Source of the DNA: Tenericutes bacterium MO-XQ
GTDB lineage: Bacteria; Bacillota_I; Bacilli_A; Acholeplasmatales; Acholeplasmataceae
NCBI GenBank assembly: GCA_002838185.1
Contig: CP017948.1
Span: 620,001-684,000, forward strand
Reading direction: 5' to 3'
Length of the DNA: 64,000 nt
The position numbers and the translations under genes are program-made. Positions 1 through 64,000 of this stretch are shown piece after piece (within the stretch, counting starts at the first letter, position 1; each line of letters starts with the position of its first letter). Under the pieces are notes generated by a model. That model saw nothing but the letters and a program-made list of their open reading frames with translations. It was not told where the DNA came from and did no database searches.

Positions 1-655
1 TTTCTTAAAAACAGTCTATGCAACATTATTATCACCAGCAATCATTTTTATCCTAGAAAGAACCGTACCTGCGGATTTCTTCATGAAATTTATGCATGAA
101 AGTCCTTATATGGTATCAGCCTTATTTGGTGCTTTATTTGTAGGTGTTGGGCTCGGTATGGTTATTAGAAATAATGCAACAACAGGTGGGATTGATATCA
201 TTCAAAACATGATGCATAAGTTTTTACATATCCCCTTTGCTTGGGCACTATATATCATTGATGGAACGATTATTACGATTGCATTATTTGTTGATTTTCA
301 AGCAGGACTATACGCATTTGGCGCAATGCTTTTAAGTGGTATTATCATTGACCGAATGTCATTAGAAGGTATTGCAGGATATACGGTATTCATATTAACG
401 GATAAAACCAAAGATATGCAAAACAAGATCTATGAAAAACTAGATCGAGGGATTACAAAAATTAAAGTGATTGGTGGTTATTCTAATTTAGAAAAAGAAA
501 TGATTGTTTGTACCATCGATAGATTACAGCTTTATACATTTAGACTAATTATTAAAGAGATAGATCCACAAGCATTTACGTTTGTAACAAGAACACACGA
601 AGCCACTGGTTATGGGTTCAGTAAGGGGAGTCAAACATGGGAACAAAAAGAATAG
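1..655 (+). CDS. YitT family membrane protein, 5' end outside window
   Basis: The reading frame is open from the first bases of the window, so the start lies upstream; the internal ATG at position 83 is not the real start. Hydrophobic segments are followed by a soluble C-terminal domain (about the last 85 residues) with the pattern of DUF2179, the usual architecture of YitT/DUF161 proteins. The motif RNNATTGGIDII is typical of the family. These are integral membrane proteins of unknown transport role. The gene overlaps the start of the next one by 19 bases, which suggests translational coupling. Confidence 0.85.
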   Translation, partial: FLKTVYATLLSPAIIFILERTVPADFFMKFMHESPYMVSALFGALFVGVGLGMVIRNNATTGGIDIIQNMMHKFLHIPFAWALYIIDGTIITIALFVDFQAGLYAFGAMLLSGIIIDRMSLEGIAGYTVFILTDKTKDMQNKIYEKLDRGITKIKVIGGYSNLEKEMIVCTIDRLQLYTFRLIIKEIDPQAFTFVTRTHEATGYGFSKGSQTWEQKE

Positions 656-2127
656 GTTGGATATTTTTATTAGGTGTATTATTAGCATTTTTTGCAGGAT
701 TTCAAGTTCAAACGTTTTTTGTAGATAATGAACCTGAACCGTTTGTAGATGTTTATACAGAAATTACTGAAGCACTTGATCGATATTATTTATATGATTT
801 AAGTGATGAAGAAAAAGATGCGGCTTTTATCGCGCAATTAGAAGCAATCGTTAGATCTTATGCTGAATCTAACGATGATCCATATACAAGATTATCAGCT
901 CAACCTGTCAATCTTGCTCCAACAAATGCTGAAAGCTATGTTGGTGTCGGCATCACTATTGAACAATTAGATGCTAAATTAAGAGTTTTAGAAGTGATAT
1001 ATGATGGACCAGCTTATCAAAAACTATATCCAAATGATATGATTGTTGGGATTATGCAAAACAGTGAAAAACTTTATTTTGATACACTTGATCCAAATAT
1101 ATTGCCTACCTCATATTTAGCAGGTAGTTTAGCAGAAACAAAAACATTGATTGTTGTTGATCCAGAAGGTGCTGAAAGATTAGTTGATATCACTTATGAA
1201 GAGATACCAACTCCTACAGCAAGTGCACAAACGATTAGCAGTGATATTGGATATATCAGAATCACTGAGTTCACTTCATACATCAAGGATGTTAGTGAAG
1301 GTACTGCTAAAGTATTTAATGATGAACTTAATGATTTAGAAAACAGTATCCTTTTAGATGAATCAGATACACTCATTATAGATTTAAGAAATAATCCTGG
1401 TGGCGCATTAACTGCGCTTCACAATGAAAATCAATCAGGATTAATTCCAGGGATAACACAACAACTGTTATTTAGAGATGTTGAAAGACCATTATTTTCA
1501 ATGATCAATCGTGCAAATATAAAAACGGATTATCTTGGTGGGTTAAGCCAACCAAAACCTTATGATATCAAAGTTTTAGTCAATGAGAATTCAGCATCAG
1601 CATCAGAAGTTTTAGCTGCTGCATTAAGTGTTAATGGTGGCTATGATTTATATGGAAACTACACATATGGTAAAGATGTTTATCAAAACACAACACTACT
1701 TACAACTATTAATACCACAAGTTACTATTTAACTTATACAGAAGGTAATTGGGTCTATGATGGTGAGAAAAAAGTAGGAGAATATCCATTAGATGTTAAC
1801 CTTGTAGAACAATCAGGATTTCATGCGATTGATTTCTTGTTTTATGAAGAAGAACTAGCACTTGATGATGTTAGCATATCATTAGTTGAGTTCCAACAAT
1901 TCTTAAACGCATATTTCGAACTAGAAGGAGCTTCTAAAATAAGAGAAGATGGGTATTTTGATCAACTTACAGAAGATTACATTTCAATGTTTCAAGTTGA
2001 ACAAAGTTTATCTGATACAAAAAAACTTGATTTAGAAACTGCACGACTTATGCATGATTTATTAAAAGTCTATCAAAATGATTTAACTGAAGATGTTCAA
2101 TTACAAACTGTTTTAGGGATGATTTAA
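637..2127 (+). CDS. S41 family C-terminal processing peptidase
   Basis: The 496-residue protein begins with a basic stretch and one hydrophobic segment (about residues 6-24), a signal anchor that places the enzyme outside the membrane. A PDZ-like region (about 100-180) precedes the tail-specific protease core. The nucleophile serine is in ENSASASEV near residue 317 and the general-base lysine in GKDVYQ near 345, matching the Ser-Lys dyad of CtpA/CtpB. The last 100 residues resemble a peptidoglycan-binding-like helical domain. It overlaps the YitT gene and is followed by recX after one base, so the three are probably one operon. Confidence 0.85.
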   Translation: MGTKRIGWIFLLGVLLAFFAGFQVQTFFVDNEPEPFVDVYTEITEALDRYYLYDLSDEEKDAAFIAQLEAIVRSYAESNDDPYTRLSAQPVNLAPTNAESYVGVGITIEQLDAKLRVLEVIYDGPAYQKLYPNDMIVGIMQNSEKLYFDTLDPNILPTSYLAGSLAETKTLIVVDPEGAERLVDITYEEIPTPTASAQTISSDIGYIRITEFTSYIKDVSEGTAKVFNDELNDLENSILLDESDTLIIDLRNNPGGALTALHNENQSGLIPGITQQLLFRDVERPLFSMINRANIKTDYLGGLSQPKPYDIKVLVNENSASASEVLAAALSVNGGYDLYGNYTYGKDVYQNTTLLTTINTTSYYLTYTEGNWVYDGEKKVGEYPLDVNLVEQSGFHAIDFLFYEEELALDDVSISLVEFQQFLNAYFELEGASKIREDGYFDQLTEDYISMFQVEQSLSDTKKLDLETARLMHDLLKVYQNDLTEDVQLQTVLGMI

Positions 2128-2128
2128 C

Positions 2129-2902
2129 ATGAAAACAGTAACTGATATTAAAAAATTAAAATCAGGATACAAAGTTACATTTAATGAAAGTAATATGGTT
2201 GATATCGAGTTAGATATTTATTTCAAATATCATTTAAAACCAGGTGAAACATTAGATGAAAAAACATATCAACAGATGATTGACGAAAATCATAAACTCT
2301 ATTATACAAATTTGGGTGTCACAAGATTAAAGAAGATGCAAACCTATCACGAACTAAAAACATATTTGGATGAAAAAGGGTGCCCCAAACATATTTTAAA
2401 TGAAGTGATGAAGTTATTTGTAGATCGAAGATATATCAATGATGTTGAGTATGTAAAAACATATATTGAACTTAAAAAATATCAAGAAGGACCCAATTTG
2501 ATTGCCTCTAAATTCGAGCAAAAAGGTATATCGAAAGATATAACATTAACTTATGTTTCAAAGATCAATCAAAGTGAGATCTTAAATGATTTAATCCCTA
2601 AGAAACTCAATAGTTTTAAACATAAAACGAAAAAACAGGCACTACAATCTACTAAAGTTTATTTCATGTCTAAAGGTTATGATCGAGAGATTATTGAACC
2701 AATCATCTTCAAACATGCCCATCAATATCAAGGTGATGATCAAGCACTTTTATCGAAAACATTTGATAAACTATACAATACCTATAAAGATAAGAAACAA
2801 GGGTATGAATTAAAGACATTACTGAAACAAAAATTATATCAAAAAGGCTTTAGTTTTGAGGATATCGAAAACATTTTTATAGATAAAGACGTTCTATCAT
2901 GA
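2129..2902 (+). CDS. recX: Regulatory protein RecX
   Basis: The 257-residue protein has the repeated three-helix layout of RecX, including the segment RLKKMQTYHELKTYL and the VDRRYINDVEYVKTYIE region, and a long C-terminal part as in Firmicute RecX. RecX limits RecA filament activity. The start follows the protease stop by one base, so it is probably translationally coupled. Its stop codon is TGA and lies inside the downstream terminator stem. Confidence 0.85.
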   Translation: MKTVTDIKKLKSGYKVTFNESNMVDIELDIYFKYHLKPGETLDEKTYQQMIDENHKLYYTNLGVTRLKKMQTYHELKTYLDEKGCPKHILNEVMKLFVDRRYINDVEYVKTYIELKKYQEGPNLIASKFEQKGISKDITLTYVSKINQSEILNDLIPKKLNSFKHKTKKQALQSTKVYFMSKGYDREIIEPIIFKHAHQYQGDDQALLSKTFDKLYNTYKDKKQGYELKTLLKQKLYQKGFSFEDIENIFIDKDVLS

Positions 2903-2926
2903 TAAAATCATGGTAGAACTTTTTTT
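2891..2926 (+). terminator. Rho-independent terminator after recX
   Basis: An inverted repeat (GTTCTATCATGA with TCATGGTAGAAC, four-base loop) is followed by seven T residues. The stem begins inside the last codons of recX, and the T-run ends at the next possible start codon. Confidence 0.85.
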
Positions 2927-2944
2927 ATGAAAGGTGTGTATGAT

Positions 2945-4414
2945 ATGATTTTATGGAAAAATGGAATTTTGCATACATTAGAAAATGAACATGATGTTCA
3001 TTATCAAATGGCAACTGATCAAGGACATATCATTGGCTTTGATGAAGAAATAGAAAATCTAACATATGAAAAAGTAGTTGATTTAGAAGGGCATCATTTA
3101 TATCCAGGATTTGTTGATGCACATCTACATATTGTTGGTTATGGTCAAAAACTATCAAAAAAAGATTTATCATCAATGAGACAAAAAGATGATATTTTAG
3201 CATTCATCAAAACCCATGTAGGACAAGGATTCACTTTTTATGAAGGGTATTTTGATCAAGGTATAACAAAAGATGAACTTGATCAAATCTCAAACGAAAA
3301 ACCAATTATATTAAAACATAATGATTACCATTCATTAACGGTCAATAGTGTCGTCTTAAAACATGTAAACTTAACTTCTGATTCTGGATTTTTAACAGAA
3401 GAAGATGCACAAAAAGTCAATAAAACCTATGAAGTTTATGATCATGAACACATTAAAAAAATGATTAAGCATTCGATTTCATCACTTCAATCTTTTGGAG
3501 TTACAGGTGGTCATTCAGATGATTTATATTATTTTAATGGCTATCATGATACGTTAACGGCATTTTTAGAAGTTTTAGAAGAAAAACCGTTTAGAACACA
3601 TCTACTCATGCACCATAAGATCATTGAAGACTATAAGGCTTCTAAGCATCCATTTTTAGATCAAAACAAATATCTTCAACTCGGTGCAGTTAAAATCTTT
3701 TACGATGGCACATTTTCATCAAAGACGGCTTTGTTAAAAGATCATTATAAAGGTTTATCCCATCAAGGTATTCGTATATTTGAAAAAGATGAACTGATTG
3801 AGTTGGTTAAAAAAATTAGATCATATGAGCTACCTTTAGCCATTCATGTGATTGGTGATTTAGGGTTAAAAGAAGTTGTTGAACTTCTTAAAGCTTATCC
3901 TCCAAAAAAAGGATTACATGACCGTATCATTCATGCGTCTTTAGCTGATCTAAAAACTATAGAAATGATGGAAGATATGCCAATCATTTTAGATGTACAG
4001 CCACAGTTTATTTCTAGTGATTTACCACATATTTTATCACTATTTTCAAAAGAGCTAGCATTCATTTATCCATTTAAGACTTATATGAAACACAATCTGA
4101 TTTTATGTGGTTCAAGTGATGCACCTGTTGAAATACCTAATCCATTATTTGGTATGCATCAACTAGTTTTTAGAAAAAAAGATGGTGTGGTTTATCAACA
4201 AGAAGAATGCATATCAAGATTTAACGCATTAAAGCTTTATACGACATATGCAAATGTACCAACGTATAAAACCAATAGAGGTCTCTTAAAAAAAGGATTT
4301 ATCGCAGATTTTACGGTATTAAGTGAAGATGTTTTAACCATGGATGAATCATCATTTTTCAAAGATTTAGTGAAAATGACGATTATTGATGAACAGATTG
4401 TGCATCACGCTTGA
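2945..4414 (+). CDS. Amidohydrolase family protein, YtcJ-like
   Basis: The protein of about 489 residues carries the metal-binding motif GFVDAHLHI near the N-terminus, a conserved Lys/His region in the middle (AIHVIGDLG), and SSDAPVE near the C-terminus. This is the amidohydrolase 3 (YtcJ/NfdA-like) arrangement; the substrate is unknown. An ATG at 2927 is in frame, but it overlaps the upstream terminator, whereas AAAGGTG at 2930-2936 is well spaced for the ATG at 2945, so I prefer 2945. The stop is TGA, evidence for the standard code. Confidence 0.8.
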   Translation: MILWKNGILHTLENEHDVHYQMATDQGHIIGFDEEIENLTYEKVVDLEGHHLYPGFVDAHLHIVGYGQKLSKKDLSSMRQKDDILAFIKTHVGQGFTFYEGYFDQGITKDELDQISNEKPIILKHNDYHSLTVNSVVLKHVNLTSDSGFLTEEDAQKVNKTYEVYDHEHIKKMIKHSISSLQSFGVTGGHSDDLYYFNGYHDTLTAFLEVLEEKPFRTHLLMHHKIIEDYKASKHPFLDQNKYLQLGAVKIFYDGTFSSKTALLKDHYKGLSHQGIRIFEKDELIELVKKIRSYELPLAIHVIGDLGLKEVVELLKAYPPKKGLHDRIIHASLADLKTIEMMEDMPIILDVQPQFISSDLPHILSLFSKELAFIYPFKTYMKHNLILCGSSDAPVEIPNPLFGMHQLVFRKKDGVVYQQEECISRFNALKLYTTYANVPTYKTNRGLLKKGFIADFTVLSEDVLTMDESSFFKDLVKMTIIDEQIVHHA

Positions 4415-4462
4415 GAAACGATAGATATACTGTTAAAATATGCTTGTTAAGGGGTTGAAGTT

Positions 4463-5122
4463 ATGAAATTAGAATTTTGGTTAGACTATCTGTGTCCCAA
4501 GTGTTATTTACAACATCAAACGATTGAATATTTAATCAAGCATTATGATATTCATGATTTAGAAATCATCTATCGTAGCTATGAAATGGTGATGGCTGAT
4601 GAGTTTGATTCAAATACAACATATGTAGATTTTATTGCAGAATATAAGCATATGTGCAAAGATGAAGCGAAGACATTTCTAGATAAAAATCATATAGATA
4701 TAAGTTTATTTAAAATTCACGATGTGCATCGTATGGCACACTTAGCTAAAAAACATAAACGATCAAGAATCTATAACCAATTGGTTTTTAAAGCAATCTA
4801 TGAAGATCATCTAGATTTAAGCGAACAAGACATCTTAAAATCGATTAGTTTAGAAGCAGGATTAAACGAAAAAGATATCGATGAGGTCTTATCATCAAAT
4901 CTTTATGATTCTCAAGTTATTTCTAATCGTGAGAATGCACAGTTAAAAGGTATCTATGAACTTCCATTTTTAAGAATTAATGGTGAGATAAAACTCAAAG
5001 GATTACAAAGCGAACATGACTTAATTAATGCCCTTAATCAATCCTTTATTTCTGTAGGTCAAACAGAGTTTTGTGAAGGCGAAAACTGTGTTCGAAAGAA
5101 GAGAAATCCTAACCGTAACTAA
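4463..5122 (+). CDS. DsbA family thioredoxin-fold oxidoreductase (FrnE-like)
   Basis: The 219-residue protein starts with LEFWLDYLCPKCYLQ, placing a CPKC redox site directly after the first strand, and has the cis-proline context ELPFLRING near residue 170. The helical insert between them is typical of the FrnE/DsbA-like cytosolic family. There is no signal peptide. A second cysteine pair (FCEGENC) lies in a short C-terminal tail. The substrate is unknown. It probably has its own transcription unit, since gaps flank it on both sides. Confidence 0.8.
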   Translation: MKLEFWLDYLCPKCYLQHQTIEYLIKHYDIHDLEIIYRSYEMVMADEFDSNTTYVDFIAEYKHMCKDEAKTFLDKNHIDISLFKIHDVHRMAHLAKKHKRSRIYNQLVFKAIYEDHLDLSEQDILKSISLEAGLNEKDIDEVLSSNLYDSQVISNRENAQLKGIYELPFLRINGEIKLKGLQSEHDLINALNQSFISVGQTEFCEGENCVRKKRNPNRN

Positions 5123-5138
5123 AAATAATAAGAAATAA

Positions 5139-5165
5139 GTCCAATTACTGGATTTTTTTCTTTTT
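5139..5165 (+). terminator. Weak hairpin with T-run
   Basis: A short stem (TCCA/TGGA) is followed by a long T-rich tract. The stem is short, so it is only a likely terminator for the DsbA-like gene. Confidence 0.45.
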
Positions 5166-5247
5166 TTGGGCATAATTTGCCATTTATATAGCAATTTTCT
5201 AACTTATATGATATAGTTAGTAAGGTTAAAAAGAATTGAGGAAAAAA

Positions 5248-6933
5248 ATGAATAAATTATTTAACGAATTACCAATTTTAAATGAAACAAAAGAAGCGAT
5301 CAAAGCGCTAGGGTTAGTTGAAACGACAGACATTCAACATCATACAATCAATCATCTATTAGAGAAAAAAGATTTAATCGGACAAGCTCAAACAGGAACA
5401 GGGAAAACATTCGCGTTTGCGATTCCTATGCTTGAACACATCAATCCGAATTCAAATGTGATTCAAGGATTAGTGATCTGTCCAACAAGAGAGTTAACTT
5501 TACAAGTTTATAAAGAATTTATAAAGCTTGTCAAATTTAATAAAAACATCAGAGTGACATCTATTTATGGTGGAGAGTCTTATCAAAAACAATTTAAGGC
5601 ACTACAAAACCATCCACATATTGTTGTAGCAACTCCAGGTAGAGCAATTGATCACTTAGAAAGAAAAACCATGGACTTATCTCATCTTGAGATGCTTGTC
5701 ATGGATGAAGCTGATGAAATGCTTAAAATGGGATTTCAAGAAGATCTTGAAAAACTATTAAAAGACACACCACAAGAAAGACAAACTGCTTTATTTTCAG
5801 CAACTATGCCTGATTTTATTAAAAAAGTTGCGCAAAAGTATCAAAGAAATCCTGAAATTGTTGTGATTAAAACAAAGGCATTAACTGTAGATAAAATTGA
5901 TCAATACTACTACATGATTAAAAAAACTGATCGTGATCAATTATTATTAAGAGTTTTAGACTTTTTCCATCCACAGTCAGCAATTATCTTTGCGAATACT
6001 AAAAAGGATGTAGACCATGTTGCAGCATACTTACAAAAATTCAATTACGAAGCTGATGCACTTCATGGAGATTTAAAACAAAATCAAAGAGATTATGTGA
6101 TGAATAAGTTTAGATCACGTAAACTTACATTATTGGTTGCAACCGATGTCGCAGCACGTGGACTTGATGTCTCACATGTTGATATCGTCATCAACTATGA
6201 ATTACCATTTGAAGATGAAGTTTATGTACACCGTATTGGTCGTACAGGTAGAGCCGGTGAATCTGGAACTTCAATCTCATTTGTTTACCCTTCAATGAGA
6301 GGTAAGCTCATGCTTATTGAAAAATTCATTAAGAGTAAAATGCAAGAGTTAGAGATTCCAACGATCTTAGAAATCACTCAAAAGCAAGATGATAAATTAT
6401 TTAATGACATTAAACATTACATTGATGTTAAAGAAAAAAATTATACAGAGCTTATTGACCGATTGGTTAAACAAGGATATGATGTTGATGATATCATCTC
6501 AGCACTTATTGAAAAATTATCTGTTAAGATTAAACCTTATGAAGATATTTCAAAACCAAGAACTAGACAAGAGTCATTTAGTCAAAAATCTTCAAGAGGA
6601 GATAGACAAGGCAGAAGAAGTGATCGCTCTGGAAGAAGTAATGATCGTTCTGGAAAAAGCAATGATCGTTCAAATAGTTCAAGAAATAGTGGACCATCAA
6701 ATCTCATTTTAGTCGATATGAATATCGGTAAGCAAGATGGATTAAGAGCACCACATATGCTTGATTATTTTAAGAAAAATGCAGACATGTATCCGAAAAA
6801 TATTGGAGACATCAATATCTATGATAATCATACAACTTTTGAAATCAACGCAAAAGCTGTAAAAAGGCTTGACCAACTCGACAACAAAATATTTAAAGGA
6901 CGTCAATTAAAGTTTAAGATAACTAAGAAATAA
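5248..6933 (+). CDS. DEAD-box ATP-dependent RNA helicase (CshA/DeaD type)
   Basis: All core motifs are present in order: the Q motif region near the N-terminus, AQTGTGKT (about 46), PTREL, TPGR, DEAD (about 152), SAT, and the second-domain motifs ARGLD and HRIGRTGRAG. A low-complexity linker rich in Arg, Ser and Asp (SGRSNDRSGKSNDRS) leads to a C-terminal domain like the DbpA/DeaD RNA-binding module. It likely remodels structured RNA in ribosome assembly or mRNA decay. A TTG at 5236 is in frame, but GAGGA in front of ATG 5248 makes 5248 the better start. Confidence 0.9.
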   Translation: MNKLFNELPILNETKEAIKALGLVETTDIQHHTINHLLEKKDLIGQAQTGTGKTFAFAIPMLEHINPNSNVIQGLVICPTRELTLQVYKEFIKLVKFNKNIRVTSIYGGESYQKQFKALQNHPHIVVATPGRAIDHLERKTMDLSHLEMLVMDEADEMLKMGFQEDLEKLLKDTPQERQTALFSATMPDFIKKVAQKYQRNPEIVVIKTKALTVDKIDQYYYMIKKTDRDQLLLRVLDFFHPQSAIIFANTKKDVDHVAAYLQKFNYEADALHGDLKQNQRDYVMNKFRSRKLTLLVATDVAARGLDVSHVDIVINYELPFEDEVYVHRIGRTGRAGESGTSISFVYPSMRGKLMLIEKFIKSKMQELEIPTILEITQKQDDKLFNDIKHYIDVKEKNYTELIDRLVKQGYDVDDIISALIEKLSVKIKPYEDISKPRTRQESFSQKSSRGDRQGRRSDRSGRSNDRSGKSNDRSNSSRNSGPSNLILVDMNIGKQDGLRAPHMLDYFKKNADMYPKNIGDINIYDNHTTFEINAKAVKRLDQLDNKIFKGRQLKFKITKK

Positions 6934-6949
6934 ATGTCCAAAACATAGA

Positions 6950-7000
6950 AAATATGAAGATTTCATGATACAATAAGTATGGAAATTCATATTTTTTTAT
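6950..7000 (+). terminator. Possible terminator between helicase and jetA
   Basis: AATATGAA and TTCATATT can pair across a loop of about 30 bases, followed by a T-run. The sequence TACAAT in the loop could also be a -10 box for the jet operon, so the region may combine both roles. Confidence 0.35.
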
Positions 7001-7021
7001 TTATATTAAAGGAGGATTTAC

Positions 7022-8398
7022 ATGGCACATCTGTTTGACCGCATGCATGAAAACTTTTTTAGTGTGCTTTCCTCTCCAAATAGAAATACATACATCGATT
7101 GTATATTCATCATTTATAACGCGATTGATACGATTGAAGATGCTTTTCAAGGGGACAGAGATTACATCGTTTCAAAGTTAGTTGATTATTTTGATGATCA
7201 ACAAACTGATGATTTTGAAGATATAGAAGAAAATGAACAAACGAGTACATCCAGACAAAAAGCTTTACATGTGATTAATGTATTAAAAAAGAATGGATGG
7301 ATAGGGGAAGAAGAACTCGGTGATTATAAAACATCATTAAATTTATTTGATTATTCCATTCAAGTGATTGATGTATTATACCGAATTAAAAATAATCAAC
7401 AAAACGAATATACTGGTGAAATTTATACCGTGTATTCTCTTTTGTCTAACTTTTCAATTGAAGAAGGTATTGGTGTTTTAGAACAAGCATACCTAAAAAC
7501 CAATGATATCATTAGAAAACTTAAAGCTTTAAAAGCCAATATTTATAGATATTATTATGACATCACAAAAAAACATTCGAGAAAAGATTTACCTTTACTT
7601 TTAGAAAAATTATTAGTTGAGTATAAACAAAACTTTTTTGACTCATTATATTATAATTTAAAGACTACTGACAGTTTATCAAGATATAAAAGAGGTATTT
7701 TAGAATCAATCAATCGTATTCAAAATGATGCGGATTTAATGGATGATTTAGCTAAAAATGTCATTCGTCTAAAACGTATTGAAGATTATAACGAAGCATT
7801 TTTATATATCGAAGATAGATTAAGATTTGTGACAGATAGTTTTACTGCATTAGAACACTTAATTTTAGCAATCGATAGGAAAAATGAACAATACATCACT
7901 GCAGCAGCTTCAAAAATCTTATTTTTCACCAATCAGTCAGATGATATTGAAGGTATTTTCAACCGCTTATTTAGAATCGTCTTAAATCAAAAGGATATTG
8001 ATTTAAATCAATTATTCAATATAGCACAAATTAGAAACCTTGACACTGATTCACTATATAACCCAAGACGTGCAAGAATCAAAGCTGAACCAGAAGAAAT
8101 TACGTTTGATGATAGTCTGATTACTGAGGACTATCGACAAGAAAAAATTAAGGCATTACTCAAAAATAATATTTACGGTAAAAAAGAAATTGATTTATAT
8201 GTGAAATCATTACTTAATGACCAAAAACAAATTGAAGCCAAAGACATTATCTTAGATACACAAGAGGATTATGTGAAATTGATTTTGATTTTCTTATATT
8301 CAAAATCCGTTGGTATGCATTATGATGTTGTCTTGTTAAAAGACAAATGCAAAAACAATTTTGTTACATTCCAAAATTTTATGATTAAGGGAGCTTAA
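7022..8398 (+). CDS. jetA: JetA/MksF-like subunit of a MukBEF-like condensin
   Basis: The 458-residue, mainly helical acidic protein begins MAHLFDRMHENFFSVLSSPN, a pattern I recognise from the JetA (DUF5716) family, the kleisin-like subunit of Wadjet/Mks complexes. It is directly followed by JetB and JetC homologues in the canonical order. A strong Shine-Dalgarno (AAAGGAGG) precedes the ATG. By family knowledge, the complex extrudes DNA loops. With JetD it cleaves circular plasmids; without it the role may be chromosome organisation. Confidence 0.75.
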   Translation: MAHLFDRMHENFFSVLSSPNRNTYIDCIFIIYNAIDTIEDAFQGDRDYIVSKLVDYFDDQQTDDFEDIEENEQTSTSRQKALHVINVLKKNGWIGEEELGDYKTSLNLFDYSIQVIDVLYRIKNNQQNEYTGEIYTVYSLLSNFSIEEGIGVLEQAYLKTNDIIRKLKALKANIYRYYYDITKKHSRKDLPLLLEKLLVEYKQNFFDSLYYNLKTTDSLSRYKRGILESINRIQNDADLMDDLAKNVIRLKRIEDYNEAFLYIEDRLRFVTDSFTALEHLILAIDRKNEQYITAAASKILFFTNQSDDIEGIFNRLFRIVLNQKDIDLNQLFNIAQIRNLDTDSLYNPRRARIKAEPEEITFDDSLITEDYRQEKIKALLKNNIYGKKEIDLYVKSLLNDQKQIEAKDIILDTQEDYVKLILIFLYSKSVGMHYDVVLLKDKCKNNFVTFQNFMIKGA

Positions 8399-8399
8399 G

Positions 8400-9038
8400 A
8401 TGAATAAAACAGCAGCTATTAAACAATTAAATGATCAATACTTAAACCTTAAAGAAGGTGAAAAGAATAACGTATCAAGAATCGTTAACAAACTTCTTCA
8501 AGTGAACTTTATCACTAAAAGAAAACCAGCTGATGCGAACGACTATAGATTCATCTTAGCGTTTAAAGAAGTTTTTGATGCTTTTTTCACTTTAGCAGAT
8601 TTCACTTTAAATATTCATCGTGATGATGAAGTCGTTTATATTTCTAACGATCAATTATTTAATCATATGAGACTTAGAAAAACTGAAAGTATTATGCTTT
8701 TAATTTTAAGGATCTTATTTCAAAGAAAAAAAGATTACATCACATTAGATGATGATGTTGAAATCTTTTTACATGAAATTCATAGTGAACTTACTAGAAT
8801 CGGGTATTTAGATCATAAAAGAATTACTAAAGATCGTTTAAAACCAGCACTCGTTTTTCTTAGAAACTACAATATGATTGATTATATCGATCGTGGATTA
8901 AACGATGATGCAAGAATTAAAATATATCCTACTATTCTTTATGTAACCAATCTTGATTCCATTAAAGAAGTTGTAGATAGACTCGATGAATATACGGAAG
9001 GAGACACATCTGATTATGAAGAAACTGACGAAGATTAA
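8400..9038 (+). CDS. jetB: JetB/MksE-like subunit (DUF4194)
   Basis: The 212-residue protein contains winged-helix-like segments (LFNHMRLRKTESIMLLIL, then LTRIGYLDHKRITKDRLKPAL) as in the DUF4194/JetB family, the KITE-type subunit of the condensin. It starts one base after the jetA stop and its last 23 bases overlap jetC, so the three products are translationally coupled, as expected for a stoichiometric complex. The C-terminus is strongly acidic. Confidence 0.75.
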   Translation: MNKTAAIKQLNDQYLNLKEGEKNNVSRIVNKLLQVNFITKRKPADANDYRFILAFKEVFDAFFTLADFTLNIHRDDEVVYISNDQLFNHMRLRKTESIMLLILRILFQRKKDYITLDDDVEIFLHEIHSELTRIGYLDHKRITKDRLKPALVFLRNYNMIDYIDRGLNDDARIKIYPTILYVTNLDSIKEVVDRLDEYTEGDTSDYEETDED

Positions 9039-12000
9039 GTTAATCAATTGGCATTTATTTTCCAATCAAACGATTGAAATTAAAGACAATGCACTCATAT
9101 CAGGTGAAAATGGATCCGGAAAATCAACCTTACTTGATGCCATGCAATATTTACTTGTTGGTGGTAGAAGTGGTGCAAAGTTTAATATTGCAGCAACCGA
9201 TGATGCAAGACGTACACTTGATGGGTACATCAAAGGTAGAATCGGTGCAGAAAATAAGGAGTACCTAAGAAATGGTGATGTTATAACACATCTAGCTTTA
9301 GAGTATTTCGATGAACAAAGTAAACAATACTCAACCATGGGTGTTATTTTAGAACTTCCTAAATCTGGGAATTTAAAAGAAAGATTTTATTTACTGGAAA
9401 ACATATCGATTCATGATGGTTTATTCTTAGATAAGAAATATCCAAGAGATTACAAATCAATGAAAGCATATTTAAAATCAATCGATGTTGATTTTTCACC
9501 GTTTGATTCACAAAGAAAATATAAAGAAGCACTTGCTAGATTTTTTGGTATGGACGCAAACAAATATGCGAAAATCCTACCCAAAGCACTTGCGTTTCGT
9601 TCCATTGACTTACAAGCATTCGTTTTTGAGTTTTTATTAGATGATGATCCTATTGATATTCAATCTTTAAAAAACAATGTTGCTCAACTTAAAAAAATTG
9701 AACAACAGATCACAAACGATAGAGAAAAATTAACAAAACTTGATCAAATCGCTCAAAAAGGCGAAGAAATCGAACAAAACCTTAAGCAAAAAGATATCAA
9801 TGAAATTATTGATCAATTAAATTGGGTAGAAAAAAGAGAAGCATTCCTAAAAGATAACGAAAATAAACTTGTTAATATCAATAAACAACTGGATTATTTA
9901 AGAGATGCAAAATCACAAATTGATGATCAAATCGATGAAAATGATGCATCTATTTTGAACTTAGAAAAAGCTAAAAGTGATAATGATATTTCAAGAACAC
10001 TTGCTTCATACCAAGAAGCATTAAATAAAAAAGCTCAAGATTATGAAAAACAAAAAGAAATTGTTTTAGAAGTCAGACAAGCTTTAAGTAAAGAGTTTAA
10101 TGTCATGAAAGAATTAGCATCTATGATGCCTAATGAGACCATGAAACAGTTTGTCGCTTATTATCAACAGTATATGGACCAATTAGATACTGAAGAGTTA
10201 AATCATCATTTATCTAATCTTGAACAAGAAGTTAAATCCTTAGTCCAAGCATATACGTTAGAAAAAGATCGATTAGAAAAGGATAAACAAGCTTTATCAG
10301 AAGAAATCAATCAATCTAAAGCAAAACTTAATAGTTTAAAAAGACATGTAAAAACTTATCCATACTATGTGCAAAAACTGATTGATGCTTTAAACAGTGA
10401 ACTTTCTCACTACTATCAAAAAGAAGTTTCTGTACAACCTCTATGTGAAATGATTGAGGTTGCTGATGAAACATGGAGGAATGCACTTGAAGGGTATTTA
10501 GGTGGTCAAAGATTTAATATCATCGTTGATCCTAGATATTTTAATGATGCACTTGAAATTTATGATCGCATTAAATTTGAACAAAAAATTTATGGTGTTG
10601 GTTTAGTAAACACGCAAAAAATTCAAAGTTTTGATCAAATCACTCCAGGATCACTTGCAGAGAAAATCACAACAGATCACACATACGCAAGATACTATGT
10701 CAATATGTTATTAAACGGTACGATGTGTGTTGACAACGTCCAAGATTTAAAGAATCATCAAAGAGCGATTACAGCATCTTGTATGACTTACAGTAGTTTT
10801 ACTGCTAGACAAATCAATCCAAGAAGTTATGAAATTCCATTTATTGGGCAAAGTGCAACTAAAATTCAAACAGCGCAAGAAGAAACCATTCTTGCTGGTT
10901 TGGAAGAACGTATGCATACCCTTTATGATCTATCTGATAAGAATACACAAATTGTTAGATTATTAAGCCAATCAAGAAGTTCAGAGTTGCTCCATCAAGG
11001 ACAAATTAGATATCTTGATTTGATTAAACTTACAAGAAAAGAATACACACAAATCGAAGATCAAATTCAAGCGCTTGGTAAGAGTAAGACATTACAAAAC
11101 ATTGAAGAACAAATCGAAAGAGCGAAAAACATCAGAAAAGAATTACGTTTTGAATCTGATGAACTTGTCGGTAAGATTGCAACTCAAAGAGAAGAAAGAC
11201 AACGCGTATTAGATCGTATTGATGAAGTTCAAATCAAACTTGATGAATTTGTTGAAGCACAAAAGGTATTAGCTAAAAAACATCCAGAAAAATTAAGCAT
11301 CGCAAATACGCAGTTTTATGCACTTAAACAAAGACATAAACAAAACCATGATGAGATCACTGCATCTTTAGCAAATTCTACTGTTCAACTGAACACACAA
11401 ATTGTTAAAGATAAAACAGAACTTACAAATAGCATGAAACAATATAATGAACTTTATCACTTTGGTGCAGCACCATCGCTTGATGAACTCATTTATTATG
11501 AGCAAGAAGCTAACAAAATTCGTAATAATGATTTAATCAGATACGAACAAGAAGCTGTAGATCTTAGAAGACACTCTGAAATTGGCTTTAAAGAAGAGTT
11601 TGTTGGTAAGCTTAGAGCAAGTATCGAAAATGCGCAACAACAAATTGCAGAGCTTAATTATGCACTACAAGATAAACGTTTTGGTAGTGACTCATATCAA
11701 CTCATCTATAGACCTAGTGAAGATCCAGATTATAAGCTTTACTATGATATCATTATGAGTAATCAAGCGATTCAAAAGCATACACTCTTTACCGAAGGTC
11801 TGCCTAGAAAACATGAGGCTATTTTGATGGAACTATTTGAAAAAATAGCATCCAATAATCCAGAATATGATCAATTAACTTATAAATACTTAGACTATAG
11901 AAACTATATGTCTTATGATATTGAAGTTACTAATATTAATGGGAATAAGTCATTATTCTCAAAAGTTTCAAAAGAAAAGAGTGGTGGAGAAACTCAAGTT

Positions 12001-12291
12001 CCATTCTATATTGTTATTGCAGCATCCTTCCAACAATTACTCACTAAAAACAGAAGAATTGATTCAGGATGTATCGTCTTATTTGATGAAGCATTCAACA
12101 ACATGGATGAAAGTAGAATTGATGCGATGATGAAATTCTATAATTCATTAAGTATCCAATTATTAATCGCTGTACCTCCACAAAGAGTTTCTAACATTAT
12201 TAATTATGTGAATACAAGCTTAGTTATTGTTAAAGATAATGATTATGCGATTGTTGAAACGTTTAATGATGAGAGAAGATTAAATCTATAA
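9016..12291 (+). CDS. jetC: JetC/MksB-like SMC ATPase
   Basis: The protein of about 1091 residues has an SMC-like plan: Walker A GENGSGKST at residues 30-38, two long coiled-coil arms with a central hinge region (about 490-620), ABC signature SGGETQ near 987 and Walker B CIVLFDEAF near 1019. It starts at the ATG at 9016, 12 bases after AAGGAG; an in-frame ATG at 8986 lacks a good ribosome site. It is the motor subunit of the JetABC complex. The next gene is pepC, not jetD. Confidence 0.85.
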   Translation: MKKLTKIKLINWHLFSNQTIEIKDNALISGENGSGKSTLLDAMQYLLVGGRSGAKFNIAATDDARRTLDGYIKGRIGAENKEYLRNGDVITHLALEYFDEQSKQYSTMGVILELPKSGNLKERFYLLENISIHDGLFLDKKYPRDYKSMKAYLKSIDVDFSPFDSQRKYKEALARFFGMDANKYAKILPKALAFRSIDLQAFVFEFLLDDDPIDIQSLKNNVAQLKKIEQQITNDREKLTKLDQIAQKGEEIEQNLKQKDINEIIDQLNWVEKREAFLKDNENKLVNINKQLDYLRDAKSQIDDQIDENDASILNLEKAKSDNDISRTLASYQEALNKKAQDYEKQKEIVLEVRQALSKEFNVMKELASMMPNETMKQFVAYYQQYMDQLDTEELNHHLSNLEQEVKSLVQAYTLEKDRLEKDKQALSEEINQSKAKLNSLKRHVKTYPYYVQKLIDALNSELSHYYQKEVSVQPLCEMIEVADETWRNALEGYLGGQRFNIIVDPRYFNDALEIYDRIKFEQKIYGVGLVNTQKIQSFDQITPGSLAEKITTDHTYARYYVNMLLNGTMCVDNVQDLKNHQRAITASCMTYSSFTARQINPRSYEIPFIGQSATKIQTAQEETILAGLEERMHTLYDLSDKNTQIVRLLSQSRSSELLHQGQIRYLDLIKLTRKEYTQIEDQIQALGKSKTLQNIEEQIERAKNIRKELRFESDELVGKIATQREERQRVLDRIDEVQIKLDEFVEAQKVLAKKHPEKLSIANTQFYALKQRHKQNHDEITASLANSTVQLNTQIVKDKTELTNSMKQYNELYHFGAAPSLDELIYYEQEANKIRNNDLIRYEQEAVDLRRHSEIGFKEEFVGKLRASIENAQQQIAELNYALQDKRFGSDSYQLIYRPSEDPDYKLYYDIIMSNQAIQKHTLFTEGLPRKHEAILMELFEKIASNNPEYDQLTYKYLDYRNYMSYDIEVTNINGNKSLFSKVSKEKSGGETQVPFYIVIAASFQQLLTKNRRIDSGCIVLFDEAFNNMDESRIDAMMKFYNSLSIQLLIAVPPQRVSNIINYVNTSLVIVKDNDYAIVETFNDERRLNL

Positions 12292-12306
12292 AAGGAAGTA
12301 AAAAGA

Positions 12307-13632
12307 ATGAAAGCAATCAAAGAAAAGGATTTACTAAAATTTAACGAAAATTTTGACAAAAAACCAGTGCAAAAAGCTTTATCTAGAGTTTTAGTTAAAA
12401 ATGATTTACAAAACATTTTTGATAAACAAGAAACAAGCATGAAAAATCAGTTTAAATTCTCACATGAAATTAAAACATTACCTGTAACCAATCAAAAAGC
12501 AAGCGGTAGATGTTGGATATTTGCAGGACTTAATGTTTTAAGAGAACTTGTTGCCAAAAAATATAATTTAAAGAATTTTGAATTATCACAAAACTATACA
12601 GCATTTTGGGATAAGTTTGAAAAAATCAATTATTTTATTGAAATCATGGATGATTTTTTAGATGTTGACGCTGATGATCGTACACTTAAACATGTACTTC
12701 AAACAGGTATACAAGATGGCGGACAATGGGATATGTTTGTTTCACTCATTGAAAAATATGGTGTTGTTCCAAAAGAAGCAATGGTAGAGACGACTTCATC
12801 ATCTAGTACACGTTTTATGAATCAAATGATCAATGTGAAGTTAAGACAGTATGCAGCAAACGCTAGACATTTAAAACAAGATGAAAAAGCTAAAGATATT
12901 GAAAAACTAAAAGAAAAAACACTTGATGAACTATATACATTCTTAGTGTTAAACTTTGGAATGCCACCTAAATCATTTGATTTTGAATATGTTGTTGATG
13001 ACACATATCAAGTGATTAAAGATTTAGATCCTAAATCATTTTATCAAGATCACGTTGGGGACATTTTAAGTGATTATGTATCTATCATCAATGCACCTAC
13101 AACTGATAAACCATTTATGATGACTTATACAGTAGCTTACTTAGGTAATGTTATCGGTGGAAAAGACATTAAATACTTAAATCTAGAAATGAAGGATTTA
13201 AAAGATTTAGTTTTAAAACAAATGCTTAATCAAGAAGTTGTTTGGTTTGGTTCAGATGTCGCAAGATACGGAGATCGTAAGGTTGGCATTTGGGATGATG
13301 AGCAATTTGATTATGAAGAGATGCTCGGTATGTCATTTGATATGTCAAAAGCTGACCAACTAGATTATGTTCAAAGTGCGATGAATCATGCGATGGTTTT
13401 AACAGCTGTTCATTTGGATAATCAACAACCATTACGATGGAAGATTGAAAATAGCTGGGGTGACCAAAACGGAAATAAAGGCTATTACATGGCTTCTGAT
13501 TCATGGTTTGATAAGTATGTATATCAAGCTGTCATTCATAAGAAATATTTAAACGAAGCTCAACTAAAAGCATGGGAAGAAAAGCCTAAAGTATTAAAAC
13601 CTTGGGATCCAATGGGATCACTTGCAAAATAA
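12307..13632 (+). CDS. pepC: Aminopeptidase C (C1B cysteine peptidase)
   Basis: The 441-residue length and the papain-type catalytic residues match PepC/bleomycin hydrolase: Cys in KASGRCWIFAG near residue 70, His in MNHAMVL near 362 and Asn in ENSWGD near 383. It is a cytosolic aminopeptidase that forms hexamers in known relatives. It follows jetC by 15 bases with its own ribosome site and may be co-transcribed, but I see no functional link to the condensin. Confidence 0.9.
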   Translation: MKAIKEKDLLKFNENFDKKPVQKALSRVLVKNDLQNIFDKQETSMKNQFKFSHEIKTLPVTNQKASGRCWIFAGLNVLRELVAKKYNLKNFELSQNYTAFWDKFEKINYFIEIMDDFLDVDADDRTLKHVLQTGIQDGGQWDMFVSLIEKYGVVPKEAMVETTSSSSTRFMNQMINVKLRQYAANARHLKQDEKAKDIEKLKEKTLDELYTFLVLNFGMPPKSFDFEYVVDDTYQVIKDLDPKSFYQDHVGDILSDYVSIINAPTTDKPFMMTYTVAYLGNVIGGKDIKYLNLEMKDLKDLVLKQMLNQEVVWFGSDVARYGDRKVGIWDDEQFDYEEMLGMSFDMSKADQLDYVQSAMNHAMVLTAVHLDNQQPLRWKIENSWGDQNGNKGYYMASDSWFDKYVYQAVIHKKYLNEAQLKAWEEKPKVLKPWDPMGSLAK

Positions 13633-13635
13633 ATG

Positions 13636-13669
13636 AAAAAGATACTGACTTTTAGTTGGTATCTTTTTA
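13636..13669 (+). terminator. Rho-independent terminator after pepC
   Basis: AAAGATAC pairs with GGTATCTTT around a short loop, followed by T residues. It closes the jet-pepC transcription unit. Confidence 0.8.
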
Positions 13670-13710
13670 TAATATAAAAAACATGTTAAAATAATGTGGG
13701 TTAAGTGTGT

Positions 13711-13788
13711 CGGGACGTAGCGCAGCTTGGTAGTCGCGCTTGGATGGGGTCCAAGAGGTCGCAAGTTCAAATCTTGTCGTCCCGACCA
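13711..13788 (+). tRNA. tRNA-Pro (GGG)
   Basis: A cloverleaf can be drawn with acceptor CGGGACG/CGTCCCG, T-loop GTTCAAATC and encoded ACCA. The anticodon loop ATGGGGT gives anticodon GGG. The D-loop is one base longer than in common tRNA-Pro. An IS110-family element follows within about 12 bases. Confidence 0.9.
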
Positions 13789-13914
13789 TTTTTTATTAGA
13801 AGGAGACTTACTATAATAAGTCAAGCAGTAAATGATAAAAAATAGTAAAAGACCTCACATGGAAGCCTAAATAAGTTTTATGAACCAATAAGAGGTAGCT
13901 ACACCCTCATTTGA

Positions 13915-15081
13915 TTATCTGAATTGTGAATGATCAAATGTCAATTGATTGACACCTAAGTAATAGATTACACGAATCATTTTTCTAGCACAGTGTACCA
14001 TAGCGACTTTATGATGTTTACCCTCAGCACGCTTCTTAAGGTAGTAATCATAGAGTTTTGGATTTAATCTTAAACTAGAAAATGTGATTTGCCATAATGT
14101 CATTCTAAGAAGGCCTGAACCACGTTTAACAAGATGACCTCTAGTTTCCATTGTTCCAGATTGATTAACAGAGGTATCCAGTCCAGCAAATGAAATGATT
14201 TGAGCAGAATTGGTAAAGTTCTTGAAATCACCAAGTTCAGCGATGATGATTGCTGCAGAAATGATATTAATTCCTGGAATAGTTGTCAATGTTTGATCGA
14301 TATTTTCCATCAGATGAATGATTTCATGTTCAACAGAATCAAGTACTTCAGTTAAGTCTTCATAATGCGTGATTGAGTGTTTAAGAAGTAAGAGATCAGA
14401 TTTGGTTTCATAACCAACAGATGAAGCAGCTAAAGATTTAAGTTTTTGGATTCGGGCATAAGTGATTTTTCCTTTAGAGTAACTTCGAATAGCTTCATAA
14501 TCTTTGGTTGAGAGTTTAGAAATTCTTGCTCTTGATTTGAATCTCTTAAGGATAAATATGGCGCTACCGGCGAGTCTTTCGTTGAAGAAAGGTTTGAATT
14601 CAGGGAATATCCGATCTAAGATGTTTGTAAGCTCAATCAGTGTTTTGGAACGATTGACCATTTGTGAGTGTCGATATCTCACCAGTTGTTTTAATTCATT
14701 GATGTGGTAAAATCTAGTATGTAAGGTCTTGTAGTCAACAGAACCTAGCATACTTGAAATAGTTTTGGCGTCAACTTTATCTGTCTTTGTCTTACGTAAC
14801 GATAATGCTTTCGAGAACATGTGCGTTAAGTAAGGGTTGAATTCTAGATAAGTATAACCAGATGCACAAATAAACTGTTTAAGGTTTGATCCATAGTGTC
14901 CTGTTGACTCAAGACCTATTCTTATTTCTTTTGACTGATCTATTGATTTCAAAGTCTCAAGAAATGTATCAAATCCTAAACGATTGTTGTCAAAGCTAAA
15001 TGCTTTGATAGATTCACCCGCTTCAGTAGCTATGAAGCAGTCGTGTTTGTACTTAGAAATATCAATTCCAATTAAGTACAT
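13915..15081 (-). CDS. IS110-family transposase
   Basis: The 388-residue protein starts MYLIGIDISKYKHD and shows the RuvC-like DEDD pattern: Asp in GIDIS, Glu in GLESTGHYG, and the pair in KTDKVDA. The C-terminal transposase-20 domain has TIPGI, GLDTSVNQSGT and the catalytic serine region KRGSGLLR. IS110 recombinases are guided by a structured non-coding RNA encoded next to the gene. Confidence 0.9.
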   Translation of the reverse strand: MYLIGIDISKYKHDCFIATEAGESIKAFSFDNNRLGFDTFLETLKSIDQSKEIRIGLESTGHYGSNLKQFICASGYTYLEFNPYLTHMFSKALSLRKTKTDKVDAKTISSMLGSVDYKTLHTRFYHINELKQLVRYRHSQMVNRSKTLIELTNILDRIFPEFKPFFNERLAGSAIFILKRFKSRARISKLSTKDYEAIRSYSKGKITYARIQKLKSLAASSVGYETKSDLLLLKHSITHYEDLTEVLDSVEHEIIHLMENIDQTLTTIPGINIISAAIIIAELGDFKNFTNSAQIISFAGLDTSVNQSGTMETRGHLVKRGSGLLRMTLWQITFSSLRLNPKLYDYYLKKRAEGKHHKVAMVHCARKMIRVIYYLGVNQLTFDHSQFR

Positions 15082-15213
15082 AAAAACACCTCCAATATAA
15101 GTTTTAGCACTGGGTAAGTCACAGATTTCTTATTTATGTAGTCTTGTGATGAAGCGTCTAGCGCTAACTTACTGATTGACATTAAAAATAAGAACTGTGG
15201 TAAGAGTCTCCTT
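15082..15213 (-). ncRNA. Candidate bridge (seek) RNA region of the IS110 element
   Basis: This non-coding stretch lies 5' of the transposase gene, where IS110-group elements encode their guide RNA. I infer it from position only; several short self-complementary segments are visible, but I did not fold it or identify guide loops. Confidence 0.3.
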
Positions 15214-15331
15214 CAATAGTCAAAGCTATACATAAATGACACAAATCCACAGTGCTTAATTTAATTATAACAATAGAAAGAAAGGAAGTTATACTCTAAC
15301 TATTATTACAGTTCTGAGTATACAAGGCATT

Positions 15332-16120
15332 ATGAAACTAAATGATTATATAGAAAAATTTAAATATCACAGTTTATCGTATATTTCTGAACAAGAATTA
15401 GGAGATATCATTTTTGATGATGAAAATAAAATGATATCCATATTTTTTGATCCAGAACAAGAGATGCTTATCTTAAGATATGCGGTAAACAATATTGATG
15501 ATCTCATAACTGTTTTAAAAGGAGAGAAAAGAAAGGTGCTCATACCATTTGTAGATCCCTCATTTGTAAGTGATTTAAAACAGTTAGGCTATGAAGTAAG
15601 AAGTATTTTTAAAGATTATTTTAAACGAGATTTCAGTGATGTTGAGAAATCAGAAGGTTTTACTGAATGCCTTATAAGTGAATCTTTAGAAGCATCTAAG
15701 CTTACCCATAGTGTGATTAACCAATCCAGAGGTTTCTTTGGTCAATCAGAAATATGGTTTAAAACATGGATGGATGGAACATCAGATGATGTTAAGGATA
15801 TGGGATTAAAACATCAGACTGTACTTGTTAAAAAAGATGGACAAAAAAAGATAATTGGACTTGTTGTTGTGGGTCTATATGGCTTTGATAGTGAAAGTGG
15901 CCCAACAGTATGGATTAGAGAGCTCGTTGTTGATCAAAACTATCAAGGTATGGGTATTGGTCAAAACCTATTATCTGATGGGCTATCATATGGGAAGGCT
16001 CATGGAGCAAAAAAAGCATTCTTGCATGTCGATGAACTCAATGAAAATGCTATTCATATTTACCGTAAGTTTGGGTTTTATCCGACTGAAGATGGTCAAA
16101 TCGATATGACTAAATCATAG
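15332..16120 (+). CDS. GNAT family N-acetyltransferase
   Basis: The 262-residue protein has an N-terminal domain of about 110 residues and a C-terminal GNAT fold. The acetyl-CoA loop is in VVDQNYQGMGIGQNLL, followed by the conserved end NENAIHIYRKFGF. The substrate cannot be told. It has its own short leader after the IS110 element and is followed by a hairpin. Confidence 0.8.
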   Translation: MKLNDYIEKFKYHSLSYISEQELGDIIFDDENKMISIFFDPEQEMLILRYAVNNIDDLITVLKGEKRKVLIPFVDPSFVSDLKQLGYEVRSIFKDYFKRDFSDVEKSEGFTECLISESLEASKLTHSVINQSRGFFGQSEIWFKTWMDGTSDDVKDMGLKHQTVLVKKDGQKKIIGLVVVGLYGFDSESGPTVWIRELVVDQNYQGMGIGQNLLSDGLSYGKAHGAKKAFLHVDELNENAIHIYRKFGFYPTEDGQIDMTKS

Positions 16121-16146
16121 ATGATGCATAAAAGATGCATCATCCT
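16120..16146 (+). terminator. Hairpin after the acetyltransferase gene
   Basis: GATGATGCAT pairs perfectly with ATGCATCATC around a short loop, followed by a pyrimidine-rich tail (CTTTCTTT). It is a likely intrinsic terminator. Confidence 0.65.
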
Positions 16147-16208
16147 TTCTTTATATAAAAATATTTGATAAAATATAATTGTATAAAATATAAACGGAGG
16201 AAAAATAT

Positions 16209-16727
16209 ATGAAAATTTATGATTTTAAAGTAAAAGATATTAAAAATGAAGAGGTATCGTTAAAAAAATTTGAGGGCAAAGTATTACTTGTTGTTAATAC
16301 AGCGCCTAAGTGTGGATTTGCACCTCAGTATGAAGGATTAGAAAAACTTTATGAAACGTATAAAGACCAAGGATTTGAAATTTTAGATTTCCCTTCTAAT
16401 CAGTTTATGAATCAAGCTCCAGGATCAAATGAGGAAATCAAATCTTTTTGTGAACTCACATATGGTACACAGTTTGAGACATTTGGAAAAATTGATGTAA
16501 ATGGAAATAATGAGGAACCACTTTATAACTTCTTAAAACAAAACGGACCTGCAGAAATCAAAGATAACGGCAAACAAGAAGGTTTTTTTAGAAAACTTAT
16601 TTTTGGAAATAGAATCAAATGGAATTTTACTAAGTTTTTAGTTGATAGAGAAGGACATGTCATCAAAAGATTCAGTCCTGGATTTAAACCTGAAAAACTG
16701 GAAGCATATATTAAAGAGGTATTATAA
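16209..16727 (+). CDS. gpx: Glutathione peroxidase family thiol peroxidase
   Basis: The 172-residue protein has the peroxidatic cysteine (not selenocysteine) in NTAPKCGFAPQY, Gln in FPSNQF and Trp in IKWNFTKF, the GPx catalytic set. Bacterial members usually use thioredoxin and reduce organic hydroperoxides. The downstream regulator starts within the stop codon, so they form one unit for peroxide defence. Confidence 0.9.
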   Translation: MKIYDFKVKDIKNEEVSLKKFEGKVLLVVNTAPKCGFAPQYEGLEKLYETYKDQGFEILDFPSNQFMNQAPGSNEEIKSFCELTYGTQFETFGKIDVNGNNEEPLYNFLKQNGPAEIKDNGKQEGFFRKLIFGNRIKWNFTKFLVDREGHVIKRFSPGFKPEKLEAYIKEVL

Positions 16728-17149
16728 TGGATTGGAATCTAGATGATCAACTATGTTTTTTGATGTATTCTAATTTTAGAAAAATATCAAGGATATATCA
16801 AGATTATTTGGATCCATTTGATTTAACATATACTCAATATATAACTTTAATTGTATTATTTGAAAAAGACAATCAAACCATGAGTGAGATTGGTGAACGT
16901 TTAGGATTAGATTCAGGAACACTTACACCCCTCATAAAAAAACTTGAGAAAAGACATATTTTAAAAAGAGTACGTGGACAAGAAGATGAACGCAAAGTAT
17001 ATATTAAGTTAGATGATAAAGGGTTCAAGTTGAAGACTGATTTAAAACATGTTCCTTTAGAAATGGTAAAGCATTATGATTTAACAATAGAAGAAGCCAA
17101 ACAGTTGTATCATTTACTTCGTAAAACGATACAACCATATGGACAATAA
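16727..17149 (+). CDS. MarR family regulator, OhrR-like
   Basis: The 140-residue winged-helix protein has the MarR pattern (TMSEIGERLGLDSGTLTPLIKKLEKR, then RGQEDERKVYIKL wing). A single cysteine in DDQLCFLMYSNFRK matches the redox-sensing Cys of OhrR, where organic peroxide oxidation releases DNA. Its ATG overlaps the gpx TAA stop. It likely represses its own operon. Confidence 0.8.
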   Translation: MDWNLDDQLCFLMYSNFRKISRIYQDYLDPFDLTYTQYITLIVLFEKDNQTMSEIGERLGLDSGTLTPLIKKLEKRHILKRVRGQEDERKVYIKLDDKGFKLKTDLKHVPLEMVKHYDLTIEEAKQLYHLLRKTIQPYGQ

Positions 17150-17178
17150 ATATAGATTTATGTTAAGATAAAGTGGTC

Positions 17179-17256
17179 GCATCCGTAGCTCAGTTGGATT
17201 AGAGCGTAACCCTCCGAAGGTTAAGGTCGCATGTTCAATTCATGTCGGATGCACCA
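17179..17256 (+). tRNA. tRNA-Arg (CCG)
   Basis: Acceptor GCATCCG/CGGATGC, T-loop GTTCAATTC and encoded ACCA are present. The anticodon loop CTCCGAA gives CCG. It is four bases from tRNA-Ser, so the two are probably co-transcribed. Confidence 0.9.
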
Positions 17257-17259
17257 TAT

Positions 17260-17348
17260 GGAGGAATACTCAAGTGGCTGAAGAGGCGGGCTTGGAAAGC
17301 TCGTAGACTGTAATAGGTGCAAGGGTTCAAATCCCTTTTCCTCCGCCA
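17260..17348 (+). tRNA. tRNA-Ser (GGA)
   Basis: Acceptor GGAGGAA/TTCCTCC, a long variable arm, T-loop GTTCAAATC and encoded GCCA are present. The anticodon loop TTGGAAA gives GGA. The accessory island begins directly after it, and a degenerate copy of its 3' end recurs at 19019-19044, which suggests it served as an integration site. Confidence 0.9.
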
Positions 17349-17360
17349 TATTTTTAAAAC

Positions 17361-17398
17361 CAAAGCTGACACATGATATTTTATGTGTTAGCTTTTTT
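17361..17398 (+). terminator. Terminator after tRNA-Ser
   Basis: AAAGCTGACACAT pairs with ATGTGTTAGCTTT, followed by T residues. It terminates the tRNA pair and overlaps the 3' end of the convergent IS3 transposase gene. Confidence 0.8.
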
Positions 17399-18634
17399 AT
17401 ATAGTCCTTCTTTTAGATTGGGTGTAATCATTCCAATACTTGAATGCAACCTTATCTTATTATAGTAATTCATATACTCTTTAGTTTTTGATTTGTAAGC
17501 TTGATCGGTTGAAAACGGATAGTTTGGATAGACAGCTTCTCTTTTAAAGTGGGAGAAAAATGATTCCATAACTGCATTATCATAAGGATAACCAACAGCA
17601 CTGTAAGATTGTTTAACATCAAATTTTTGAAGATATGCTATAAAGATTTTTGATGTGTATTGAACACCTCGATCAGAGTGGAACATCATGGGATGAGTCT
17701 TCCTATGAATAGTGGCTTGTTTATATGTGTTTAGAGACAATCTTGTGTTGTTTATTATAGATATATCATAAGCAATCACTTTTCTTGAAAAAAGATCAAT
17801 AATCACACATAAATAGATGGGTCTGTAATTTATTTTAATCTCAGTGATATCACTTACCCATACTAGGTTTGGTTTACTTTGATTAAAATTTTGCTTTAAT
17901 AAATTTTTATATTTAATAGATGTTTTTGGTCTTAAGTATTTTTTTGATTTGTTGTTTTTGTTAAACTGTAGACCAAGATCATACATGAGAAACCTTATCT
18001 TTTTTTCACTAGTAATTATCTGTTGTTCTTGCAAAATGATTCTAAATTTAGCAGCACTAACTATTTTGTTGTGCTTTTTATATATTAACATAATTTTCTC
18101 TTTAAGAAACTTATCCCTTTCAATTGCAGGAGTTGTTTGATGATTTATATAGTTATAATATGTTGATCTTGTCACATTAAACAACTTGCACATAAAATCA
18201 ATGGAGTGTGTTTTGCTGTTGAACGTTATTAATGATATTCTTTCTTCAACTGACATTTGATTTGTCATAGAATATGTTTTAAATAATTGATACAATGCAT
18301 CATACTTAGTTTTTTCAATAACTTTCACTTGACCTTTTTTTACGGGTAATGTACCTATTGTTTCAATCCAATGATAGACAGTTGATTTTGGTAGCTGATA
18401 AAGTTCACATATTTCTGCAATTTTTGATCCACTTTTAATTTTTTGAATAATCTCATTTTTAAACTCTAGTGAGTGTCTTTTCTTAAGTGCCTTCACTCTT
18501 TTTGTTTCATTTATCCATAGATAGATAATACTACGACTTATCTTATGCTTTTTTGCGAGAATATCTACCTTAACTCCGTTGTGATAAGATAATATGATTT
18601 TATCCTTCTGTTGACTAGTTTTTCTTTGTTTCAT
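17381..18634 (-). CDS. IS3-family transposase, single fused ORF
   Basis: The 417-residue protein has two N-terminal helix-turn-helix segments (about 10-90) and a C-terminal rve integrase core with the DDE residues in WVSDITEI, FHSDRGVQYTS and NAVMESFF. Most IS3 elements express this through a frameshift from two ORFs; here it is one continuous frame. I could not find convincing terminal inverted repeats, so the element limits are not given. Confidence 0.9.
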   Translation of the reverse strand: MKQRKTSQQKDKIILSYHNGVKVDILAKKHKISRSIIYLWINETKRVKALKKRHSLEFKNEIIQKIKSGSKIAEICELYQLPKSTVYHWIETIGTLPVKKGQVKVIEKTKYDALYQLFKTYSMTNQMSVEERISLITFNSKTHSIDFMCKLFNVTRSTYYNYINHQTTPAIERDKFLKEKIMLIYKKHNKIVSAAKFRIILQEQQIITSEKKIRFLMYDLGLQFNKNNKSKKYLRPKTSIKYKNLLKQNFNQSKPNLVWVSDITEIKINYRPIYLCVIIDLFSRKVIAYDISIINNTRLSLNTYKQATIHRKTHPMMFHSDRGVQYTSKIFIAYLQKFDVKQSYSAVGYPYDNAVMESFFSHFKREAVYPNYPFSTDQAYKSKTKEYMNYYNKIRLHSSIGMITPNLKEGLYKKANT

Positions 18635-18654
18635 TTTTTCACCTCGAGTTATTA

Positions 18655-18983
18655 TACGATGAAATATATAAAATAAGTTAAAAATAAAAAAAATAGACTA
18701 AATTCCAATATTCCAAGAAAATTGTCTTATTTATCAAAGCAAATTTTATTCCTTTGTTAAGGGGAAAAAATGAAAACTGATCAAATTAATATATAAATTT
18801 CTGTCCAATTTCGCGTAGCTTTTTTATATGGAATTAAGTAAAAAAGTGTATAAATCGCTATAAATATATGTTTTCAGATGAAAAACAAGGTTAAGATTTA
18901 AGACAAAGAGATTTGGAAATTTGGATTTTATTTATATTAAGTTTTTAATGTGCTATAATATAGAAAAGAAAGTCAAAAAAATT
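18655..18983. other. Non-coding stretch upstream of the IS3 gene
   Basis: I see no gene here. A TATAAT box at 18954-18959 faces the tRNA remnant that follows. Confidence 0.4.
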
Positions 18984-19044
18984 GGTGGGGAATATAATAA
19001 AATAGTGATGGATTTATAGGGTTCAAATCCCCTTTCCTCCACCA
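18984..19044 (+). pseudogene. tRNA-Ser remnant, possible att-like duplication
   Basis: The 5' end GGTGGGGAATA and the 3' end GGGTTCAAATCCCCTTTCCT plus CCACCA resemble the two ends of the intact tRNA-Ser 1.7 kb upstream, but the middle (anticodon arm) is missing. Integrases that use tRNA genes leave such 3'-end duplications. It could instead be a decayed second tRNA. Confidence 0.6.
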
Positions 19045-19070
19045 ATTGGTTTTATAGAGGTATTAGCATA

Positions 19071-19955
19071 TTGTTAATACTATTCACAGTGAGTTACTTT
19101 TTAAAGTTAAATAAAAAAAACTCAATTGATAACGAAGATGTTATTTATTTGCCTTATAAATTGAAATCAATTGGTATAGGTTTTATACTAACAGGTTCAT
19201 TAATGGTATTATTGCTTTCGATATTTATGAGCGATTCAACGGATAAGCTATATGCAATTTTAGCCTTTTTTGGATATATAATATTTGGAACAATATTTAT
19301 TTGGATAGATTTTAGATACAAAGTATTTATTCACAAATCCAAGTTAACTAAGAGAACGTTTTTTAGTTCCCGTGATATTCCATATGATTCTATATGCTAT
19401 ACAGTAGATGGAAATAATATTATCATAGAATATAAAGACAAGAAGTTCTACATAAATTTCGGATATCCAAACACAATGAATTTGTATGAAACTATCAACA
19501 AGTATTTTTCTCAAAATAAAATTGAAAATAAATATGAAAATCAGATTGTTAGTGGAAATTTTTATTCTAAGAATTTTGGGATTACTTTTATAATCATAGG
19601 TTTGTTTAGTATTGCTCTATCAATAGTAATTCTTTTGTTTTCTGAATCAACCGGGGAGGTTATTTTTGGATATATATTCATGCTATTAATAGGAATCTTT
19701 CCATTTATCATAGGCGTACTATTCTTGTTATTGTACAAAAATTTCAGTGTAAAAGTATCACCTAACGATTTAATATACACTAATATATTTAATAGAGATA
19801 AAATATATAAGCTTGAAGATTTGTCATTGCGTTCAACACCTAATGGGTTTAAAGTTTATGATAAAAACAAGAGAATATTCTATATCAATTATTGGCTTTA
19901 TAATAATACTGATTTTTTAGAAAATTTATTAAGTAAGAAAAGAAAAAGTAGATGA
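19071..19955 (+). CDS. Membrane protein of unknown function
   Basis: The 294-residue protein has about four membrane segments in two pairs (around 33-82 and 168-222) separated by soluble beta-rich parts. Its segment EDVIYLPYKLKSIGIGFIL is closely matched by a truncated gene at 39327 (DEFVIRLPYKLKELGISL), so it belongs to a small family within this island. Such PH-like membrane proteins sometimes act as immunity proteins, but I have no direct evidence. The start is uncertain. Confidence 0.55.
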   Translation: MLILFTVSYFLKLNKKNSIDNEDVIYLPYKLKSIGIGFILTGSLMVLLLSIFMSDSTDKLYAILAFFGYIIFGTIFIWIDFRYKVFIHKSKLTKRTFFSSRDIPYDSICYTVDGNNIIIEYKDKKFYINFGYPNTMNLYETINKYFSQNKIENKYENQIVSGNFYSKNFGITFIIIGLFSIALSIVILLFSESTGEVIFGYIFMLLIGIFPFIIGVLFLLLYKNFSVKVSPNDLIYTNIFNRDKIYKLEDLSLRSTPNGFKVYDKNKRIFYINYWLYNNTDFLENLLSKKRKSR

Positions 19956-20009
19956 TAAAATTTGATTTAATAGTGCAAGTTTAATACTAAGTAAGGACTT
20001 ATCGCTTTA

Positions 20010-20103
20010 TTAAGCCGTTTTTATAGGGGTGCTAAATTTCGGTTAAGGGTGCTAAAAAAATCATGGGGTGCTAATTTGTATTAAAATAGGTAGCATAACA
20101 CAC
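20010..20103 (+). repeat. C-type iterated-motif module C1
   Basis: GGGTGCTAA occurs three times at 20027, 20047 and 20066 (spacing 20 and 19), followed by the conserved right arm TTGTATTAAAATAGG and an end like TAGCATAACACA. A 5'-truncated gene begins at once after it. Confidence 0.85.
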
Positions 20104-20483
20104 CTCAGATGCTGTATCAAGATTTTGAAACATTTGGTTTTATATTTGAGAATTTATGTGTTAGAGATTTGAAAGTATATGCATCATCCCTTGGCGGAAG
20201 TATTTCTTATAATAGAGATCGAATGAATCTTGAAGTTGATGCAGTATTGTACTTGAACGATGGAAGATTTGCCTTGATTGAATTTAAACTAGGTTCAAAA
20301 CAGATTGAAGAAGCTGCAGAACACCTCTTGGAAGTAGTTAATCTTATTAGAAAGGCAAATAAAAATAGAAGTTCGAACAAATTAAAAGAACCTGACTTAC
20401 TCATGATTATCACTGGTGGAGAGGTGGCTTACACAAGAAAAGATGGCATAAAAATTATACCTATTGGTTGTTTGAAAGACTAA
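20104..20483 (+). pseudogene. C-terminal fragment of an AAA+ ATPase with DUF4143
   Basis: The 124-residue reading frame (ATG at 20109) matches only the end of DUF4143 proteins: FETFGFIFENLCVRDLKVYA, then an EVDAVLYLNDGRFALIEFKL segment with the PD-(D/E)XK-like strand pattern. The ATPase domain is absent. The truncation point coincides with the right end of module C1. Confidence 0.75.
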
Positions 20484-20517
20484 CAGTTATAGTTGATTGA
20501 GGAAAAGGAGAGCTAAC

Positions 20518-21201
20518 ATGAGTTTACCAACTTTAATTAAAGTATCGAGCGAACATTACAACTTTCGCTTGATTAAAGATTCTTTAGCAGAAAAAGATAT
20601 AGATGAGATAATAAAGATTCAAGAGAAATGCTTTAAAGAAATAACGAGTTTTCTAAATGTTTCTCCACAATTCAAAATAAATTATTATCTATTAGAAACA
20701 CCAGAGTTAGTAGGAAAAATATATGGAGATAATGAGCCATGTAATGGTTTTGCAAATCCTCCAAATGAAATATATGCAGTGTATAATGAAAAAGTCAAAT
20801 GCATAGGTTATCATGAAGATGCGCACATTATTTCCTATATACTTAACAAGCCACAATCAGTTTTCCTTAGAGAAGGCTTAGCGATGTACTTTGATAAAGT
20901 GTGGTGGAATAAATCAAACGATGAATGGGTAAGATTGTTTCTAAAAAGTGATAGATATCTAAGCATTAGAGATCTAGTTCAGAATGATTTCTTTTTAAAT
21001 CATACAGACGAGATTACATATCCGATTGCTGGAGCGTTTGTTAAATACCTAATCAATCGTTATGGTAGAGAATTGTTTATTTCAGTTTATACATTCAAGG
21101 GTCATAACTTATTAGGTGAAATTGAAAGCAAATACGATACAAAAATTGAACACATTGAAAATGATTTTCTAGATTCAATTTTATTACCCAATTTAAAATA
21201 A
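20518..21201 (+). CDS. Putative zinc metallopeptidase (HExxH, gluzincin-like)
   Basis: The protein of about 227 residues has HEDAH (HExxH) in the middle and a glutamate in FLREGLAMYFD about 24 residues later, the zinc ligands of MA-clan peptidases. There is no signal peptide, so it is probably cytosolic. The start at ATG 20518 follows AGGAGA; the upstream in-frame start at 20497 is inside the leader. The substrate is unknown. Confidence 0.6.
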   Translation: MSLPTLIKVSSEHYNFRLIKDSLAEKDIDEIIKIQEKCFKEITSFLNVSPQFKINYYLLETPELVGKIYGDNEPCNGFANPPNEIYAVYNEKVKCIGYHEDAHIISYILNKPQSVFLREGLAMYFDKVWWNKSNDEWVRLFLKSDRYLSIRDLVQNDFFLNHTDEITYPIAGAFVKYLINRYGRELFISVYTFKGHNLLGEIESKYDTKIEHIENDFLDSILLPNLK

Positions 21202-21203
21202 GA

Positions 21204-21542
21204 AATGTTTCTTTGGTTTTTTCACTGCTTGTGTGTATAAACATAAAATGGATGTTTTTATGTTTCTAGAGTACACACAAGACCCTATTTTCGAGCAATA
21301 TGGTGCACTCAACGCAGATTGAATGAGACAACATATTATTAAAAGTGACGGAAAATGGACAAACCTAATTGGACAAACAATTATATTGTTTTTATAGTAT
21401 AATTGTAATAATCAGTTATCTCTTTATGACTTATCAAAATATGAACTTTTAGCATTATTTATAGTAAACTTAGTCTAGAGGTTGTAGTAAAGTTAGTCTA
21501 GAGGTTATCGAAAACAGTGATAAAGTCCATAAAGACAAGACA
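21204..21542 (+). repeat. A-type iterated-motif module A1
   Basis: The long form of family A. It starts with a hairpin-forming stretch (GTGTGTATAAACATAAAA and a complementary half), then a conserved segment from CAACGCAGATTGAATGAG, a TATAGTATAAT promoter-like box, two copies of TTAGTCTAGAGGTT 23 bp apart, and the end AAAGACAAGACA (one base changed from the usual AATGACAAGACA). Confidence 0.85.
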
Positions 21543-21566
21543 AACGATTAATAGGAAGGTAACAAA

Positions 21567-21962
21567 ATGAGTATATTTTGGAAAACACAACCTAGAAATG
21601 TTTTCAGCGGCAAAAATAAAGCAAAAAAATATTTGAAAGCTATTAATAGTGAAAGTAATCAGCATACAGACTTATTGCGATTGTATGTTAGTGGTGAATT
21701 AGAAGTAGAACTACAAAAATACAGTTTCGATCTTATAGAAGTTTTTGTAGATAAACTTAGAAAAGATAATATAGATTTACAAGTTAATTTGCGAGTTAAA
21801 AACAAAAATATTGGGTTAGATTTATTTAGGGATTATTATGAACTTTGTTTTTATTTATCTGGTTGTGATCCTGAAGAAGTAGAGAACTCAATTATAAGAT
21901 ATGAGTATATTGATTTTGATTTAGATGTATTGCTGAAAAAGATTGAATCAAAACTGCGTTAA
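21567..21962 (+). CDS. Hypothetical protein, 131 aa
   Basis: I do not recognise the family. It is a soluble, charged protein with no membrane segment and begins 24 bases after module A1 with a good ribosome site (GGAAGG). The next gene, disrupted by IS3, is close behind and may have been in one unit with it. Confidence 0.5.
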   Translation: MSIFWKTQPRNVFSGKNKAKKYLKAINSESNQHTDLLRLYVSGELEVELQKYSFDLIEVFVDKLRKDNIDLQVNLRVKNKNIGLDLFRDYYELCFYLSGCDPEEVENSIIRYEYIDFDLDVLLKKIESKLR

Positions 21963-22274
21963 TATAAGATACAGAGAGAATAACTTAATGTGGAGTAAAA
22001 GGTGATAATAATGAAGAAGGATTTTGTTGCACAGTGGTGGCAAAAAGACTGTAGTATTGTTGGACTATTTAATGAGCTAATTGAGGACAATAAAACAGCA
22101 AACTATATAAAAATTAAAGATGATACATTAAGTTTGATATTTCATCAGTCGTTTGAATTGAAAGTGATACTTAATGGAGGATATTTTAACACTGCACTGC
22201 CACGAAAAAGTGGGACACATTCCCCCTCCCTTTCTAAGAATAATGTAGTATAATAACACGAAGGAGTTGATAAT

Positions 22275-22595
22275 GTGGTAAATCAGTACAGTTTAGACTT
22301 TAAACTTAAAATAGTAAAGATGATATTGAATGAAAATATATCGAAACATCAAATAGAACGAACATATAGTGTAGCTAGGAAAACACAAAGAGAGTGGGTA
22401 CGTAAGTATCAAGCAGAAGGTATTAGTGGACTAGTAAGTAAACGTAAAATCAAAGATCAAATACCATCCAATCAAGAACCCGAATCAGTAGAATCACTAA
22501 AGCATGAAATCTTAATGCTTAAAGTTGAAATTGAAAGACTAAAAAGAGGGTATTCAAGTGAAGAAGCAAAATATGTAAAAAAAAACAGATCTTGA
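22275..22595 (+). CDS. IS3 transposase OrfA
   Basis: The 106-residue protein has a helix-turn-helix (DFKLKIVKMILNENISKHQI, RKTQREWVRKY) and a C-terminal leucine-zipper-like coil. It starts at GTG after GAAGGAG. It overlaps orfB by four bases, where programmed frameshifting usually yields the OrfAB transposase. Confidence 0.85.
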   Translation: MVNQYSLDFKLKIVKMILNENISKHQIERTYSVARKTQREWVRKYQAEGISGLVSKRKIKDQIPSNQEPESVESLKHEILMLKVEIERLKRGYSSEEAKYVKKNRS

Positions 22596-23479
22596 ATTAT
22601 GAGTATACTTTAGTTCATAAATTTAGAATCAAGTATTACATAAAAGATCTATGTGAATACATGGGAATCACAAGAAGCGGATATTATAGATGGCTAAGAA
22701 GAAAAGAGAATAAAACAGAGCGACAAGAAACAAAGGAAACACTAAAAATGTTAGTTAAGAATTATCATTCAATCCATCCAGAATGCGGATATAGAGCAAT
22801 TAGGAAAATGATACTTAATGAAACTGGATGGATTGTATCATTCTATTCAGCATATCAAGCATTTAGAGAAATGGGAATTTACTCTAGAGCGCGTAGAAAA
22901 GCATTTAGAAGACCAAAAGGAGTATCGGATAAGTTTCCTAATATAATCAATGGTGATTGGAGTACTACAAGACCATTTGAGAAAGTGTGTAGTGACACAA
23001 CAATGCTTAAACATGATGGAAAGAAATACGATTTAAACTTGCATATTGATGTATTCAACAATGAGATAGTTGGATATGATTTAGCAAACTATCATCACGG
23101 AAATGGCGTGATGAATCACTTAAGAAGTTTGTATAATTTCTTGCGTATCAAAGAGGAACGAGGATACGATGAAGAACATACTATCTTACATAGTGATCAA
23201 GGAAGAGTTTATTCTTCAGTTAAGTTCGAAAAAGCACATAAAGACTATCCGATTACTCGTTCTATGTCACGTGCAGGAACACCTACAGATAATCCAGTAA
23301 TTGAATCACTAATAGGTTGGATTAAAGGGGACTTAAAACAATACATGAAACTTCATGATTTCTCAGATATACATACAGCTATAGAATTATATGTTCATTA
23401 CTTTAATAATCATCGATTAGCATATCGTCTTGATTACATAACACCAGTTGAATATAGAATGATTAATGGATTTACTTAA
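22592..23479 (+). CDS. IS3 transposase OrfB
   Basis: The 295-residue protein has the HTH_21 region near the N-terminus and the DDE integrase core: Asp in VCSDTTML, Asp in LHSDQGRVYSS and Glu in NPVIESLIGW. It appears intact. Confidence 0.9.
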   Translation: MNYEYTLVHKFRIKYYIKDLCEYMGITRSGYYRWLRRKENKTERQETKETLKMLVKNYHSIHPECGYRAIRKMILNETGWIVSFYSAYQAFREMGIYSRARRKAFRRPKGVSDKFPNIINGDWSTTRPFEKVCSDTTMLKHDGKKYDLNLHIDVFNNEIVGYDLANYHHGNGVMNHLRSLYNFLRIKEERGYDEEHTILHSDQGRVYSSVKFEKAHKDYPITRSMSRAGTPTDNPVIESLIGWIKGDLKQYMKLHDFSDIHTAIELYVHYFNNHRLAYRLDYITPVEYRMINGFT

Positions 23480-23847
23480 ACACTAAATAATGATAAAATA
23501 ATAGCAACAAAGGAAAGTTGCATGTCGCTATTTTTATATCTAGGTAGGTACCTATGTGTCCTAGAAAATCATAGCAGTGCATGGAATTTCAACAACCTTA
23601 TTAAAATCATGGGGTAAGTTACTTGCATGTGCTGGACAAATTGATATGGCAAAAAAAATGTTTAAATTTGGAATGAAAATTGAGGTGCAATCTGGAAATG
23701 ATTATTCAGGACAATGTGGATATCACTTAAAACAACTTGAAGAGAGCATAAACAATAATAATTTAGTAGAGTATATTAGTGCGTTATTTGGTGAAAAAAA
23801 CTTTGTTTTTAATAAGGTAGATCTGGAATAATTTGGTTAACAGACAG

Positions 23848-23959
23848 TAAAAGAACGATTGTTAATCGACACATTTACACAAGCAGAAGAAAACATATAT
23901 AAGAACAAGGATAATTCTTACTTGAAAGTAGGGGATTCTTCTAGTAGTGATAGTTTATG
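23848..23959 (+). pseudogene. 3' fragment of an unrecognised gene
   Basis: An open frame encodes about 37 residues ending NSYLKVGDSSSSDSL, with no start codon of its own. It looks like the tail of a lost gene. A D-type module region follows. Confidence 0.35.
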
Positions 23960-23993
23960 AACTTTATTAGAAAAAAGTCAGTATGAAGTTTTT

Positions 23994-24127
23994 GGCGTTT
24001 GATACCGAACATCATATAGGGTAGAGAATTACCTATTTTAGTACAATTTTGAATGAGAATCAGTATAAGCTACACGATTATATTTTAAAAAACACGATTT
24101 ATAATAAATTTACACGATTACAATAAT
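23994..24127 (+). repeat. D-type module D1 with a C-type left arm
   Basis: A left arm like that of C modules (GATACCGAACA, then CCTATTTTAGTACAA) is followed by three ACACGATT motifs at 24072, 24092 and 24112, exactly 20 bp apart. Confidence 0.75.
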
Positions 24128-24217
24128 ATATTCATTTAAGTGGTGTAACTTGATTAAATTACATTTAAAAGAGACAAGATAAATGGTATAATAATTTTTA
24201 ATAAGGAGAGGATTTTT

Positions 24218-24982
24218 TTGAAGAAAGATATCCCTATAATAGATACAATTGGTTTAAATGAAGAAGGAATTATATCTGCTAAAAAAATGTTTGAGTCAAG
24301 AAAATTACCAAAGTTACCTGAACATATAGTCACAGCATTAATTTTATTTGATAATAACCCATCACAAGAAATACTTAGTAAATCAAGAGAATTATTTAAG
24401 TTTGTAGCAGCTTCAAGTGTTTTACCACAATATGTTTATGATGAAAAAATAGTGGTAGCATACTCTCCGCTTGGGGGGCCAGCTGCTGGTGGTTTAGTGG
24501 AGGAATTAATTGCATTTGGAATAAAGAATATAGTTGCTTGTGGTAGTAGTGGATTGATTGGAAACTTTCCAGCAGATAAGTTTTTAATGGTTTCAAAAGC
24601 AATTCGAGATGAAGGGTTAAGTTATTACTATCTAGAACCAAGTGTCTATGTTGATACAGATGAGGATCAAAACAAAAAGGTAGAAACTGAATTAAAGAAA
24701 CATAATCTTGAGTATGAAGAAGGGATTACTTGGACGACAGATGCATTTTACAGAGAAACCAAATCAAGAATGAACTTACGTAAAGAACAAGGTGCAATTG
24801 CAGTTGAAATGGAATGCGCTTCTATAGCAGCTGTATGCAAGTATAGAAAAGTTCCATTCTCACAAGTTTTATATTTTTCTGATATTGTTAAACAAGAAGG
24901 ATGGTCAGACTTTCTTGATACTAGAGCATCAATTAAAGAGAAGATAAATAGAATAATGATTGAGATTGCAGTTAACCTTTAG
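24218..24982 (+). CDS. Nucleoside phosphorylase (PNP/uridine phosphorylase family)
   Basis: The 254-residue protein has the phosphate/ribose-binding pattern GGPAAGGLVEEL and CGSSGLIG, and the family signature AVEMECASIAAVCKYR. This places it in the purine/uridine phosphorylase family; the base specificity is not clear. It starts at TTG after AAGGAGAGG. It is a complete metabolic gene inside the island. Confidence 0.8.
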   Translation: MKKDIPIIDTIGLNEEGIISAKKMFESRKLPKLPEHIVTALILFDNNPSQEILSKSRELFKFVAASSVLPQYVYDEKIVVAYSPLGGPAAGGLVEELIAFGIKNIVACGSSGLIGNFPADKFLMVSKAIRDEGLSYYYLEPSVYVDTDEDQNKKVETELKKHNLEYEEGITWTTDAFYRETKSRMNLRKEQGAIAVEMECASIAAVCKYRKVPFSQVLYFSDIVKQEGWSDFLDTRASIKEKINRIMIEIAVNL

Positions 24983-24997
24983 TGTAGTTGTTTATAT

Positions 24998-25195
24998 TTC
25001 AAGGGTTCAACACCCCACAATAAGCAGATAGTGGAATAACCTATTTTGACACAAAGAAATTACTACCTGAAAATCATCACAAAATAAAAAGGCTAGAATA
25101 AGCCATAATTTAGGGGTGCGTAAATATAGGTCAAGGGTGCGCAAATTCGTACTTGGGGTGCGCAATTGTATTGAACTGTATAGGGTAAATACACA
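24998..25195 (+). repeat. C-type module C2 (long form)
   Basis: The left part (AAGGGTTCAACACCCC, then CCTATTTTGACACAA at 25040) matches the 50.6 kb module. Three GGGTGCG motifs at 25114, 25135 and 25156 are 21 bp apart. The right arm is more degenerate than in other copies. Confidence 0.8.
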
Positions 25196-25217
25196 TTCAT
25201 ATTTGGCAGTTCCCTTT

Positions 25218-25312
25218 GTTAAGCCGTTTTTATAGGGGTGCTAAAAATCAGTTAAGGGTGCTAAAATTTTTGATAGGGTGCTAATTTGTATTAAAATAGG
25301 TAGTGTCACACA
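25218..25312 (+). repeat. C-type module C3
   Basis: Three GGGTGCTAA motifs at 25236, 25256 and 25276 are 20 bp apart, followed by TTGTATTAAAATAGG and the end GTAGTGTCACACA. It lies only about 20 bases after C2, in the same orientation. Confidence 0.85.
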
Positions 25313-25355
25313 TAAAAATCATGAATCGGTAAGTAAAAACTACCAAATATCACAT

Positions 25356-25382
25356 AAAAATGCCCTATTAAGGGCATTTTTT
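25356..25382 (+). terminator. Strong intrinsic terminator
   Basis: AAAAATGCCCT pairs with AGGGCATTTTT around four bases. It has no complete gene directly before it and follows modules C2-C3, so it may belong to a deleted gene. Confidence 0.85.
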
Positions 25383-25730
25383 AATAATATGAGTCTATCA
25401 AGAGAGCTTAGCAGTTTTTGAGATAGACTTTTTCTTTGCGCAAAATTGAAATTAAAATTTAAGGTAACACGGAGTTGAACTTCAAGTGAAAATTATGTAA
25501 TGTATTATCATGCAGGATAGATTTAATTTATATTAGGATGGAAATATAACTTAATGGATGTATTGTAGACTGAATGGAGACATTTATTCATGGTATAATG
25601 ATTTAAATTAAGAGATTAAATGTTTGGATGAATAATATTTAAATTGAGTCAATAGAAGTGTTATTGTCCACTAAAATCTCTACCAACAATATAACAGCTA
25701 TTTCATAACATATATATAAGAAAGTTTAAG
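25383..25730. other. Non-coding stretch with one more hairpin
   Basis: AGTCTATC and GATAGACT (25392-25428) form a second hairpin with a T-rich tail. The rest shows no gene that I can support. Confidence 0.5.
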
Positions 25731-26225
25731 ATGATGTATATGAGTGTAACCAAAAAAATTGTCATTATTCTTGGTAGTTTTTTAGTCATAGGTGGTTTAA
25801 TAATTGCAGGATTACTATATTTTAATTCCGCTTCATATAAAGTATCACAATTAGAAAATGAGTGGAATATTAATTTACCTAATGGTATTAAACTGGAATA
25901 TGATTCAAAAAAAGTTCATATTGATGGCAGCATTCACTATTATGTTTTTACAACAACTAGTGAACTTACAGAAACAATGTTTACAATAGGGGATGATATT
26001 AGCAAAGATGATTTTGAAACTTCATTTATTAGTGCAATGGAAGGTCTTGGCATTTCATCTGGGAAAATTAATATTCCTTCTGAATTTTATCCGGATCTTA
26101 ATGAAAATTATAAATTTATACTATTAAATAGCGTCGGTGGAGGTGGTAATAGACATAAATACTTCTATTTAGTATATCTTCCCGAAACTAAAAGAATTTT
26201 TATATGTAACCAAGTTTCTCAGTAA
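25731..26225 (+). CDS. Membrane-anchored hypothetical protein
   Basis: The 164-residue protein has one hydrophobic N-terminal segment (about 8-30) and an extracellular domain of unknown family. The tail has a glycine cluster (NSVGGGGNRHKY). There is no lipobox cysteine. A terminator follows directly, so it is a single-gene unit. Confidence 0.55.
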   Translation: MMYMSVTKKIVIILGSFLVIGGLIIAGLLYFNSASYKVSQLENEWNINLPNGIKLEYDSKKVHIDGSIHYYVFTTTSELTETMFTIGDDISKDDFETSFISAMEGLGISSGKINIPSEFYPDLNENYKFILLNSVGGGGNRHKYFYLVYLPETKRIFICNQVSQ

Positions 26226-26249
26226 CAAAAAAATCTATTAAATAAAAGG

Positions 26250-26290
26250 TAACATCTATTCAAGAGATAAACTGAATAGATGTTTTTTTA
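26250..26290 (+). terminator. Intrinsic terminator
   Basis: AACATCTATTCA pairs with TGAATAGATGTT, followed by seven T residues. Confidence 0.85.
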
Positions 26291-26403
26291 TTGTAGAAAG
26301 GAACACTTTCTTTACTTTACAAAAATAGTGTCACCCTACTGAGACCATTCATGAATTTTTGTGGTACATAGCTATTTTTACTAACTTAAAACGGAAAAAA
26401 CAG

Positions 26404-26459
26404 TTGACAATAATTTTAAAGAGAAGTATAATGAATGTATGAACATATGTTTATATGAG
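26404..26459 (+). promoter_or_regulatory. Promoter and ArsR/CadC-type operator of the first cadC
   Basis: TTGACA (26404-26409), a 17-base spacer and TATAAT (26427-26432) form a near-consensus promoter. The palindrome-like TGAACATATGTTTA lies just downstream, where SmtB/CadC family repressors bind. Confidence 0.8.
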
Positions 26460-26475
26460 AGTGTGAGGTAATAAT

Positions 26476-26838
26476 ATGAAAAATTTAGAAATGGATGTAT
26501 GTGCTTCAAATATTATACATCCTGAAGCGGTAAACAAAGCAAAAGAGAGTTTACCAAGTGATGATCTTATATTTAATTTAGCAGATTTTTTCAAGACCTT
26601 CGGTGATTCAACACGTATTAAAATTATATGTGCATTAATGGAAACCGAGTTATGCGTTTATGATTTAGCAAATGTAATTAATACATCTCAATCTGCAGTA
26701 TCACATCAATTAAGAGTATTAAGAGAATCTAGGTTAGTAAAGTACAGAAAAGATGGTAAAACAGTTTATTATTCATTGGATGATGATCATATTAAGTTAT
26801 TTATAAGCCAAGGACTAGATCACCTTTTACATAAATAG
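26476..26838 (+). CDS. ArsR/SmtB family metal-responsive repressor (CadC-like)
   Basis: The 120-residue winged helix has the recognition pattern NTSQSAVSHQLRVLRE. It has an N-terminal Cys (MDVCAS) and one Cys in ETELCVYD, where CadC normally has CxC; the second is Tyr here. The C-terminal DDDH and DHLLH could form the alpha-5 zinc site. It was the regulator of the cadA whose two ends remain at 26854 and 31038. Confidence 0.85.
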   Translation: MKNLEMDVCASNIIHPEAVNKAKESLPSDDLIFNLADFFKTFGDSTRIKIICALMETELCVYDLANVINTSQSAVSHQLRVLRESRLVKYRKDGKTVYYSLDDDHIKLFISQGLDHLLHK

Positions 26839-26853
26839 AAAAGAGTGCGAGAT

Positions 26854-26933
26854 ATGAAAGAATATAGAAATCATTTAAAAAACATAAGTTGCGCAAATTG
26901 TGCAGATAAAATCGAAAGTAAGAGAAATACAGG
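26854..26933 (+). pseudogene. cadA N-terminal fragment, cut by an IS3 remnant
   Basis: The frame starts MKEYRNHLKNISCANCADKI, the beginning of a heavy-metal-associated domain, and closely resembles the intact cadA start at 52514. It stops where the IS end TGAACTGACACC begins. Its 3' part is found 4.1 kb downstream. Confidence 0.8.
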
Positions 26934-27541
26934 AGTGAACTGACACCAAAAACCTGTACTTAATGTAAACTAAGATATCTGCAGGAGGTATCTCATGAAA
27001 GATAAAAAGAAGAAGAATAGGTTATAGAGCAAAGAATTTAAGTTAAAGGTCGTTTTAGACATCATTGAAAATGAACTTTCATACAGCCAAGCAGCGCGAA
27101 AATACGATATGTATTTAACATCAGGGAGTCTAAATGATACATTGCCTGCTAGATGGGTTTATCAGTATAGACTTTATGGTAAAGAGCGTTTCTTTCAAAC
27201 ACCAAAAGATTATCGTAAGAATCCAATTAGAAAGTTCCATACACCATCAAAAGAGGTAGAACAAAATTTAGAACTCAAAGTCAAACATCTTGAAATGGAA
27301 CTTGGATATACAAAAAAACTTATCGCCTTAGTCAAAAACAGGAACGAACAAACAAAGATACCGAGTAGTCAAGGAACTAAGGCGAAAATATGCATTAAAA
27401 GATCTACTTCTAATATCAGGACTTCCAAAGTGAAGTGTACCCTATCCAAGGGGTATTTACCTATACAATATAGGTTAATGAAACAACGAATGATATAATA
27501 ACTACAAAGAACATAAAGTACAAGAAAATGGTATCAGTTCA
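26934..27541 (+). mobile_element. Decayed IS3-family element with both ends
   Basis: The left end TGAACTGACACCAAAAACCT and right end complementary to TGAACTGATACCATTTTC are inverted repeats. Inside is an orfA with an in-frame TAG at about 27025 (MKDKKKKNRL, stop, then SKEFKLKVVLDI) and the first residues of orfB (ELRRKYALKDLLL), followed by a large deletion. Confidence 0.8.
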
Positions 27542-27557
27542 GAATCTAGTATTATAC

Positions 27558-27611
27558 TTGACAGAAATAATTCATTAGAATAAAATATGAATAGATGAAC
27601 ATATATTCAAC
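27558..27611 (+). promoter_or_regulatory. Promoter and operator of the P1B-4 operon
   Basis: TTGACA (27558-27563), a 17-base spacer and TAAAAT (27581-27586) are followed by TGAACATATATTCA, a near-perfect palindrome expected for an ArsR/SmtB repressor. The promoter begins 16 bases after the IS right end. Confidence 0.8.
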
Positions 27612-27642
27612 TGAAATGTAATGTTCTTAGGAGGTGAACAAG

Positions 27643-27975
27643 ATGTGCTCTGACGGCAGCATCAATTCTTTCGATTTTGATTCTGTAAACCAAGCCAGTC
27701 GATTGTTTAAAATTATGTCAAATTTAAACCGGATTCGAATTATTGCCTTACTGAATGAAAATGATATGACAGTAACTGATGTGAGCAAACAGCTGTCACT
27801 TGAACAGAGTGCGGTATCACATCAACTAAGATTACTTAAAGACGCTAATATTGTTGCTTCAACAACACGAGGAAAAGAGCGAATTTATCGTCTTGCAGAT
27901 TCACACATTTACACAATTTTTGAACAAGCATTACAGCATGTAAGGGAGGTAAAACTACATGAAAAACGAGCATAA
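27643..27975 (+). CDS. ArsR/SmtB family repressor of the P1B-4 ATPase operon
   Basis: The 110-residue winged helix has the pattern SLEQSAVSHQLRLLKDANIV. It lacks the CadC-type ELCVCD cysteines, but has DSH and HVRE near the C-terminus, an alpha-5 site as in NmtR/CzrA-like sensors. The ATG at 27643 follows AGGAGGTG; the GTG at 27634 is part of that ribosome site. It overlaps the ATPase gene by 17 bases. Confidence 0.85.
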   Translation: MCSDGSINSFDFDSVNQASRLFKIMSNLNRIRIIALLNENDMTVTDVSKQLSLEQSAVSHQLRLLKDANIVASTTRGKERIYRLADSHIYTIFEQALQHVREVKLHEKRA

Positions 27976-29935
27976 CCATTCTCATGATCATAAACATGAA
28001 GAAGGAAAAGAGCATAATCATAAGGTAAATGAACATACCGATCACGACCATGAAGGACACGAACACAGCCACGGAGGTGGAAATTCACTTATTTTATTCT
28101 TTATAGGACTAGCAGTTTATTTACTAGCAATGTTTGTAAACAATGATTTGTTTAAAAACATCATGTATCTATTGGCCCTCTTCCTTTCAGGTTATCATAT
28201 TATCATAGAAGGAATTAAGGATACAGTTACTTTAACGATTAAAAGGAAACGGTTCACCCCAAATATCCACTTATTAATGACGATTGCTGCTGCAGGTGCA
28301 TTGATTATTGGTGAATACCGAGAAGCAGCACTTCTGATATTGATTTTCGCTGGAGCACATTTCCTTGAAGAATATGCAGAAGGAAAGAGCAAGAAGGATA
28401 TCACAAATCTTCTCAAAATGAATCCAACCACTGCTCGATTAATTAATGAAAACGGTGAAATCGAGATTGTTGATGTTAGTGTATTAAAAGTTGGTGATCG
28501 TTTGAGCATTTTAACTGGGGATCAGATTCCGACTGATGGTATGGTAATTTCAGGGAAGTCTGCAGTTGACCAAGCTTCTATTACAGGTGAAAGTATTCCT
28601 GTTGATAAAGTAGCAGGTGATCCATTATTTGGAAGTACAATCAATGGAACAGGAACTTTAGTTATGGAAGTAACAAAAGAAAGTTCAGATACTGTGTTTG
28701 CAAAAATTGTTCAATTAGTTAGCCAGACTCAGAAGAGCATTTCTAAAACAGCAGCGATGATTAAGCGAATCGAGCCTGTATATGTGACAATTGTTATTTT
28801 GTTGGCTCCAGTATTCTATCTCTTAGGACTCTTCTTGTTCAAATGGACAGCGGAAACGAGTTTTTTCAGAACAATGGTCTTTCTGATTGGCGCATCACCA
28901 TGTGCATTAGCGGCAACAGATATTCCAGCTACACTTTCTGCAATTAGTAATCTTGCGAAGCGTGGAGTATTATTCAAAGGTGGTTCATATTTGTCGAATC
29001 TATCTGATCTCGGCGCTGTTGCCTTTGATAAAACAGGAACACTCACACAAGGGAAGCCAGTGGTTACTGATACTTACTTTGTATCAAAAGTGAAAGAATA
29101 CAAGAAACGCGAATATAACTCAATCATAGTATCGATGGAGAAAAAGTCAAATCACCCACTAGCGGATGCAATTATCAATTATTATCATGATGTCGATACA
29201 CTTGAATTTGATGTTGAAAATCTTGTTGGAGTTGGACTAAAAGCAACTTATGGTGATGCAAACTTTAGTATAGGGAAACCTTCATCATACAAAACCATAT
29301 CAGACGAAATCACAAAGCATACTGAAAAATATGAATTTGAAGGTAAAACAGTAGTTTACTTTGGTTCCAATGATGAAGTACTTGGGCTTATAGCCATTCA
29401 GGATGTTCCTAAAAAGAGTTCAAAGGAAGCAATACAATACTTCAAAGATAATAATATCCACACATTGATGATCACTGGAGATGCTCAACGAACTGGTGAA
29501 GCGATCGGCCGCCAACTTCAAATTGACGAAGTTCGTGCCAATGTTCTTCCAGAAGATAAATCTAAGATTATTACAGATCTTAAGAAAAATTACTCTATTG
29601 TAGCGATGTTAGGAGATGGTGTAAATGATGCTCCTGCACTTGTTGCTGCCGATATCGGGGTTGCTATGGGCGAAGGAACTGACATTGCCATTGATGCAGC
29701 TGATGCTGTCTTGATGAAAAATGATCTGAACAAATTCGCATATACACATAAAGTTGCAAAGAAATTGAGAAGCATCGTTATTCAAAATATTATCTTTTCG
29801 ATGATTGTTGTACTCTTCCTAGTTACTGTTAATATTCTTGGGTTAATGAACATGTCATATGCAGTGTTGATTCATGAAGGAAGTACATTAGTAGTTATAC
29901 TTAATGGACTTCGGTTACTCAAACAAGTCAATTGA
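27959..29935 (+). CDS. P1B-4 type metal-transporting ATPase (CoaT/CtpJ/PfeT-like)
   Basis: The 658-residue protein starts with a His-rich stretch (residues 1-40) instead of an HMA domain. The membrane motif is SPC (GASPCALAAT near 315), not CPC, and HEGST lies near 640; these two are the marks of P1B-4 pumps. DKTGTLT (about 356) and GDGVNDAPAL are intact. Family members export Co, Ni, Fe(II) or Zn; the ArsR partner with an alpha-5 site suggests Co/Ni/Zn. It sits inside a disrupted cadA gene between IS3 remnants. Confidence 0.85.
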   Translation: MKNEHNHSHDHKHEEGKEHNHKVNEHTDHDHEGHEHSHGGGNSLILFFIGLAVYLLAMFVNNDLFKNIMYLLALFLSGYHIIIEGIKDTVTLTIKRKRFTPNIHLLMTIAAAGALIIGEYREAALLILIFAGAHFLEEYAEGKSKKDITNLLKMNPTTARLINENGEIEIVDVSVLKVGDRLSILTGDQIPTDGMVISGKSAVDQASITGESIPVDKVAGDPLFGSTINGTGTLVMEVTKESSDTVFAKIVQLVSQTQKSISKTAAMIKRIEPVYVTIVILLAPVFYLLGLFLFKWTAETSFFRTMVFLIGASPCALAATDIPATLSAISNLAKRGVLFKGGSYLSNLSDLGAVAFDKTGTLTQGKPVVTDTYFVSKVKEYKKREYNSIIVSMEKKSNHPLADAIINYYHDVDTLEFDVENLVGVGLKATYGDANFSIGKPSSYKTISDEITKHTEKYEFEGKTVVYFGSNDEVLGLIAIQDVPKKSSKEAIQYFKDNNIHTLMITGDAQRTGEAIGRQLQIDEVRANVLPEDKSKIITDLKKNYSIVAMLGDGVNDAPALVAADIGVAMGEGTDIAIDAADAVLMKNDLNKFAYTHKVAKKLRSIVIQNIIFSMIVVLFLVTVNILGLMNMSYAVLIHEGSTLVVILNGLRLLKQVN

Positions 29936-29994
29936 CGAGAAAATGTAAAATGATATATTGTGAAAAAACATTATGATAAAGGAGAGTTGGATTT

Positions 29995-30516
29995 ATCAAA
30001 ACAACACAAAAAGCAATCATTACGAAAAGAACGAAAGCGATATTTGCAACGATTGTATTTGTTGCGATTCTCTTTGCAGTAGATCAGATACTAAAGATAT
30101 ATTTCTCGACAAACTACGGACTTAATGAAACTGAGACAGTTTTTGCTGGATTTCTAAATATTGGTTATATCAGAAACTACGGTGTAGCATTTGGAATGTT
30201 TAGTGGAATGAAATGGACGATTGTTTTGATTGGATTAGTTATGAGCATCTTGATTAGTACTGTTCTTGTAAAATCAAAGCAGGTTTATATAAGGGTTGCG
30301 TTGGGATTAGTACTTGCCGGTGCAACTGGAAATCTGTTTGATCGGTTAAGTGTTGGCTATGTTATTGATTATTTGCAGATGCCAATATTGCCGGTTGTTG
30401 GATCCACAATTTTCAACATATCCGATGTATATATTATTGTTGGGTGTGCAATTATTCTCTTTTTTGAAGTAAGAAACAAGCCTAATTCCAAAAATGACAT
30501 GCCAGTTCAATTCTAG
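29995..30516 (+). CDS. lspA: Lipoprotein signal peptidase, first copy, unusual start
   Basis: The frame contains the LspA motifs VDQILK, RNYGVAFGMF, GATGNLFDR, VIDYLQ and FNISDVYII, with both catalytic aspartates, and four membrane segments. No ATG, GTG or TTG precedes the first helix in frame; the frame opens after a TAA at 29977. AAAGGAG at 29979 is placed for an ATC start near 29995, or for the TTG at 29987 followed by a +1 shift. It follows the P1B-4 gene and is likely co-transcribed. Confidence 0.75.
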   Translation: MKTTQKAIITKRTKAIFATIVFVAILFAVDQILKIYFSTNYGLNETETVFAGFLNIGYIRNYGVAFGMFSGMKWTIVLIGLVMSILISTVLVKSKQVYIRVALGLVLAGATGNLFDRLSVGYVIDYLQMPILPVVGSTIFNISDVYIIVGCAIILFFEVRNKPNSKNDMPVQF

Positions 30517-30529
30517 TATTAAATGTAAG

Positions 30530-30580
30530 CCAACAATGGAAATTATACGCAAAGTGAGGTATGGTTTCCATTTTTCTTTT
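30530..30580 (+). terminator. Terminator-like hairpin after lspA
   Basis: AATGGAAA pairs with TTTCCATT around a loop of about 25 bases, followed by a T-rich tract. Confidence 0.55.
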
Positions 30581-30703
30581 GCTTGTTGAGGAACATCAGG
30601 ATTTGGAGAGACTCAATCAAAATCAGAAAAGCCCGATGTAATCGTCAGTATGGTTTTAATAGTGCTAATACACAGTAAGAAATAGAAGGAGAAAAAAGAA
30701 TTC

Positions 30704-30756
30704 AGTGAAAAAGAAAATTGCATTGTATTTGTCCCAAGCAAAGATTGATGAAATTG
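30704..30756 (+). pseudogene. 5' fragment of a small unknown gene
   Basis: GTG after AGAAGGAG opens a frame encoding MKKKIALYLSQAKIDEI, which is cut at an IS3 left end (TGAACTGATACC). Nothing more can be said of its family. Confidence 0.35.
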
Positions 30757-31038
30757 AACTGATACCAAAAACCTGTACTTAGTGTAAACTAATATATATG
30801 CAGGAGGCATCATATGAAGGATAAAAAGAAAAAGAATAGACTATGGAGCGGAGATTTTAAACTTAAAGTGGTCCTAGATATCATTGAAAATGAACTCTCA
30901 TACAGTCAAGCAGCACGTAAATATGATATGTATCTATCATCAGGAAGTCTAAATGATACTGAACTGATACCAAAAACCTGTACTTAGTGTAAACTAGAAT
31001 ATATGCAGGAGGCATCATATGAAGGATAAAAAGAAATT
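30757..31038 (+). mobile_element. Two tandem truncated IS3 left ends
   Basis: The left end TGAACTGATACCAAAAACCT occurs at about 30757 and again at about 30959, each followed by the start of the same orfA (MKDKKKKNR). The first copy runs about 200 bases, the second only about 80 before joining cadA sequence. They share the family of the remnant at 26934. Confidence 0.8.
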
Positions 31039-31768
31039 GTATCAGATATAAAAGAAGTTTCGGGTCATGGTATAAAAGCTAAGGTTAATAGCGATGAAGT
31101 ATTGGTAGGAAATGCTCGTTTAATGGAAAGAGAAAATATTTCATTTGAAGAATCATCTGCATTAGGGTCTATCTTGTATATCGCTATTAATAAAAAATAT
31201 GTTGGTAATATTGTTGTATCTGACCAAATTAAAAAAGATTCAAAAGAAGCAATAAAGCTATTGAAAGCATTAGGAGTTAAGAAAACCATAATGCTAACAG
31301 GAGATAAAAAATCTGTTGCAACTAGTGTTGGCAAAGCATTAGGGTTAGATGAGATTCACGCTGAATTACTTCCTGAAGATAAATTAAATAAAGTCGAAGA
31401 ACTTTTAAACAGTAAGTCAAAACGAGGTAAGCTCTTCTTTGTTGGAGATGGTATAAATGATACACCAGTACTTGCAAGAGCTGATATCGGGATTGCAATG
31501 GGTGGACTTGGTGCAGATGCCGCAATTGATGTAGCAGACATTGTTATTATGACAGATGAGCCATCAAAAATTGTAACTGCGGTAAAAATTGCTAGACGAA
31601 CAAGAAAAAATTGTATGGCAAAACATCATATTAGCATTAGGTGTTAAAGCCTTCTTCTTAGTTCTTGGTGCATTTGGAATAGCAACAATGTGGGAAGCCG
31701 TTATTGCTGATGTAGGCGTCTCGTTGATAGCAATCCTAAATGCAATGAGGGTGCTAAAAAATAAGTAG
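31038..31768 (+). pseudogene. cadA C-terminal fragment with a frameshift
   Basis: The frame matches the last third of CadA from ISDIKEVSGHGIKAK-like sequence through GDGINDTPVLARADIG to ATMWEAVIADVG. A frameshift near 31610 moves the last 50 residues to another frame (WQNIILALGVKAF). It is the 3' part of the gene whose 5' end is at 26854. The nucleotide-binding part remains but the metal-binding and CPC parts are gone. Confidence 0.85.
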
Positions 31769-31812
31769 AGTGTCAATTTGTAAAAGGATAGAAAGCATCA
31801 CACAGTAGAGTA

Positions 31813-32236
31813 AATGGGGCCTAAACCCTATAAAGCACTGTTGCAATAAAGAGATTAACAACATAATTAGAAGTAAAAACCAATAAATATGTTATTAAGG
31901 TATTTTAGACAGATTTTAACCATGTAAAGGTAAACATATTTCATGCAATTTTGATGTTTCTTTAATACATACAAGGTCGATTTTGCAAGCAATACGGTTT
32001 TTTCAACGCAGATTGAATGAGACAACATATTATTAAAAGTGACGGAAAATGGACAAATCTAATTGGACAAACAATTATGCTGTTTTTATAGTATAATTGT
32101 AATAATCAGTTATCTTTTTATGACTTATCAAAATATGAACTTTTAGCATTATTTATAGTAAACTTAGTCTAGAGGTTGTAGTAAAGTTAGTCTAGAGGTT
32201 ATCAAAAATAGTGATAAAGTCCATAATGACAAGACA
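31813..32236 (+). repeat. A-type module A2 (long form)
   Basis: It shares its upstream part with A5, including a hairpin around CAACCATGTAAGG-like sequence, then the common core from CAACGCAGATTGAATGAG. TGGACA (32064) and TATAGT (32087) could form an outward promoter with 17-base spacing. Two TTAGTCTAGAGG motifs lie 23 bp apart, and the module ends AATGACAAGACA. A degenerate C-type right arm precedes it at 31774-31805. Confidence 0.85.
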
Positions 32237-32747
32237 CTTGGCTGGTCCTGTAATAGTAGGAGCGTTAGTTGGAGCTGGAGTAGGTATGGGAACTTCAGTT
32301 GTGACGCAATTGGCTACAACTGGGGAAGTTGACTGGAATCAAGTAGTGGTTGATGGATCAATTGGTGCTGTAATGGGAGCATTTGGTGGATCAGCAATTG
32401 GTAGGCTAGGCATGACTTTATCTGGTGGATTAACAGGTGCAGGAGGCGATTTAGCTTCACAATGGATTTCCGGAAGTGAAATTGTTTGGGGTAGTGTTGT
32501 AGTATCTGGTTTAACTGGGGCTTTCTTCTCATTTCTTAGTGGACCTGGTGCCCAACATGGTAAGTTATACAATAGGGCTCATACTTTAGAAAGATATAGC
32601 GATCCAAATAACAAAGCAAGACATTTCAAAAATCTGAACAAACAACTAGCAAAATATACTACTCGTCTTAGAGATTCGGCTATGAAGGACATAAAAGGTG
32701 GAGTAATACTTGATTTAGTAACATCAATAATTGACAATCTAATTTAA
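32226..32747 (+). pseudogene. C-terminal part of a polymorphic-toxin-like protein
   Basis: The 173-residue frame uses the ATG inside the end of module A2 (MTRHLAG). It is rich in Gly/Ala membrane-like helices (ALVGAGVGMG, GLTGAGGDLA), like the pre-toxin regions of RHS/LXG proteins, followed by a polar tail (HGKLYNRAHTLERYSDPN). It looks like the orphan tip of a larger secreted protein. The next gene may encode its immunity partner. Both points are inference. Confidence 0.5.
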
Positions 32748-32761
32748 AAGGAGTGGTATTT

Positions 32762-33271
32762 TTGAATTTATTTAAATATGTTTTTATAGCATTAACAATT
32801 ATTGTTTCAACTCTCATAAGAAAGATGTTGATAAGTAACAAAAAAAAGAGCAGCAACTTGATCATTAAACAACCTAAATTGTATTTATATGGCGGAATAA
32901 TTTCTTTTGTCTTATTTGCAATTACATTTGCTGTGCTGATTATACCTTTGGTGCCAATAGCACCCCATGATCCAGAAGATGGATATGTAGTGTTTGGTTT
33001 TATTACGTTCTTAAGTTTTTTTAGTGTTGGATACATAATATATTATATTAATTGGAGTATAGTACTTTATGATGAATATATAGTATTTACGAATATTTTT
33101 GGAATTAAACAGACAATAGAGTTTAAGAATTGTTTAGTAGATGTTAAATCTGCAAGAATAGATGTGTATAATGAAAAAGATAAAAAGAAACTTTTCAGCG
33201 TTTCAATGCTTTCTGAATGTTGGGTGAATTTAGCAAATAAGATGAACCCATTCGTAAAAGAAAGTAAATAG
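32762..33271 (+). CDS. Small membrane protein, possible immunity protein
   Basis: The protein of about 169 residues has an N-terminal anchor, two further membrane segments (about 45-65 and 75-97) and a PH-like beta-rich C-terminal part (SIVLYDEYIVFTNIFGIK). It starts at TTG nine bases after AAGGAG. The layout resembles half of the protein at 19071. Position directly after the toxin-like frame suggests immunity. Confidence 0.5.
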   Translation: MNLFKYVFIALTIIVSTLIRKMLISNKKKSSNLIIKQPKLYLYGGIISFVLFAITFAVLIIPLVPIAPHDPEDGYVVFGFITFLSFFSVGYIIYYINWSIVLYDEYIVFTNIFGIKQTIEFKNCLVDVKSARIDVYNEKDKKKLFSVSMLSECWVNLANKMNPFVKESK

Positions 33272-33412
33272 AATCACTAAATAAATAATTAATAAAGAAC
33301 TGAGTCTTTTGATTCAGTTTTTTATATAACATAATATCTTTCTAAAAGTAGGTGTTAGTATAGTTTAGATGACACAAAGAGTAAGCAATATTTGTCTTAC
33401 ACTATGTGTGTA

Positions 33413-33515
33413 AAAAAGCAACTCCATCGGAAAATGAGTAAAACTCCGTTGGAAATAGAGTAAAACTCCGTCGAACACGAACGATTTTAGAGTAAAACTC
33501 CGTAATGACAAGACA
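33413..33515 (+). repeat. B-type iterated-motif module B1
   Basis: AACTCC-containing motifs (GTAAAACTCCGT) start at 33420, 33442, 33464 and 33496, spaced 22, 22 and 32 bp. The last runs directly into AATGACAAGACA, the same terminus as family A. Confidence 0.9.
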
Positions 33516-33802
33516 ATTTTTTTGTCCGAATGATAGACAATGTGAATTTACTAATTAAGGAGCACATATTTTCAAAATCAATTGAGAAAGATGATGAACC
33601 ATCCATTATAAATAGAAATAGAGTTAGTCATGGGATATTCACTCGGGAAATAGATAAAAAGGATTGCTTGCAATTATTCTGCATTGTTATGGCTTTGAAG
33701 AGCTTAAGCGATATTATTGAAACGGATAATAGAAGGAAAAATATTTTAAACGAACTAAGAGATTTAACTCAGAAATTAAAAGAACTAGATGCCAAACAGT
33801 AA
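33516..33802 (+). pseudogene. C-terminal fragment of a HEPN-like protein
   Basis: The frame is open from the module end; ATG 33530 is internal. INRNRVSHGI contains an Rx4H pattern like the active site of HEPN RNases, and the context resembles C-termini of uncharacterised HEPN-like proteins. The 5' part is lost at the B1 junction. Confidence 0.5.
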
Positions 33803-33844
33803 TGTTATGTATAATAATTCAAAATCTTGATTTTTCTTTATTAA

Positions 33845-33979
33845 TAAAAGCAACTCCGTATGAAAAAAAGCAAAACTCCGTTGGAAATAGAGTAAAACTC
33901 CGTCGAACGCGAACGATTTTAGAGTAAAACTCCGTCGAACGCGAACGATTTTAGAGTAAAACTCCGTAATGACAAGACA
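33845..33979 (+). repeat. B-type module B2 (five motifs)
   Basis: AACTCC motifs start at 33852, 33874, 33896, 33928 and 33960, spaced 22, 22, 32 and 32 bp. The 32-bp unit with GCGAACGATTTT is tandemly duplicated. It ends in AATGACAAGACA. Confidence 0.9.
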
Positions 33980-33989
33980 GTCTTAACAT

Positions 33990-34037
33990 TAGCGAGTTTT
34001 GTTTCTTAATTGAAATAAACTCGTTTTTATTTTAATC
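33990..34037 (+). terminator. Terminator-like hairpin after B2
   Basis: GCGAGTTT pairs with AAACTCGT across a loop of about 20 bases, followed by T residues. No gene lies between it and module B2, so the hairpin is a leftover of a lost gene. Confidence 0.65.
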
Positions 34038-34099
34038 ACTTAAATTTTAGAAAATTAATTATTTTATATATGTTATAATTTAATCGCGAGGTGTTTATC

Positions 34100-35224
34100 A
34101 TGCTAGAAATTTGGAAAGGCAAACAAATATTACAATTAAAAGACAATTATATCGAACAATGGTTCGATGTTCTTAACTATGGATTGGTTGAAGATAGAGG
34201 ATTTAGGTTAAATGATGCTAACATTGAAGAGATTAAGTCTAATATTAGAAAAGATTATATAGAATATCTGATGAGTTGTTCTATGGATAAAAATCTTCAA
34301 GCATATTATATCCTAAGAGATGAATACAATACTATTGTAGCTGTTTGCAGAATAGTATTTGATGAAGGGGAATATTATCTTGAAGGTCTAGAAACTCATA
34401 GAGATTATTATCGAAGAGGATTTGCAACAAAATTATTGTTTTTAGTCATGCAAGAACTTAAAAGAAATAATATTTTAAAGATTTATTCAATCGTTAGAAA
34501 CCATAATGCTAAATCTATCAATTTCCATAGGAAAAATGGATTTACGATTGTTATGGAAGATAAAACAAACACTAAGTTTTCTTTAAATGTTGAGAATAAG
34601 ATTAGACAAGATCTTTTTGATCAATGGGCTAAAGGTTATAACAAAAGTGTTCTTAAATCTGAAAAAGAAGCAAATTATCCTTTTGCAGGTTATTCTGAAG
34701 TGAAATACAGTGTTTTTGATATCATATCTGATAAACATAAAGCGAAGGTTTTAGAAATGGGTGTTGGTACTGGTGAAATAACTAAACCATTATACGATCT
34801 AGGATGCGAAATTACCGGAGTAGATTTATCAAATAAAATGATTGAAATTGCTAAAAGTTATATGAAAAAAGCTACATTTATATTAGCTGACTTTAGTGAT
34901 GCACTCAACGAAATCTCAAATAAATTTGACTTTATTGTTTTTAGCTATTCTATTCATCATTTATCTTATAATAATCAGATTGAGTTACTCATAAAACTAA
35001 ATAATTATTTAAATGAAGACGGTGTAATCATTATTGGGGATGTTTCAACACTTACTTTAGAAGATATGAACCAATTGCAAAATAAATATGCTGCTATTTG
35101 GGATGATGAAGAGTACTATCCAATCCTTAAAAAATATCAATTAAGTCAACTAGTAGATATATATAAATTGAGATATGTACAAATTAATGAAGTTGCAGGA
35201 GTTTATAAGTTTAGAAAGAAGTGA
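34100..35224 (+). CDS. Fusion of GNAT acetyltransferase and SAM-dependent methyltransferase
   Basis: The N-terminal half (about 1-155) is a GNAT domain with HRDYYRRGFATKLLF and NHNAKSINFHRKNGF. The C-terminal half is a class I methyltransferase: motif I in VLEMGVGTGEITKPL, GVDLSNKMIEIAK and FSYSIHHLS. The methyltransferase resembles the YrrT type. ATG 34100 is preferred over GTG 34091, which lies in the ribosome site. A truncated paralogue is found at 36396. The transglutaminase-like gene follows after four bases. Confidence 0.8.
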   Translation: MLEIWKGKQILQLKDNYIEQWFDVLNYGLVEDRGFRLNDANIEEIKSNIRKDYIEYLMSCSMDKNLQAYYILRDEYNTIVAVCRIVFDEGEYYLEGLETHRDYYRRGFATKLLFLVMQELKRNNILKIYSIVRNHNAKSINFHRKNGFTIVMEDKTNTKFSLNVENKIRQDLFDQWAKGYNKSVLKSEKEANYPFAGYSEVKYSVFDIISDKHKAKVLEMGVGTGEITKPLYDLGCEITGVDLSNKMIEIAKSYMKKATFILADFSDALNEISNKFDFIVFSYSIHHLSYNNQIELLIKLNNYLNEDGVIIIGDVSTLTLEDMNQLQNKYAAIWDDEEYYPILKKYQLSQLVDIYKLRYVQINEVAGVYKFRKK

Positions 35225-35228
35225 AATA

Positions 35229-35990
35229 ATGAAAATTGGATTTGATATATTTGGGAAAGCATATGGATTCATGTTTAGAAATGATCTTCATGATGAGAAT
35301 TCGATTGATTACAATTTTGGTAAAAAAATGATCCTTTTAGATTCAGAATCTGATGAGTCACTTTATGATTCATCAAAATATATTGTCAGTAATAAAATAG
35401 TTCAACATGAATTATATAATTTCGCACAGCAATTTAAAGGATTAACATGGGAAGAATCAGTGAGAAATATACTTGCTTATACAAGAGAAATCGTTAAAAA
35501 CTTTAATCTTCCTTTTAAAAATATGATATTTGGTGGAACTGAAAAAGAAATCATAGATAGAGGTACAGATTGGTGTACTGATATTTCTCGTGTTGGTTGT
35601 GCTTTATTACAATGTCTAAATATTCCTTGTAGAATGGTGACACTAGTGAATACTAAACAAGCATACAATGGACATACAATTTGTGAGGCTATTGTAGACA
35701 AGCAATTTATAATGTGTGATTTCACATATGGTGTCTTAGGATACTTAGATGAATCGCATTCAGTAAAATCATTAATTAATAATCATAATGTAGTCGAAAA
35801 AGTCTATTCAGAAATTATCAGTTCGGGAAATAATCGTGATTATATTTTGGGACTATTCGATAAGGCAGCATATATTGATTATGATATTACAAAAGAACAT
35901 AACTACAATAAGAGTAAGCCAAATAAGTATTATTTAAATATGATGAAATTAAACCATGATGGCACATGGAAATTAGGGGAAAACAGTTAG
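35229..35990 (+). CDS. Transglutaminase-like (papain-fold) protein
   Basis: The 253-residue protein has Cys in DWCTDISRVGCALLQ, His in GHTICEAIV and Asp in MCDFTYGVLG, the Cys-His-Asp order of transglutaminase-like domains. There is no signal peptide, so it acts in the cytosol. It forms a two-gene unit with the acetyltransferase-methyltransferase. Together they may modify a small molecule or a peptide, for instance in resistance, but no substrate can be named. Module B3 begins right after its stop. Confidence 0.65.
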   Translation: MKIGFDIFGKAYGFMFRNDLHDENSIDYNFGKKMILLDSESDESLYDSSKYIVSNKIVQHELYNFAQQFKGLTWEESVRNILAYTREIVKNFNLPFKNMIFGGTEKEIIDRGTDWCTDISRVGCALLQCLNIPCRMVTLVNTKQAYNGHTICEAIVDKQFIMCDFTYGVLGYLDESHSVKSLINNHNVVEKVYSEIISSGNNRDYILGLFDKAAYIDYDITKEHNYNKSKPNKYYLNMMKLNHDGTWKLGENS

Positions 35991-36062
35991 AAAAAAGCAA
36001 CTCCGTCCGAAAAAAAGCAAAACTCCGTTGGAAACAGAGTAAAACTCCGTAATGACAAGACA
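35991..36062 (+). repeat. B-type module B3
   Basis: Three AACTCC motifs about 22 bp apart (the last GTAAAACTCCGT) run into AATGACAAGACA. The module starts one base after the stop codon of the transglutaminase-like gene and ends in a recombinase fragment. Confidence 0.9.
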
Positions 36063-36395
36063 AAATAAACTAGGTGCCCATTATTCATCATCTGATATAT
36101 TTTCATCAAAGTTAATTTGTGAAGACTGTGGTGGATTTTATGGCAAAAAGAAATGGCATTCCAACAGTAAGTATTCAAGATTTATTTATCAATGTAATAA
36201 CAAGTTTCATAAACACAAGGACAAATGCCTAACACCTAATCTTAAAGAAGATGACATCAAAAAGAAGTTTATCAAAGCGTATAATCTAATGGCCAAAGAC
36301 AAACAACGAGTCATAAAAGACACTCAAGATATCATAAAACTACTTACGGACACTACCCTGATTGATTCAGAAATAGTAAGAATTGAAGAGGAGAT
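36052..36395 (+). pseudogene. Large serine recombinase fragment (zinc ribbon)
   Basis: The ATG in the end of module B3 opens the frame. LGAHYSSSDIFSSKLICEDC and the following CGGFYGKK and CNNKFHKHKDKC are the recombinase zinc-beta-ribbon (cysteine pairs), followed by the start of the coiled-coil insert. The catalytic serine domain is absent. At about 36396 it runs into sequence of an acetyltransferase-methyltransferase copy, without any module at the join. Confidence 0.8.
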
Positions 36396-37133
36396 GGTGG
36401 TGGTTACAATTCTATTGTTAGAAATCAAAACCATAAGTCATTAAACTTTCATTATAAAAACGGATTTAGTGTAGAAGATAAGGATGATAAAGATACTAAG
36501 TTTGTCCTAAATGTTGAAGATCAAATAAGAAAAGAGTTGTTTGATAACTGGGCGAGTAACTATAATAAGAGTGTGATTAAATCAGAACAAGAAGAAACAT
36601 ATCCATTTGCTGGATATTCTAACATCAAATATCAAATCATTGATATTGTTGCAAAAAGGTCATTTGCACATATTCTTGATATGGGTGTGGGGACCGGAGA
36701 AATCACGAGTCCTTTATACAATTTAGGATATAGAGTAACAGGTGTGGATTTATCAGAAAAGATGATAGATATAGCCAAAAAGAAATTGCCTAATGCAATA
36801 TTCATATGTGATACTTTCCAAAATTCTTTAACAAAACTGAATGCTCAGTATGATTTCATCATATTCAATTATTCGATTCATCACCTTGACTATCAAAGTC
36901 AAATAGACTTACTTCTAATAATTCATGAGAACCTAAGTAGTCAAGGAATGATTATCATAGGTGATGTATCAACAGAAAATACACTAGATATGAATAAACT
37001 ACATGAAAAGTATGATTCTATTTGGGATGAAGAAGAGTATTATCCAATACTAGATATTTATCAAAAAAGTGATTTAAAGAATTATTACTAAATTTCTTAT
37101 AACAAAATAAACGAAGTAGCCGGACTTTTTGAA
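36396..37133 (+). pseudogene. Truncated paralogue of the GNAT-methyltransferase gene
   Basis: The frame from about 36399 matches the end of the GNAT domain (YNSIVRNQNHKSLNFHYKNG) and then the methyltransferase (MGVGTGEITSPL, NYSIHHLD). A TAA at 37089 cuts it before the final motif; after the stop, KINEVAGLFEL still matches the end of the paralogue. The first 130 residues are missing. Similarity to 34100 is high but not identical, so the copies diverged before or after transfer. Confidence 0.85.
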
Positions 37134-37301
37134 CTTTGCAAGTTGCAAACCAACTGTAACCGATTTTAAATAATTTAAAGAAAAAAACCTAAAATGAACT
37201 AACTGGACAAATTTGTCTCGGTTTTGACATATTTTCCCCTTTAAAGAAACAGTATTAAAAGTTATAATAATAGCATGAAATGATGAAGGGAGATTTATAA
37301 T

Positions 37302-37844
37302 ATGGATATTGATACTATCATTTTTGAAAATAGAAAAAAGCTAAATTTAACTCAAACAGATTTAGCTGATAAACTAGGTGTTTCTGGCAAAACAGTATCT
37401 AGATGGGAAAAAGGAATATCTACACCAGATGTCTATTCATTAAAAAAGATGTCAGAGGTTTTGAATATACCAATGAGTACTTTTTATGATGAGATTAATA
37501 AGTTAGATGTGACATCGCCTACAATAAATGTGAGATCTATTAATCGTTATATGAGCAACACAATCATTTCAATTTGTATGCTGTTAGTAAGTTTCTTATT
37601 TTTATCAATTGTATTAAGCTATGAATCAGAGAGTTCTACCTTTATAGATATTATAGGTATTATTGGATTGACACTGATTATTCTATCCGTTACACTGTTC
37701 ATCATTTCTTATATTAGTTTTTATAATGACATCAAATATAGCAATATGCTAAAAACATATAAGAAACACCTTTTTATTTATTTGGCTATTTACTTGGCTT
37801 TATTATTGCCATTAATTATTTTTTTAATCGTATCAGCTATTTAA
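37302..37844 (+). CDS. XRE-type HTH protein with membrane domain
   Basis: Residues 1-62 are an XRE helix-turn-helix (TQTDLADKLGVSGKTVSRWE) and the C-terminal part has three hydrophobic segments (about 86-108, 116-140, 155-178). Such membrane-linked regulators are common in Firmicutes accessory DNA. It has its own leader with a GGGAG ribosome site. The target is unknown. Confidence 0.8.
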   Translation: MDIDTIIFENRKKLNLTQTDLADKLGVSGKTVSRWEKGISTPDVYSLKKMSEVLNIPMSTFYDEINKLDVTSPTINVRSINRYMSNTIISICMLLVSFLFLSIVLSYESESSTFIDIIGIIGLTLIILSVTLFIISYISFYNDIKYSNMLKTYKKHLFIYLAIYLALLLPLIIFLIVSAI

Positions 37845-37849
37845 GTTGA

Positions 37850-38015
37850 TCTTAATATATGGTGAGCGAGATTAGATATAAACTCATTAACTTGTTCTTG
37901 TAGAAAATGAAATATGAACTTTTAGCATCATTTATAGTAAAGTTAGTCTAGAGGTTGTAGTAAAGTTAGTATAGAGGTTATCAAAAACAGTGATAAAGTC
38001 CATAATGACAAGACA
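37850..38015 (+). repeat. A-type module A3 (short form)
   Basis: The upstream part (ATATGGTGAGCGAGAT) is shared only with A6. Two TTAGT(C/A)TAGAGG motifs lie 23 bp apart, and the end is AATGACAAGACA. Confidence 0.85.
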
Positions 38016-38195
38016 TATTGAAAGCACCAATCCATTAAGATGAATGCATTTCTGAAAAACCTAAATGAATCAAAAGAAAAACTTAAAGACTGGGACAAAT
38101 ATGTATGGATGCTTATGGTTGAAAGTGCAGTTGTTCATAGAGATACAAGCATTACATTCAAATTGAAAAACGGAAGAGAAATTAAAGCAACATAA
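38016..38195 (+). pseudogene. Large serine recombinase C-terminal fragment
   Basis: The frame SIKMNAFLKNLNESKEKL followed by VVHRDTSITFKLKNGREI is the typical tail of Firmicute large serine recombinases. It abuts the end of module A3 with no start codon of its own domain. Confidence 0.8.
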
Positions 38196-38222
38196 GTCGT
38201 TAGAAATCTAGCGGCTTTTTGT
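38195..38222 (+). terminator. Terminator after the recombinase tail
   Basis: AGTCGTTAGA pairs with TCTAGCGGCT (including G-U pairs), followed by T residues. Confidence 0.75.
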
Positions 38223-38285
38223 ATTTTTATAATTAAAGAAATGTGTTATAATTTTATTTAAGAGGATATCTAGGGGGAACACATC

Positions 38286-38792
38286 ATGGATAACTACAAA
38301 GTTGCGATAAACGGAACGAAGTTAGCTGCACAGATTCTAGGTATAGATACGCCTGATGTGCAGTTTTTTTATAACAAAGATTTAACTGGTAAAGGAATCA
38401 ATTCCATCTTTCTAAAAGAAGACTACATTATAGCATTTAATGAAGAGTGGGTAGAACAAGCAAATCCAATGGAGATTCAGGTTACTTGTTTTCATGAGAG
38501 CAGACATGCATTTCAATGGAAATGTATAAACGAAGATGGTCCATCCAATGTAGAATTAAGTACACTTCAGATTTGGAAAAAGGAAATGAATGAGTACAGT
38601 CAACCTACAAAAAAAGACATTCCAGAAGAGGAATATCTTATGCAGGAAATTGAGATTGATGCTATTGCATTTGCACATAAAATGATGTTGGAGCATTTTG
38701 GTCTGAAGACTGGGATACCAAATATTATTGAAAAAGAGATCCAACAAATATTAATGAAAGACGTGATAAGTGATGAGCAAAAAGACTTATAG
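38286..38792 (+). CDS. Small HExxH metalloprotease-like protein
   Basis: The 168-residue protein has CFHESRHAFQW (HExxH) and a later EIEIDAIAFAHKMM segment that could supply the third zinc ligand, as in phage- and plasmid-borne ImmA-like or SprT-like peptidases. No signal peptide is seen. It has its own promoter-like region (TTATAATTTT at about 38244) and ribosome site (GGGGG). Confidence 0.6.
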   Translation: MDNYKVAINGTKLAAQILGIDTPDVQFFYNKDLTGKGINSIFLKEDYIIAFNEEWVEQANPMEIQVTCFHESRHAFQWKCINEDGPSNVELSTLQIWKKEMNEYSQPTKKDIPEEEYLMQEIEIDAIAFAHKMMLEHFGLKTGIPNIIEKEIQQILMKDVISDEQKDL

Positions 38793-38840
38793 AGATATAA
38801 ATATTAAGTTGAAAACTTCTAAGGATGCCTCTTAAACTAT

Positions 38841-39263
38841 TTGAATGAATATAAACACCAGTACGAATATATTAGAGTTTCTGAACACGAGAATTATGAA
38901 GTGTGTTTTGAATTGACATGGCAACAACATAGTGAACCGTTTACTCAATATTACTTTATGGGGAACATTGTTGATGATCATTTAGTTGGGAAGATAGTCG
39001 ATCCTAAAAAGAATAAAGATAGAGTTAAAAGGAAAACGACTATAAAAGAAAAAGTTGAAATGTTAGGCATTATTGCCTTCTTGTTAGCGATAATAATTGG
39101 GGCTCCATTTGGTATTGGATTTGCTATTTCAAGAAATTATATCATATCTGCGACCATTGGGATACTTCCATTACTAATTATGATATTGTTTTCAATCTTC
39201 GGAAAAGGAAATATTCCTGTACATGTAAAAAATATTGAGGACTTAGTTAACAATGCAAGATAA
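38841..39263 (+). CDS. Hypothetical membrane protein
   Basis: The 140-residue frame has a polar first half and two hydrophobic segments (about 76-95 and 100-122). The TTG start has no clear ribosome site, so the gene may be 5'-truncated or decayed. The family is unknown. A 24-codon ORF (39254-39328, MQDKENKLVVVPGWKLSK) overlaps its end and couples to the next start. Confidence 0.4.
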   Translation: MNEYKHQYEYIRVSEHENYEVCFELTWQQHSEPFTQYYFMGNIVDDHLVGKIVDPKKNKDRVKRKTTIKEKVEMLGIIAFLLAIIIGAPFGIGFAISRNYIISATIGILPLLIMILFSIFGKGNIPVHVKNIEDLVNNAR

Positions 39264-39326
39264 AGAAAACAAACTGGTAGTTGTACCTGGTTGGAAACTA
39301 AGTAAAATCATAGGAGATGATGTATA

Positions 39327-39478
39327 ATGGAATGGATTTTTAGAGGGATAGGATTATTGGCAATTCTATTTGTTGTAAAAACAATACTAAATAAAACAAC
39401 GAATAGGAAAACTGAAGATGAGTTTGTCATTAGATTACCTTACAAATTGAAGGAGTTAGGTATTTCCTTAACACTAAA
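39327..39478 (+). pseudogene. 5' fragment of a membrane-protein gene, cut by module C5
   Basis: The frame starts MEWIFRGIGLLAILFVV and continues DEFVIRLPYKLKELGISL, matching the N-terminal part of the protein at 19071. It ends where module C5 begins. AGGAG precedes the ATG, and the upstream mini-ORF ends in the overlapping TAATG. Confidence 0.7.
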
Positions 39479-39573
39479 CAAAGCCATAATTTAGGGGTGC
39501 GTAAAAATCGAGTAGGGGTGCGCAAATTCTTACTTGGGGTGCGTATTTGTATTAAAATAGGTTACACAACCCA
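39479..39573 (+). repeat. C-type module C5
   Basis: Three GGGTGCG motifs at 39495, 39516 and 39537 are 21 bp apart, followed by TTGTATTAAAATAGG and TTACACAACCCA. It truncates the gene before it. Confidence 0.9.
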
Positions 39574-39611
39574 GTTTCTCTAGATCCCATGATGATACGT
39601 AGGAGGTATTA

Positions 39612-40055
39612 ATGAAGATCAAGACATTTATATATGACATTGTTTTAGTAATAGTCATTTCGATTTTAGTAATAATGCTGTTTCCAAAATACTATGATAG
39701 TTACACTTATTACATTAAATTATATAGAGAATTAGAACAATCAACAGATTTATTGAAATCTGCTTACTGGTATCAATCAGTTAGTTTTATGATCGTTGCA
39801 TTAGGTTTTTCCATGTATACTTTACTGTCTTTGATAAGTGGATTACTCCTTAAATATAATGATAGAAAATTTAGTCTAGTTTTTATTTTAATAACGGTTT
39901 TTATCATATTAGTTATCATCCTAAGCACTTACTTTTTTGGAACTTCTATTAATGCTCATACAATATTAATTGTTTTTAATACTTTGATTTCGATTTGTTT
40001 AGCAGTGACCCATTCCATAATGAGTTATTTTAATAATAAGAAACTATTAAAGTAG
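39612..40055 (+). CDS. Hypothetical four-helix membrane protein
   Basis: The 147-residue protein has about four hydrophobic segments (8-28, 55-80, 90-112, 118-140) and no recognisable motif. It starts 38 bases after module C5 with AGGAGGT in front of the ATG. Function unknown. Confidence 0.5.
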   Translation: MKIKTFIYDIVLVIVISILVIMLFPKYYDSYTYYIKLYRELEQSTDLLKSAYWYQSVSFMIVALGFSMYTLLSLISGLLLKYNDRKFSLVFILITVFIILVIILSTYFFGTSINAHTILIVFNTLISICLAVTHSIMSYFNNKKLLK

Positions 40056-40234
40056 TTAAAAAAGTAATGAGTGAATGCTATATAACTATTATCTATTGAG
40101 GTTTAAACCAAATATTCATTGAACACTTCTAAATATGTTGTAAAGTTTTAAAAAAAATGTTAAATTATTTTATATTTATTTAATAAAAGGTTCTTAGTCA
40201 GAGTTAAATATAAAGAATAAGTGAATCTATCAAT

Positions 40235-40270
40235 AAGGTGTTCAACATAAAAAAGTTGAATGCCTTTTTC
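40235..40270 (+). terminator. Intrinsic terminator
   Basis: AAGGTGTTCAAC pairs with GTTGAATGCCTT (one mismatch), followed by T residues. About 180 bases separate it from the nearest complete gene. Confidence 0.7.
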
Positions 40271-40304
40271 CTTTAACTCATCATCGTATAATTCTTATTT
40301 TCTG

Positions 40305-40370
40305 AAATGGACAAACCTAATTAGACAAACAATTATGTTTTTTTTATAGTATAATTGTAATACACAGTTG
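40305..40370 (+). repeat. Partial A-type module (internal part only)
   Basis: It contains GGACAAACCTAATTAGACAA and TATAGTATAATTGTAAT as in full A modules but lacks the TTAGTCTAGAGG motifs and the terminal core. Confidence 0.7.
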
Positions 40371-40485
40371 TTGTGGATTGGTATGGAAATTAAGCAGTGG
40401 GTTATGATACCAATATAAACGTCTAATGCAAAAATAGAATGAAGCACTTAAAACAAGGCATAAAAATATATAAAAACACTTATAA

Positions 40486-40825
40486 ATATGTTTCTTTGAT
40501 TTTTCTGTGCTTGTGTGTATAAACATAAAAATGGTCAATTTGATGTTTCTTGAGTACACACAACACCCTATTTTCGAGCAATATGGTGCACTCAACGCAG
40601 ATTGAATGTGACAACATATTATTAAAAGTGACGGAAAATGGACAAACCTAATTGGACAAACAATTATGCTGTTTTTATGGTATAATTGTAATAAACAGGG
40701 ATTACTTTATAACCTATCAAAAAATGAACTTTTAGCATTATTTATAGTAAAGTTAGTCTATAGGTTGTAGTAAAGTTAGTCTAGAGGTTATCAAAAACAG
40801 TGATAAAGTCCATAATGACAAGACA
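40486..40825 (+). repeat. A-type module A4 (long form)
   Basis: Close to A1 over its whole length, including the GTGTGTATAAACATAAAA hairpin half. Two TTAGTCTA(T/G)AGG motifs lie 23 bp apart and the end is AATGACAAGACA. Confidence 0.9.
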
Positions 40826-41212
40826 CATTTTATAGATGAATGTACTTAATATCTCTGAATCAAGTTCATCGATGACTAAATTCTTTTTACCTAAAATCTC
40901 ACCTATTTTATCCATACGTTTTTTGGTATCATAATTTTTTACGTGTTCAAGTTCAAGCTTGTTAATCTCTGCTGTTAGAACTTTAAGTCGATCCGAGTAT
41001 TCTCTATACTTGGTATTAAATATTGATTCTGGAATATCTGGTTTTTTTACCTTTGTATCAATTAGATTGGATAATGCTATTTCGTTTTCGTCTCTTTCTA
41101 ATGTTAACTTTTCAATGATACTTTCAACATCATCAACCTTGATGGTTGATTTAATTACCTTTTGAATGGTTGTCATGATATCCAGATCTTTTAAGAAGAC
41201 TTTGTATTTACG
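40826..41212 (-). pseudogene. Serine recombinase fragment cut at module A4
   Basis: The minus-strand frame KVFLKDLDIMTTIQKVIKST continues with a long coiled coil (LKVLTAEINKLELEHVK) and ends DELDSEILSTFIYKM, the pre-C-terminal region of large serine recombinases. It is open to about 41212 on the 5' side and then enters module A4. The catalytic domain and zinc ribbon are missing. Unlike the other fragments it keeps a middle part and points left. Confidence 0.65.
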
Positions 41213-41330
41213 TCAATAAAGTGGATATAAAGAGAAAGCATCCTCGGGACATGATACAATATTATTGACAGTTAGATTAGATATAATGTGTACACTGAAT
41301 TAAACAACTAAAATAAGAAAGGTAAAACAT

Positions 41331-42971
41331 ATGAAAAAGTATGAAGCAGTTATTCAAGGTATGACATGTGATGCCTGTGAAATCCATGTAGAAAAAGCTT
41401 TAGGGTCTATAGAAGTTAAAATCATTGATGTTGATTATAAAACAGGAGTTGTTCAATTTGTCTCAACTGAAAGCATTTCTTTTAAAGATGTTGAATTGGC
41501 ATTGAGTAAAACACCATATTATTTGAAATCTGTACATGAAGAGAATCATATAGCACAAGACAGCACATCCAATAAAAAAGATTTTGATTTAATTATTATT
41601 GGATCAGGCAGTGCTGCTTTTTCTGCAGCAATTAAGGCTAAAGAATATGGTAAGACGGTAGCAATTATAGAACGGGATACGATTGGAGGCACATGTGTTA
41701 ACGTTGGATGTGTGCCATCAAAAACCATGATTCGTGCAGGTTATATAAATCAATTTTCAAAGAGCCACAATTTTCAAGGATTAAATATATCATCAAACGA
41801 GGTAAATTTTGAACAACTGATTGACCAAAAGAATCATTTAGTTGACCAGTTAAGACAAAAAAAATATATAAACTTACTAGATGTTTATCAAATTGAACTT
41901 ATTAAAGGACACGCAAGATTTATCAATAGTAGTCAAATTTCAGTCAATAACAACGTTTATACTGCAGATAAATACTTGATTGCGACAGGTTCTAAGCCTG
42001 TGATTCCCAATATAAAGGGGTTAGATCAGGTTAATTATTTGACCAGTACTACATTACTAGAATTAAAAAAAACACCTAAAAGTATTGTTATTATCGGATC
42101 TGGATATATTGCACTAGAACTCGGGCAAATGTTAAAAAATTTGGGATCAAAAGTTACTTTTTTAAGAAGAAGCCATTATTTATTAAAAGAGTATGATTCA
42201 GAAATATCGATTAAAATGGAGGAAATACTAAAGACTGATGGTATTGAATTGATCAATGATATTTCTTATGACAAAGTTGAAAAGAACCAGGATTTGATTC
42301 AGATTCATTTCACAAAAAACAACGAGAAAACATATTTAGAAAGTGAAGCACTACTCGTTGCAGCCGGACGTACTCCTAGTACAGAAGATTTGAATCTTGA
42401 TTTAGCTGGAGTTAAACTTGGTGATACAAACGAGATATTAATTAACGATTTCGGTGTAACTAGCAATGAAAATATTTATGCAGCTGGTGATGTCACTGGT
42501 GGTCCTATGTTTGTATACGTTGCAGCTTATCAAGGTGGAGTAGTTATGGATAACGCATTTGGTAATGTTAAAAAGAAGATAGATTTGAGATATGTGCCTA
42601 GTGTCATATTCACGACGCCCTCAATCGCATCTGTTGGCTACACTGAACATGAAGCAAACAGGCTAGGATACTCAACAGTTTCACGAACAATTGATTTAGA
42701 AATGGTGCCAAGAGCACTCGTCAATCATGACACTAGGGGTCTTTTCAAAATTGTTGTTGATCAAGCAACTAACAAAATTATAGGTGTACATATTTTGGCT
42801 GAGGATGCTGGTGAGATCATTTACTCAGCCACATTGGCCATCAAATTCGGATTAACGATTCAAGATTTAAAAGATACGATGGTTCCATATCTAACCATGT
42901 CAGAAGGACTTAAGTTAGCAATCCTCTCGCTTGAAAAAGATGTTTCTCATTTATCTTGTTGTGCAGTTTAA
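41331..42971 (+). CDS. merA: Mercuric reductase with N-terminal metal-binding domain
   Basis: The 546-residue flavoprotein has an HMA domain with GMTCDAC (residues 10-16), the redox-active GGTCVNVGCVPSK near 120, FAD/NAD glycine motifs (IIGSGSAAFSA, IIGSGYIALELG) and the C-terminal vicinal pair SCCAV that passes Hg(II) to the active site. This set is diagnostic for MerA, which reduces Hg(II) to Hg(0) with NADPH. No merR, merT or merB is nearby. Confidence 0.92.
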   Translation: MKKYEAVIQGMTCDACEIHVEKALGSIEVKIIDVDYKTGVVQFVSTESISFKDVELALSKTPYYLKSVHEENHIAQDSTSNKKDFDLIIIGSGSAAFSAAIKAKEYGKTVAIIERDTIGGTCVNVGCVPSKTMIRAGYINQFSKSHNFQGLNISSNEVNFEQLIDQKNHLVDQLRQKKYINLLDVYQIELIKGHARFINSSQISVNNNVYTADKYLIATGSKPVIPNIKGLDQVNYLTSTTLLELKKTPKSIVIIGSGYIALELGQMLKNLGSKVTFLRRSHYLLKEYDSEISIKMEEILKTDGIELINDISYDKVEKNQDLIQIHFTKNNEKTYLESEALLVAAGRTPSTEDLNLDLAGVKLGDTNEILINDFGVTSNENIYAAGDVTGGPMFVYVAAYQGGVVMDNAFGNVKKKIDLRYVPSVIFTTPSIASVGYTEHEANRLGYSTVSRTIDLEMVPRALVNHDTRGLFKIVVDQATNKIIGVHILAEDAGEIIYSATLAIKFGLTIQDLKDTMVPYLTMSEGLKLAILSLEKDVSHLSCCAV

Positions 42972-43042
42972 TCATTAATTAGGCAGAACTGAATTGGTAT
43001 ATATAAGACTTATTCAATAGTTGCTTTCGATTATCCTCTTGG

Positions 43043-43075
43043 TAAAGCTATAATTTTAGGGTGCTAAATTGTTTT
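43043..43075 (+). repeat. C-type remnant C6
   Basis: It holds one GGGTGCTAA motif after AAGCTATAATTTT, as at the left of other C modules, but no further motif or right arm. Confidence 0.6.
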
Positions 43076-43089
43076 ATCATCGATTACCT

Positions 43090-43542
43090 TAAACAGTTAA
43101 GTAAAGGGGATTTATACCCTATAAATCAATCTTTTGATGTAGAAATCAACGATGGTACTTTGATCTAATAATTTAATAGTAAAAATCAAAAAATATGTTT
43201 CTTTGGTATTATAGACGGTTTTCAACCATGTAAGGGGAAACATATTTTAGCCGTTTTTGATGTTACTTCAATACACACAAGGTTGATTTTGCAAGCAATT
43301 TGGTTTTTTCAACGCAGATTGAATGAGACAGCATATTATTAAAAGTGACGGAAAATGGACAAACCTAATTGGACAAATAACTATGCTGTTTTTATAGTAT
43401 AATTGTAATAATCAGTTATATCGTTATGACTTATCAAAATATGAACTTTTAGCATTATTTATAGTAAAGTTAGTCTATAGCTTGTAGTAAAGTTAGTCTA
43501 GAGGTTATCAAAAACAGTGATAAAGTCCATAATGACAAGACA
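43090..43542 (+). repeat. A-type module A5 (long form)
   Basis: It matches A2 along its length, including the ACCCTATAAA start and the CAACCATGTAAGG hairpin region. Two TTAGTCTA motifs lie 23 bp apart, and it ends AATGACAAGACA. A terminator hairpin follows (43554-43584). Confidence 0.85.
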
Positions 43543-43553
43543 TATAACAAGCA

Positions 43554-43584
43554 TAGGTTTGATACAAAGGTATCGGACCTTTTT
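43554..43584 (+). terminator. Hairpin with T-run after A5
   Basis: GGTTTGATAC pairs with GTATCGGACC around four bases and is followed by T residues. The GGTTTGATAC half resembles the left end of long C modules. Confidence 0.7.
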
Positions 43585-43689
43585 CTTTTGAATAAAGGTG
43601 ATTTTCTCCCTATTTTCAGGATTTTAAACTACTTATTAATCCTGAAACCAAGGATTATAATACTAATTTAATAAGTGACTAACTAATAA

Positions 43690-43742
43690 CTCACACGATT
43701 ACTCAATGATTTACACGTTTACACAACACTTTACACGATTGC
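43690..43742 (+). repeat. D-type motif array D2
   Basis: ACACGATT, ACACGTTT and ACACGATT start at 43693, 43713 and 43733, exactly 20 bp apart. Confidence 0.75.
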
Positions 43743-43823
43743 CCATAATAATGAAAGTGTTAATCGAAAAAGGTTCTTAATCCGCCAATTTCCACCAGGA
43801 TGGATTTCAACTCCTCATACAAA

Positions 43824-43860
43824 AATACCACCTAGAGCTATCCTCTAAGTGGTTTTCTTT
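43824..43860 (+). terminator. Intrinsic terminator of a lost gene
   Basis: ACCACCTAGAG pairs with CTCTAAGTGGT, followed by a T-rich tract. No gene precedes it within 850 bases. Confidence 0.75.
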
Positions 43861-43935
43861 TTATACAGTGTTAATATTTGACGGTTACTCAAAATATGCT
43901 AAAAGTAAGGATAAAACTGGAGAGCATAATAGATG

Positions 43936-43970
43936 CGTACACGATTTGATTGAATTTTACACGATTACAT
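43936..43970 (+). repeat. D-type motif pair D3
   Basis: ACACGATT occurs at 43939 and 43959, 20 bp apart, shortly before the IS256 left end. Confidence 0.65.
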
Positions 43971-44025
43971 TTACAGTGGATTGGTATGAATATGAACGAT
44001 TAATACTCTCTGTTTAAAAATCACA

Positions 44026-45392
44026 TAGTGTAAAATATTTTGTGTAAATGAAAAACTGAATAAAATTTAAAAAGGAATCTCACTTTAGTATAATAGAGTT
44101 GTCGAAAAACCACTATACAAAGGAGATCCCTCATGAATGATTTTACAACAGAACTCTTTAAAACGCTACTCGAAGGTAAAGATATCACAGAAATTTTTAG
44201 ATATCATGTCGAATGTGCAGTCAATCAACTGCTTCAATACGAGCTCAGAGAATTTCTTGACTATGATAAATATGATCGTAAAGGATTCAACTCAGGTAAT
44301 AGCCGAAACGGCTATTATGAACGCACCTTGAAGACTCAATACGGTGACTTAATCTTAAAGATACCAAGAGATAGAACCGGTGAGTTTGAGAATCAGACCC
44401 TTACACCTTATAAGAGACAGAACGACACCGTTGAATCGATGATTATTCATCTCTATTCAAACGGGATGACAACTGAAGAAATATCACGCATCATCGAGAA
44501 AATGTATGGCCATCACTACACCAAACAGACGGTTTCTAACATTACAGCTGCAGTGGTAGGAGATATCCAAGCATTTAATCATAGAGTATTATCTAAACGC
44601 TATGCTGTAATTTATCTAGATGCTACCTACATACCTGTAAGACGTGATACGGTCACTAAAGAAGCTTTATACTTCGCTTTAGGAATCACACCCGAAGGGT
44701 ATAAAGAAATCCTTTCATACAGCCTATTTCCAACCGAATCTGCGCATAACTGGGAGATTATCTTATCCGATTTGAGAAGCCGTGGTGCTGAGGAATCCTT
44801 GCTGTTTGTCACGGATGGTCTTACAGGGATTAAAGATGCGATCTCAAATGTGTTCCCTAAAGCTAAACACCAATCATGCTGGGTTCATTTGGCTAGAAAT
44901 GTAAGTCATGCTGTAAGAGTGAAAGATAGATCTGAAGTGTTAAATGATCTAAAGACGGTCTACACTCAAGAGTCAGTGGAAACTGCTGAAGAAAAACTTG
45001 ATACATTCATACAAACGTGGCATAAGAAATATCCTAAAGTAACAGAAAGATTCAAGAATAATCCATCTCTATTTACCTTTTTGTCTTTCCCAAAACCGAT
45101 TAGGGCGTCAATCTATACGACCAATCTGATTGAGGGTTTCAATAAGCATTTAAAACGTTATACAAAGCGTAAGGAACAGTTTCCCAATGAGGATTCACTC
45201 ATCAGATTCATCGGTACTTATGCAGGTGACTACAATCAAAGATTCCAAATGAGAATCCATAAGGGATTTAAGCTTGTCACTGCAGAACTGAATGAAATGT
45301 TCAATTAAGCATCGCGCTCAAAAATCTAAAAGCACTAAAGAGAGTTCTTAATACTTTAATTCAATTCATTTACACAAAATTCTTGACACTAC
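44026..45392 (+). mobile_element. IS256-family insertion sequence
   Basis: The left end TAGTGTAAAATATTTTGTGT and the right end complementary to TAGTGTCAAGAATTTTGTGT are inverted repeats that continue into TAAATGAA. One transposase gene fills the element. I see no clear 8-9 bp target duplication. Confidence 0.85.
44133..45308 (+). CDS. IS256-family (Mutator-like) transposase
   Basis: The 391-residue protein has the family pattern: an N-terminal region with RNGYYERTLKTQYGDL, first Asp in IYLDATYIPV, second Asp in FVTDGLTGIKDAI, the CWVHLARN motif and the Glu in TTNLIEGFNKHLKR. It looks intact. Confidence 0.92.
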   Translation: MNDFTTELFKTLLEGKDITEIFRYHVECAVNQLLQYELREFLDYDKYDRKGFNSGNSRNGYYERTLKTQYGDLILKIPRDRTGEFENQTLTPYKRQNDTVESMIIHLYSNGMTTEEISRIIEKMYGHHYTKQTVSNITAAVVGDIQAFNHRVLSKRYAVIYLDATYIPVRRDTVTKEALYFALGITPEGYKEILSYSLFPTESAHNWEIILSDLRSRGAEESLLFVTDGLTGIKDAISNVFPKAKHQSCWVHLARNVSHAVRVKDRSEVLNDLKTVYTQESVETAEEKLDTFIQTWHKKYPKVTERFKNNPSLFTFLSFPKPIRASIYTTNLIEGFNKHLKRYTKRKEQFPNEDSLIRFIGTYAGDYNQRFQMRIHKGFKLVTAELNEMFN

Positions 45393-45464
45393 CCTTAGAA
45401 TTCGCTTATACTAATAGAGATACATAAATATACTCACACCCAAAATGAGATGAGGTACTTTCTC

Positions 45465-46316
45465 ATGAATACGATTGAACTTTTTAACTTCTACTATTTT
45501 TTATATATAGGTATACTCATATGTATGACGTTTGTTATTTCTCTATTTTTGGATAACCAATCCTTAAGATTTAAAAAAGGATTTATTCTTGGTTTAATCA
45601 TCTTCAATTTTGTCATTCATTTTTTGAAGATATTCATTTATCCATATACACTTATAGATCATGTATGGACAAAGGTCACTTTTGAAAATATTTCAGCTGC
45701 GACGATTTTACTTTTTCCATATTTATATGTATCAAAAAACAAAACATTAAAAGACTATATGATCATCATTGGTCTTTCTGCAGGCCTCATACCTCTGATT
45801 TATCCAGCAGATGCTATGTCAACAATGTTTAATGGCACGATTCATATTGGTGAAAGACCTGTATTTATGCTAGAAAACATAAGGTTTTATACAGCACATT
45901 ATATATTGTTCTTAGTCGCATTTTTAATGCTAAGATATAACATCCATATCGTCTCATTTAAAAGAGCTCTAAAAATACCCTTGATATTTATCGGTGTTTT
46001 AGTGTTATTATTCATCAATGAACTTTTGATTACATACTTTGGTGGTGTCCCTTTTGAGGATCTCTTTGATCCTAATAAAAGAAATCCATCCATGATTTTT
46101 GGTATCAAGGATGGATATGAAGAAATTAGTGTGCTTTTAAAGGTGTTTGTCCCAAAATTTATGGAAATAACTCACCCAGTTTACGGATTTACTTTTTTAG
46201 TACCAGTCATATGGTTAATGATACCACTTTATATTTATGGAAGTATGATTATCATTTTGTTTTATGTGATTATAGATAGGAAAAATCTTATAACCTGGAT
46301 AAAAAAGTCAAGATAA
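45465..46316 (+). CDS. YwaF-like integral membrane protein
   Basis: The protein of about 283 residues has six to seven hydrophobic segments and the layout of the TIGR02206/YwaF family, including an early PLHLC-type region replaced here by a plainer stretch. Function is unknown. The ATG at 45465 follows GATGAGGT; the upstream ATG at 45450 overlaps that site. It may be chromosomal material between IS elements. Confidence 0.6.
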   Translation: MNTIELFNFYYFLYIGILICMTFVISLFLDNQSLRFKKGFILGLIIFNFVIHFLKIFIYPYTLIDHVWTKVTFENISAATILLFPYLYVSKNKTLKDYMIIIGLSAGLIPLIYPADAMSTMFNGTIHIGERPVFMLENIRFYTAHYILFLVAFLMLRYNIHIVSFKRALKIPLIFIGVLVLLFINELLITYFGGVPFEDLFDPNKRNPSMIFGIKDGYEEISVLLKVFVPKFMEITHPVYGFTFLVPVIWLMIPLYIYGSMIIILFYVIIDRKNLITWIKKSR

Positions 46317-46328
46317 TGTGTTACTTTC

Positions 46329-46758
46329 TTATTTTGCTGCTTTGATGACAGCTTTAGAAATATATGTCGCGACTTTTTTATTGAATATATTAGGAATAAT
46401 GTACGTTTCAGTAAGATCTTCTTTTTTAATAATACGTGCTAAAGCTTTGCAGGCAGCAATTTTCATGTCATCTGTGATGTCTTTAACTCTGGCTTCTAGT
46501 GCACCTTTGAATATGCCTGGAAAGACTAAAGCATTATTGATTTGGTTAGGTTGATTAGATGCTCCAGTTCCAACGATTCTAGCACCAGCTTCTAAAGCTA
46601 ATTCTCTTGTGATTTCAGGTATTGGATTAGCAAGTGGAAAAACAATAGCATCAATAGACATAGAAGCAATCATATCCTTAGAAACGATATTGCCTGCTGA
46701 GACACCAATAAATACATCAGCATTATTAAGGGCATCCTTTAGTAAACCTTGTTTATTG
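46329..46758 (-). pseudogene. Malic enzyme C-terminal fragment
   Basis: The frame NADVFIGVSAGNIVSKDMI continues with FPLANPIPEI, VGTGASNQPNQINNALVFPG and IFKGALEARV, all typical of the NAD-binding half of NAD(P)-malic enzyme. The N-terminal two thirds are missing; the cut is at an IS3 fragment. It is a piece of central metabolism stranded in the island. Confidence 0.85.
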
Positions 46759-46906
46759 TTTTGATATGTGTTCCTCTAATATCATTTTAACAATCTTAAG
46801 CTTAAAGTCAGTTGTATAGTGATTTGTCATCTTTTTTCTCCTTGTCTTAATTATATTATACATCATTATCTACAAAGGGGGGGAGCGTGTCCTGTTTTTT
46901 CATAGC
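46759..46906 (-). mobile_element. IS3 left-end fragment
   Basis: On the minus strand the left end TGCTATGAAAAAACAGGACA leads to a ribosome site (AAGGAG) and the first codons of orfA (MTNHYTTDFKLKIVKMILEE), near identical in layout to the intact element at 22198. It is cut where the malic enzyme fragment begins. Confidence 0.8.
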
Positions 46907-47019
46907 AGAGCAAAAAACTTGATATGGATGAATTTATTAAAGAGGAAAATATGAATCCCATAGTATTTCGTAGTTACAACCCAAAATAATAAAAAATTAA
47001 ATGGAGAGGATATTAAGTT

Positions 47020-47967
47020 ATGTTTGATGTTAACTACGTTTTTAAATATAATTCATTATCAGAACATGATATTAATAATCTAAGAAATAGTAAATTATTT
47101 TTAAGAACAGCGACCAAGTTTAATGATGTTTTTGATTCTACACCATATTACTCAGAAGAAATATTTTTGAAAATGCTGAAGAATCATGTTGATGAATTTG
47201 GAATGAATATTCCAGGAATGAGAAACTTCACTGATTTGTCATATCAAGATCAGTTTGAAAAATTTAAACTATACTTTAGGAATAATTATGACTCTACATT
47301 AAAAGACTCAGGACTAATCACTTGCTTTTCGAAAGCAAGTAACAACAATATAATGTGGGTTAGATATGCAAAGGAGTATGAAGGAGCTATATTTGTATAT
47401 GATAAAGATAAGTTAAAAAAATCTGCAATAGACAATCTGATGGATTTAAAAAGAAAGGGATTATTTAATATCCCTGATAATGTTCTTAGTAGAGGTGTTT
47501 GTTTAGAAGCGGTGAAGTATACTGAATTTCGTGCTGATATAAGTAGTGAGTTAGAAGAAACACTTAAATTCGTTTCTAAGCATGGGTATATTAATGATTT
47601 GAGTGATCCGAAATATAAAGAAGTTCATATGGATGATCAAGAGTTTAATGGAGTAACTAATAAAATGTTTTTTTATAAAACTAAAGAATGGGAATATGAA
47701 AAGGAAGTACGATTAGTTATACATAATTATTTCCCTGAAAAAGCAATTCCACATACAGATGAAGGTAAAAGTTTGTTGCTGACAATAAAGCCAGAAGCCG
47801 TAATTTTAGGATTCAAAACACCACAGACAATTGTAAAAAAAGTTATTAATATTTGCAAAGAACAAAATATATCAATGTATGGATCAGGACCTTATTATTT
47901 TGATAGAAAATGTGTAATCAAGGTCGAACCACTAAAAAATCAATTTATTAATGAAATGTTAAAATAG
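47020..47967 (+). CDS. DUF2971 domain protein
   Basis: The 315-residue protein shows the DUF2971 pattern: LRNSKLFLRTATKFNDVFDS near the N-terminus, CFSKASNNNIMWVRYA in the middle and KTKEWEYEKEVRLVI near residue 225. Family members often sit in defence islands, but their activity is unknown. It has its own ribosome site (GAGAGG) and leads a compact four-gene block in one direction. Confidence 0.75.
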   Translation: MFDVNYVFKYNSLSEHDINNLRNSKLFLRTATKFNDVFDSTPYYSEEIFLKMLKNHVDEFGMNIPGMRNFTDLSYQDQFEKFKLYFRNNYDSTLKDSGLITCFSKASNNNIMWVRYAKEYEGAIFVYDKDKLKKSAIDNLMDLKRKGLFNIPDNVLSRGVCLEAVKYTEFRADISSELEETLKFVSKHGYINDLSDPKYKEVHMDDQEFNGVTNKMFFYKTKEWEYEKEVRLVIHNYFPEKAIPHTDEGKSLLLTIKPEAVILGFKTPQTIVKKVINICKEQNISMYGSGPYYFDRKCVIKVEPLKNQFINEMLK

Positions 47968-48015
47968 AACATATTTAATAATATTTGTCTTAAAACATTT
48001 ATAGGAGGTAAACAG

Positions 48016-48927
48016 ATGATAAGGAATAAAGGAAGTTTTATCGTAGAAGAACTAAGCGAGTATGTTGTTTTTGATTTAGAAACAACAGGCCTAAGTCCAG
48101 AATATGATGAAATAATAGAATTTTCTGCTTGCCTTGTTATTAATAATGAAATTGTTTCAAGATATGAAACTTTAATCAAACCAGAATATGGAATTTCACC
48201 TTTTATTGAAGAACTTACAGGGATTAGAAATGATATGCTTGAGGATAAGCCTAAAATTGACGAAGTTTTGCCAAGCATATATGATTTTCTTAAAGATAAA
48301 GTACTACTTGGACATAATGTTCACTTTGATCTTAATTTCTTGTACGATGCTTTTAATAAGTATCTAAATCTTGAACTTAACAATGATTATGTTGATCTTT
48401 TGCGATTGACGAGAAAAGTATATCCTGAATATAAAACCCATAGACTTGAATTTTTGTCAAAAGAATTAAAAACTACAAACAAGCCTACACATAGAGCATT
48501 AAATGACGCACTTACTACATATGAAATATATGAATTGTGCAAACGATTCACTAAAGAAAAGAGCATTACATTTTCCGATTTGTTTCAGACTAGTTATCTG
48601 ACTGTAAATGATATTAAGTCTACAGTTAATGCGGAAGAAGATCATATTTTAAATGGTGAGATTTTTGTTTTTACTGGAACACTTGAAAAAATGGACAGAA
48701 AAAGTGCTTGGGAGTTGGTCGTGAAAAATGGTGGTGATATTGCTGATGGTGTTTCTAAAAAGGTGAACTATCTTGTTCTTGGAAATGGCGATTATCATCA
48801 AAGATTAAAAGGTGGAAAAAGCAATAAGATGAAAAAAGCAGAGGATTTAATTTTAAAAGGAAATGACCTGCAGATAATATCTGAAAATGTTTTTTATGAT
48901 ATGATTTACTTATATGATAATAAATAA
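48016..48927 (+). CDS. DnaQ-like 3'-5' exonuclease with BRCT domain
   Basis: Residues about 15-175 form a DEDDh exonuclease: FDLETTGLS (Exo I), GHNVHFDLNF (Exo II) and HRALNDALTTYE (Exo III). Residues about 215-300 form a BRCT domain (GEIFVFTGTLEKMDRKSAWE, GVSKKVNYLVLG). This pair of domains resembles the epsilon/DinG-like accessory exonucleases. It follows the DUF2971 gene by 48 bases with AGGAGG. It may degrade or process invading DNA, which is inference. Confidence 0.85.
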   Translation: MIRNKGSFIVEELSEYVVFDLETTGLSPEYDEIIEFSACLVINNEIVSRYETLIKPEYGISPFIEELTGIRNDMLEDKPKIDEVLPSIYDFLKDKVLLGHNVHFDLNFLYDAFNKYLNLELNNDYVDLLRLTRKVYPEYKTHRLEFLSKELKTTNKPTHRALNDALTTYEIYELCKRFTKEKSITFSDLFQTSYLTVNDIKSTVNAEEDHILNGEIFVFTGTLEKMDRKSAWELVVKNGGDIADGVSKKVNYLVLGNGDYHQRLKGGKSNKMKKAEDLILKGNDLQIISENVFYDMIYLYDNK

Positions 48928-48982
48928 TTACGATAAAAAATTAACATGTAAATTCTCTTACATGTAAATATTAGGAGGATAA

Positions 48983-49945
48983 ATGGCAAATACAACTGAA
49001 AGACAAGGGATAGGACATTGTTTAAAAATGGCATCATCATTTGATTGGATGTTTCGTGAACAGCCAATAGATGATATTGGCATTGATGCACACATGGAAA
49101 TAGTTGAAAAATCTGGAAAACCTAGACAACTGCTTGCTGTTCAAATTAAATCTGGTGCAAGTTGGTTTCGAGAACAAAAAGAGAAACATGTGATTTTTCG
49201 TGATATTAATGAAAGGCAATATAACTATTGGACTACTAACACTCTACCATGTATTGTTGTATTATATAATCCCCTCACTGAAGAGTGCATTTGGCAAAAA
49301 TTGACAAAGGAAACTATTGAAAGAACAATGAAAGGAAAAGGGAAAGGCTTTTTTGTGAAAGTTCCTATAGACCAAATTTTCTTAAATGATATATCACAAG
49401 AAAGACTACTATCTTTTACTAATTTACCTGAACATATTACAAATTATAACTTTCTATTATCACAAAAAGTTTTTATGCAAATAATCAATCAAGGTGGAGA
49501 AATCAAACTGCATTCTACAGAATGGATAAACAAGAGTAGTGGGAGAGGAGAAACCGAGTTGATTGTTGATGATGGAGAAACGGTGAAAAAATATCCCTAT
49601 CCATATTGGTTTCCATTCACTTCATACACAAAGGTTTTTCCAAAGGTATTTCCATGGGCAGATTTTTCTGCAGATGAAGACTTCTATGAGTTCGAAGATG
49701 AAGCTAATTGGCGTGAATATCATTGTTACTATGATAAGGAAGATGATGAGTGGCTAGTTGTTGGAGATACATTTGAAGATTACAAAAAGAGTTTATCACC
49801 AATGCGAAGTATTGTTCATTCAGGAGAAGTTGCTGAATACATGTTGATACTTAAATTAAATGATTTAGGTAAGTCCTTTCTTTTGGTTGATGATTTTGTT
49901 TCTAGAAAACAACCATACGTTAATGTAAGACCTAGTGATAAGTAA
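48983..49945 (+). CDS. DUF4365 protein, nuclease-like fold
   Basis: The 320-residue protein starts with a PD-(D/E)XK-like pattern: DDIGIDAHMEIVE followed by LLAVQIKSG (D...QxK), as in DUF4365 proteins found in defence systems. The rest is of unknown type, rich in aromatic residues (YPYPYWFPFTSYTKVFPKVF). AGGAGG lies in front of the ATG. It is the third gene of the block. Confidence 0.75.
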   Translation: MANTTERQGIGHCLKMASSFDWMFREQPIDDIGIDAHMEIVEKSGKPRQLLAVQIKSGASWFREQKEKHVIFRDINERQYNYWTTNTLPCIVVLYNPLTEECIWQKLTKETIERTMKGKGKGFFVKVPIDQIFLNDISQERLLSFTNLPEHITNYNFLLSQKVFMQIINQGGEIKLHSTEWINKSSGRGETELIVDDGETVKKYPYPYWFPFTSYTKVFPKVFPWADFSADEDFYEFEDEANWREYHCYYDKEDDEWLVVGDTFEDYKKSLSPMRSIVHSGEVAEYMLILKLNDLGKSFLLVDDFVSRKQPYVNVRPSDK

Positions 49946-49971
49946 TTAATTATAATTAAGGAGGATTTATT

Positions 49972-50373
49972 TTGACTAAAATAAAACTTAATGAAAAAAG
50001 TGAAGAAATATTAATCAAAAATAGAGAATATGAACTTGACCCTACAGAGGAGTATATTATTGATCTCGAATACGAGTTAGATTATCAACTAGCAATAATT
50101 CAAAGTTTTAACATTATGGGTCCAGCACCAGCCATTAAAAATTATCACGCATGGTTAAAGCAAAATAAATTTAGTGTAGAGTTACCGAATCCTACAAACG
50201 AATTTGTTGCATCTTTTTATGGTGTAAGACCACTTTGGAAAACAGCTTATTCACAAGGGATTGTTGTCAGGGCTATTAACGAAGATGATTACTATATAGT
50301 TATGGAGTGTAGTCGAGAAAACAAAGGTTACAAATATACAAAAATTATTTTAACATTGGGTGGTTGTATGTAG
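49972..50373 (+). CDS. Hypothetical protein, last gene of the block
   Basis: The 133-residue acidic, soluble protein has no motif I recognise. It starts at TTG after AAGGAGGA, 26 bases from the preceding stop, so it is probably co-transcribed and co-functional with the three genes before it. Confidence 0.55.
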   Translation: MTKIKLNEKSEEILIKNREYELDPTEEYIIDLEYELDYQLAIIQSFNIMGPAPAIKNYHAWLKQNKFSVELPNPTNEFVASFYGVRPLWKTAYSQGIVVRAINEDDYYIVMECSRENKGYKYTKIILTLGGCM

Positions 50374-50410
50374 GTTAATCAACCCATTCACTTATATAAT
50401 CTTAGAACTG

Positions 50411-50553
50411 AGCTTGATATATGGTGAGCGAGATCAGAGTTAAACTGATGAACTTACTTATTACATAATTAAATATGAACTTTTAGCATTATTTATAGTA
50501 AAGTTAGTCTAGAGGTTATCAAAAACAGTGATAAAGTCCATAATGACAAGACA
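50411..50553 (+). repeat. A-type module A6 (short form)
   Basis: It shares the ATATGGTGAGCGAGAT start with A3. Only one TTAGTCTAGAGG motif is left, so one 23-bp unit has been lost, and it ends AATGACAAGACA. It begins about 35 bases after the four-gene block. Confidence 0.85.
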
Positions 50554-50756
50554 ATTTGACATACAAGGGTTTGATACCCAACAATAAGTAGATAGTGGAA
50601 GACCCCATTTTGACACAATGAAATTGCTGCTAGAAAAAGTCGAAAAATAAAACCTCTAAACTAAGCCATAATTCAGGGGTGTAATTTTTTCGGGTGGGGG
50701 TGTAAAAATTTCCGTTAGGGGTGTAAAATTGTATCAAAATAGGTCATACAACCCAA
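50554..50756 (+). repeat. C-type module C7 (long form)
   Basis: It starts with GGTTTGATACCCAACAATAA and CCCATTTTGACACAA, like C2, then has GGGTGTAA motifs at 50677, 50698 and 50719 (21 bp apart), TTGTATCAAAATAGG and the end TCATACAACCCA. It directly abuts the end of A6. Confidence 0.9.
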
Positions 50757-50768
50757 TTTTGATTTAAT

Positions 50769-50830
50769 AAGACCTATTAAAGGGATAAGTGTACCTATGC
50801 TGGAGTATGCCTATTCTATCGGGAGGTCTT
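50769..50830 (+). promoter_or_regulatory. Possible structured leader before the RNase III gene
   Basis: AAGACCT and AGGTCTT enclose about 48 bases and are followed by a T-run. It could be a terminator-like or attenuator leader. RNase III genes are known to be autoregulated through cleavage of their leader, so the link is plausible but untested. Confidence 0.3.
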
Positions 50831-50866
50831 TTTTATTTTCTCGGACAAATAATAGGAGGAAATCAA

Positions 50867-51391
50867 ATGAAGGATTTAAAAGAACACATCGATGATGTAC
50901 AAAGAAAATGTAGTTACTATTTTAAGAACACAGATTTGCTGCTTCAAGCTTTCACAAGAAAGTCTTATTCAGCTGAATTTGGTGGGGAAAACAATGAGGT
51001 TTTAGAGTTCTTAGGCGATAGAGTTTTGGATTTTTATGTAACCAAAGTCATCGCTGAAAGATATGGATTTTTCAAATCTCAAACGGATACATATGATGAG
51101 CAAGAAGATAACGATGAATATTGCATTAAGGCTCATCGAAATGAGCAAGATTTTACTGAGCTGAAGAAAGAAATCGTAAGTAATGCGAATCTTGCTAGAA
51201 GAATTGAAGAGTTAGGTTTCAAGTCGATGATGTATTTGGGTCAAAGTGATATTGATAATCAAGTATGGAATCAAGAAAAGGTTAGAGCTGATCTATTCGA
51301 AGCCATTCTTGGTGCTATCGCAATCGACAGTGATTGGGATCCAGATGAGCTCCAAAACTCTGTGGAATTCATGCTTCAAATTGATGATTAA
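50867..51391 (+). CDS. RNase III catalytic domain, stop before dsRBD
   Basis: The 174-residue frame has the RNase III signature NEVLEFLGDRVLDFYV and the second metal-binding region DLFEAILGAIAIDSDWD, with a longer insert (SQTDTYDEQEDNDEY) between. ATG 50867 follows AGGAGG. It ends with TAA, but the following frame continues in register into a dsRNA-binding domain after 7 codons. This is an accessory RNase III, not the usual rnc context. Confidence 0.8.
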   Translation: MKDLKEHIDDVQRKCSYYFKNTDLLLQAFTRKSYSAEFGGENNEVLEFLGDRVLDFYVTKVIAERYGFFKSQTDTYDEQEDNDEYCIKAHRNEQDFTELKKEIVSNANLARRIEELGFKSMMYLGQSDIDNQVWNQEKVRADLFEAILGAIAIDSDWDPDELQNSVEFMLQIDD

Positions 51392-51412
51392 TTACATGAT
51401 GTAGAAGATGGC

Positions 51413-51682
51413 ATGGATGAGCTAAAAGAAAATCTAACACAGGATAATGCAGTCAGCACACTTAAAGAATTGGCTGAAAGTGGCAGATGCTCCATACCAC
51501 AATACGAGCTTCCTGATGAGCAAGTTTATGACGATGGTGAGTATTGGTGGTCATGCACCTGCTATGTTCGCAGCTGGTCCATTCAAAAAACAGCACTTTC
51601 TAAGTCGAAAAAGGGTGCCAAAAGGTATGTCGCTTATCTCGTTTTGTGTGACTTCTTTGGTATTGAACCAGAAGAAGAATAA
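51413..51682 (+). CDS. dsRNA-binding domain separated from RNase III by an in-frame stop
   Basis: The 89-residue frame (NAVSTLKELAESGRCSIPQY to GAKRYVAYLVLCDFFG) is a double-stranded RNA-binding domain with the conserved KKGAKR region. It is in the same frame as the RNase III domain, with one TAA between. It could be translated separately from ATG 51413, though only a weak ribosome site (GTAGAAG) is seen, or the pair is one gene with a nonsense mutation. Confidence 0.65.
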   Translation: MDELKENLTQDNAVSTLKELAESGRCSIPQYELPDEQVYDDGEYWWSCTCYVRSWSIQKTALSKSKKGAKRYVAYLVLCDFFGIEPEEE

Positions 51683-52058
51683 TTTAAGATAACTGCCTAT
51701 AAGGTACTTGGATTCCCATTATATAGAAATGCTTCCCAGATAACACTAGGTTATGGTAATATTCCGCATACAAGTAAAAACAGATCCCGAGATAGATTCA
51801 ATATGAAATGCTCATAGCTCAAGGTTATGGGCATTTTTCATCCTTAAAGGTGTCTTTATTTTCTATCATAGAAAATATTACTTAGATTAAACAATATAAT
51901 TAACTCAAAACCATAATAAAAAATTCTTGTTCATCGAAATAAGTTGGGAAAAATGACTTAAAACCTGAAATGCACCTAATATTCGTTACAATCTATTTGT
52001 TTTGATGCTAAAAAAATGCATAAAAAAACGATGAAGCAATCTAAAGAAGTTGTTTTTA
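51683..52058. other. Non-coding stretch with one terminator
   Basis: Apart from the hairpin at 51806-51838 I see no gene or module in this AT-rich stretch. Confidence 0.5.
51806..51838 (+). terminator. Intrinsic terminator
   Basis: AATGCTCATA pairs with TATGGGCATT around a short loop, followed by T residues. Confidence 0.75.
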
Positions 52059-52114
52059 TTGACTCCATAGTTTATTGTGATATAATAAATCTATATGAAT
52101 GAACGCTCATATAG
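52059..52114 (+). promoter_or_regulatory. Promoter and CadC operator
   Basis: TTGACT (52059-52064), a 16-base spacer and TATAAT (52081-52086) are followed by the inverted repeat CTATATGA...TCATATAG (52091-52114), a CadC-type operator. Confidence 0.8.
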
Positions 52115-52127
52115 ATAGGAGATTAGT

Positions 52128-52499
52128 ATGGATCAAAAAGATATAATAGAGTTTTGTGAATGTAATGTTCTTCACCCTGAAAAAATTGAAATAGCCCATA
52201 AAAACTTACTAGATAATGAATCTATTTCACTGCTAACTTTGTTCTTCAAAACATTTAGCGATCCCACAAGAATGAAAATCATATTGGCATTAAAAGAAAC
52301 CGAGTTGTGTGTATGCGATCTGTCTGCTGTGATCAATGTCAGTCAATCCGCTGTCTCACATCAATTGAAAACCTTAAGAGAGAATCGTTTGGTTAAATAC
52401 CGAAAAGAGGGAAATGTTGTTTATTACTCGCTTGACGATGACCACGTCCACGTCCACGTGTTAATAACTCAAGCAATGAATCATCTAAAACATAAGTAG
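52128..52499 (+). CDS. cadC: Cadmium/lead-responsive repressor CadC
   Basis: The 123-residue ArsR protein has the CadC metal site ELCVCD with both cysteines and N-terminal cysteines (FCECNVLHPE). The HTH is NVSQSAVSHQLKTLRE. Near the C-terminus DDDHVHVHVLI carries an extra HVHV relative to the paralogue at 26476, from three tandem copies of a six-base unit (CACGTC). It precedes cadA by 14 bases. Confidence 0.88.
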   Translation: MDQKDIIEFCECNVLHPEKIEIAHKNLLDNESISLLTLFFKTFSDPTRMKIILALKETELCVCDLSAVINVSQSAVSHQLKTLRENRLVKYRKEGNVVYYSLDDDHVHVHVLITQAMNHLKHK

Positions 52500-52513
52500 A
52501 ATGGAGAAAAAAC

Positions 52514-54856
52514 ATGAAAGAGATTAAATATAGTTTATCAGAAATTAGCTGTGCGAGTTGTGCAGATAAGATTGAACAAAAGATAAAGAAGTTAAACGGA
52601 GTTGAGGAAGGTTATTTAAACTTTGTTACAAAAGAAATCAAGGTACAAGTTGCGGATTCAACTGATACTGCAAGACTATTTGACACGATTAAAAAAATTG
52701 TGAAAGATGAAGAAGGTGATGTCGAGGTATGTGAACTAACCCCAAATGTCATTTATGCAATAGATGGTTTAGACTGTGCAAATTGTGCGGCTAAGATTGA
52801 AGAAAAATTAAACAAAACCGAAGGAATTTTAGGTGCCAACGTTGATTTTATAGCAAAAAAACTGACACTTCAATTCAAAAATTCGCTAGATCAAAAACGT
52901 ATAGAAGAAAAGGTTCAAAAAATTATTGATAAAATTGAACCAGGCGTAACGATAGCACAATCAAATGTGAAGAATGAAGATCACGTGGATGAAGAATCAT
53001 CAATGACGAAAGATTTAATCATCTTCGGTATAGGTATCTTACTATTTATTGGAGGATTATTGATTGCTGAAGGAACGGTTTTTCGTTATGTATTACTTAT
53101 ACTAAGTTATTTCATCATCGGTGGAGAAGTTGTACTGAAGGCAGTCAATAACATATATCGAGGTAAGGTGTTCGATGAAAACTTCTTAATGACGATAGCA
53201 ACTATGGGTGCATTTGCTATTGGAGAGCATCCTGAAGCAGTTGCAGTTATGATTTTTTATAAGGTCGGTGAATTTTTCCAAGACGTAGCAGTCAATCGAT
53301 CCAGAAGATCCATAAAAAAATTGATGTCAATCAGACCTGATGTCGCAACGATTAAAAAAGGCAACACTTCTGTGGAAATGCGTGTTGAAGACGTTCAAAC
53401 TGGAGAGATAATGATCATTAAACCAGGCGAAAGAATTCCACTTGATGGTGAAGTGTTGTCAGGAGATTCCACAATTGACACAAAAATTCTAACAGGAGAA
53501 TCTGTGCCTGTAAATGTTACAAAAGGTGAGATGGTACTCTCTGGTTGTATTAATATCAATGGTTTATTGACCGTTAAAGTTACCAAACTCGCAAGCGAAT
53601 CAACTGTTTCTAAGGTACTTGAAATGGTTGAAAATGCAACCAGCAAAAAAGCACCAACCGAGAAATTTATCACTAAATTTGCACGAGTATATACTCCAAT
53701 TGTCACTTCGTTGGCTGTTTTGATTGCGGTAATACCACCACTCGTTATACAAGGTGCAACTTTTGAGGAATGGATCTACAGAGCACTTATATTCTTAGTT
53801 ATTTCGTGTCCATGTGCACTCGTTGTATCGATTCCGCTTGGTTTCTTTGGTGGTATTGGAGCTGCATCAAGAAATGGTATCTTAGTTAAAGGTGGAAACT
53901 ACCTAGAAGCATTAAATAACATTGAGATTGCAGTTTTTGATAAGACTGGCACATTGACTGAGGGAACGTTTACAGTGACTGAAATCAATACAGCTAATGG
54001 TGCAACACAAGAAGAGTTGCTCGAAAAAGCAGCTTATGTGGAAAGTTTTTCTAATCATCCTATCGCTGTCTCAGTCGTCAATAAATACAATAAAGAAATA
54101 GATCAAAGTTTAATAACTGATGTTGAAGAAATATCTGGACACGGTGTAAAAGCAACTTATCAAAATGATATCATTGCAATCGGGAATGCTAGATTGATGA
54201 AAAGAGAAGGTGTTGAATTCAAGGAATCTGTTTCGTTGGGTTCAATTATATACATCGCTATCAATGGAAAATATGTTGGAAATATTGTTGTCTCAGATCA
54301 GATAAAGAAAGACTCAAAAGCAGCTATCAAAATGTTGAAATCATTAGGCATTAAAAAAACTGTCATGCTAACTGGTGATAAGAAATTAGTTGCTGATACA
54401 GTTGGACAAGAGTTAGATATCGATGAAATTCATAGCGAATTGTTGCCTGAAGATAAGCTCAATATTGTAGAGAAGTTATTACTCCAAAAATCGAGCAGAG
54501 GGAAGCTGTTCTTTGTAGGTGATGGTATCAACGATACACCAGTATTAGCGAGAGCTGATATTGGAATTGCTATGGGTGGACTCGGTGCCGATGCAGCCAT
54601 CGATGTAGCTGATGTCGTGATTATGAATGATGAACCTTCTAAGATAGGTACTGCGGTCTTTGTGGCAAAGAGAACCAGAAAGATTGTTTGGCAAAATATA
54701 TACTTCGCATTAGGAGTTAAATTCCTGTTTTTAGCCTTAGGAGCTATCGGAATTGCAACTATGTGGGAAGCCGTGATTGCTGATGTCGGAGTATCATTAT
54801 TAGCAGTACTAAATGCAATGAGGGTACTCAAATATAACTATAAAATAAATAATTAA
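52514..54856 (+). CDS. cadA: Cd/Zn/Pb-exporting P1B-2 ATPase CadA
   Basis: The 780-residue pump has two HMA domains (ISCASC near residue 15 and LDCANC near 90), CPC in VISCPCALVVSIP near 431, DKTGTLT near 475, HP locus SNHPIAVSV, GDGINDTPVL and the TM8 aspartate in VIADVG. These mark the P1B-2 group. It exports Cd, Zn and Pb across the membrane under CadC control. Two disrupted relatives lie at 26854/31038 and 55580. Confidence 0.92.
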   Translation: MKEIKYSLSEISCASCADKIEQKIKKLNGVEEGYLNFVTKEIKVQVADSTDTARLFDTIKKIVKDEEGDVEVCELTPNVIYAIDGLDCANCAAKIEEKLNKTEGILGANVDFIAKKLTLQFKNSLDQKRIEEKVQKIIDKIEPGVTIAQSNVKNEDHVDEESSMTKDLIIFGIGILLFIGGLLIAEGTVFRYVLLILSYFIIGGEVVLKAVNNIYRGKVFDENFLMTIATMGAFAIGEHPEAVAVMIFYKVGEFFQDVAVNRSRRSIKKLMSIRPDVATIKKGNTSVEMRVEDVQTGEIMIIKPGERIPLDGEVLSGDSTIDTKILTGESVPVNVTKGEMVLSGCININGLLTVKVTKLASESTVSKVLEMVENATSKKAPTEKFITKFARVYTPIVTSLAVLIAVIPPLVIQGATFEEWIYRALIFLVISCPCALVVSIPLGFFGGIGAASRNGILVKGGNYLEALNNIEIAVFDKTGTLTEGTFTVTEINTANGATQEELLEKAAYVESFSNHPIAVSVVNKYNKEIDQSLITDVEEISGHGVKATYQNDIIAIGNARLMKREGVEFKESVSLGSIIYIAINGKYVGNIVVSDQIKKDSKAAIKMLKSLGIKKTVMLTGDKKLVADTVGQELDIDEIHSELLPEDKLNIVEKLLLQKSSRGKLFFVGDGINDTPVLARADIGIAMGGLGADAAIDVADVVIMNDEPSKIGTAVFVAKRTRKIVWQNIYFALGVKFLFLALGAIGIATMWEAVIADVGVSLLAVLNAMRVLKYNYKINN

Positions 54857-54937
54857 CTTAAATTATACTAACTTATTAGAGTTTATTCAATTTAAGGCTA
54901 TGTTTTTTTAACAAGTTTCTAATAAAAACAGCTTCAT

Positions 54938-55060
54938 TAAGCCATAATTTAGGGGTGCTAAACTTTTACACGATTTGACGCAAGGGTGCTAAAAAATTGC
55001 ACGATATAACACTAGGGTGCTAAAATATTTACACGATTTAAAGGTCGGGGGGCTAAAATT
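54938..55060 (+). repeat. C/D hybrid module C8
   Basis: GGGTGCTAA motifs start near 54953, 54984, 55015 and 55049, spaced 31 to 34 bp, and between them lie ACACGATTT, GCACGATAT and ACACGATTT. So the C and D motifs alternate in one array. A TTGTATTAGCCC end replaces the usual right arm. Confidence 0.85.
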
Positions 55061-55084
55061 GTATTAGCCCTCAATACCTTAGAC

Positions 55085-55155
55085 AAAAAGCAACTCCATC
55101 CGAAAATGAGTAAAACTCCGTTGGAAACAGAGTAAAACTCCGTAATGACAAGACA
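55085..55155 (+). repeat. B-type module B4
   Basis: Three AACTCC motifs about 22 bp apart run into AATGACAAGACA. It follows C8 by about 25 bases. Confidence 0.9.
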
Positions 55156-55449
55156 ATCCACAATAGGTAAAGTGGCTAATAATGTAAATGCTGCATCAAA
55201 GGCTTATGTGAATGCTCAAATCACACAGGCTATAACGCAATTTGCAATTGAGAAAGCAGTTTTAAAATCAGTACAGATGGTAGCTTATATACATTCGATG
55301 ATTCATCATCAACTGATGAAATAAAGATACAAGGAGTTACCATTTATTTATCTTCTTTAGAAGAATGGCTAAAAGCTTATAAAGCTATGAATAGAAAAGA
55401 TAAAATTTCAATAATTGAGAACCACCTCAATGAGAATAGTATGAATTAG
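55156..55449 (+). pseudogene. Two gene fragments joined out of frame
   Basis: The first frame (STIGKVANNVNAASKAYVNA) resembles a linker region of polymorphic toxins and ends near 55323. From about 55262 a second frame (FKISTDGSLYTFDDSS, later SSLEEWLKAYKAMNRKDK) encodes the tail of an unrecognised soluble protein, ending at TAG 55447. Neither has a start. They look like leftovers from successive rearrangements. Confidence 0.5.
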
Positions 55450-55475
55450 TTGTGAAAAATTAATATATAAATAAA

Positions 55476-55579
55476 ATATGAACTTTTAGCATTATTTATA
55501 GTAAAGTTAGTCAAGAGGTTGTAGTAAAGTTAGTCTAGAGGTTATCAAAAACAGTGATAAAGTCCATAATGACAAGACA
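55476..55579 (+). repeat. A-type module A7 (shortest form)
   Basis: It starts at ATATGAACTTTTAGCATT, has two TTAGTC motifs 23 bp apart and ends AATGACAAGACA. The next base is inside a cadA reading frame. Confidence 0.9.
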
Positions 55580-55723
55580 CTAGGTGCTGTTGGTATCGCA
55601 ACAATGTGGGAAGCTGTCATTGCAGATGTAGGAGTTTCAATAATTGCCATATTTAATGCCATGAGAGTATTGAGGTATAATGAAAAGAAATTTTCAATTC
55701 ATAATGATCGAGTTTTAGGATAG
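55580..55723 (+). pseudogene. cadA C-terminal fragment abutting module A7
   Basis: The frame LGAVGIATMWEAVIADVG continues to NAMRVLRYNEKKF and a TAG, matching the last 40 residues of CadA with a different tail. It cannot make a pump. The join with the module end is exact. Confidence 0.85.
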
Positions 55724-55874
55724 TAGTAAAAATAAAGCTTGTTATATTCAATCAACGATGAAGAGAAACAACAATTTATACAAAGAAAGATTAAAATAGT
55801 TTAACTTGCAACTAAAATAATTGGTTCAAAAATGAAGGACACTTGTGAGAGAGCTATTCAATTTGAGGATAAAC

Positions 55875-56342
55875 ATGAAAAAATACGTTATATATTTATT
55901 AATTATTACAGTTTTGGTAACTATTGAACAACAGGTAAAACATTTTATAACTGTGAGTATTAACATATATCAAAAAGTTGTTATTATTCAGGATCTATTT
56001 ACTATTACATACACTAAAAACGAAGGAGCAGCATGGGGACTATTTCAAGGTCGAATGACTTTCTTAATAATAATTACAGTGATTTCTTTAGTTATTTTTA
56101 CGTTTGTTTTGATAAAACATGGTGATTTTAAGAATGAAAAATTACTTACAATTTCAATGATACTTTTGATATCCGGAAGTTTAGGTAATTTCATAAATAG
56201 GATTCTATTGAGTTATGTTATTGATTATTTAGATTTCCTTGTCTTTGGTTATGACTTCCCAGTTTTCAATTTAGCTGATGTTTTTCTTACCTTAGGAGTT
56301 TCAGGTTATGCCATAAGTTTGATATTTAAGAAAGAGAGCTGA
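55875..56342 (+). CDS. lspA: Lipoprotein signal peptidase, second copy
   Basis: The protein of 155 residues has four membrane segments and LspA motifs TIEQQVK, TKNEGAAWGLF, GSLGNFINR, VIDYLDF and FNLADVFLTLG. The two catalytic Asp (in VIDYLDF and LAD) are kept, while the usual Asp of VDQ is Glu and GNxxDR is GNFINR. ATG 55875 follows GAGGAT. It sits between a broken cadA and the copper block and may serve an imported lipoprotein such as CueP. Confidence 0.85.
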   Translation: MKKYVIYLLIITVLVTIEQQVKHFITVSINIYQKVVIIQDLFTITYTKNEGAAWGLFQGRMTFLIIITVISLVIFTFVLIKHGDFKNEKLLTISMILLISGSLGNFINRILLSYVIDYLDFLVFGYDFPVFNLADVFLTLGVSGYAISLIFKKES

Positions 56343-56573
56343 GTAAAGGACAGTCATCGGTGAACTATTGATCCTTATATATAAGGAAGAGATAATCGTT
56401 GCCAAATGATACAATGATAAAATGTATGTTTAAAACACATCAAAAAAAACATAAGCAGTTAATCTTCAGGTTGTATAAATCAATGTCAAGTGATTAAGAC
56501 TAACCCAAACACTACAAGCTGAAGTTATTTATAAGTTAAGCTCTATTGTACAAAAAAAAGAAAGGAGAATTAT

Positions 56574-56720
56574 ATGCTAAGAAAAAGAATAAAAATATGG
56601 AGGTCTAAATATATAAACAAGGATCGAGTTATTATAGGAAATTATATGGTAACCAATGACTTAAAAATTACAGTACTTTATAAAAATTTTGCGCCTAAGA
56701 AGGGACAAGACACTATATGA
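56574..56720 (+). CDS. Small basic ORF upstream of the YiiX-like gene
   Basis: The 48-codon frame MLRKRIKIWRSKYINKDR ends with a TGA that overlaps an ATG at 56717 (ATGA). AAGGAG precedes its start. The family is unknown. The coupling suggests that it is a real small gene or a leader for the next one. Confidence 0.45.
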   Translation: MLRKRIKIWRSKYINKDRVIIGNYMVTNDLKITVLYKNFAPKKGQDTI

Positions 56721-56794
56721 AGAAAGACAGATTTTTAAGAAACGTACTCATTGGCACTTCATTATTATTGTATATTGATTATGAGGTATTCAAC

Positions 56795-57721
56795 ATGAAA
56801 GTAAAAAAAATACGTAAAAGGTTTTTTCTAATTGTACTTATTTTATCCGTTTCAATATTCTTGCAAGGACTTAATCAAAATATAAAAGTCAATCAGTTAA
56901 TAAGAGATTTTAAAGAACGAGGTATAGAGGGAGAGACAGTAACCATCTATTTTGATAATGGGATGGAAGAAATAAGAATGTATCACCCAGTCGAAAGAAT
57001 CAATGAATATGAGAAAGCGGATACACGTAGCCTTTTTTATACAACCAAAGATGAACCATTTATTGGGAAAAAAGGGGATATATTTGTGACTCAGGAATCA
57101 CCTTTTCCAAACATATTCGGTTTTCATCAATTGATGAGTTTTTTTGTTGGAGGACACGCTGCACTGAATAATGGTAACAATCAATTCATTGAAGCTGTAG
57201 GCTTCCCAAAAGATGATGAAAGTATCTTTGATATAATCAAAGACCCTTCAGATGGTACACATGATTATTCAGTTGGTGTAAGACAATCTTCTACTAATTA
57301 TTGGATGTTGCCATATTTTAGAGGAGAAAACGACTTGTCATATCCTTATTATGGTTCTTATTACAGAGAAAAATTCGTAGTATTAAGAGTAAAAAATATA
57401 GATGAAGAAAAACTGGATCAAACTATGTCATATGCCAATGAACATTTAGAAAATCGTTCATTATATAATTTCCTTTTCATTATGGACACAAAAAACAAAT
57501 TCTACTGTACTGATTTTATAAGTCGTTCATACAGATATGGGTTAAGTAAGAATAGTTCAGATAAAAACTATCCAAAAACCCTAAATGATAATGGTTTTGT
57601 AACAACTGTTAATGATCTTATCTTATCAAAGGATACATATATTACTGCTTATGTAGAAAACACAGATGGAATTAGACACATCTACTATTTAGAAGATGAA
57701 GGATTGACATCTAATGAATAG
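56795..57721 (+). CDS. YiiX-like permuted NlpC/P60 cysteine hydrolase, membrane-anchored
   Basis: The protein of about 308 residues has a basic N-terminus and one hydrophobic segment (8-25), then a papain-like domain with GDIFVTQES, His in VGGHAALNN near 118 and Cys in KFYCTDFISRSY near 236, the permuted order of YiiX/YebB hydrolases. These cleave amide or thioester bonds in lipids or peptides. ATG 56795 follows GAGGT; an upstream in-frame ATG at 56717 is coupled to a small ORF and is an alternative. The copper-operon promoter overlaps its last codons. Confidence 0.65.
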   Translation: MKVKKIRKRFFLIVLILSVSIFLQGLNQNIKVNQLIRDFKERGIEGETVTIYFDNGMEEIRMYHPVERINEYEKADTRSLFYTTKDEPFIGKKGDIFVTQESPFPNIFGFHQLMSFFVGGHAALNNGNNQFIEAVGFPKDDESIFDIIKDPSDGTHDYSVGVRQSSTNYWMLPYFRGENDLSYPYYGSYYREKFVVLRVKNIDEEKLDQTMSYANEHLENRSLYNFLFIMDTKNKFYCTDFISRSYRYGLSKNSSDKNYPKTLNDNGFVTTVNDLILSKDTYITAYVENTDGIRHIYYLEDEGLTSNE

Positions 57722-57760
57722 TTTGATATAGTATAGATGACACCCCACCACGGGAGGGGT
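57704..57760 (+). promoter_or_regulatory. Copper-operon promoter with CsoR-type operator
   Basis: TTGACA (57704-57709), a 17-base spacer and TATAGT (57727-57732) form a strong promoter. Just after it lies ACCCCACCACGGGAGGGGT (57742-57760), a G/C-rich pseudopalindrome typical of CsoR operators and very unlike the AT-rich surroundings. No csoR gene is in the window. Confidence 0.7.
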
Positions 57761-57780
57761 AAAAAAAGGAGGAATTACTT

Positions 57781-58011
57781 ATGGCAACGCTAATTTATAG
57801 AATCGGAGATATCCATTGCATCGGATGCATCAATCGCATTACTTCAGCTTTAAAATCAGCGGGAGCAATCAATGTTGATATTAATTTTTCAACACATATT
57901 GCAAAAGTATTGACTGAAGAGGAAAAACCCAATTCAAATATGTATCTTGAGGTTATTGTTCAAACAGGATATCAAGTCGAATACTTAACGACCATCGAAG
58001 AGGAACAATAA
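57781..58011 (+). CDS. Small HMA-domain copper chaperone (CopZ-like)
   Basis: The 76-residue ferredoxin-like domain has HCIGC (CxxC) in loop 1, the copper(I) site, and a fold-length sequence. It starts after AAAGGAGG and is followed by copA after one base. It likely passes Cu(I) to CopA. Confidence 0.85.
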   Translation: MATLIYRIGDIHCIGCINRITSALKSAGAINVDINFSTHIAKVLTEEEKPNSNMYLEVIVQTGYQVEYLTTIEEEQ

Positions 58012-58012
58012 A

Positions 58013-60487
58013 ATGTCGAGTAATATTAAATATCGAGTGAATGGTATGACTTGTGCTTCGTGTGTCAACCATGTTGAAAAAGCATTAAGAAAAGTTGAGG
58101 GGATAATTGATGTTTCTGTGAATTTAGCAACTGAAACTGCAACAATTCAATTTGATGATAACAGTTTTAGTTCAAATCTTGCAATGAATGCTGTTAAGGG
58201 GATAGGATATGAACTCATTACTATCGAAAACAATCATAAGACTGTGACTGCTAGAGTTGATGGAATGAGTTGTGCAACATGCGCAAACAGTATTGATAAT
58301 ACACTGTTGAAGATGGATGGGATTATTGATGCTCATGTTAATCTCGCTACGGAGAAAGTTACCATTCAATATGACGATCGCGTCATTCGTTTTAGTGATA
58401 TCAAACACCGCATCCAAAGCATTGGATATAAGATTAGTCTCGAAGTAACAAATGATGAATCGGTTGATCCTGATACACTCAAGATGAATTCCGCTAAAAA
58501 AAGAGTTCTATTGAGTTCAACAATAACTATTTTGATGATGTCACTCATGCTGATTCACATGTTTGTTGTTGAAATTCCATTATACACTTGGATCATTGCC
58601 ATACTGGGTTTCCCAGTCATATTTATCATTGGCCGTCACGTGCACAGAGGAAGTTATTACTCTCTTAAATCATTGAAACCGAATATGGATGTCCTTGTGT
58701 CACTCGGATCTATTCCACCCTATCTCATCGGTCTCACAGGATTGTTTTTCCCAATCACAACATTTATCGAAATGGCAGCAACAATTATGACATTTCACTT
58801 GATTGGAAAACTCCTGGAAAGTAAGGCTAAAGGAAAAGCATCCCAAGCCATCAAAAAATTAATGGAACTAGGTGCGAAAACTGCACGCATTTTAGTCGAT
58901 GGCAATGAGATCGAAGTTTTAACGAATGAACTCAGTGTTAAAGATATCATGATTATTAGACCAGGCGAAAAAATACCAACAGACGGAATGATTATTGAAG
59001 GTAAAAGTTTAATTGATGAATCGATTGCAACAGGTGAATCGATGCCGGTCAAAAAGCATGTGGGTGACAATGTAATCGGAGCAACCATTAATAAAGATGG
59101 CTTGCTCAAAGTAGAAGTTACTAAAGTTGGTAAAGAAACATTCTTATCTCAAGTTATTGAGATGGTTGAAGCTTGTCAGGGGTCCAAAGTGCCTATACAA
59201 GAATTTGCAGACAGAATTACATCCTACTTTGTGCCAGCAATTATGGTTTTAACAGTACTCACGTTCAGTTCTTTTTTAATTTTTCAAAATTTCCATCTGA
59301 GTATCTTAGAGTATATGGAACCTATCTTACCTTGGATTAACACAGATCAAACTCCATTAACGTTAGCATTTATTACTGCGACTGCTGTGTTAGTTATAGC
59401 ATGCCCGTGTGCCCTTGGATTGGGAACACCTACAGCGTTAATGGTTGGTAGTGGTGTTGGCGCAGAAAAAGGTATTCTAATTCGCAACGGTGAAGCAGTT
59501 CAAACACTTAAGGATATCAAAGCCATTGCTTTTGATAAAACTGGCACGTTAACATATGGGAAACCCGTAGTGACTGACAAGCATGCTATAGGTATAAGTG
59601 AACATCAAATGATGCTTGTCGCTGGATCACTTGAAACAGGATCAGAGCATCCATTAGCAATGGCAATTATCGAAGATGTAAAAAATAATAATCAAAAGCT
59701 ATTAAACCCAAGAGATTTTGAAGCCATATCTGGCATGGGTATAAAAGGTATTCTAGATAATAAGACATATTATTTTGGTAACAGAAAACTAATCAAATCG
59801 ATTGGTCATTCTTATGATGGATTAGAATCAATGATGCAACAACTTGAAAATGAAGCTAAAACGGTGATGATTCTAGCAGATGATATAGAGATACTTGGTA
59901 TCATTGCTGTTGCAGATGCATTAAAACCTGAATCTACATATGTTATTCGGGCAATTGAAAATCTTGGTATAACGACTGCTATGATTACGGGAGACAATTC
60001 AAGAACTGCTCTTGCAATTGCGAAAAAAGCTGGTATAACGCGAATTATATCTGATGTTTTACCCGAAGGAAAAGTAAGCGAAATTTCAAAACTACAAAGC
60101 GAGTTTGGATTAGTTGCAATGGTCGGTGATGGTATTAATGACGCTCCAGCGCTAAAACAAGCTAATGTGGGTATTGCAATTGGAACAGGTACTGATATTG
60201 CAAAAGAAGCAGCAGATGTTACATTGGTCTCTGGTGAGTTACATACACTGCTTACGTCCATTCAGTTATCGAAAGCAATCTTTACAAAGATTAAACAAAA
60301 CTATTTTTGGGCATGGTTTTATAATGCGATTGCAATCCCATTTGCGATGTTAGGCTTATTACATCCAATGATTGGTGCTGCTGCAATGTCAATAAGTTCA
60401 CTTAATGTTATCTACAATTCACTTAGACTCAAAAAGCATTCATTCTTAAAAGTTGATAAGGAGTTAGTACATGCACACTCATCATAA
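58013..60487 (+). CDS. copA: Cu(I)-exporting P1B-1 ATPase CopA
   Basis: The 824-residue pump has two HMA domains (GMTCASC near residue 11 and GMSCATC near 84), CPC in VIACPCALGLGTPTA near 463, DKTGTLT near 508, EHPLAMAI and GDGINDAPAL. This is the typical CopA layout. It expels cytosolic Cu(I). Its 3' end overlaps the lgt start by 17 bases. Confidence 0.93.
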   Translation: MSSNIKYRVNGMTCASCVNHVEKALRKVEGIIDVSVNLATETATIQFDDNSFSSNLAMNAVKGIGYELITIENNHKTVTARVDGMSCATCANSIDNTLLKMDGIIDAHVNLATEKVTIQYDDRVIRFSDIKHRIQSIGYKISLEVTNDESVDPDTLKMNSAKKRVLLSSTITILMMSLMLIHMFVVEIPLYTWIIAILGFPVIFIIGRHVHRGSYYSLKSLKPNMDVLVSLGSIPPYLIGLTGLFFPITTFIEMAATIMTFHLIGKLLESKAKGKASQAIKKLMELGAKTARILVDGNEIEVLTNELSVKDIMIIRPGEKIPTDGMIIEGKSLIDESIATGESMPVKKHVGDNVIGATINKDGLLKVEVTKVGKETFLSQVIEMVEACQGSKVPIQEFADRITSYFVPAIMVLTVLTFSSFLIFQNFHLSILEYMEPILPWINTDQTPLTLAFITATAVLVIACPCALGLGTPTALMVGSGVGAEKGILIRNGEAVQTLKDIKAIAFDKTGTLTYGKPVVTDKHAIGISEHQMMLVAGSLETGSEHPLAMAIIEDVKNNNQKLLNPRDFEAISGMGIKGILDNKTYYFGNRKLIKSIGHSYDGLESMMQQLENEAKTVMILADDIEILGIIAVADALKPESTYVIRAIENLGITTAMITGDNSRTALAIAKKAGITRIISDVLPEGKVSEISKLQSEFGLVAMVGDGINDAPALKQANVGIAIGTGTDIAKEAADVTLVSGELHTLLTSIQLSKAIFTKIKQNYFWAWFYNAIAIPFAMLGLLHPMIGAAAMSISSLNVIYNSLRLKKHSFLKVDKELVHAHSS

Positions 60488-61400
60488 TACAAAGCATCAA
60501 CATCATCAGTATATGATCATGATTCACATCTTTTTGATGGTCTTGTTTCTTGCGATAGGAAGCCAGAGTAGCGCCCCCTATTCAAGAGTAGCAATTGATT
60601 TTGGTAGCATTCAAATCTATTGGTATGCAATTTTCATTTTGACAGGAGTATTTATAGCGGCATATTATAGTCAGAATGAACTCAATCGTTTAAATTATCC
60701 TAAGGATATTATCTATGACGGTCTCTTAATTGGGTTACCTTTAGCACTTTTAGGAGCTAGACTTTACTATGTGTTATTTGATCCAATTCCACATTATAAG
60801 ACTTTTCTAGACATAATCAATATTTCAAAAGGTGGCTTAGCGATTCATGGAGCAATCATTACCACTCTAGTTTTTGTACCTATTTTTTGTAAGATCAAAA
60901 AAATTAAATTATTGCCACTTATAGATACGTTGATGATAGGATTTCTCATTGGACAAATCGTTGGTAGATTTGGAAATTTCATGAACCATGAAGCCTACGG
61001 ACCAGCAATTCAATCAGCCTGGGTTATTGACATATTGCCTAAATTCATTGTTGAACAAATGACACTGGGTAATGTTGTTCATCATCCTACCTTTTTATAT
61101 GAAGGTTTGTGGAACCTATCTATGCTTGTCACACTGATCATTTTAAAGAAGAAACGTTTGCTCAAAGTAGGTGAAAATCTTGGACTTTATTTGATATGGT
61201 ACGGTTTAGGTAGAGGAATAATCATTGAGCCGATGAGAGTCAATGGTGCATATGGAGATGCACTGATGATTATGAATATTCCAGTAAATATATTAATGTC
61301 ACTTGTTTTTGTTGTTTTAGGTGTAGTGTATTTGTTTTTTAGCAGACTAAAGATGAAAAATCTTCCCTATCAAGTAGATTTAGTCAATGTAACATCATAA
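60471..61400 (+). CDS. lgt: Prolipoprotein diacylglyceryl transferase with His-rich N-terminus
   Basis: The 309-residue membrane protein has seven hydrophobic segments and the Lgt signature GRFGNFMNHEAYG, the conserved GLAIHGA and YGLGRGIIEP-like region. It transfers diacylglycerol to the lipobox cysteine of prolipoproteins. The first 15 residues (MHTHHNTKHQHHQYM) are extra and His-rich, suggesting metal binding. It overlaps copA, so the two are coupled. Confidence 0.9.
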   Translation: MHTHHNTKHQHHQYMIMIHIFLMVLFLAIGSQSSAPYSRVAIDFGSIQIYWYAIFILTGVFIAAYYSQNELNRLNYPKDIIYDGLLIGLPLALLGARLYYVLFDPIPHYKTFLDIINISKGGLAIHGAIITTLVFVPIFCKIKKIKLLPLIDTLMIGFLIGQIVGRFGNFMNHEAYGPAIQSAWVIDILPKFIVEQMTLGNVVHHPTFLYEGLWNLSMLVTLIILKKKRLLKVGENLGLYLIWYGLGRGIIIEPMRVNGAYGDALMIMNIPVNILMSLVFVVLGVVYLFFSRLKMKNLPYQVDLVNVTS

Positions 61401-61412
61401 CAATCAATAACG

Positions 61413-61450
61413 AAATGCCAGAGATCAAAATTATTCTCTGGCATTTTTAT
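61413..61450 (+). terminator. Terminator between lgt and copB
   Basis: AAATGCCAGAGA pairs with TCTCTGGCATTT, with a T-run on the plus strand and A residues on the other side, so it can serve both converging units. Confidence 0.85.
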
Positions 61451-61493
61451 ATAGAAAAAGTGAGTTTATTAGACTCACTCTCTTATGATAATT

Positions 61494-63617
61494 CTATATT
61501 TTTAGCAAACGGGCGTTGATTGCTGCAATGACTGTACTAAGTGACATTAATACTGCTCCAACTGCAGGACTCAATAGAATACCAATAGAACTTAATACAC
61601 CAGCAGCTAAAGGAATAGCTATAATATTATATCCTGTTGCCCATATGAGGTTTTGAATCATTTTCTTATAGGTTGACTTAGAAAGCTTTATGATATTTAC
61701 GACGTCCATTGGGTTACTCTTAACGAGTATGACATCTGCAGTTTCAATCGCTACATCTGTACCTGCACCAATTGCAATACCGAGGTGTGCTTTTGCTAGG
61801 GCTGGTGCATCATTGATGCCATCACCAGTCATTGCTACAAGACGTCCTTCTTTTGTTAGTGATTCAATCTTATCTGATTTTTGATCAGGTAAAACCTCGG
61901 CAAATACATGTTTTATGCCCAACTTTTTGGCAACTTCATTCGCAACTTTTTGATTATCCCCTGTAAGCATGTATGAATCAATGCCCATTTCTTTAAGCGA
62001 TTCAATCGCTTCCTTTGAGGTTTCTCTAATCATATCATTTAAAGCGATATAACCCATCAGTTTTTTATCCTTAAGGACAAAAACAACAGTGTTGCCTTGA
62101 TTCGCTAATGCTTCATATGCGCTAATATCGAATGGTATCTTCAACTCTTTAATATAACCCGGACTTACGATCTCAACAGTAGATTGTTGTACTATACCAA
62201 CAAGTCCTTTACCAGGAATTGCTGTGATATCTTTACCTTTTTGAAGTTGCACTTTTTTATCTTTAGCAGCTCTAACGATTGCTTTTGCTATAGGATGTTC
62301 GGACTCATTCTCAATTGCATATGCAATTGATAGAAGTTCGTTTTCACTCAAACTAAAGCTTTCAATTTTTGAAATTCCGAATTCACCTCTAGTTAGTGTG
62401 CCTGTTTTATCAAATACAACAGTGTTAATTTTGCGTGCATTTTCGAAATTTGCTCGATTCCGAATGAGTAACCCATGTTTTGCACCAATGCTTGATGAAA
62501 CAGCAGTAACGAGTGGTGTAGCTAATCCAAGTGCATGGGGGCATGAAATAATGACGACAGTAACTGCTCTTTCCATAGCAAATCCTACATTTTTACCCAG
62601 TAACATCCAGATAACAAATGTAGATATTCCACCAAGTAATGCAACATAGAATAAGTATTTTGCCGCAATATCTGCTATTCTTTGTGTTTTTGAACGTGTT
62701 TTTTGAGCATCCCTGACGAGTTTAATGACTTGAGAAAGAAATGTCTCATCACCAATACGTGTCACTTTATATTTCAGTGAACCTTCAGCATTGATTGAAC
62801 CACCTATTAATTCGTCTCCAGGTGATTTATCGACAGGAACAGATTCACCGGTTAACATGGATTCGTTTACAGAAGACTTTCCTTCTGTGATTTTTCCGTC
62901 AATAGGAACCTTTTCTCCAGGTCTGACTAATAAAATCATACCTACTTTAACTTGAGTGACTGATATATCATTAATGTGACCATCTTGATCGATGACGTGA
63001 GCTTCTTCAGGCATCAGTTTTAAGAGTTCTTCTAAAGCTCTTGATGCACCTAATACAGACTTCATTTCAATCCAGTGACCGAGTAGCATGATTGAGATGA
63101 GTGATGATAATTCCCAGAAAAAATCTTGACCGGTTTGGAATATGACGGTATAGGCACTATAGATATAGGCAACGACAATAGCAAGGCCAATGAGAGACAT
63201 CATAGCTGGTGCTTTTTGTTTCAACTCTTCAAAAGTACCTTTAAAAAATGGTAATCCTCCGTATATAAATAACACAGTGCTGAGTGTCAAAAGAATGTAT
63301 AAGTCTCCAGAAAACCTTAGATTCAAATCGAAAAATTCCTGAATCATAGGTGAGAGAGTTAAAATTGGAACTAATAATCCTAGTGAAATAAAAAACCTTC
63401 TTTTAAAATCTTTAACCATCATAGTATGGTGATCGTGATGCCCTTCATGACTTTCATGCTCTGCATCTTTGTAACTTTCACCGTGACTATGGTTGTGAAT
63501 TTCTTCATGATGGTGTATGTGGTCATCATGCGTTTCGTGATTCATGGCTTTTTTATTGTGGTCGATATGCTCATTTTTATTATCTTTGTGATGATGATTG
63601 TGTTTATGTTTGTCCAT
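61494..63617 (-). CDS. copB: CopB-type P1B-3 copper/silver ATPase with His-rich N-terminus
   Basis: The 707-residue pump has no HMA domain but a long His-rich start (residues 1-75, such as HKHNHHHKDNK). The membrane motif is CPH (VVIISCPHALGLATPL near 356), which marks the P1B-3 group; DKTGTLTRG lies near 401 and GDGINDAPAL near 600. It probably exports Cu or Ag. It follows cueP on the minus strand with AAAGGAGG in front of its ATG. Confidence 0.9.
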   Translation of the reverse strand: MDKHKHNHHHKDNKNEHIDHNKKAMNHETHDDHIHHHEEIHNHSHGESYKDAEHESHEGHHDHHTMMVKDFKRRFFISLGLLVPILTLSPMIQEFFDLNLRFSGDLYILLTLSTVLFIYGGLPFFKGTFEELKQKAPAMMSLIGLAIVVAYIYSAYTVIFQTGQDFFWELSSLISIMLLGHWIEMKSVLGASRALEELLKLMPEEAHVIDQDGHINDISVTQVKVGMILLVRPGEKVPIDGKITEGKSSVNESMLTGESVPVDKSPGDELIGGSINAEGSLKYKVTRIGDETFLSQVIKLVRDAQKTRSKTQRIADIAAKYLFYVALLGGISTFVIWMLLGKNVGFAMERAVTVVIISCPHALGLATPLVTAVSSSIGAKHGLLIRNRANFENARKINTVVFDKTGTLTRGEFGISKIESFSLSENELLSIAYAIENESEHPIAKAIVRAAKDKKVQLQKGKDITAIPGKGLVGIVQQSTVEIVSPGYIKELKIPFDISAYEALANQGNTVVFVLKDKKLMGYIALNDMIRETSKEAIESLKEMGIDSYMLTGDNQKVANEVAKKLGIKHVFAEVLPDQKSDKIESLTKEGRLVAMTGDGINDAPALAKAHLGIAIGAGTDVAIETADVILVKSNPMDVVNIIKLSKSTYKKMIQNLIWATGYNIIAIPLAAGVLSSIGILLSPAVGAVLMSLSTVIAAINARLLKI

Positions 63618-63629
63618 AATTTGCCTCCT

Positions 63630-64000
63630 TTAGGCTAGTTTAAGTGTTGTAAGACATGTATTTGATGTAGTAAAAGTTGAAACTTCGTCAGTTGCCGAAA
63701 AATTCTCATATGAAACAGTAATCTGATATCGTTTATTTATTGGTAACCAAATACCGGCAAATCCATTCGAACTGCTTATAATAGTTTTTTCTATGATGAC
63801 AGTATTTGTTTGAGAATCAACAATCTTAACTTCAAAAGATTTGTTTTTTAACTCACCACGACAGGTGACTAAATTATGATTAGCGCAAGGATGAGTCTGA
63901 TTGACATAGGGTGCAAATGAGAGATAAAACTGACCTTTAGGTAGTTCTAACTCCACCTGATGTGTCGCATCACCTAAAAGCAATTTGGTTCCAGTAATCG
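63630..64000 (-). CDS. cueP: CueP family copper-binding protein, 5' end outside window
   Basis: The frame is open to the window edge. The visible C-terminal part has FYLSFAPYVNQTHPCANHNL, CRGEL, GIWLPINKRYQITV and STFTTSNTCLTTL, the conserved Cys and fold of CueP. In known bacteria CueP is an extracytoplasmic copper protein that feeds or protects Cu enzymes. In this cell it would need a lipid anchor, which fits the lgt and lspA genes nearby. Confidence 0.85.
   Translation of the reverse strand, partial: ITGTKLLLGDATHQVELELPKGQFYLSFAPYVNQTHPCANHNLVTCRGELKNKSFEVKIVDSQTNTVIIEKTIISSSNGFAGIWLPINKRYQITVSYENFSATDEVSTFTTSNTCLTTLKLA

Follow-up and report, generated by a model that had tools for sequence, protein, structure and literature searches.

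The stretch of 64,000 nucleotides analysed here (the window) contains a probable two-gene antiviral module, g3-g4, and not the four-gene defence operon that the initial annotation had proposed for this region. Because of the conserved active site of g3 and the genomic neighbourhoods of the pair, a nuclease-effector defence module is the best reading, and on balance we lean towards regarding g3-g4 as a mobile two-gene unit, composed of a DREN-type nuclease effector and a sensor or regulator encoded by g4. The four ORFs of the block are as follows:

47020..47967, plus strand: g1, DUF2971 protein of 315 aa (Pfam E 2.5e-8; PADLOC PDC-S31 1.4e-24)
48016..48927, plus strand: g2, DnaQ-like DEDDh exonuclease with a C-terminal BRCT domain, 303 aa (RNase_T 1.8e-41; BRCT 7.9e-6; phrog_192 1.2e-51)
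48983..49945, plus strand: g3, DUF4365 protein of 320 aa (Pfam E 1.6e-29)
49972..50373, plus strand: g4, protein of 133 aa with a TTG start and no family match

The arrangement described in the initial annotation was borne out: all four ORFs lie on the plus strand, are separated by 48, 55 and 26 bp and have strong ribosome sites of the GGAG type, and the flanking IS3 fragment corresponds to a 24-codon IS3 OrfA remnant on the minus strand upstream of the block (46759-46830). The scores listed above also confirm the labels DUF2971 for g1 and DUF4365 for g3 and the likely DEDDh exonuclease with a BRCT domain in g2, and g4, originally listed as unknown, gave no domain match. Scans of the block for promoters and terminators yielded signals at chance (shuffle) level only, and co-transcription of the four ORFs appears plausible from their layout.

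A single functional operon, representing a new four-gene defence system, would be consistent with the common strand, the short gaps and the good ribosome sites in this strain, and in Ruminococcus bromii (locus L008) a different DUF2971 gene runs into the start of g3. However, the co-occurrence search recovered the whole set at none of the 11 other intact g3-g4 loci: tblastn detected no relatives of g1 or g2 at the ten loci from other species or on the faecal contig L019, and no other locus was found to hold more of the set than g3 and g4. tblastn did not match the DUF2971 gene of L008 to g1, and the two differ in their best PADLOC models (PDLC04993 for the L008 gene, PDLC04990 for g1). Relatives of g1 and of g2, searched for in 295 genomes, sit apart in other contexts, without a neighbouring partner from the set. 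The nearest g1 relative, from the same family as the host, is an interrupted gene with unrelated genes alongside. The close g2 relatives belong to repressor regions of prophages and plasmids. The best of them, from Campylobacter phages, a faecal contig and a plasmid of Pediococcus, have a repressor gene or an ImmA gene as neighbour, and not DUF2971 or DUF4365 genes; g2 shares the full-length architecture of these phage and plasmid DnaQ-BRCT exonucleases (phrog_192) at 37-41% identity. Conservation of the whole set was rejected because of the absent co-occurrence, which is the outcome that the initial annotation itself had named as speaking against its proposal, and we consider a four-gene system very improbable. 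The best explanation is that g1 and g2 landed beside g3-g4 in this strain as accessory genes independent of the pair.

The genes g3 and g4, on the other hand, are strictly linked. A scan seeded with g3 only, using one genome per species, gave 10 loci in 10 other genomes, and g4 was located directly downstream of g3 (−4 to +20 bp) in all 10, a pairing rate valid for the clade of close relatives that this seed search reaches. The faecal contig L019 also carries g3 followed by g4. Including the window, the distance from the g3 stop to the g4 start ranges from −4 to +26 bp, with an ATGA overlap in three loci. The hosts comprise Clostridia, Enterococcus and several Bacilli, and the g3 proteins are 62-74% identical to the window copy, those of Enterococcus and Clostridium reaching 72-74%. 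Over 12 loci, g3 and g4 diverge in step, their protein distances being correlated (Mantel r 0.81, p 5e-5). Purifying selection acts on both genes, with dN/dS values of about 0.05-0.4 in most close pairs. Because g4 homologues of 58-68% identity are present at 11 other loci and dN/dS is well below 1, g4 is a genuine gene, its TTG start notwithstanding.

Apart from the window's own genome, a search for g4 in 245 genomes across the phylum returned a single orphan copy, which has lost its start codon and lies next to a largely deleted g3. No g4 was found in plasmids and viral contigs, and the phage set contained it on one faecal contig (L019). Among 391 genomes sampled class-wide around genome G248, only G248 itself and one weak partial match were recovered, indicating that the pair is rare. 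The wide host range, the range of g3 identities and the neighbours differing from locus to locus argue for horizontal movement of the pair, and such spread is also suggested by the close similarity of the Enterococcus and Clostridium copies of g3, seen against the absence of g4 from nearly all of the 245 phylum genomes. R. bromii contains a second copy of g3 (L022), which lies beside a broken g4 and is changed at 9 otherwise invariant g3 positions, versus 0-5 such changes in the intact pairs. This change weakly hints at a mutual dependence of g3 and g4, but it concerns one locus, the genome contains a second, intact pair, and the decay may postdate the duplication.

Residues 1-143 of g3 represent a DREN/DUF4365 PD-(D/E)XK nuclease domain (PF14280, 1.6e-29, 103 bits versus a cut-off of 24), followed by a conserved C-terminal domain (residues 144-320). 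The g3 profile matches SPARDA DREN-APAZ chains in the PDB (6e-6), with the match ending at about residue 110 inside the nuclease domain, and the predicted structure retrieved SPARDA complexes first (Foldseek 6.8e-10), then I-Ssp6803I and Hjc more weakly; the AlphaFold models of g3 and g4 are of moderate confidence (pLDDT 68-69). The catalytic residues of NbaSPARDA are D41, Q60 and K62 (PMC12205087), with which D35, Q54 and K56 of g3 align, and these are invariant in every aligned family member. Profile match, fold match and aligned catalytic residues together substantiate the PD-(D/E)XK-like character initially ascribed to g3. The C-terminal domain contains the invariant residues W181, N183, K184, F223, P224 and W225 (WxNK…FPW family) and is common to proteins of 28-29% identity on proteobacterial plasmids and viral contigs. 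Distant full-length g3 homologues in other phyla are solo genes without a g4-like neighbour, so that the domain architecture of g3 as such does not require g4. Solo genes of the g3 family are also present on viral contigs (L018, L066, L068), and the one on L068 runs antisense to phage genes of a structural type, in the manner of morons, judging from the annotation.

The g4 family shows a mean column identity of 77% and the invariant motifs KNYHAWL, PLWxTxYSQGIVV and a C-terminal GGC; the protein is mildly acidic (pI 5.1). It gave no match in Pfam, NCBIfam, PADLOC, PHROGs and PDB sequences, nor in PDB folds using the moderate-confidence model. A weak match of 7 members to PF24424 ('FNG'; best E 0.015, about 32 residues) was below the cut-off and was taken as chance. 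Judged by sequence, g4 probably represents a new family and an obligate partner of g3 within the sampled clade.

Among known systems, g3 resembles the DREN-APAZ protein of SPARDA in its N-terminal PD-(D/E)XK nuclease with a catalytic D...QxK. Unlike SPARDA, it has no APAZ match (Pfam, SPARDA chains) and a different C-terminal domain, and its partner in all loci is g4 instead of a short Argonaute. No Argonaute or Piwi match was detected in the window or its own genome, and with APAZ and Argonaute missing, g3-g4 was ruled out as a SPARDA system. PD-(D/E)XK enzymes of the I-Ssp6803I and Hjc types are weaker fold matches to the nuclease domain and differ from g3 in C-terminus and genetic context. 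In PADLOC, g1 matches PDC-S31 (DUF2971) and g3 gives weak partial matches to PDC-M02A, both of them candidate classes only, and g4 is in no PADLOC 2023 model. No described system with the g3-g4 pair was found in the literature naming DUF4365, a body of text with subscription papers and preprints mostly outside it. We therefore rate g3-g4 as a combination of a known effector nuclease and a new partner.

The neighbourhoods, read for defence genes at a handful of loci, place g3-g4 among defence genes and mobile elements. At L019, the neighbours are LmuA-like MBL and protease genes (Lamassu-like) and FRG (PDC-S15); at L010-L012 a ThsB-like TIR gene (Thoeris-like), joined at L010 by an AAA_13/PrrC-like gene; and at L008 a type IIG RM gene and DUF2971 (PDC-S31). 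At L004, L009 and L013, the pair has Tn916-like or TopB/resolvase surroundings of a conjugative type, as assigned by eye. Of the defence role suggested initially, the part concerning g3-g4 is thus supported by the neighbourhoods. Two Lachnospiraceae loci contain related genes of 271 aa directly upstream of g3 (L006 700-1515, L007 5166-5981), that of L006 without a Pfam or PADLOC match.

The window also contains a dispersed repeat of 60-190 bp located between gene sets, with all copies on the plus strand:

21371-21542, plus strand: dispersed repeat copy
32065-32236, plus strand: dispersed repeat copy
37910-38026, plus strand: dispersed repeat copy
40654-40828, plus strand: dispersed repeat copy
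43371-43560, plus strand: dispersed repeat copy
50458-50553, plus strand: dispersed repeat copy, 85 bp past the g4 stop, marking a cassette border
55473-55579, plus strand: dispersed repeat copy

Its 3' border is sharp (...GATAAAGTCCATAATGACAAGACA), with unrelated sequence beyond, and the copy ending at 55579 joins sequence resembling the interior of a cadmium-ATPase gene. The genome contains 25 partial matches, concentrated at C1:641-689 kb and at C2:68-86 kb, and the repeat was found in 12 of 61 family genomes with up to 12 matches in one, bordering gene cassettes in related genomes as it does here; it had no plasmid match and no Rfam match. Possible explanations are a site of cassette recombination or the remnant of an IS end. 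After one copy lies a gene of unknown function coding for 131 aa (21567-21962), a homologue of which precedes the repeat in L087 (by eye), and another is located near the g1 relative in L062 (4551-4958); these placements suggest cassette shuffling. Further along, at 50864-51682, a heavy-metal resistance block is adjoined by a divergent second gene for RNase III (175 aa), after which comes a separate dsRBD-like ORF; another RNase III match is at C1:384959. A transposase ORF of 391 aa (44026-45391), IS256-like by eye, is bounded by 27-bp inverted repeats that are 89% complementary.

For the proposed defence module, we envisage that g3, in which a DREN-type PD-(D/E)XK nuclease is joined to a regulatory domain at the C-terminus, and its small partner g4 would be co-made, probably through translational coupling, and would form a complex. 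The nuclease is most likely latent at rest. An invader may be sensed by the C-terminal domain of g3, by g4 or by both, which would activate the nuclease, perhaps via oligomerisation as with DREN in SPARDA, where the isolated domain has no detectable activity and tetramerisation activates it (PMC12205087). Once active, g3 would degrade DNA or RNA, whether from phage, plasmid or host, and thereby act against phages. We tentatively extend this to a hitherto undescribed defence system of two components, with a SPARDA-type collateral nuclease under the control of a new, non-Argonaute sensor family consisting of g4 and the WxNK...FPW domain.

The pair may alternatively be a toxin-antitoxin or addiction pair, with g3 as a constitutively toxic nuclease and g4 as its inhibitor. 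Two strictly linked, partly overlapping genes with a small partner at −4 to +26 bp, the settings in mobile elements and the mildly acidic g4 are compatible with this, as are the finding that the only orphan is a g4 remnant without g3 and the presence of another g4 in the genome in which the g3 of L022 lacks an intact one. However, the orphan g4 has no start codon left, the solo full-length g3 homologues of other phyla argue against a necessity of g4, and an inhibitor is not obviously needed for a nuclease domain inactive in isolation (PMC12205087), so that an addiction pair appears rather unlikely. Because of the same inactivity of DREN alone and the solo g3 homologues, we distinctly, if not decisively, prefer g4 as a sensor or activator over an obligatory antitoxin. 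It is still less likely that g3 and g4 serve mobile elements in DNA processing, for example in entry or anti-restriction, and not in defence: several copies do reside within conjugative-type element cores (L004, L009, L013) and solo g3 homologues occur on viral contigs, but the copies at L008, L010, L012 and L019 are in defence islands outside such cores, with differing neighbours.

The four-gene claim is thereby corrected to a testable two-gene unit. If the proposed reading is true, DREN would be a reusable effector plugged into various sensing partners. The collateral activity of the DREN nuclease already attracts interest for nucleic-acid detection, and confirmation of g3-g4 would demonstrate an Argonaute-independent control of this enzyme; g4 would then define a small partner family unrecognised by the databases used.
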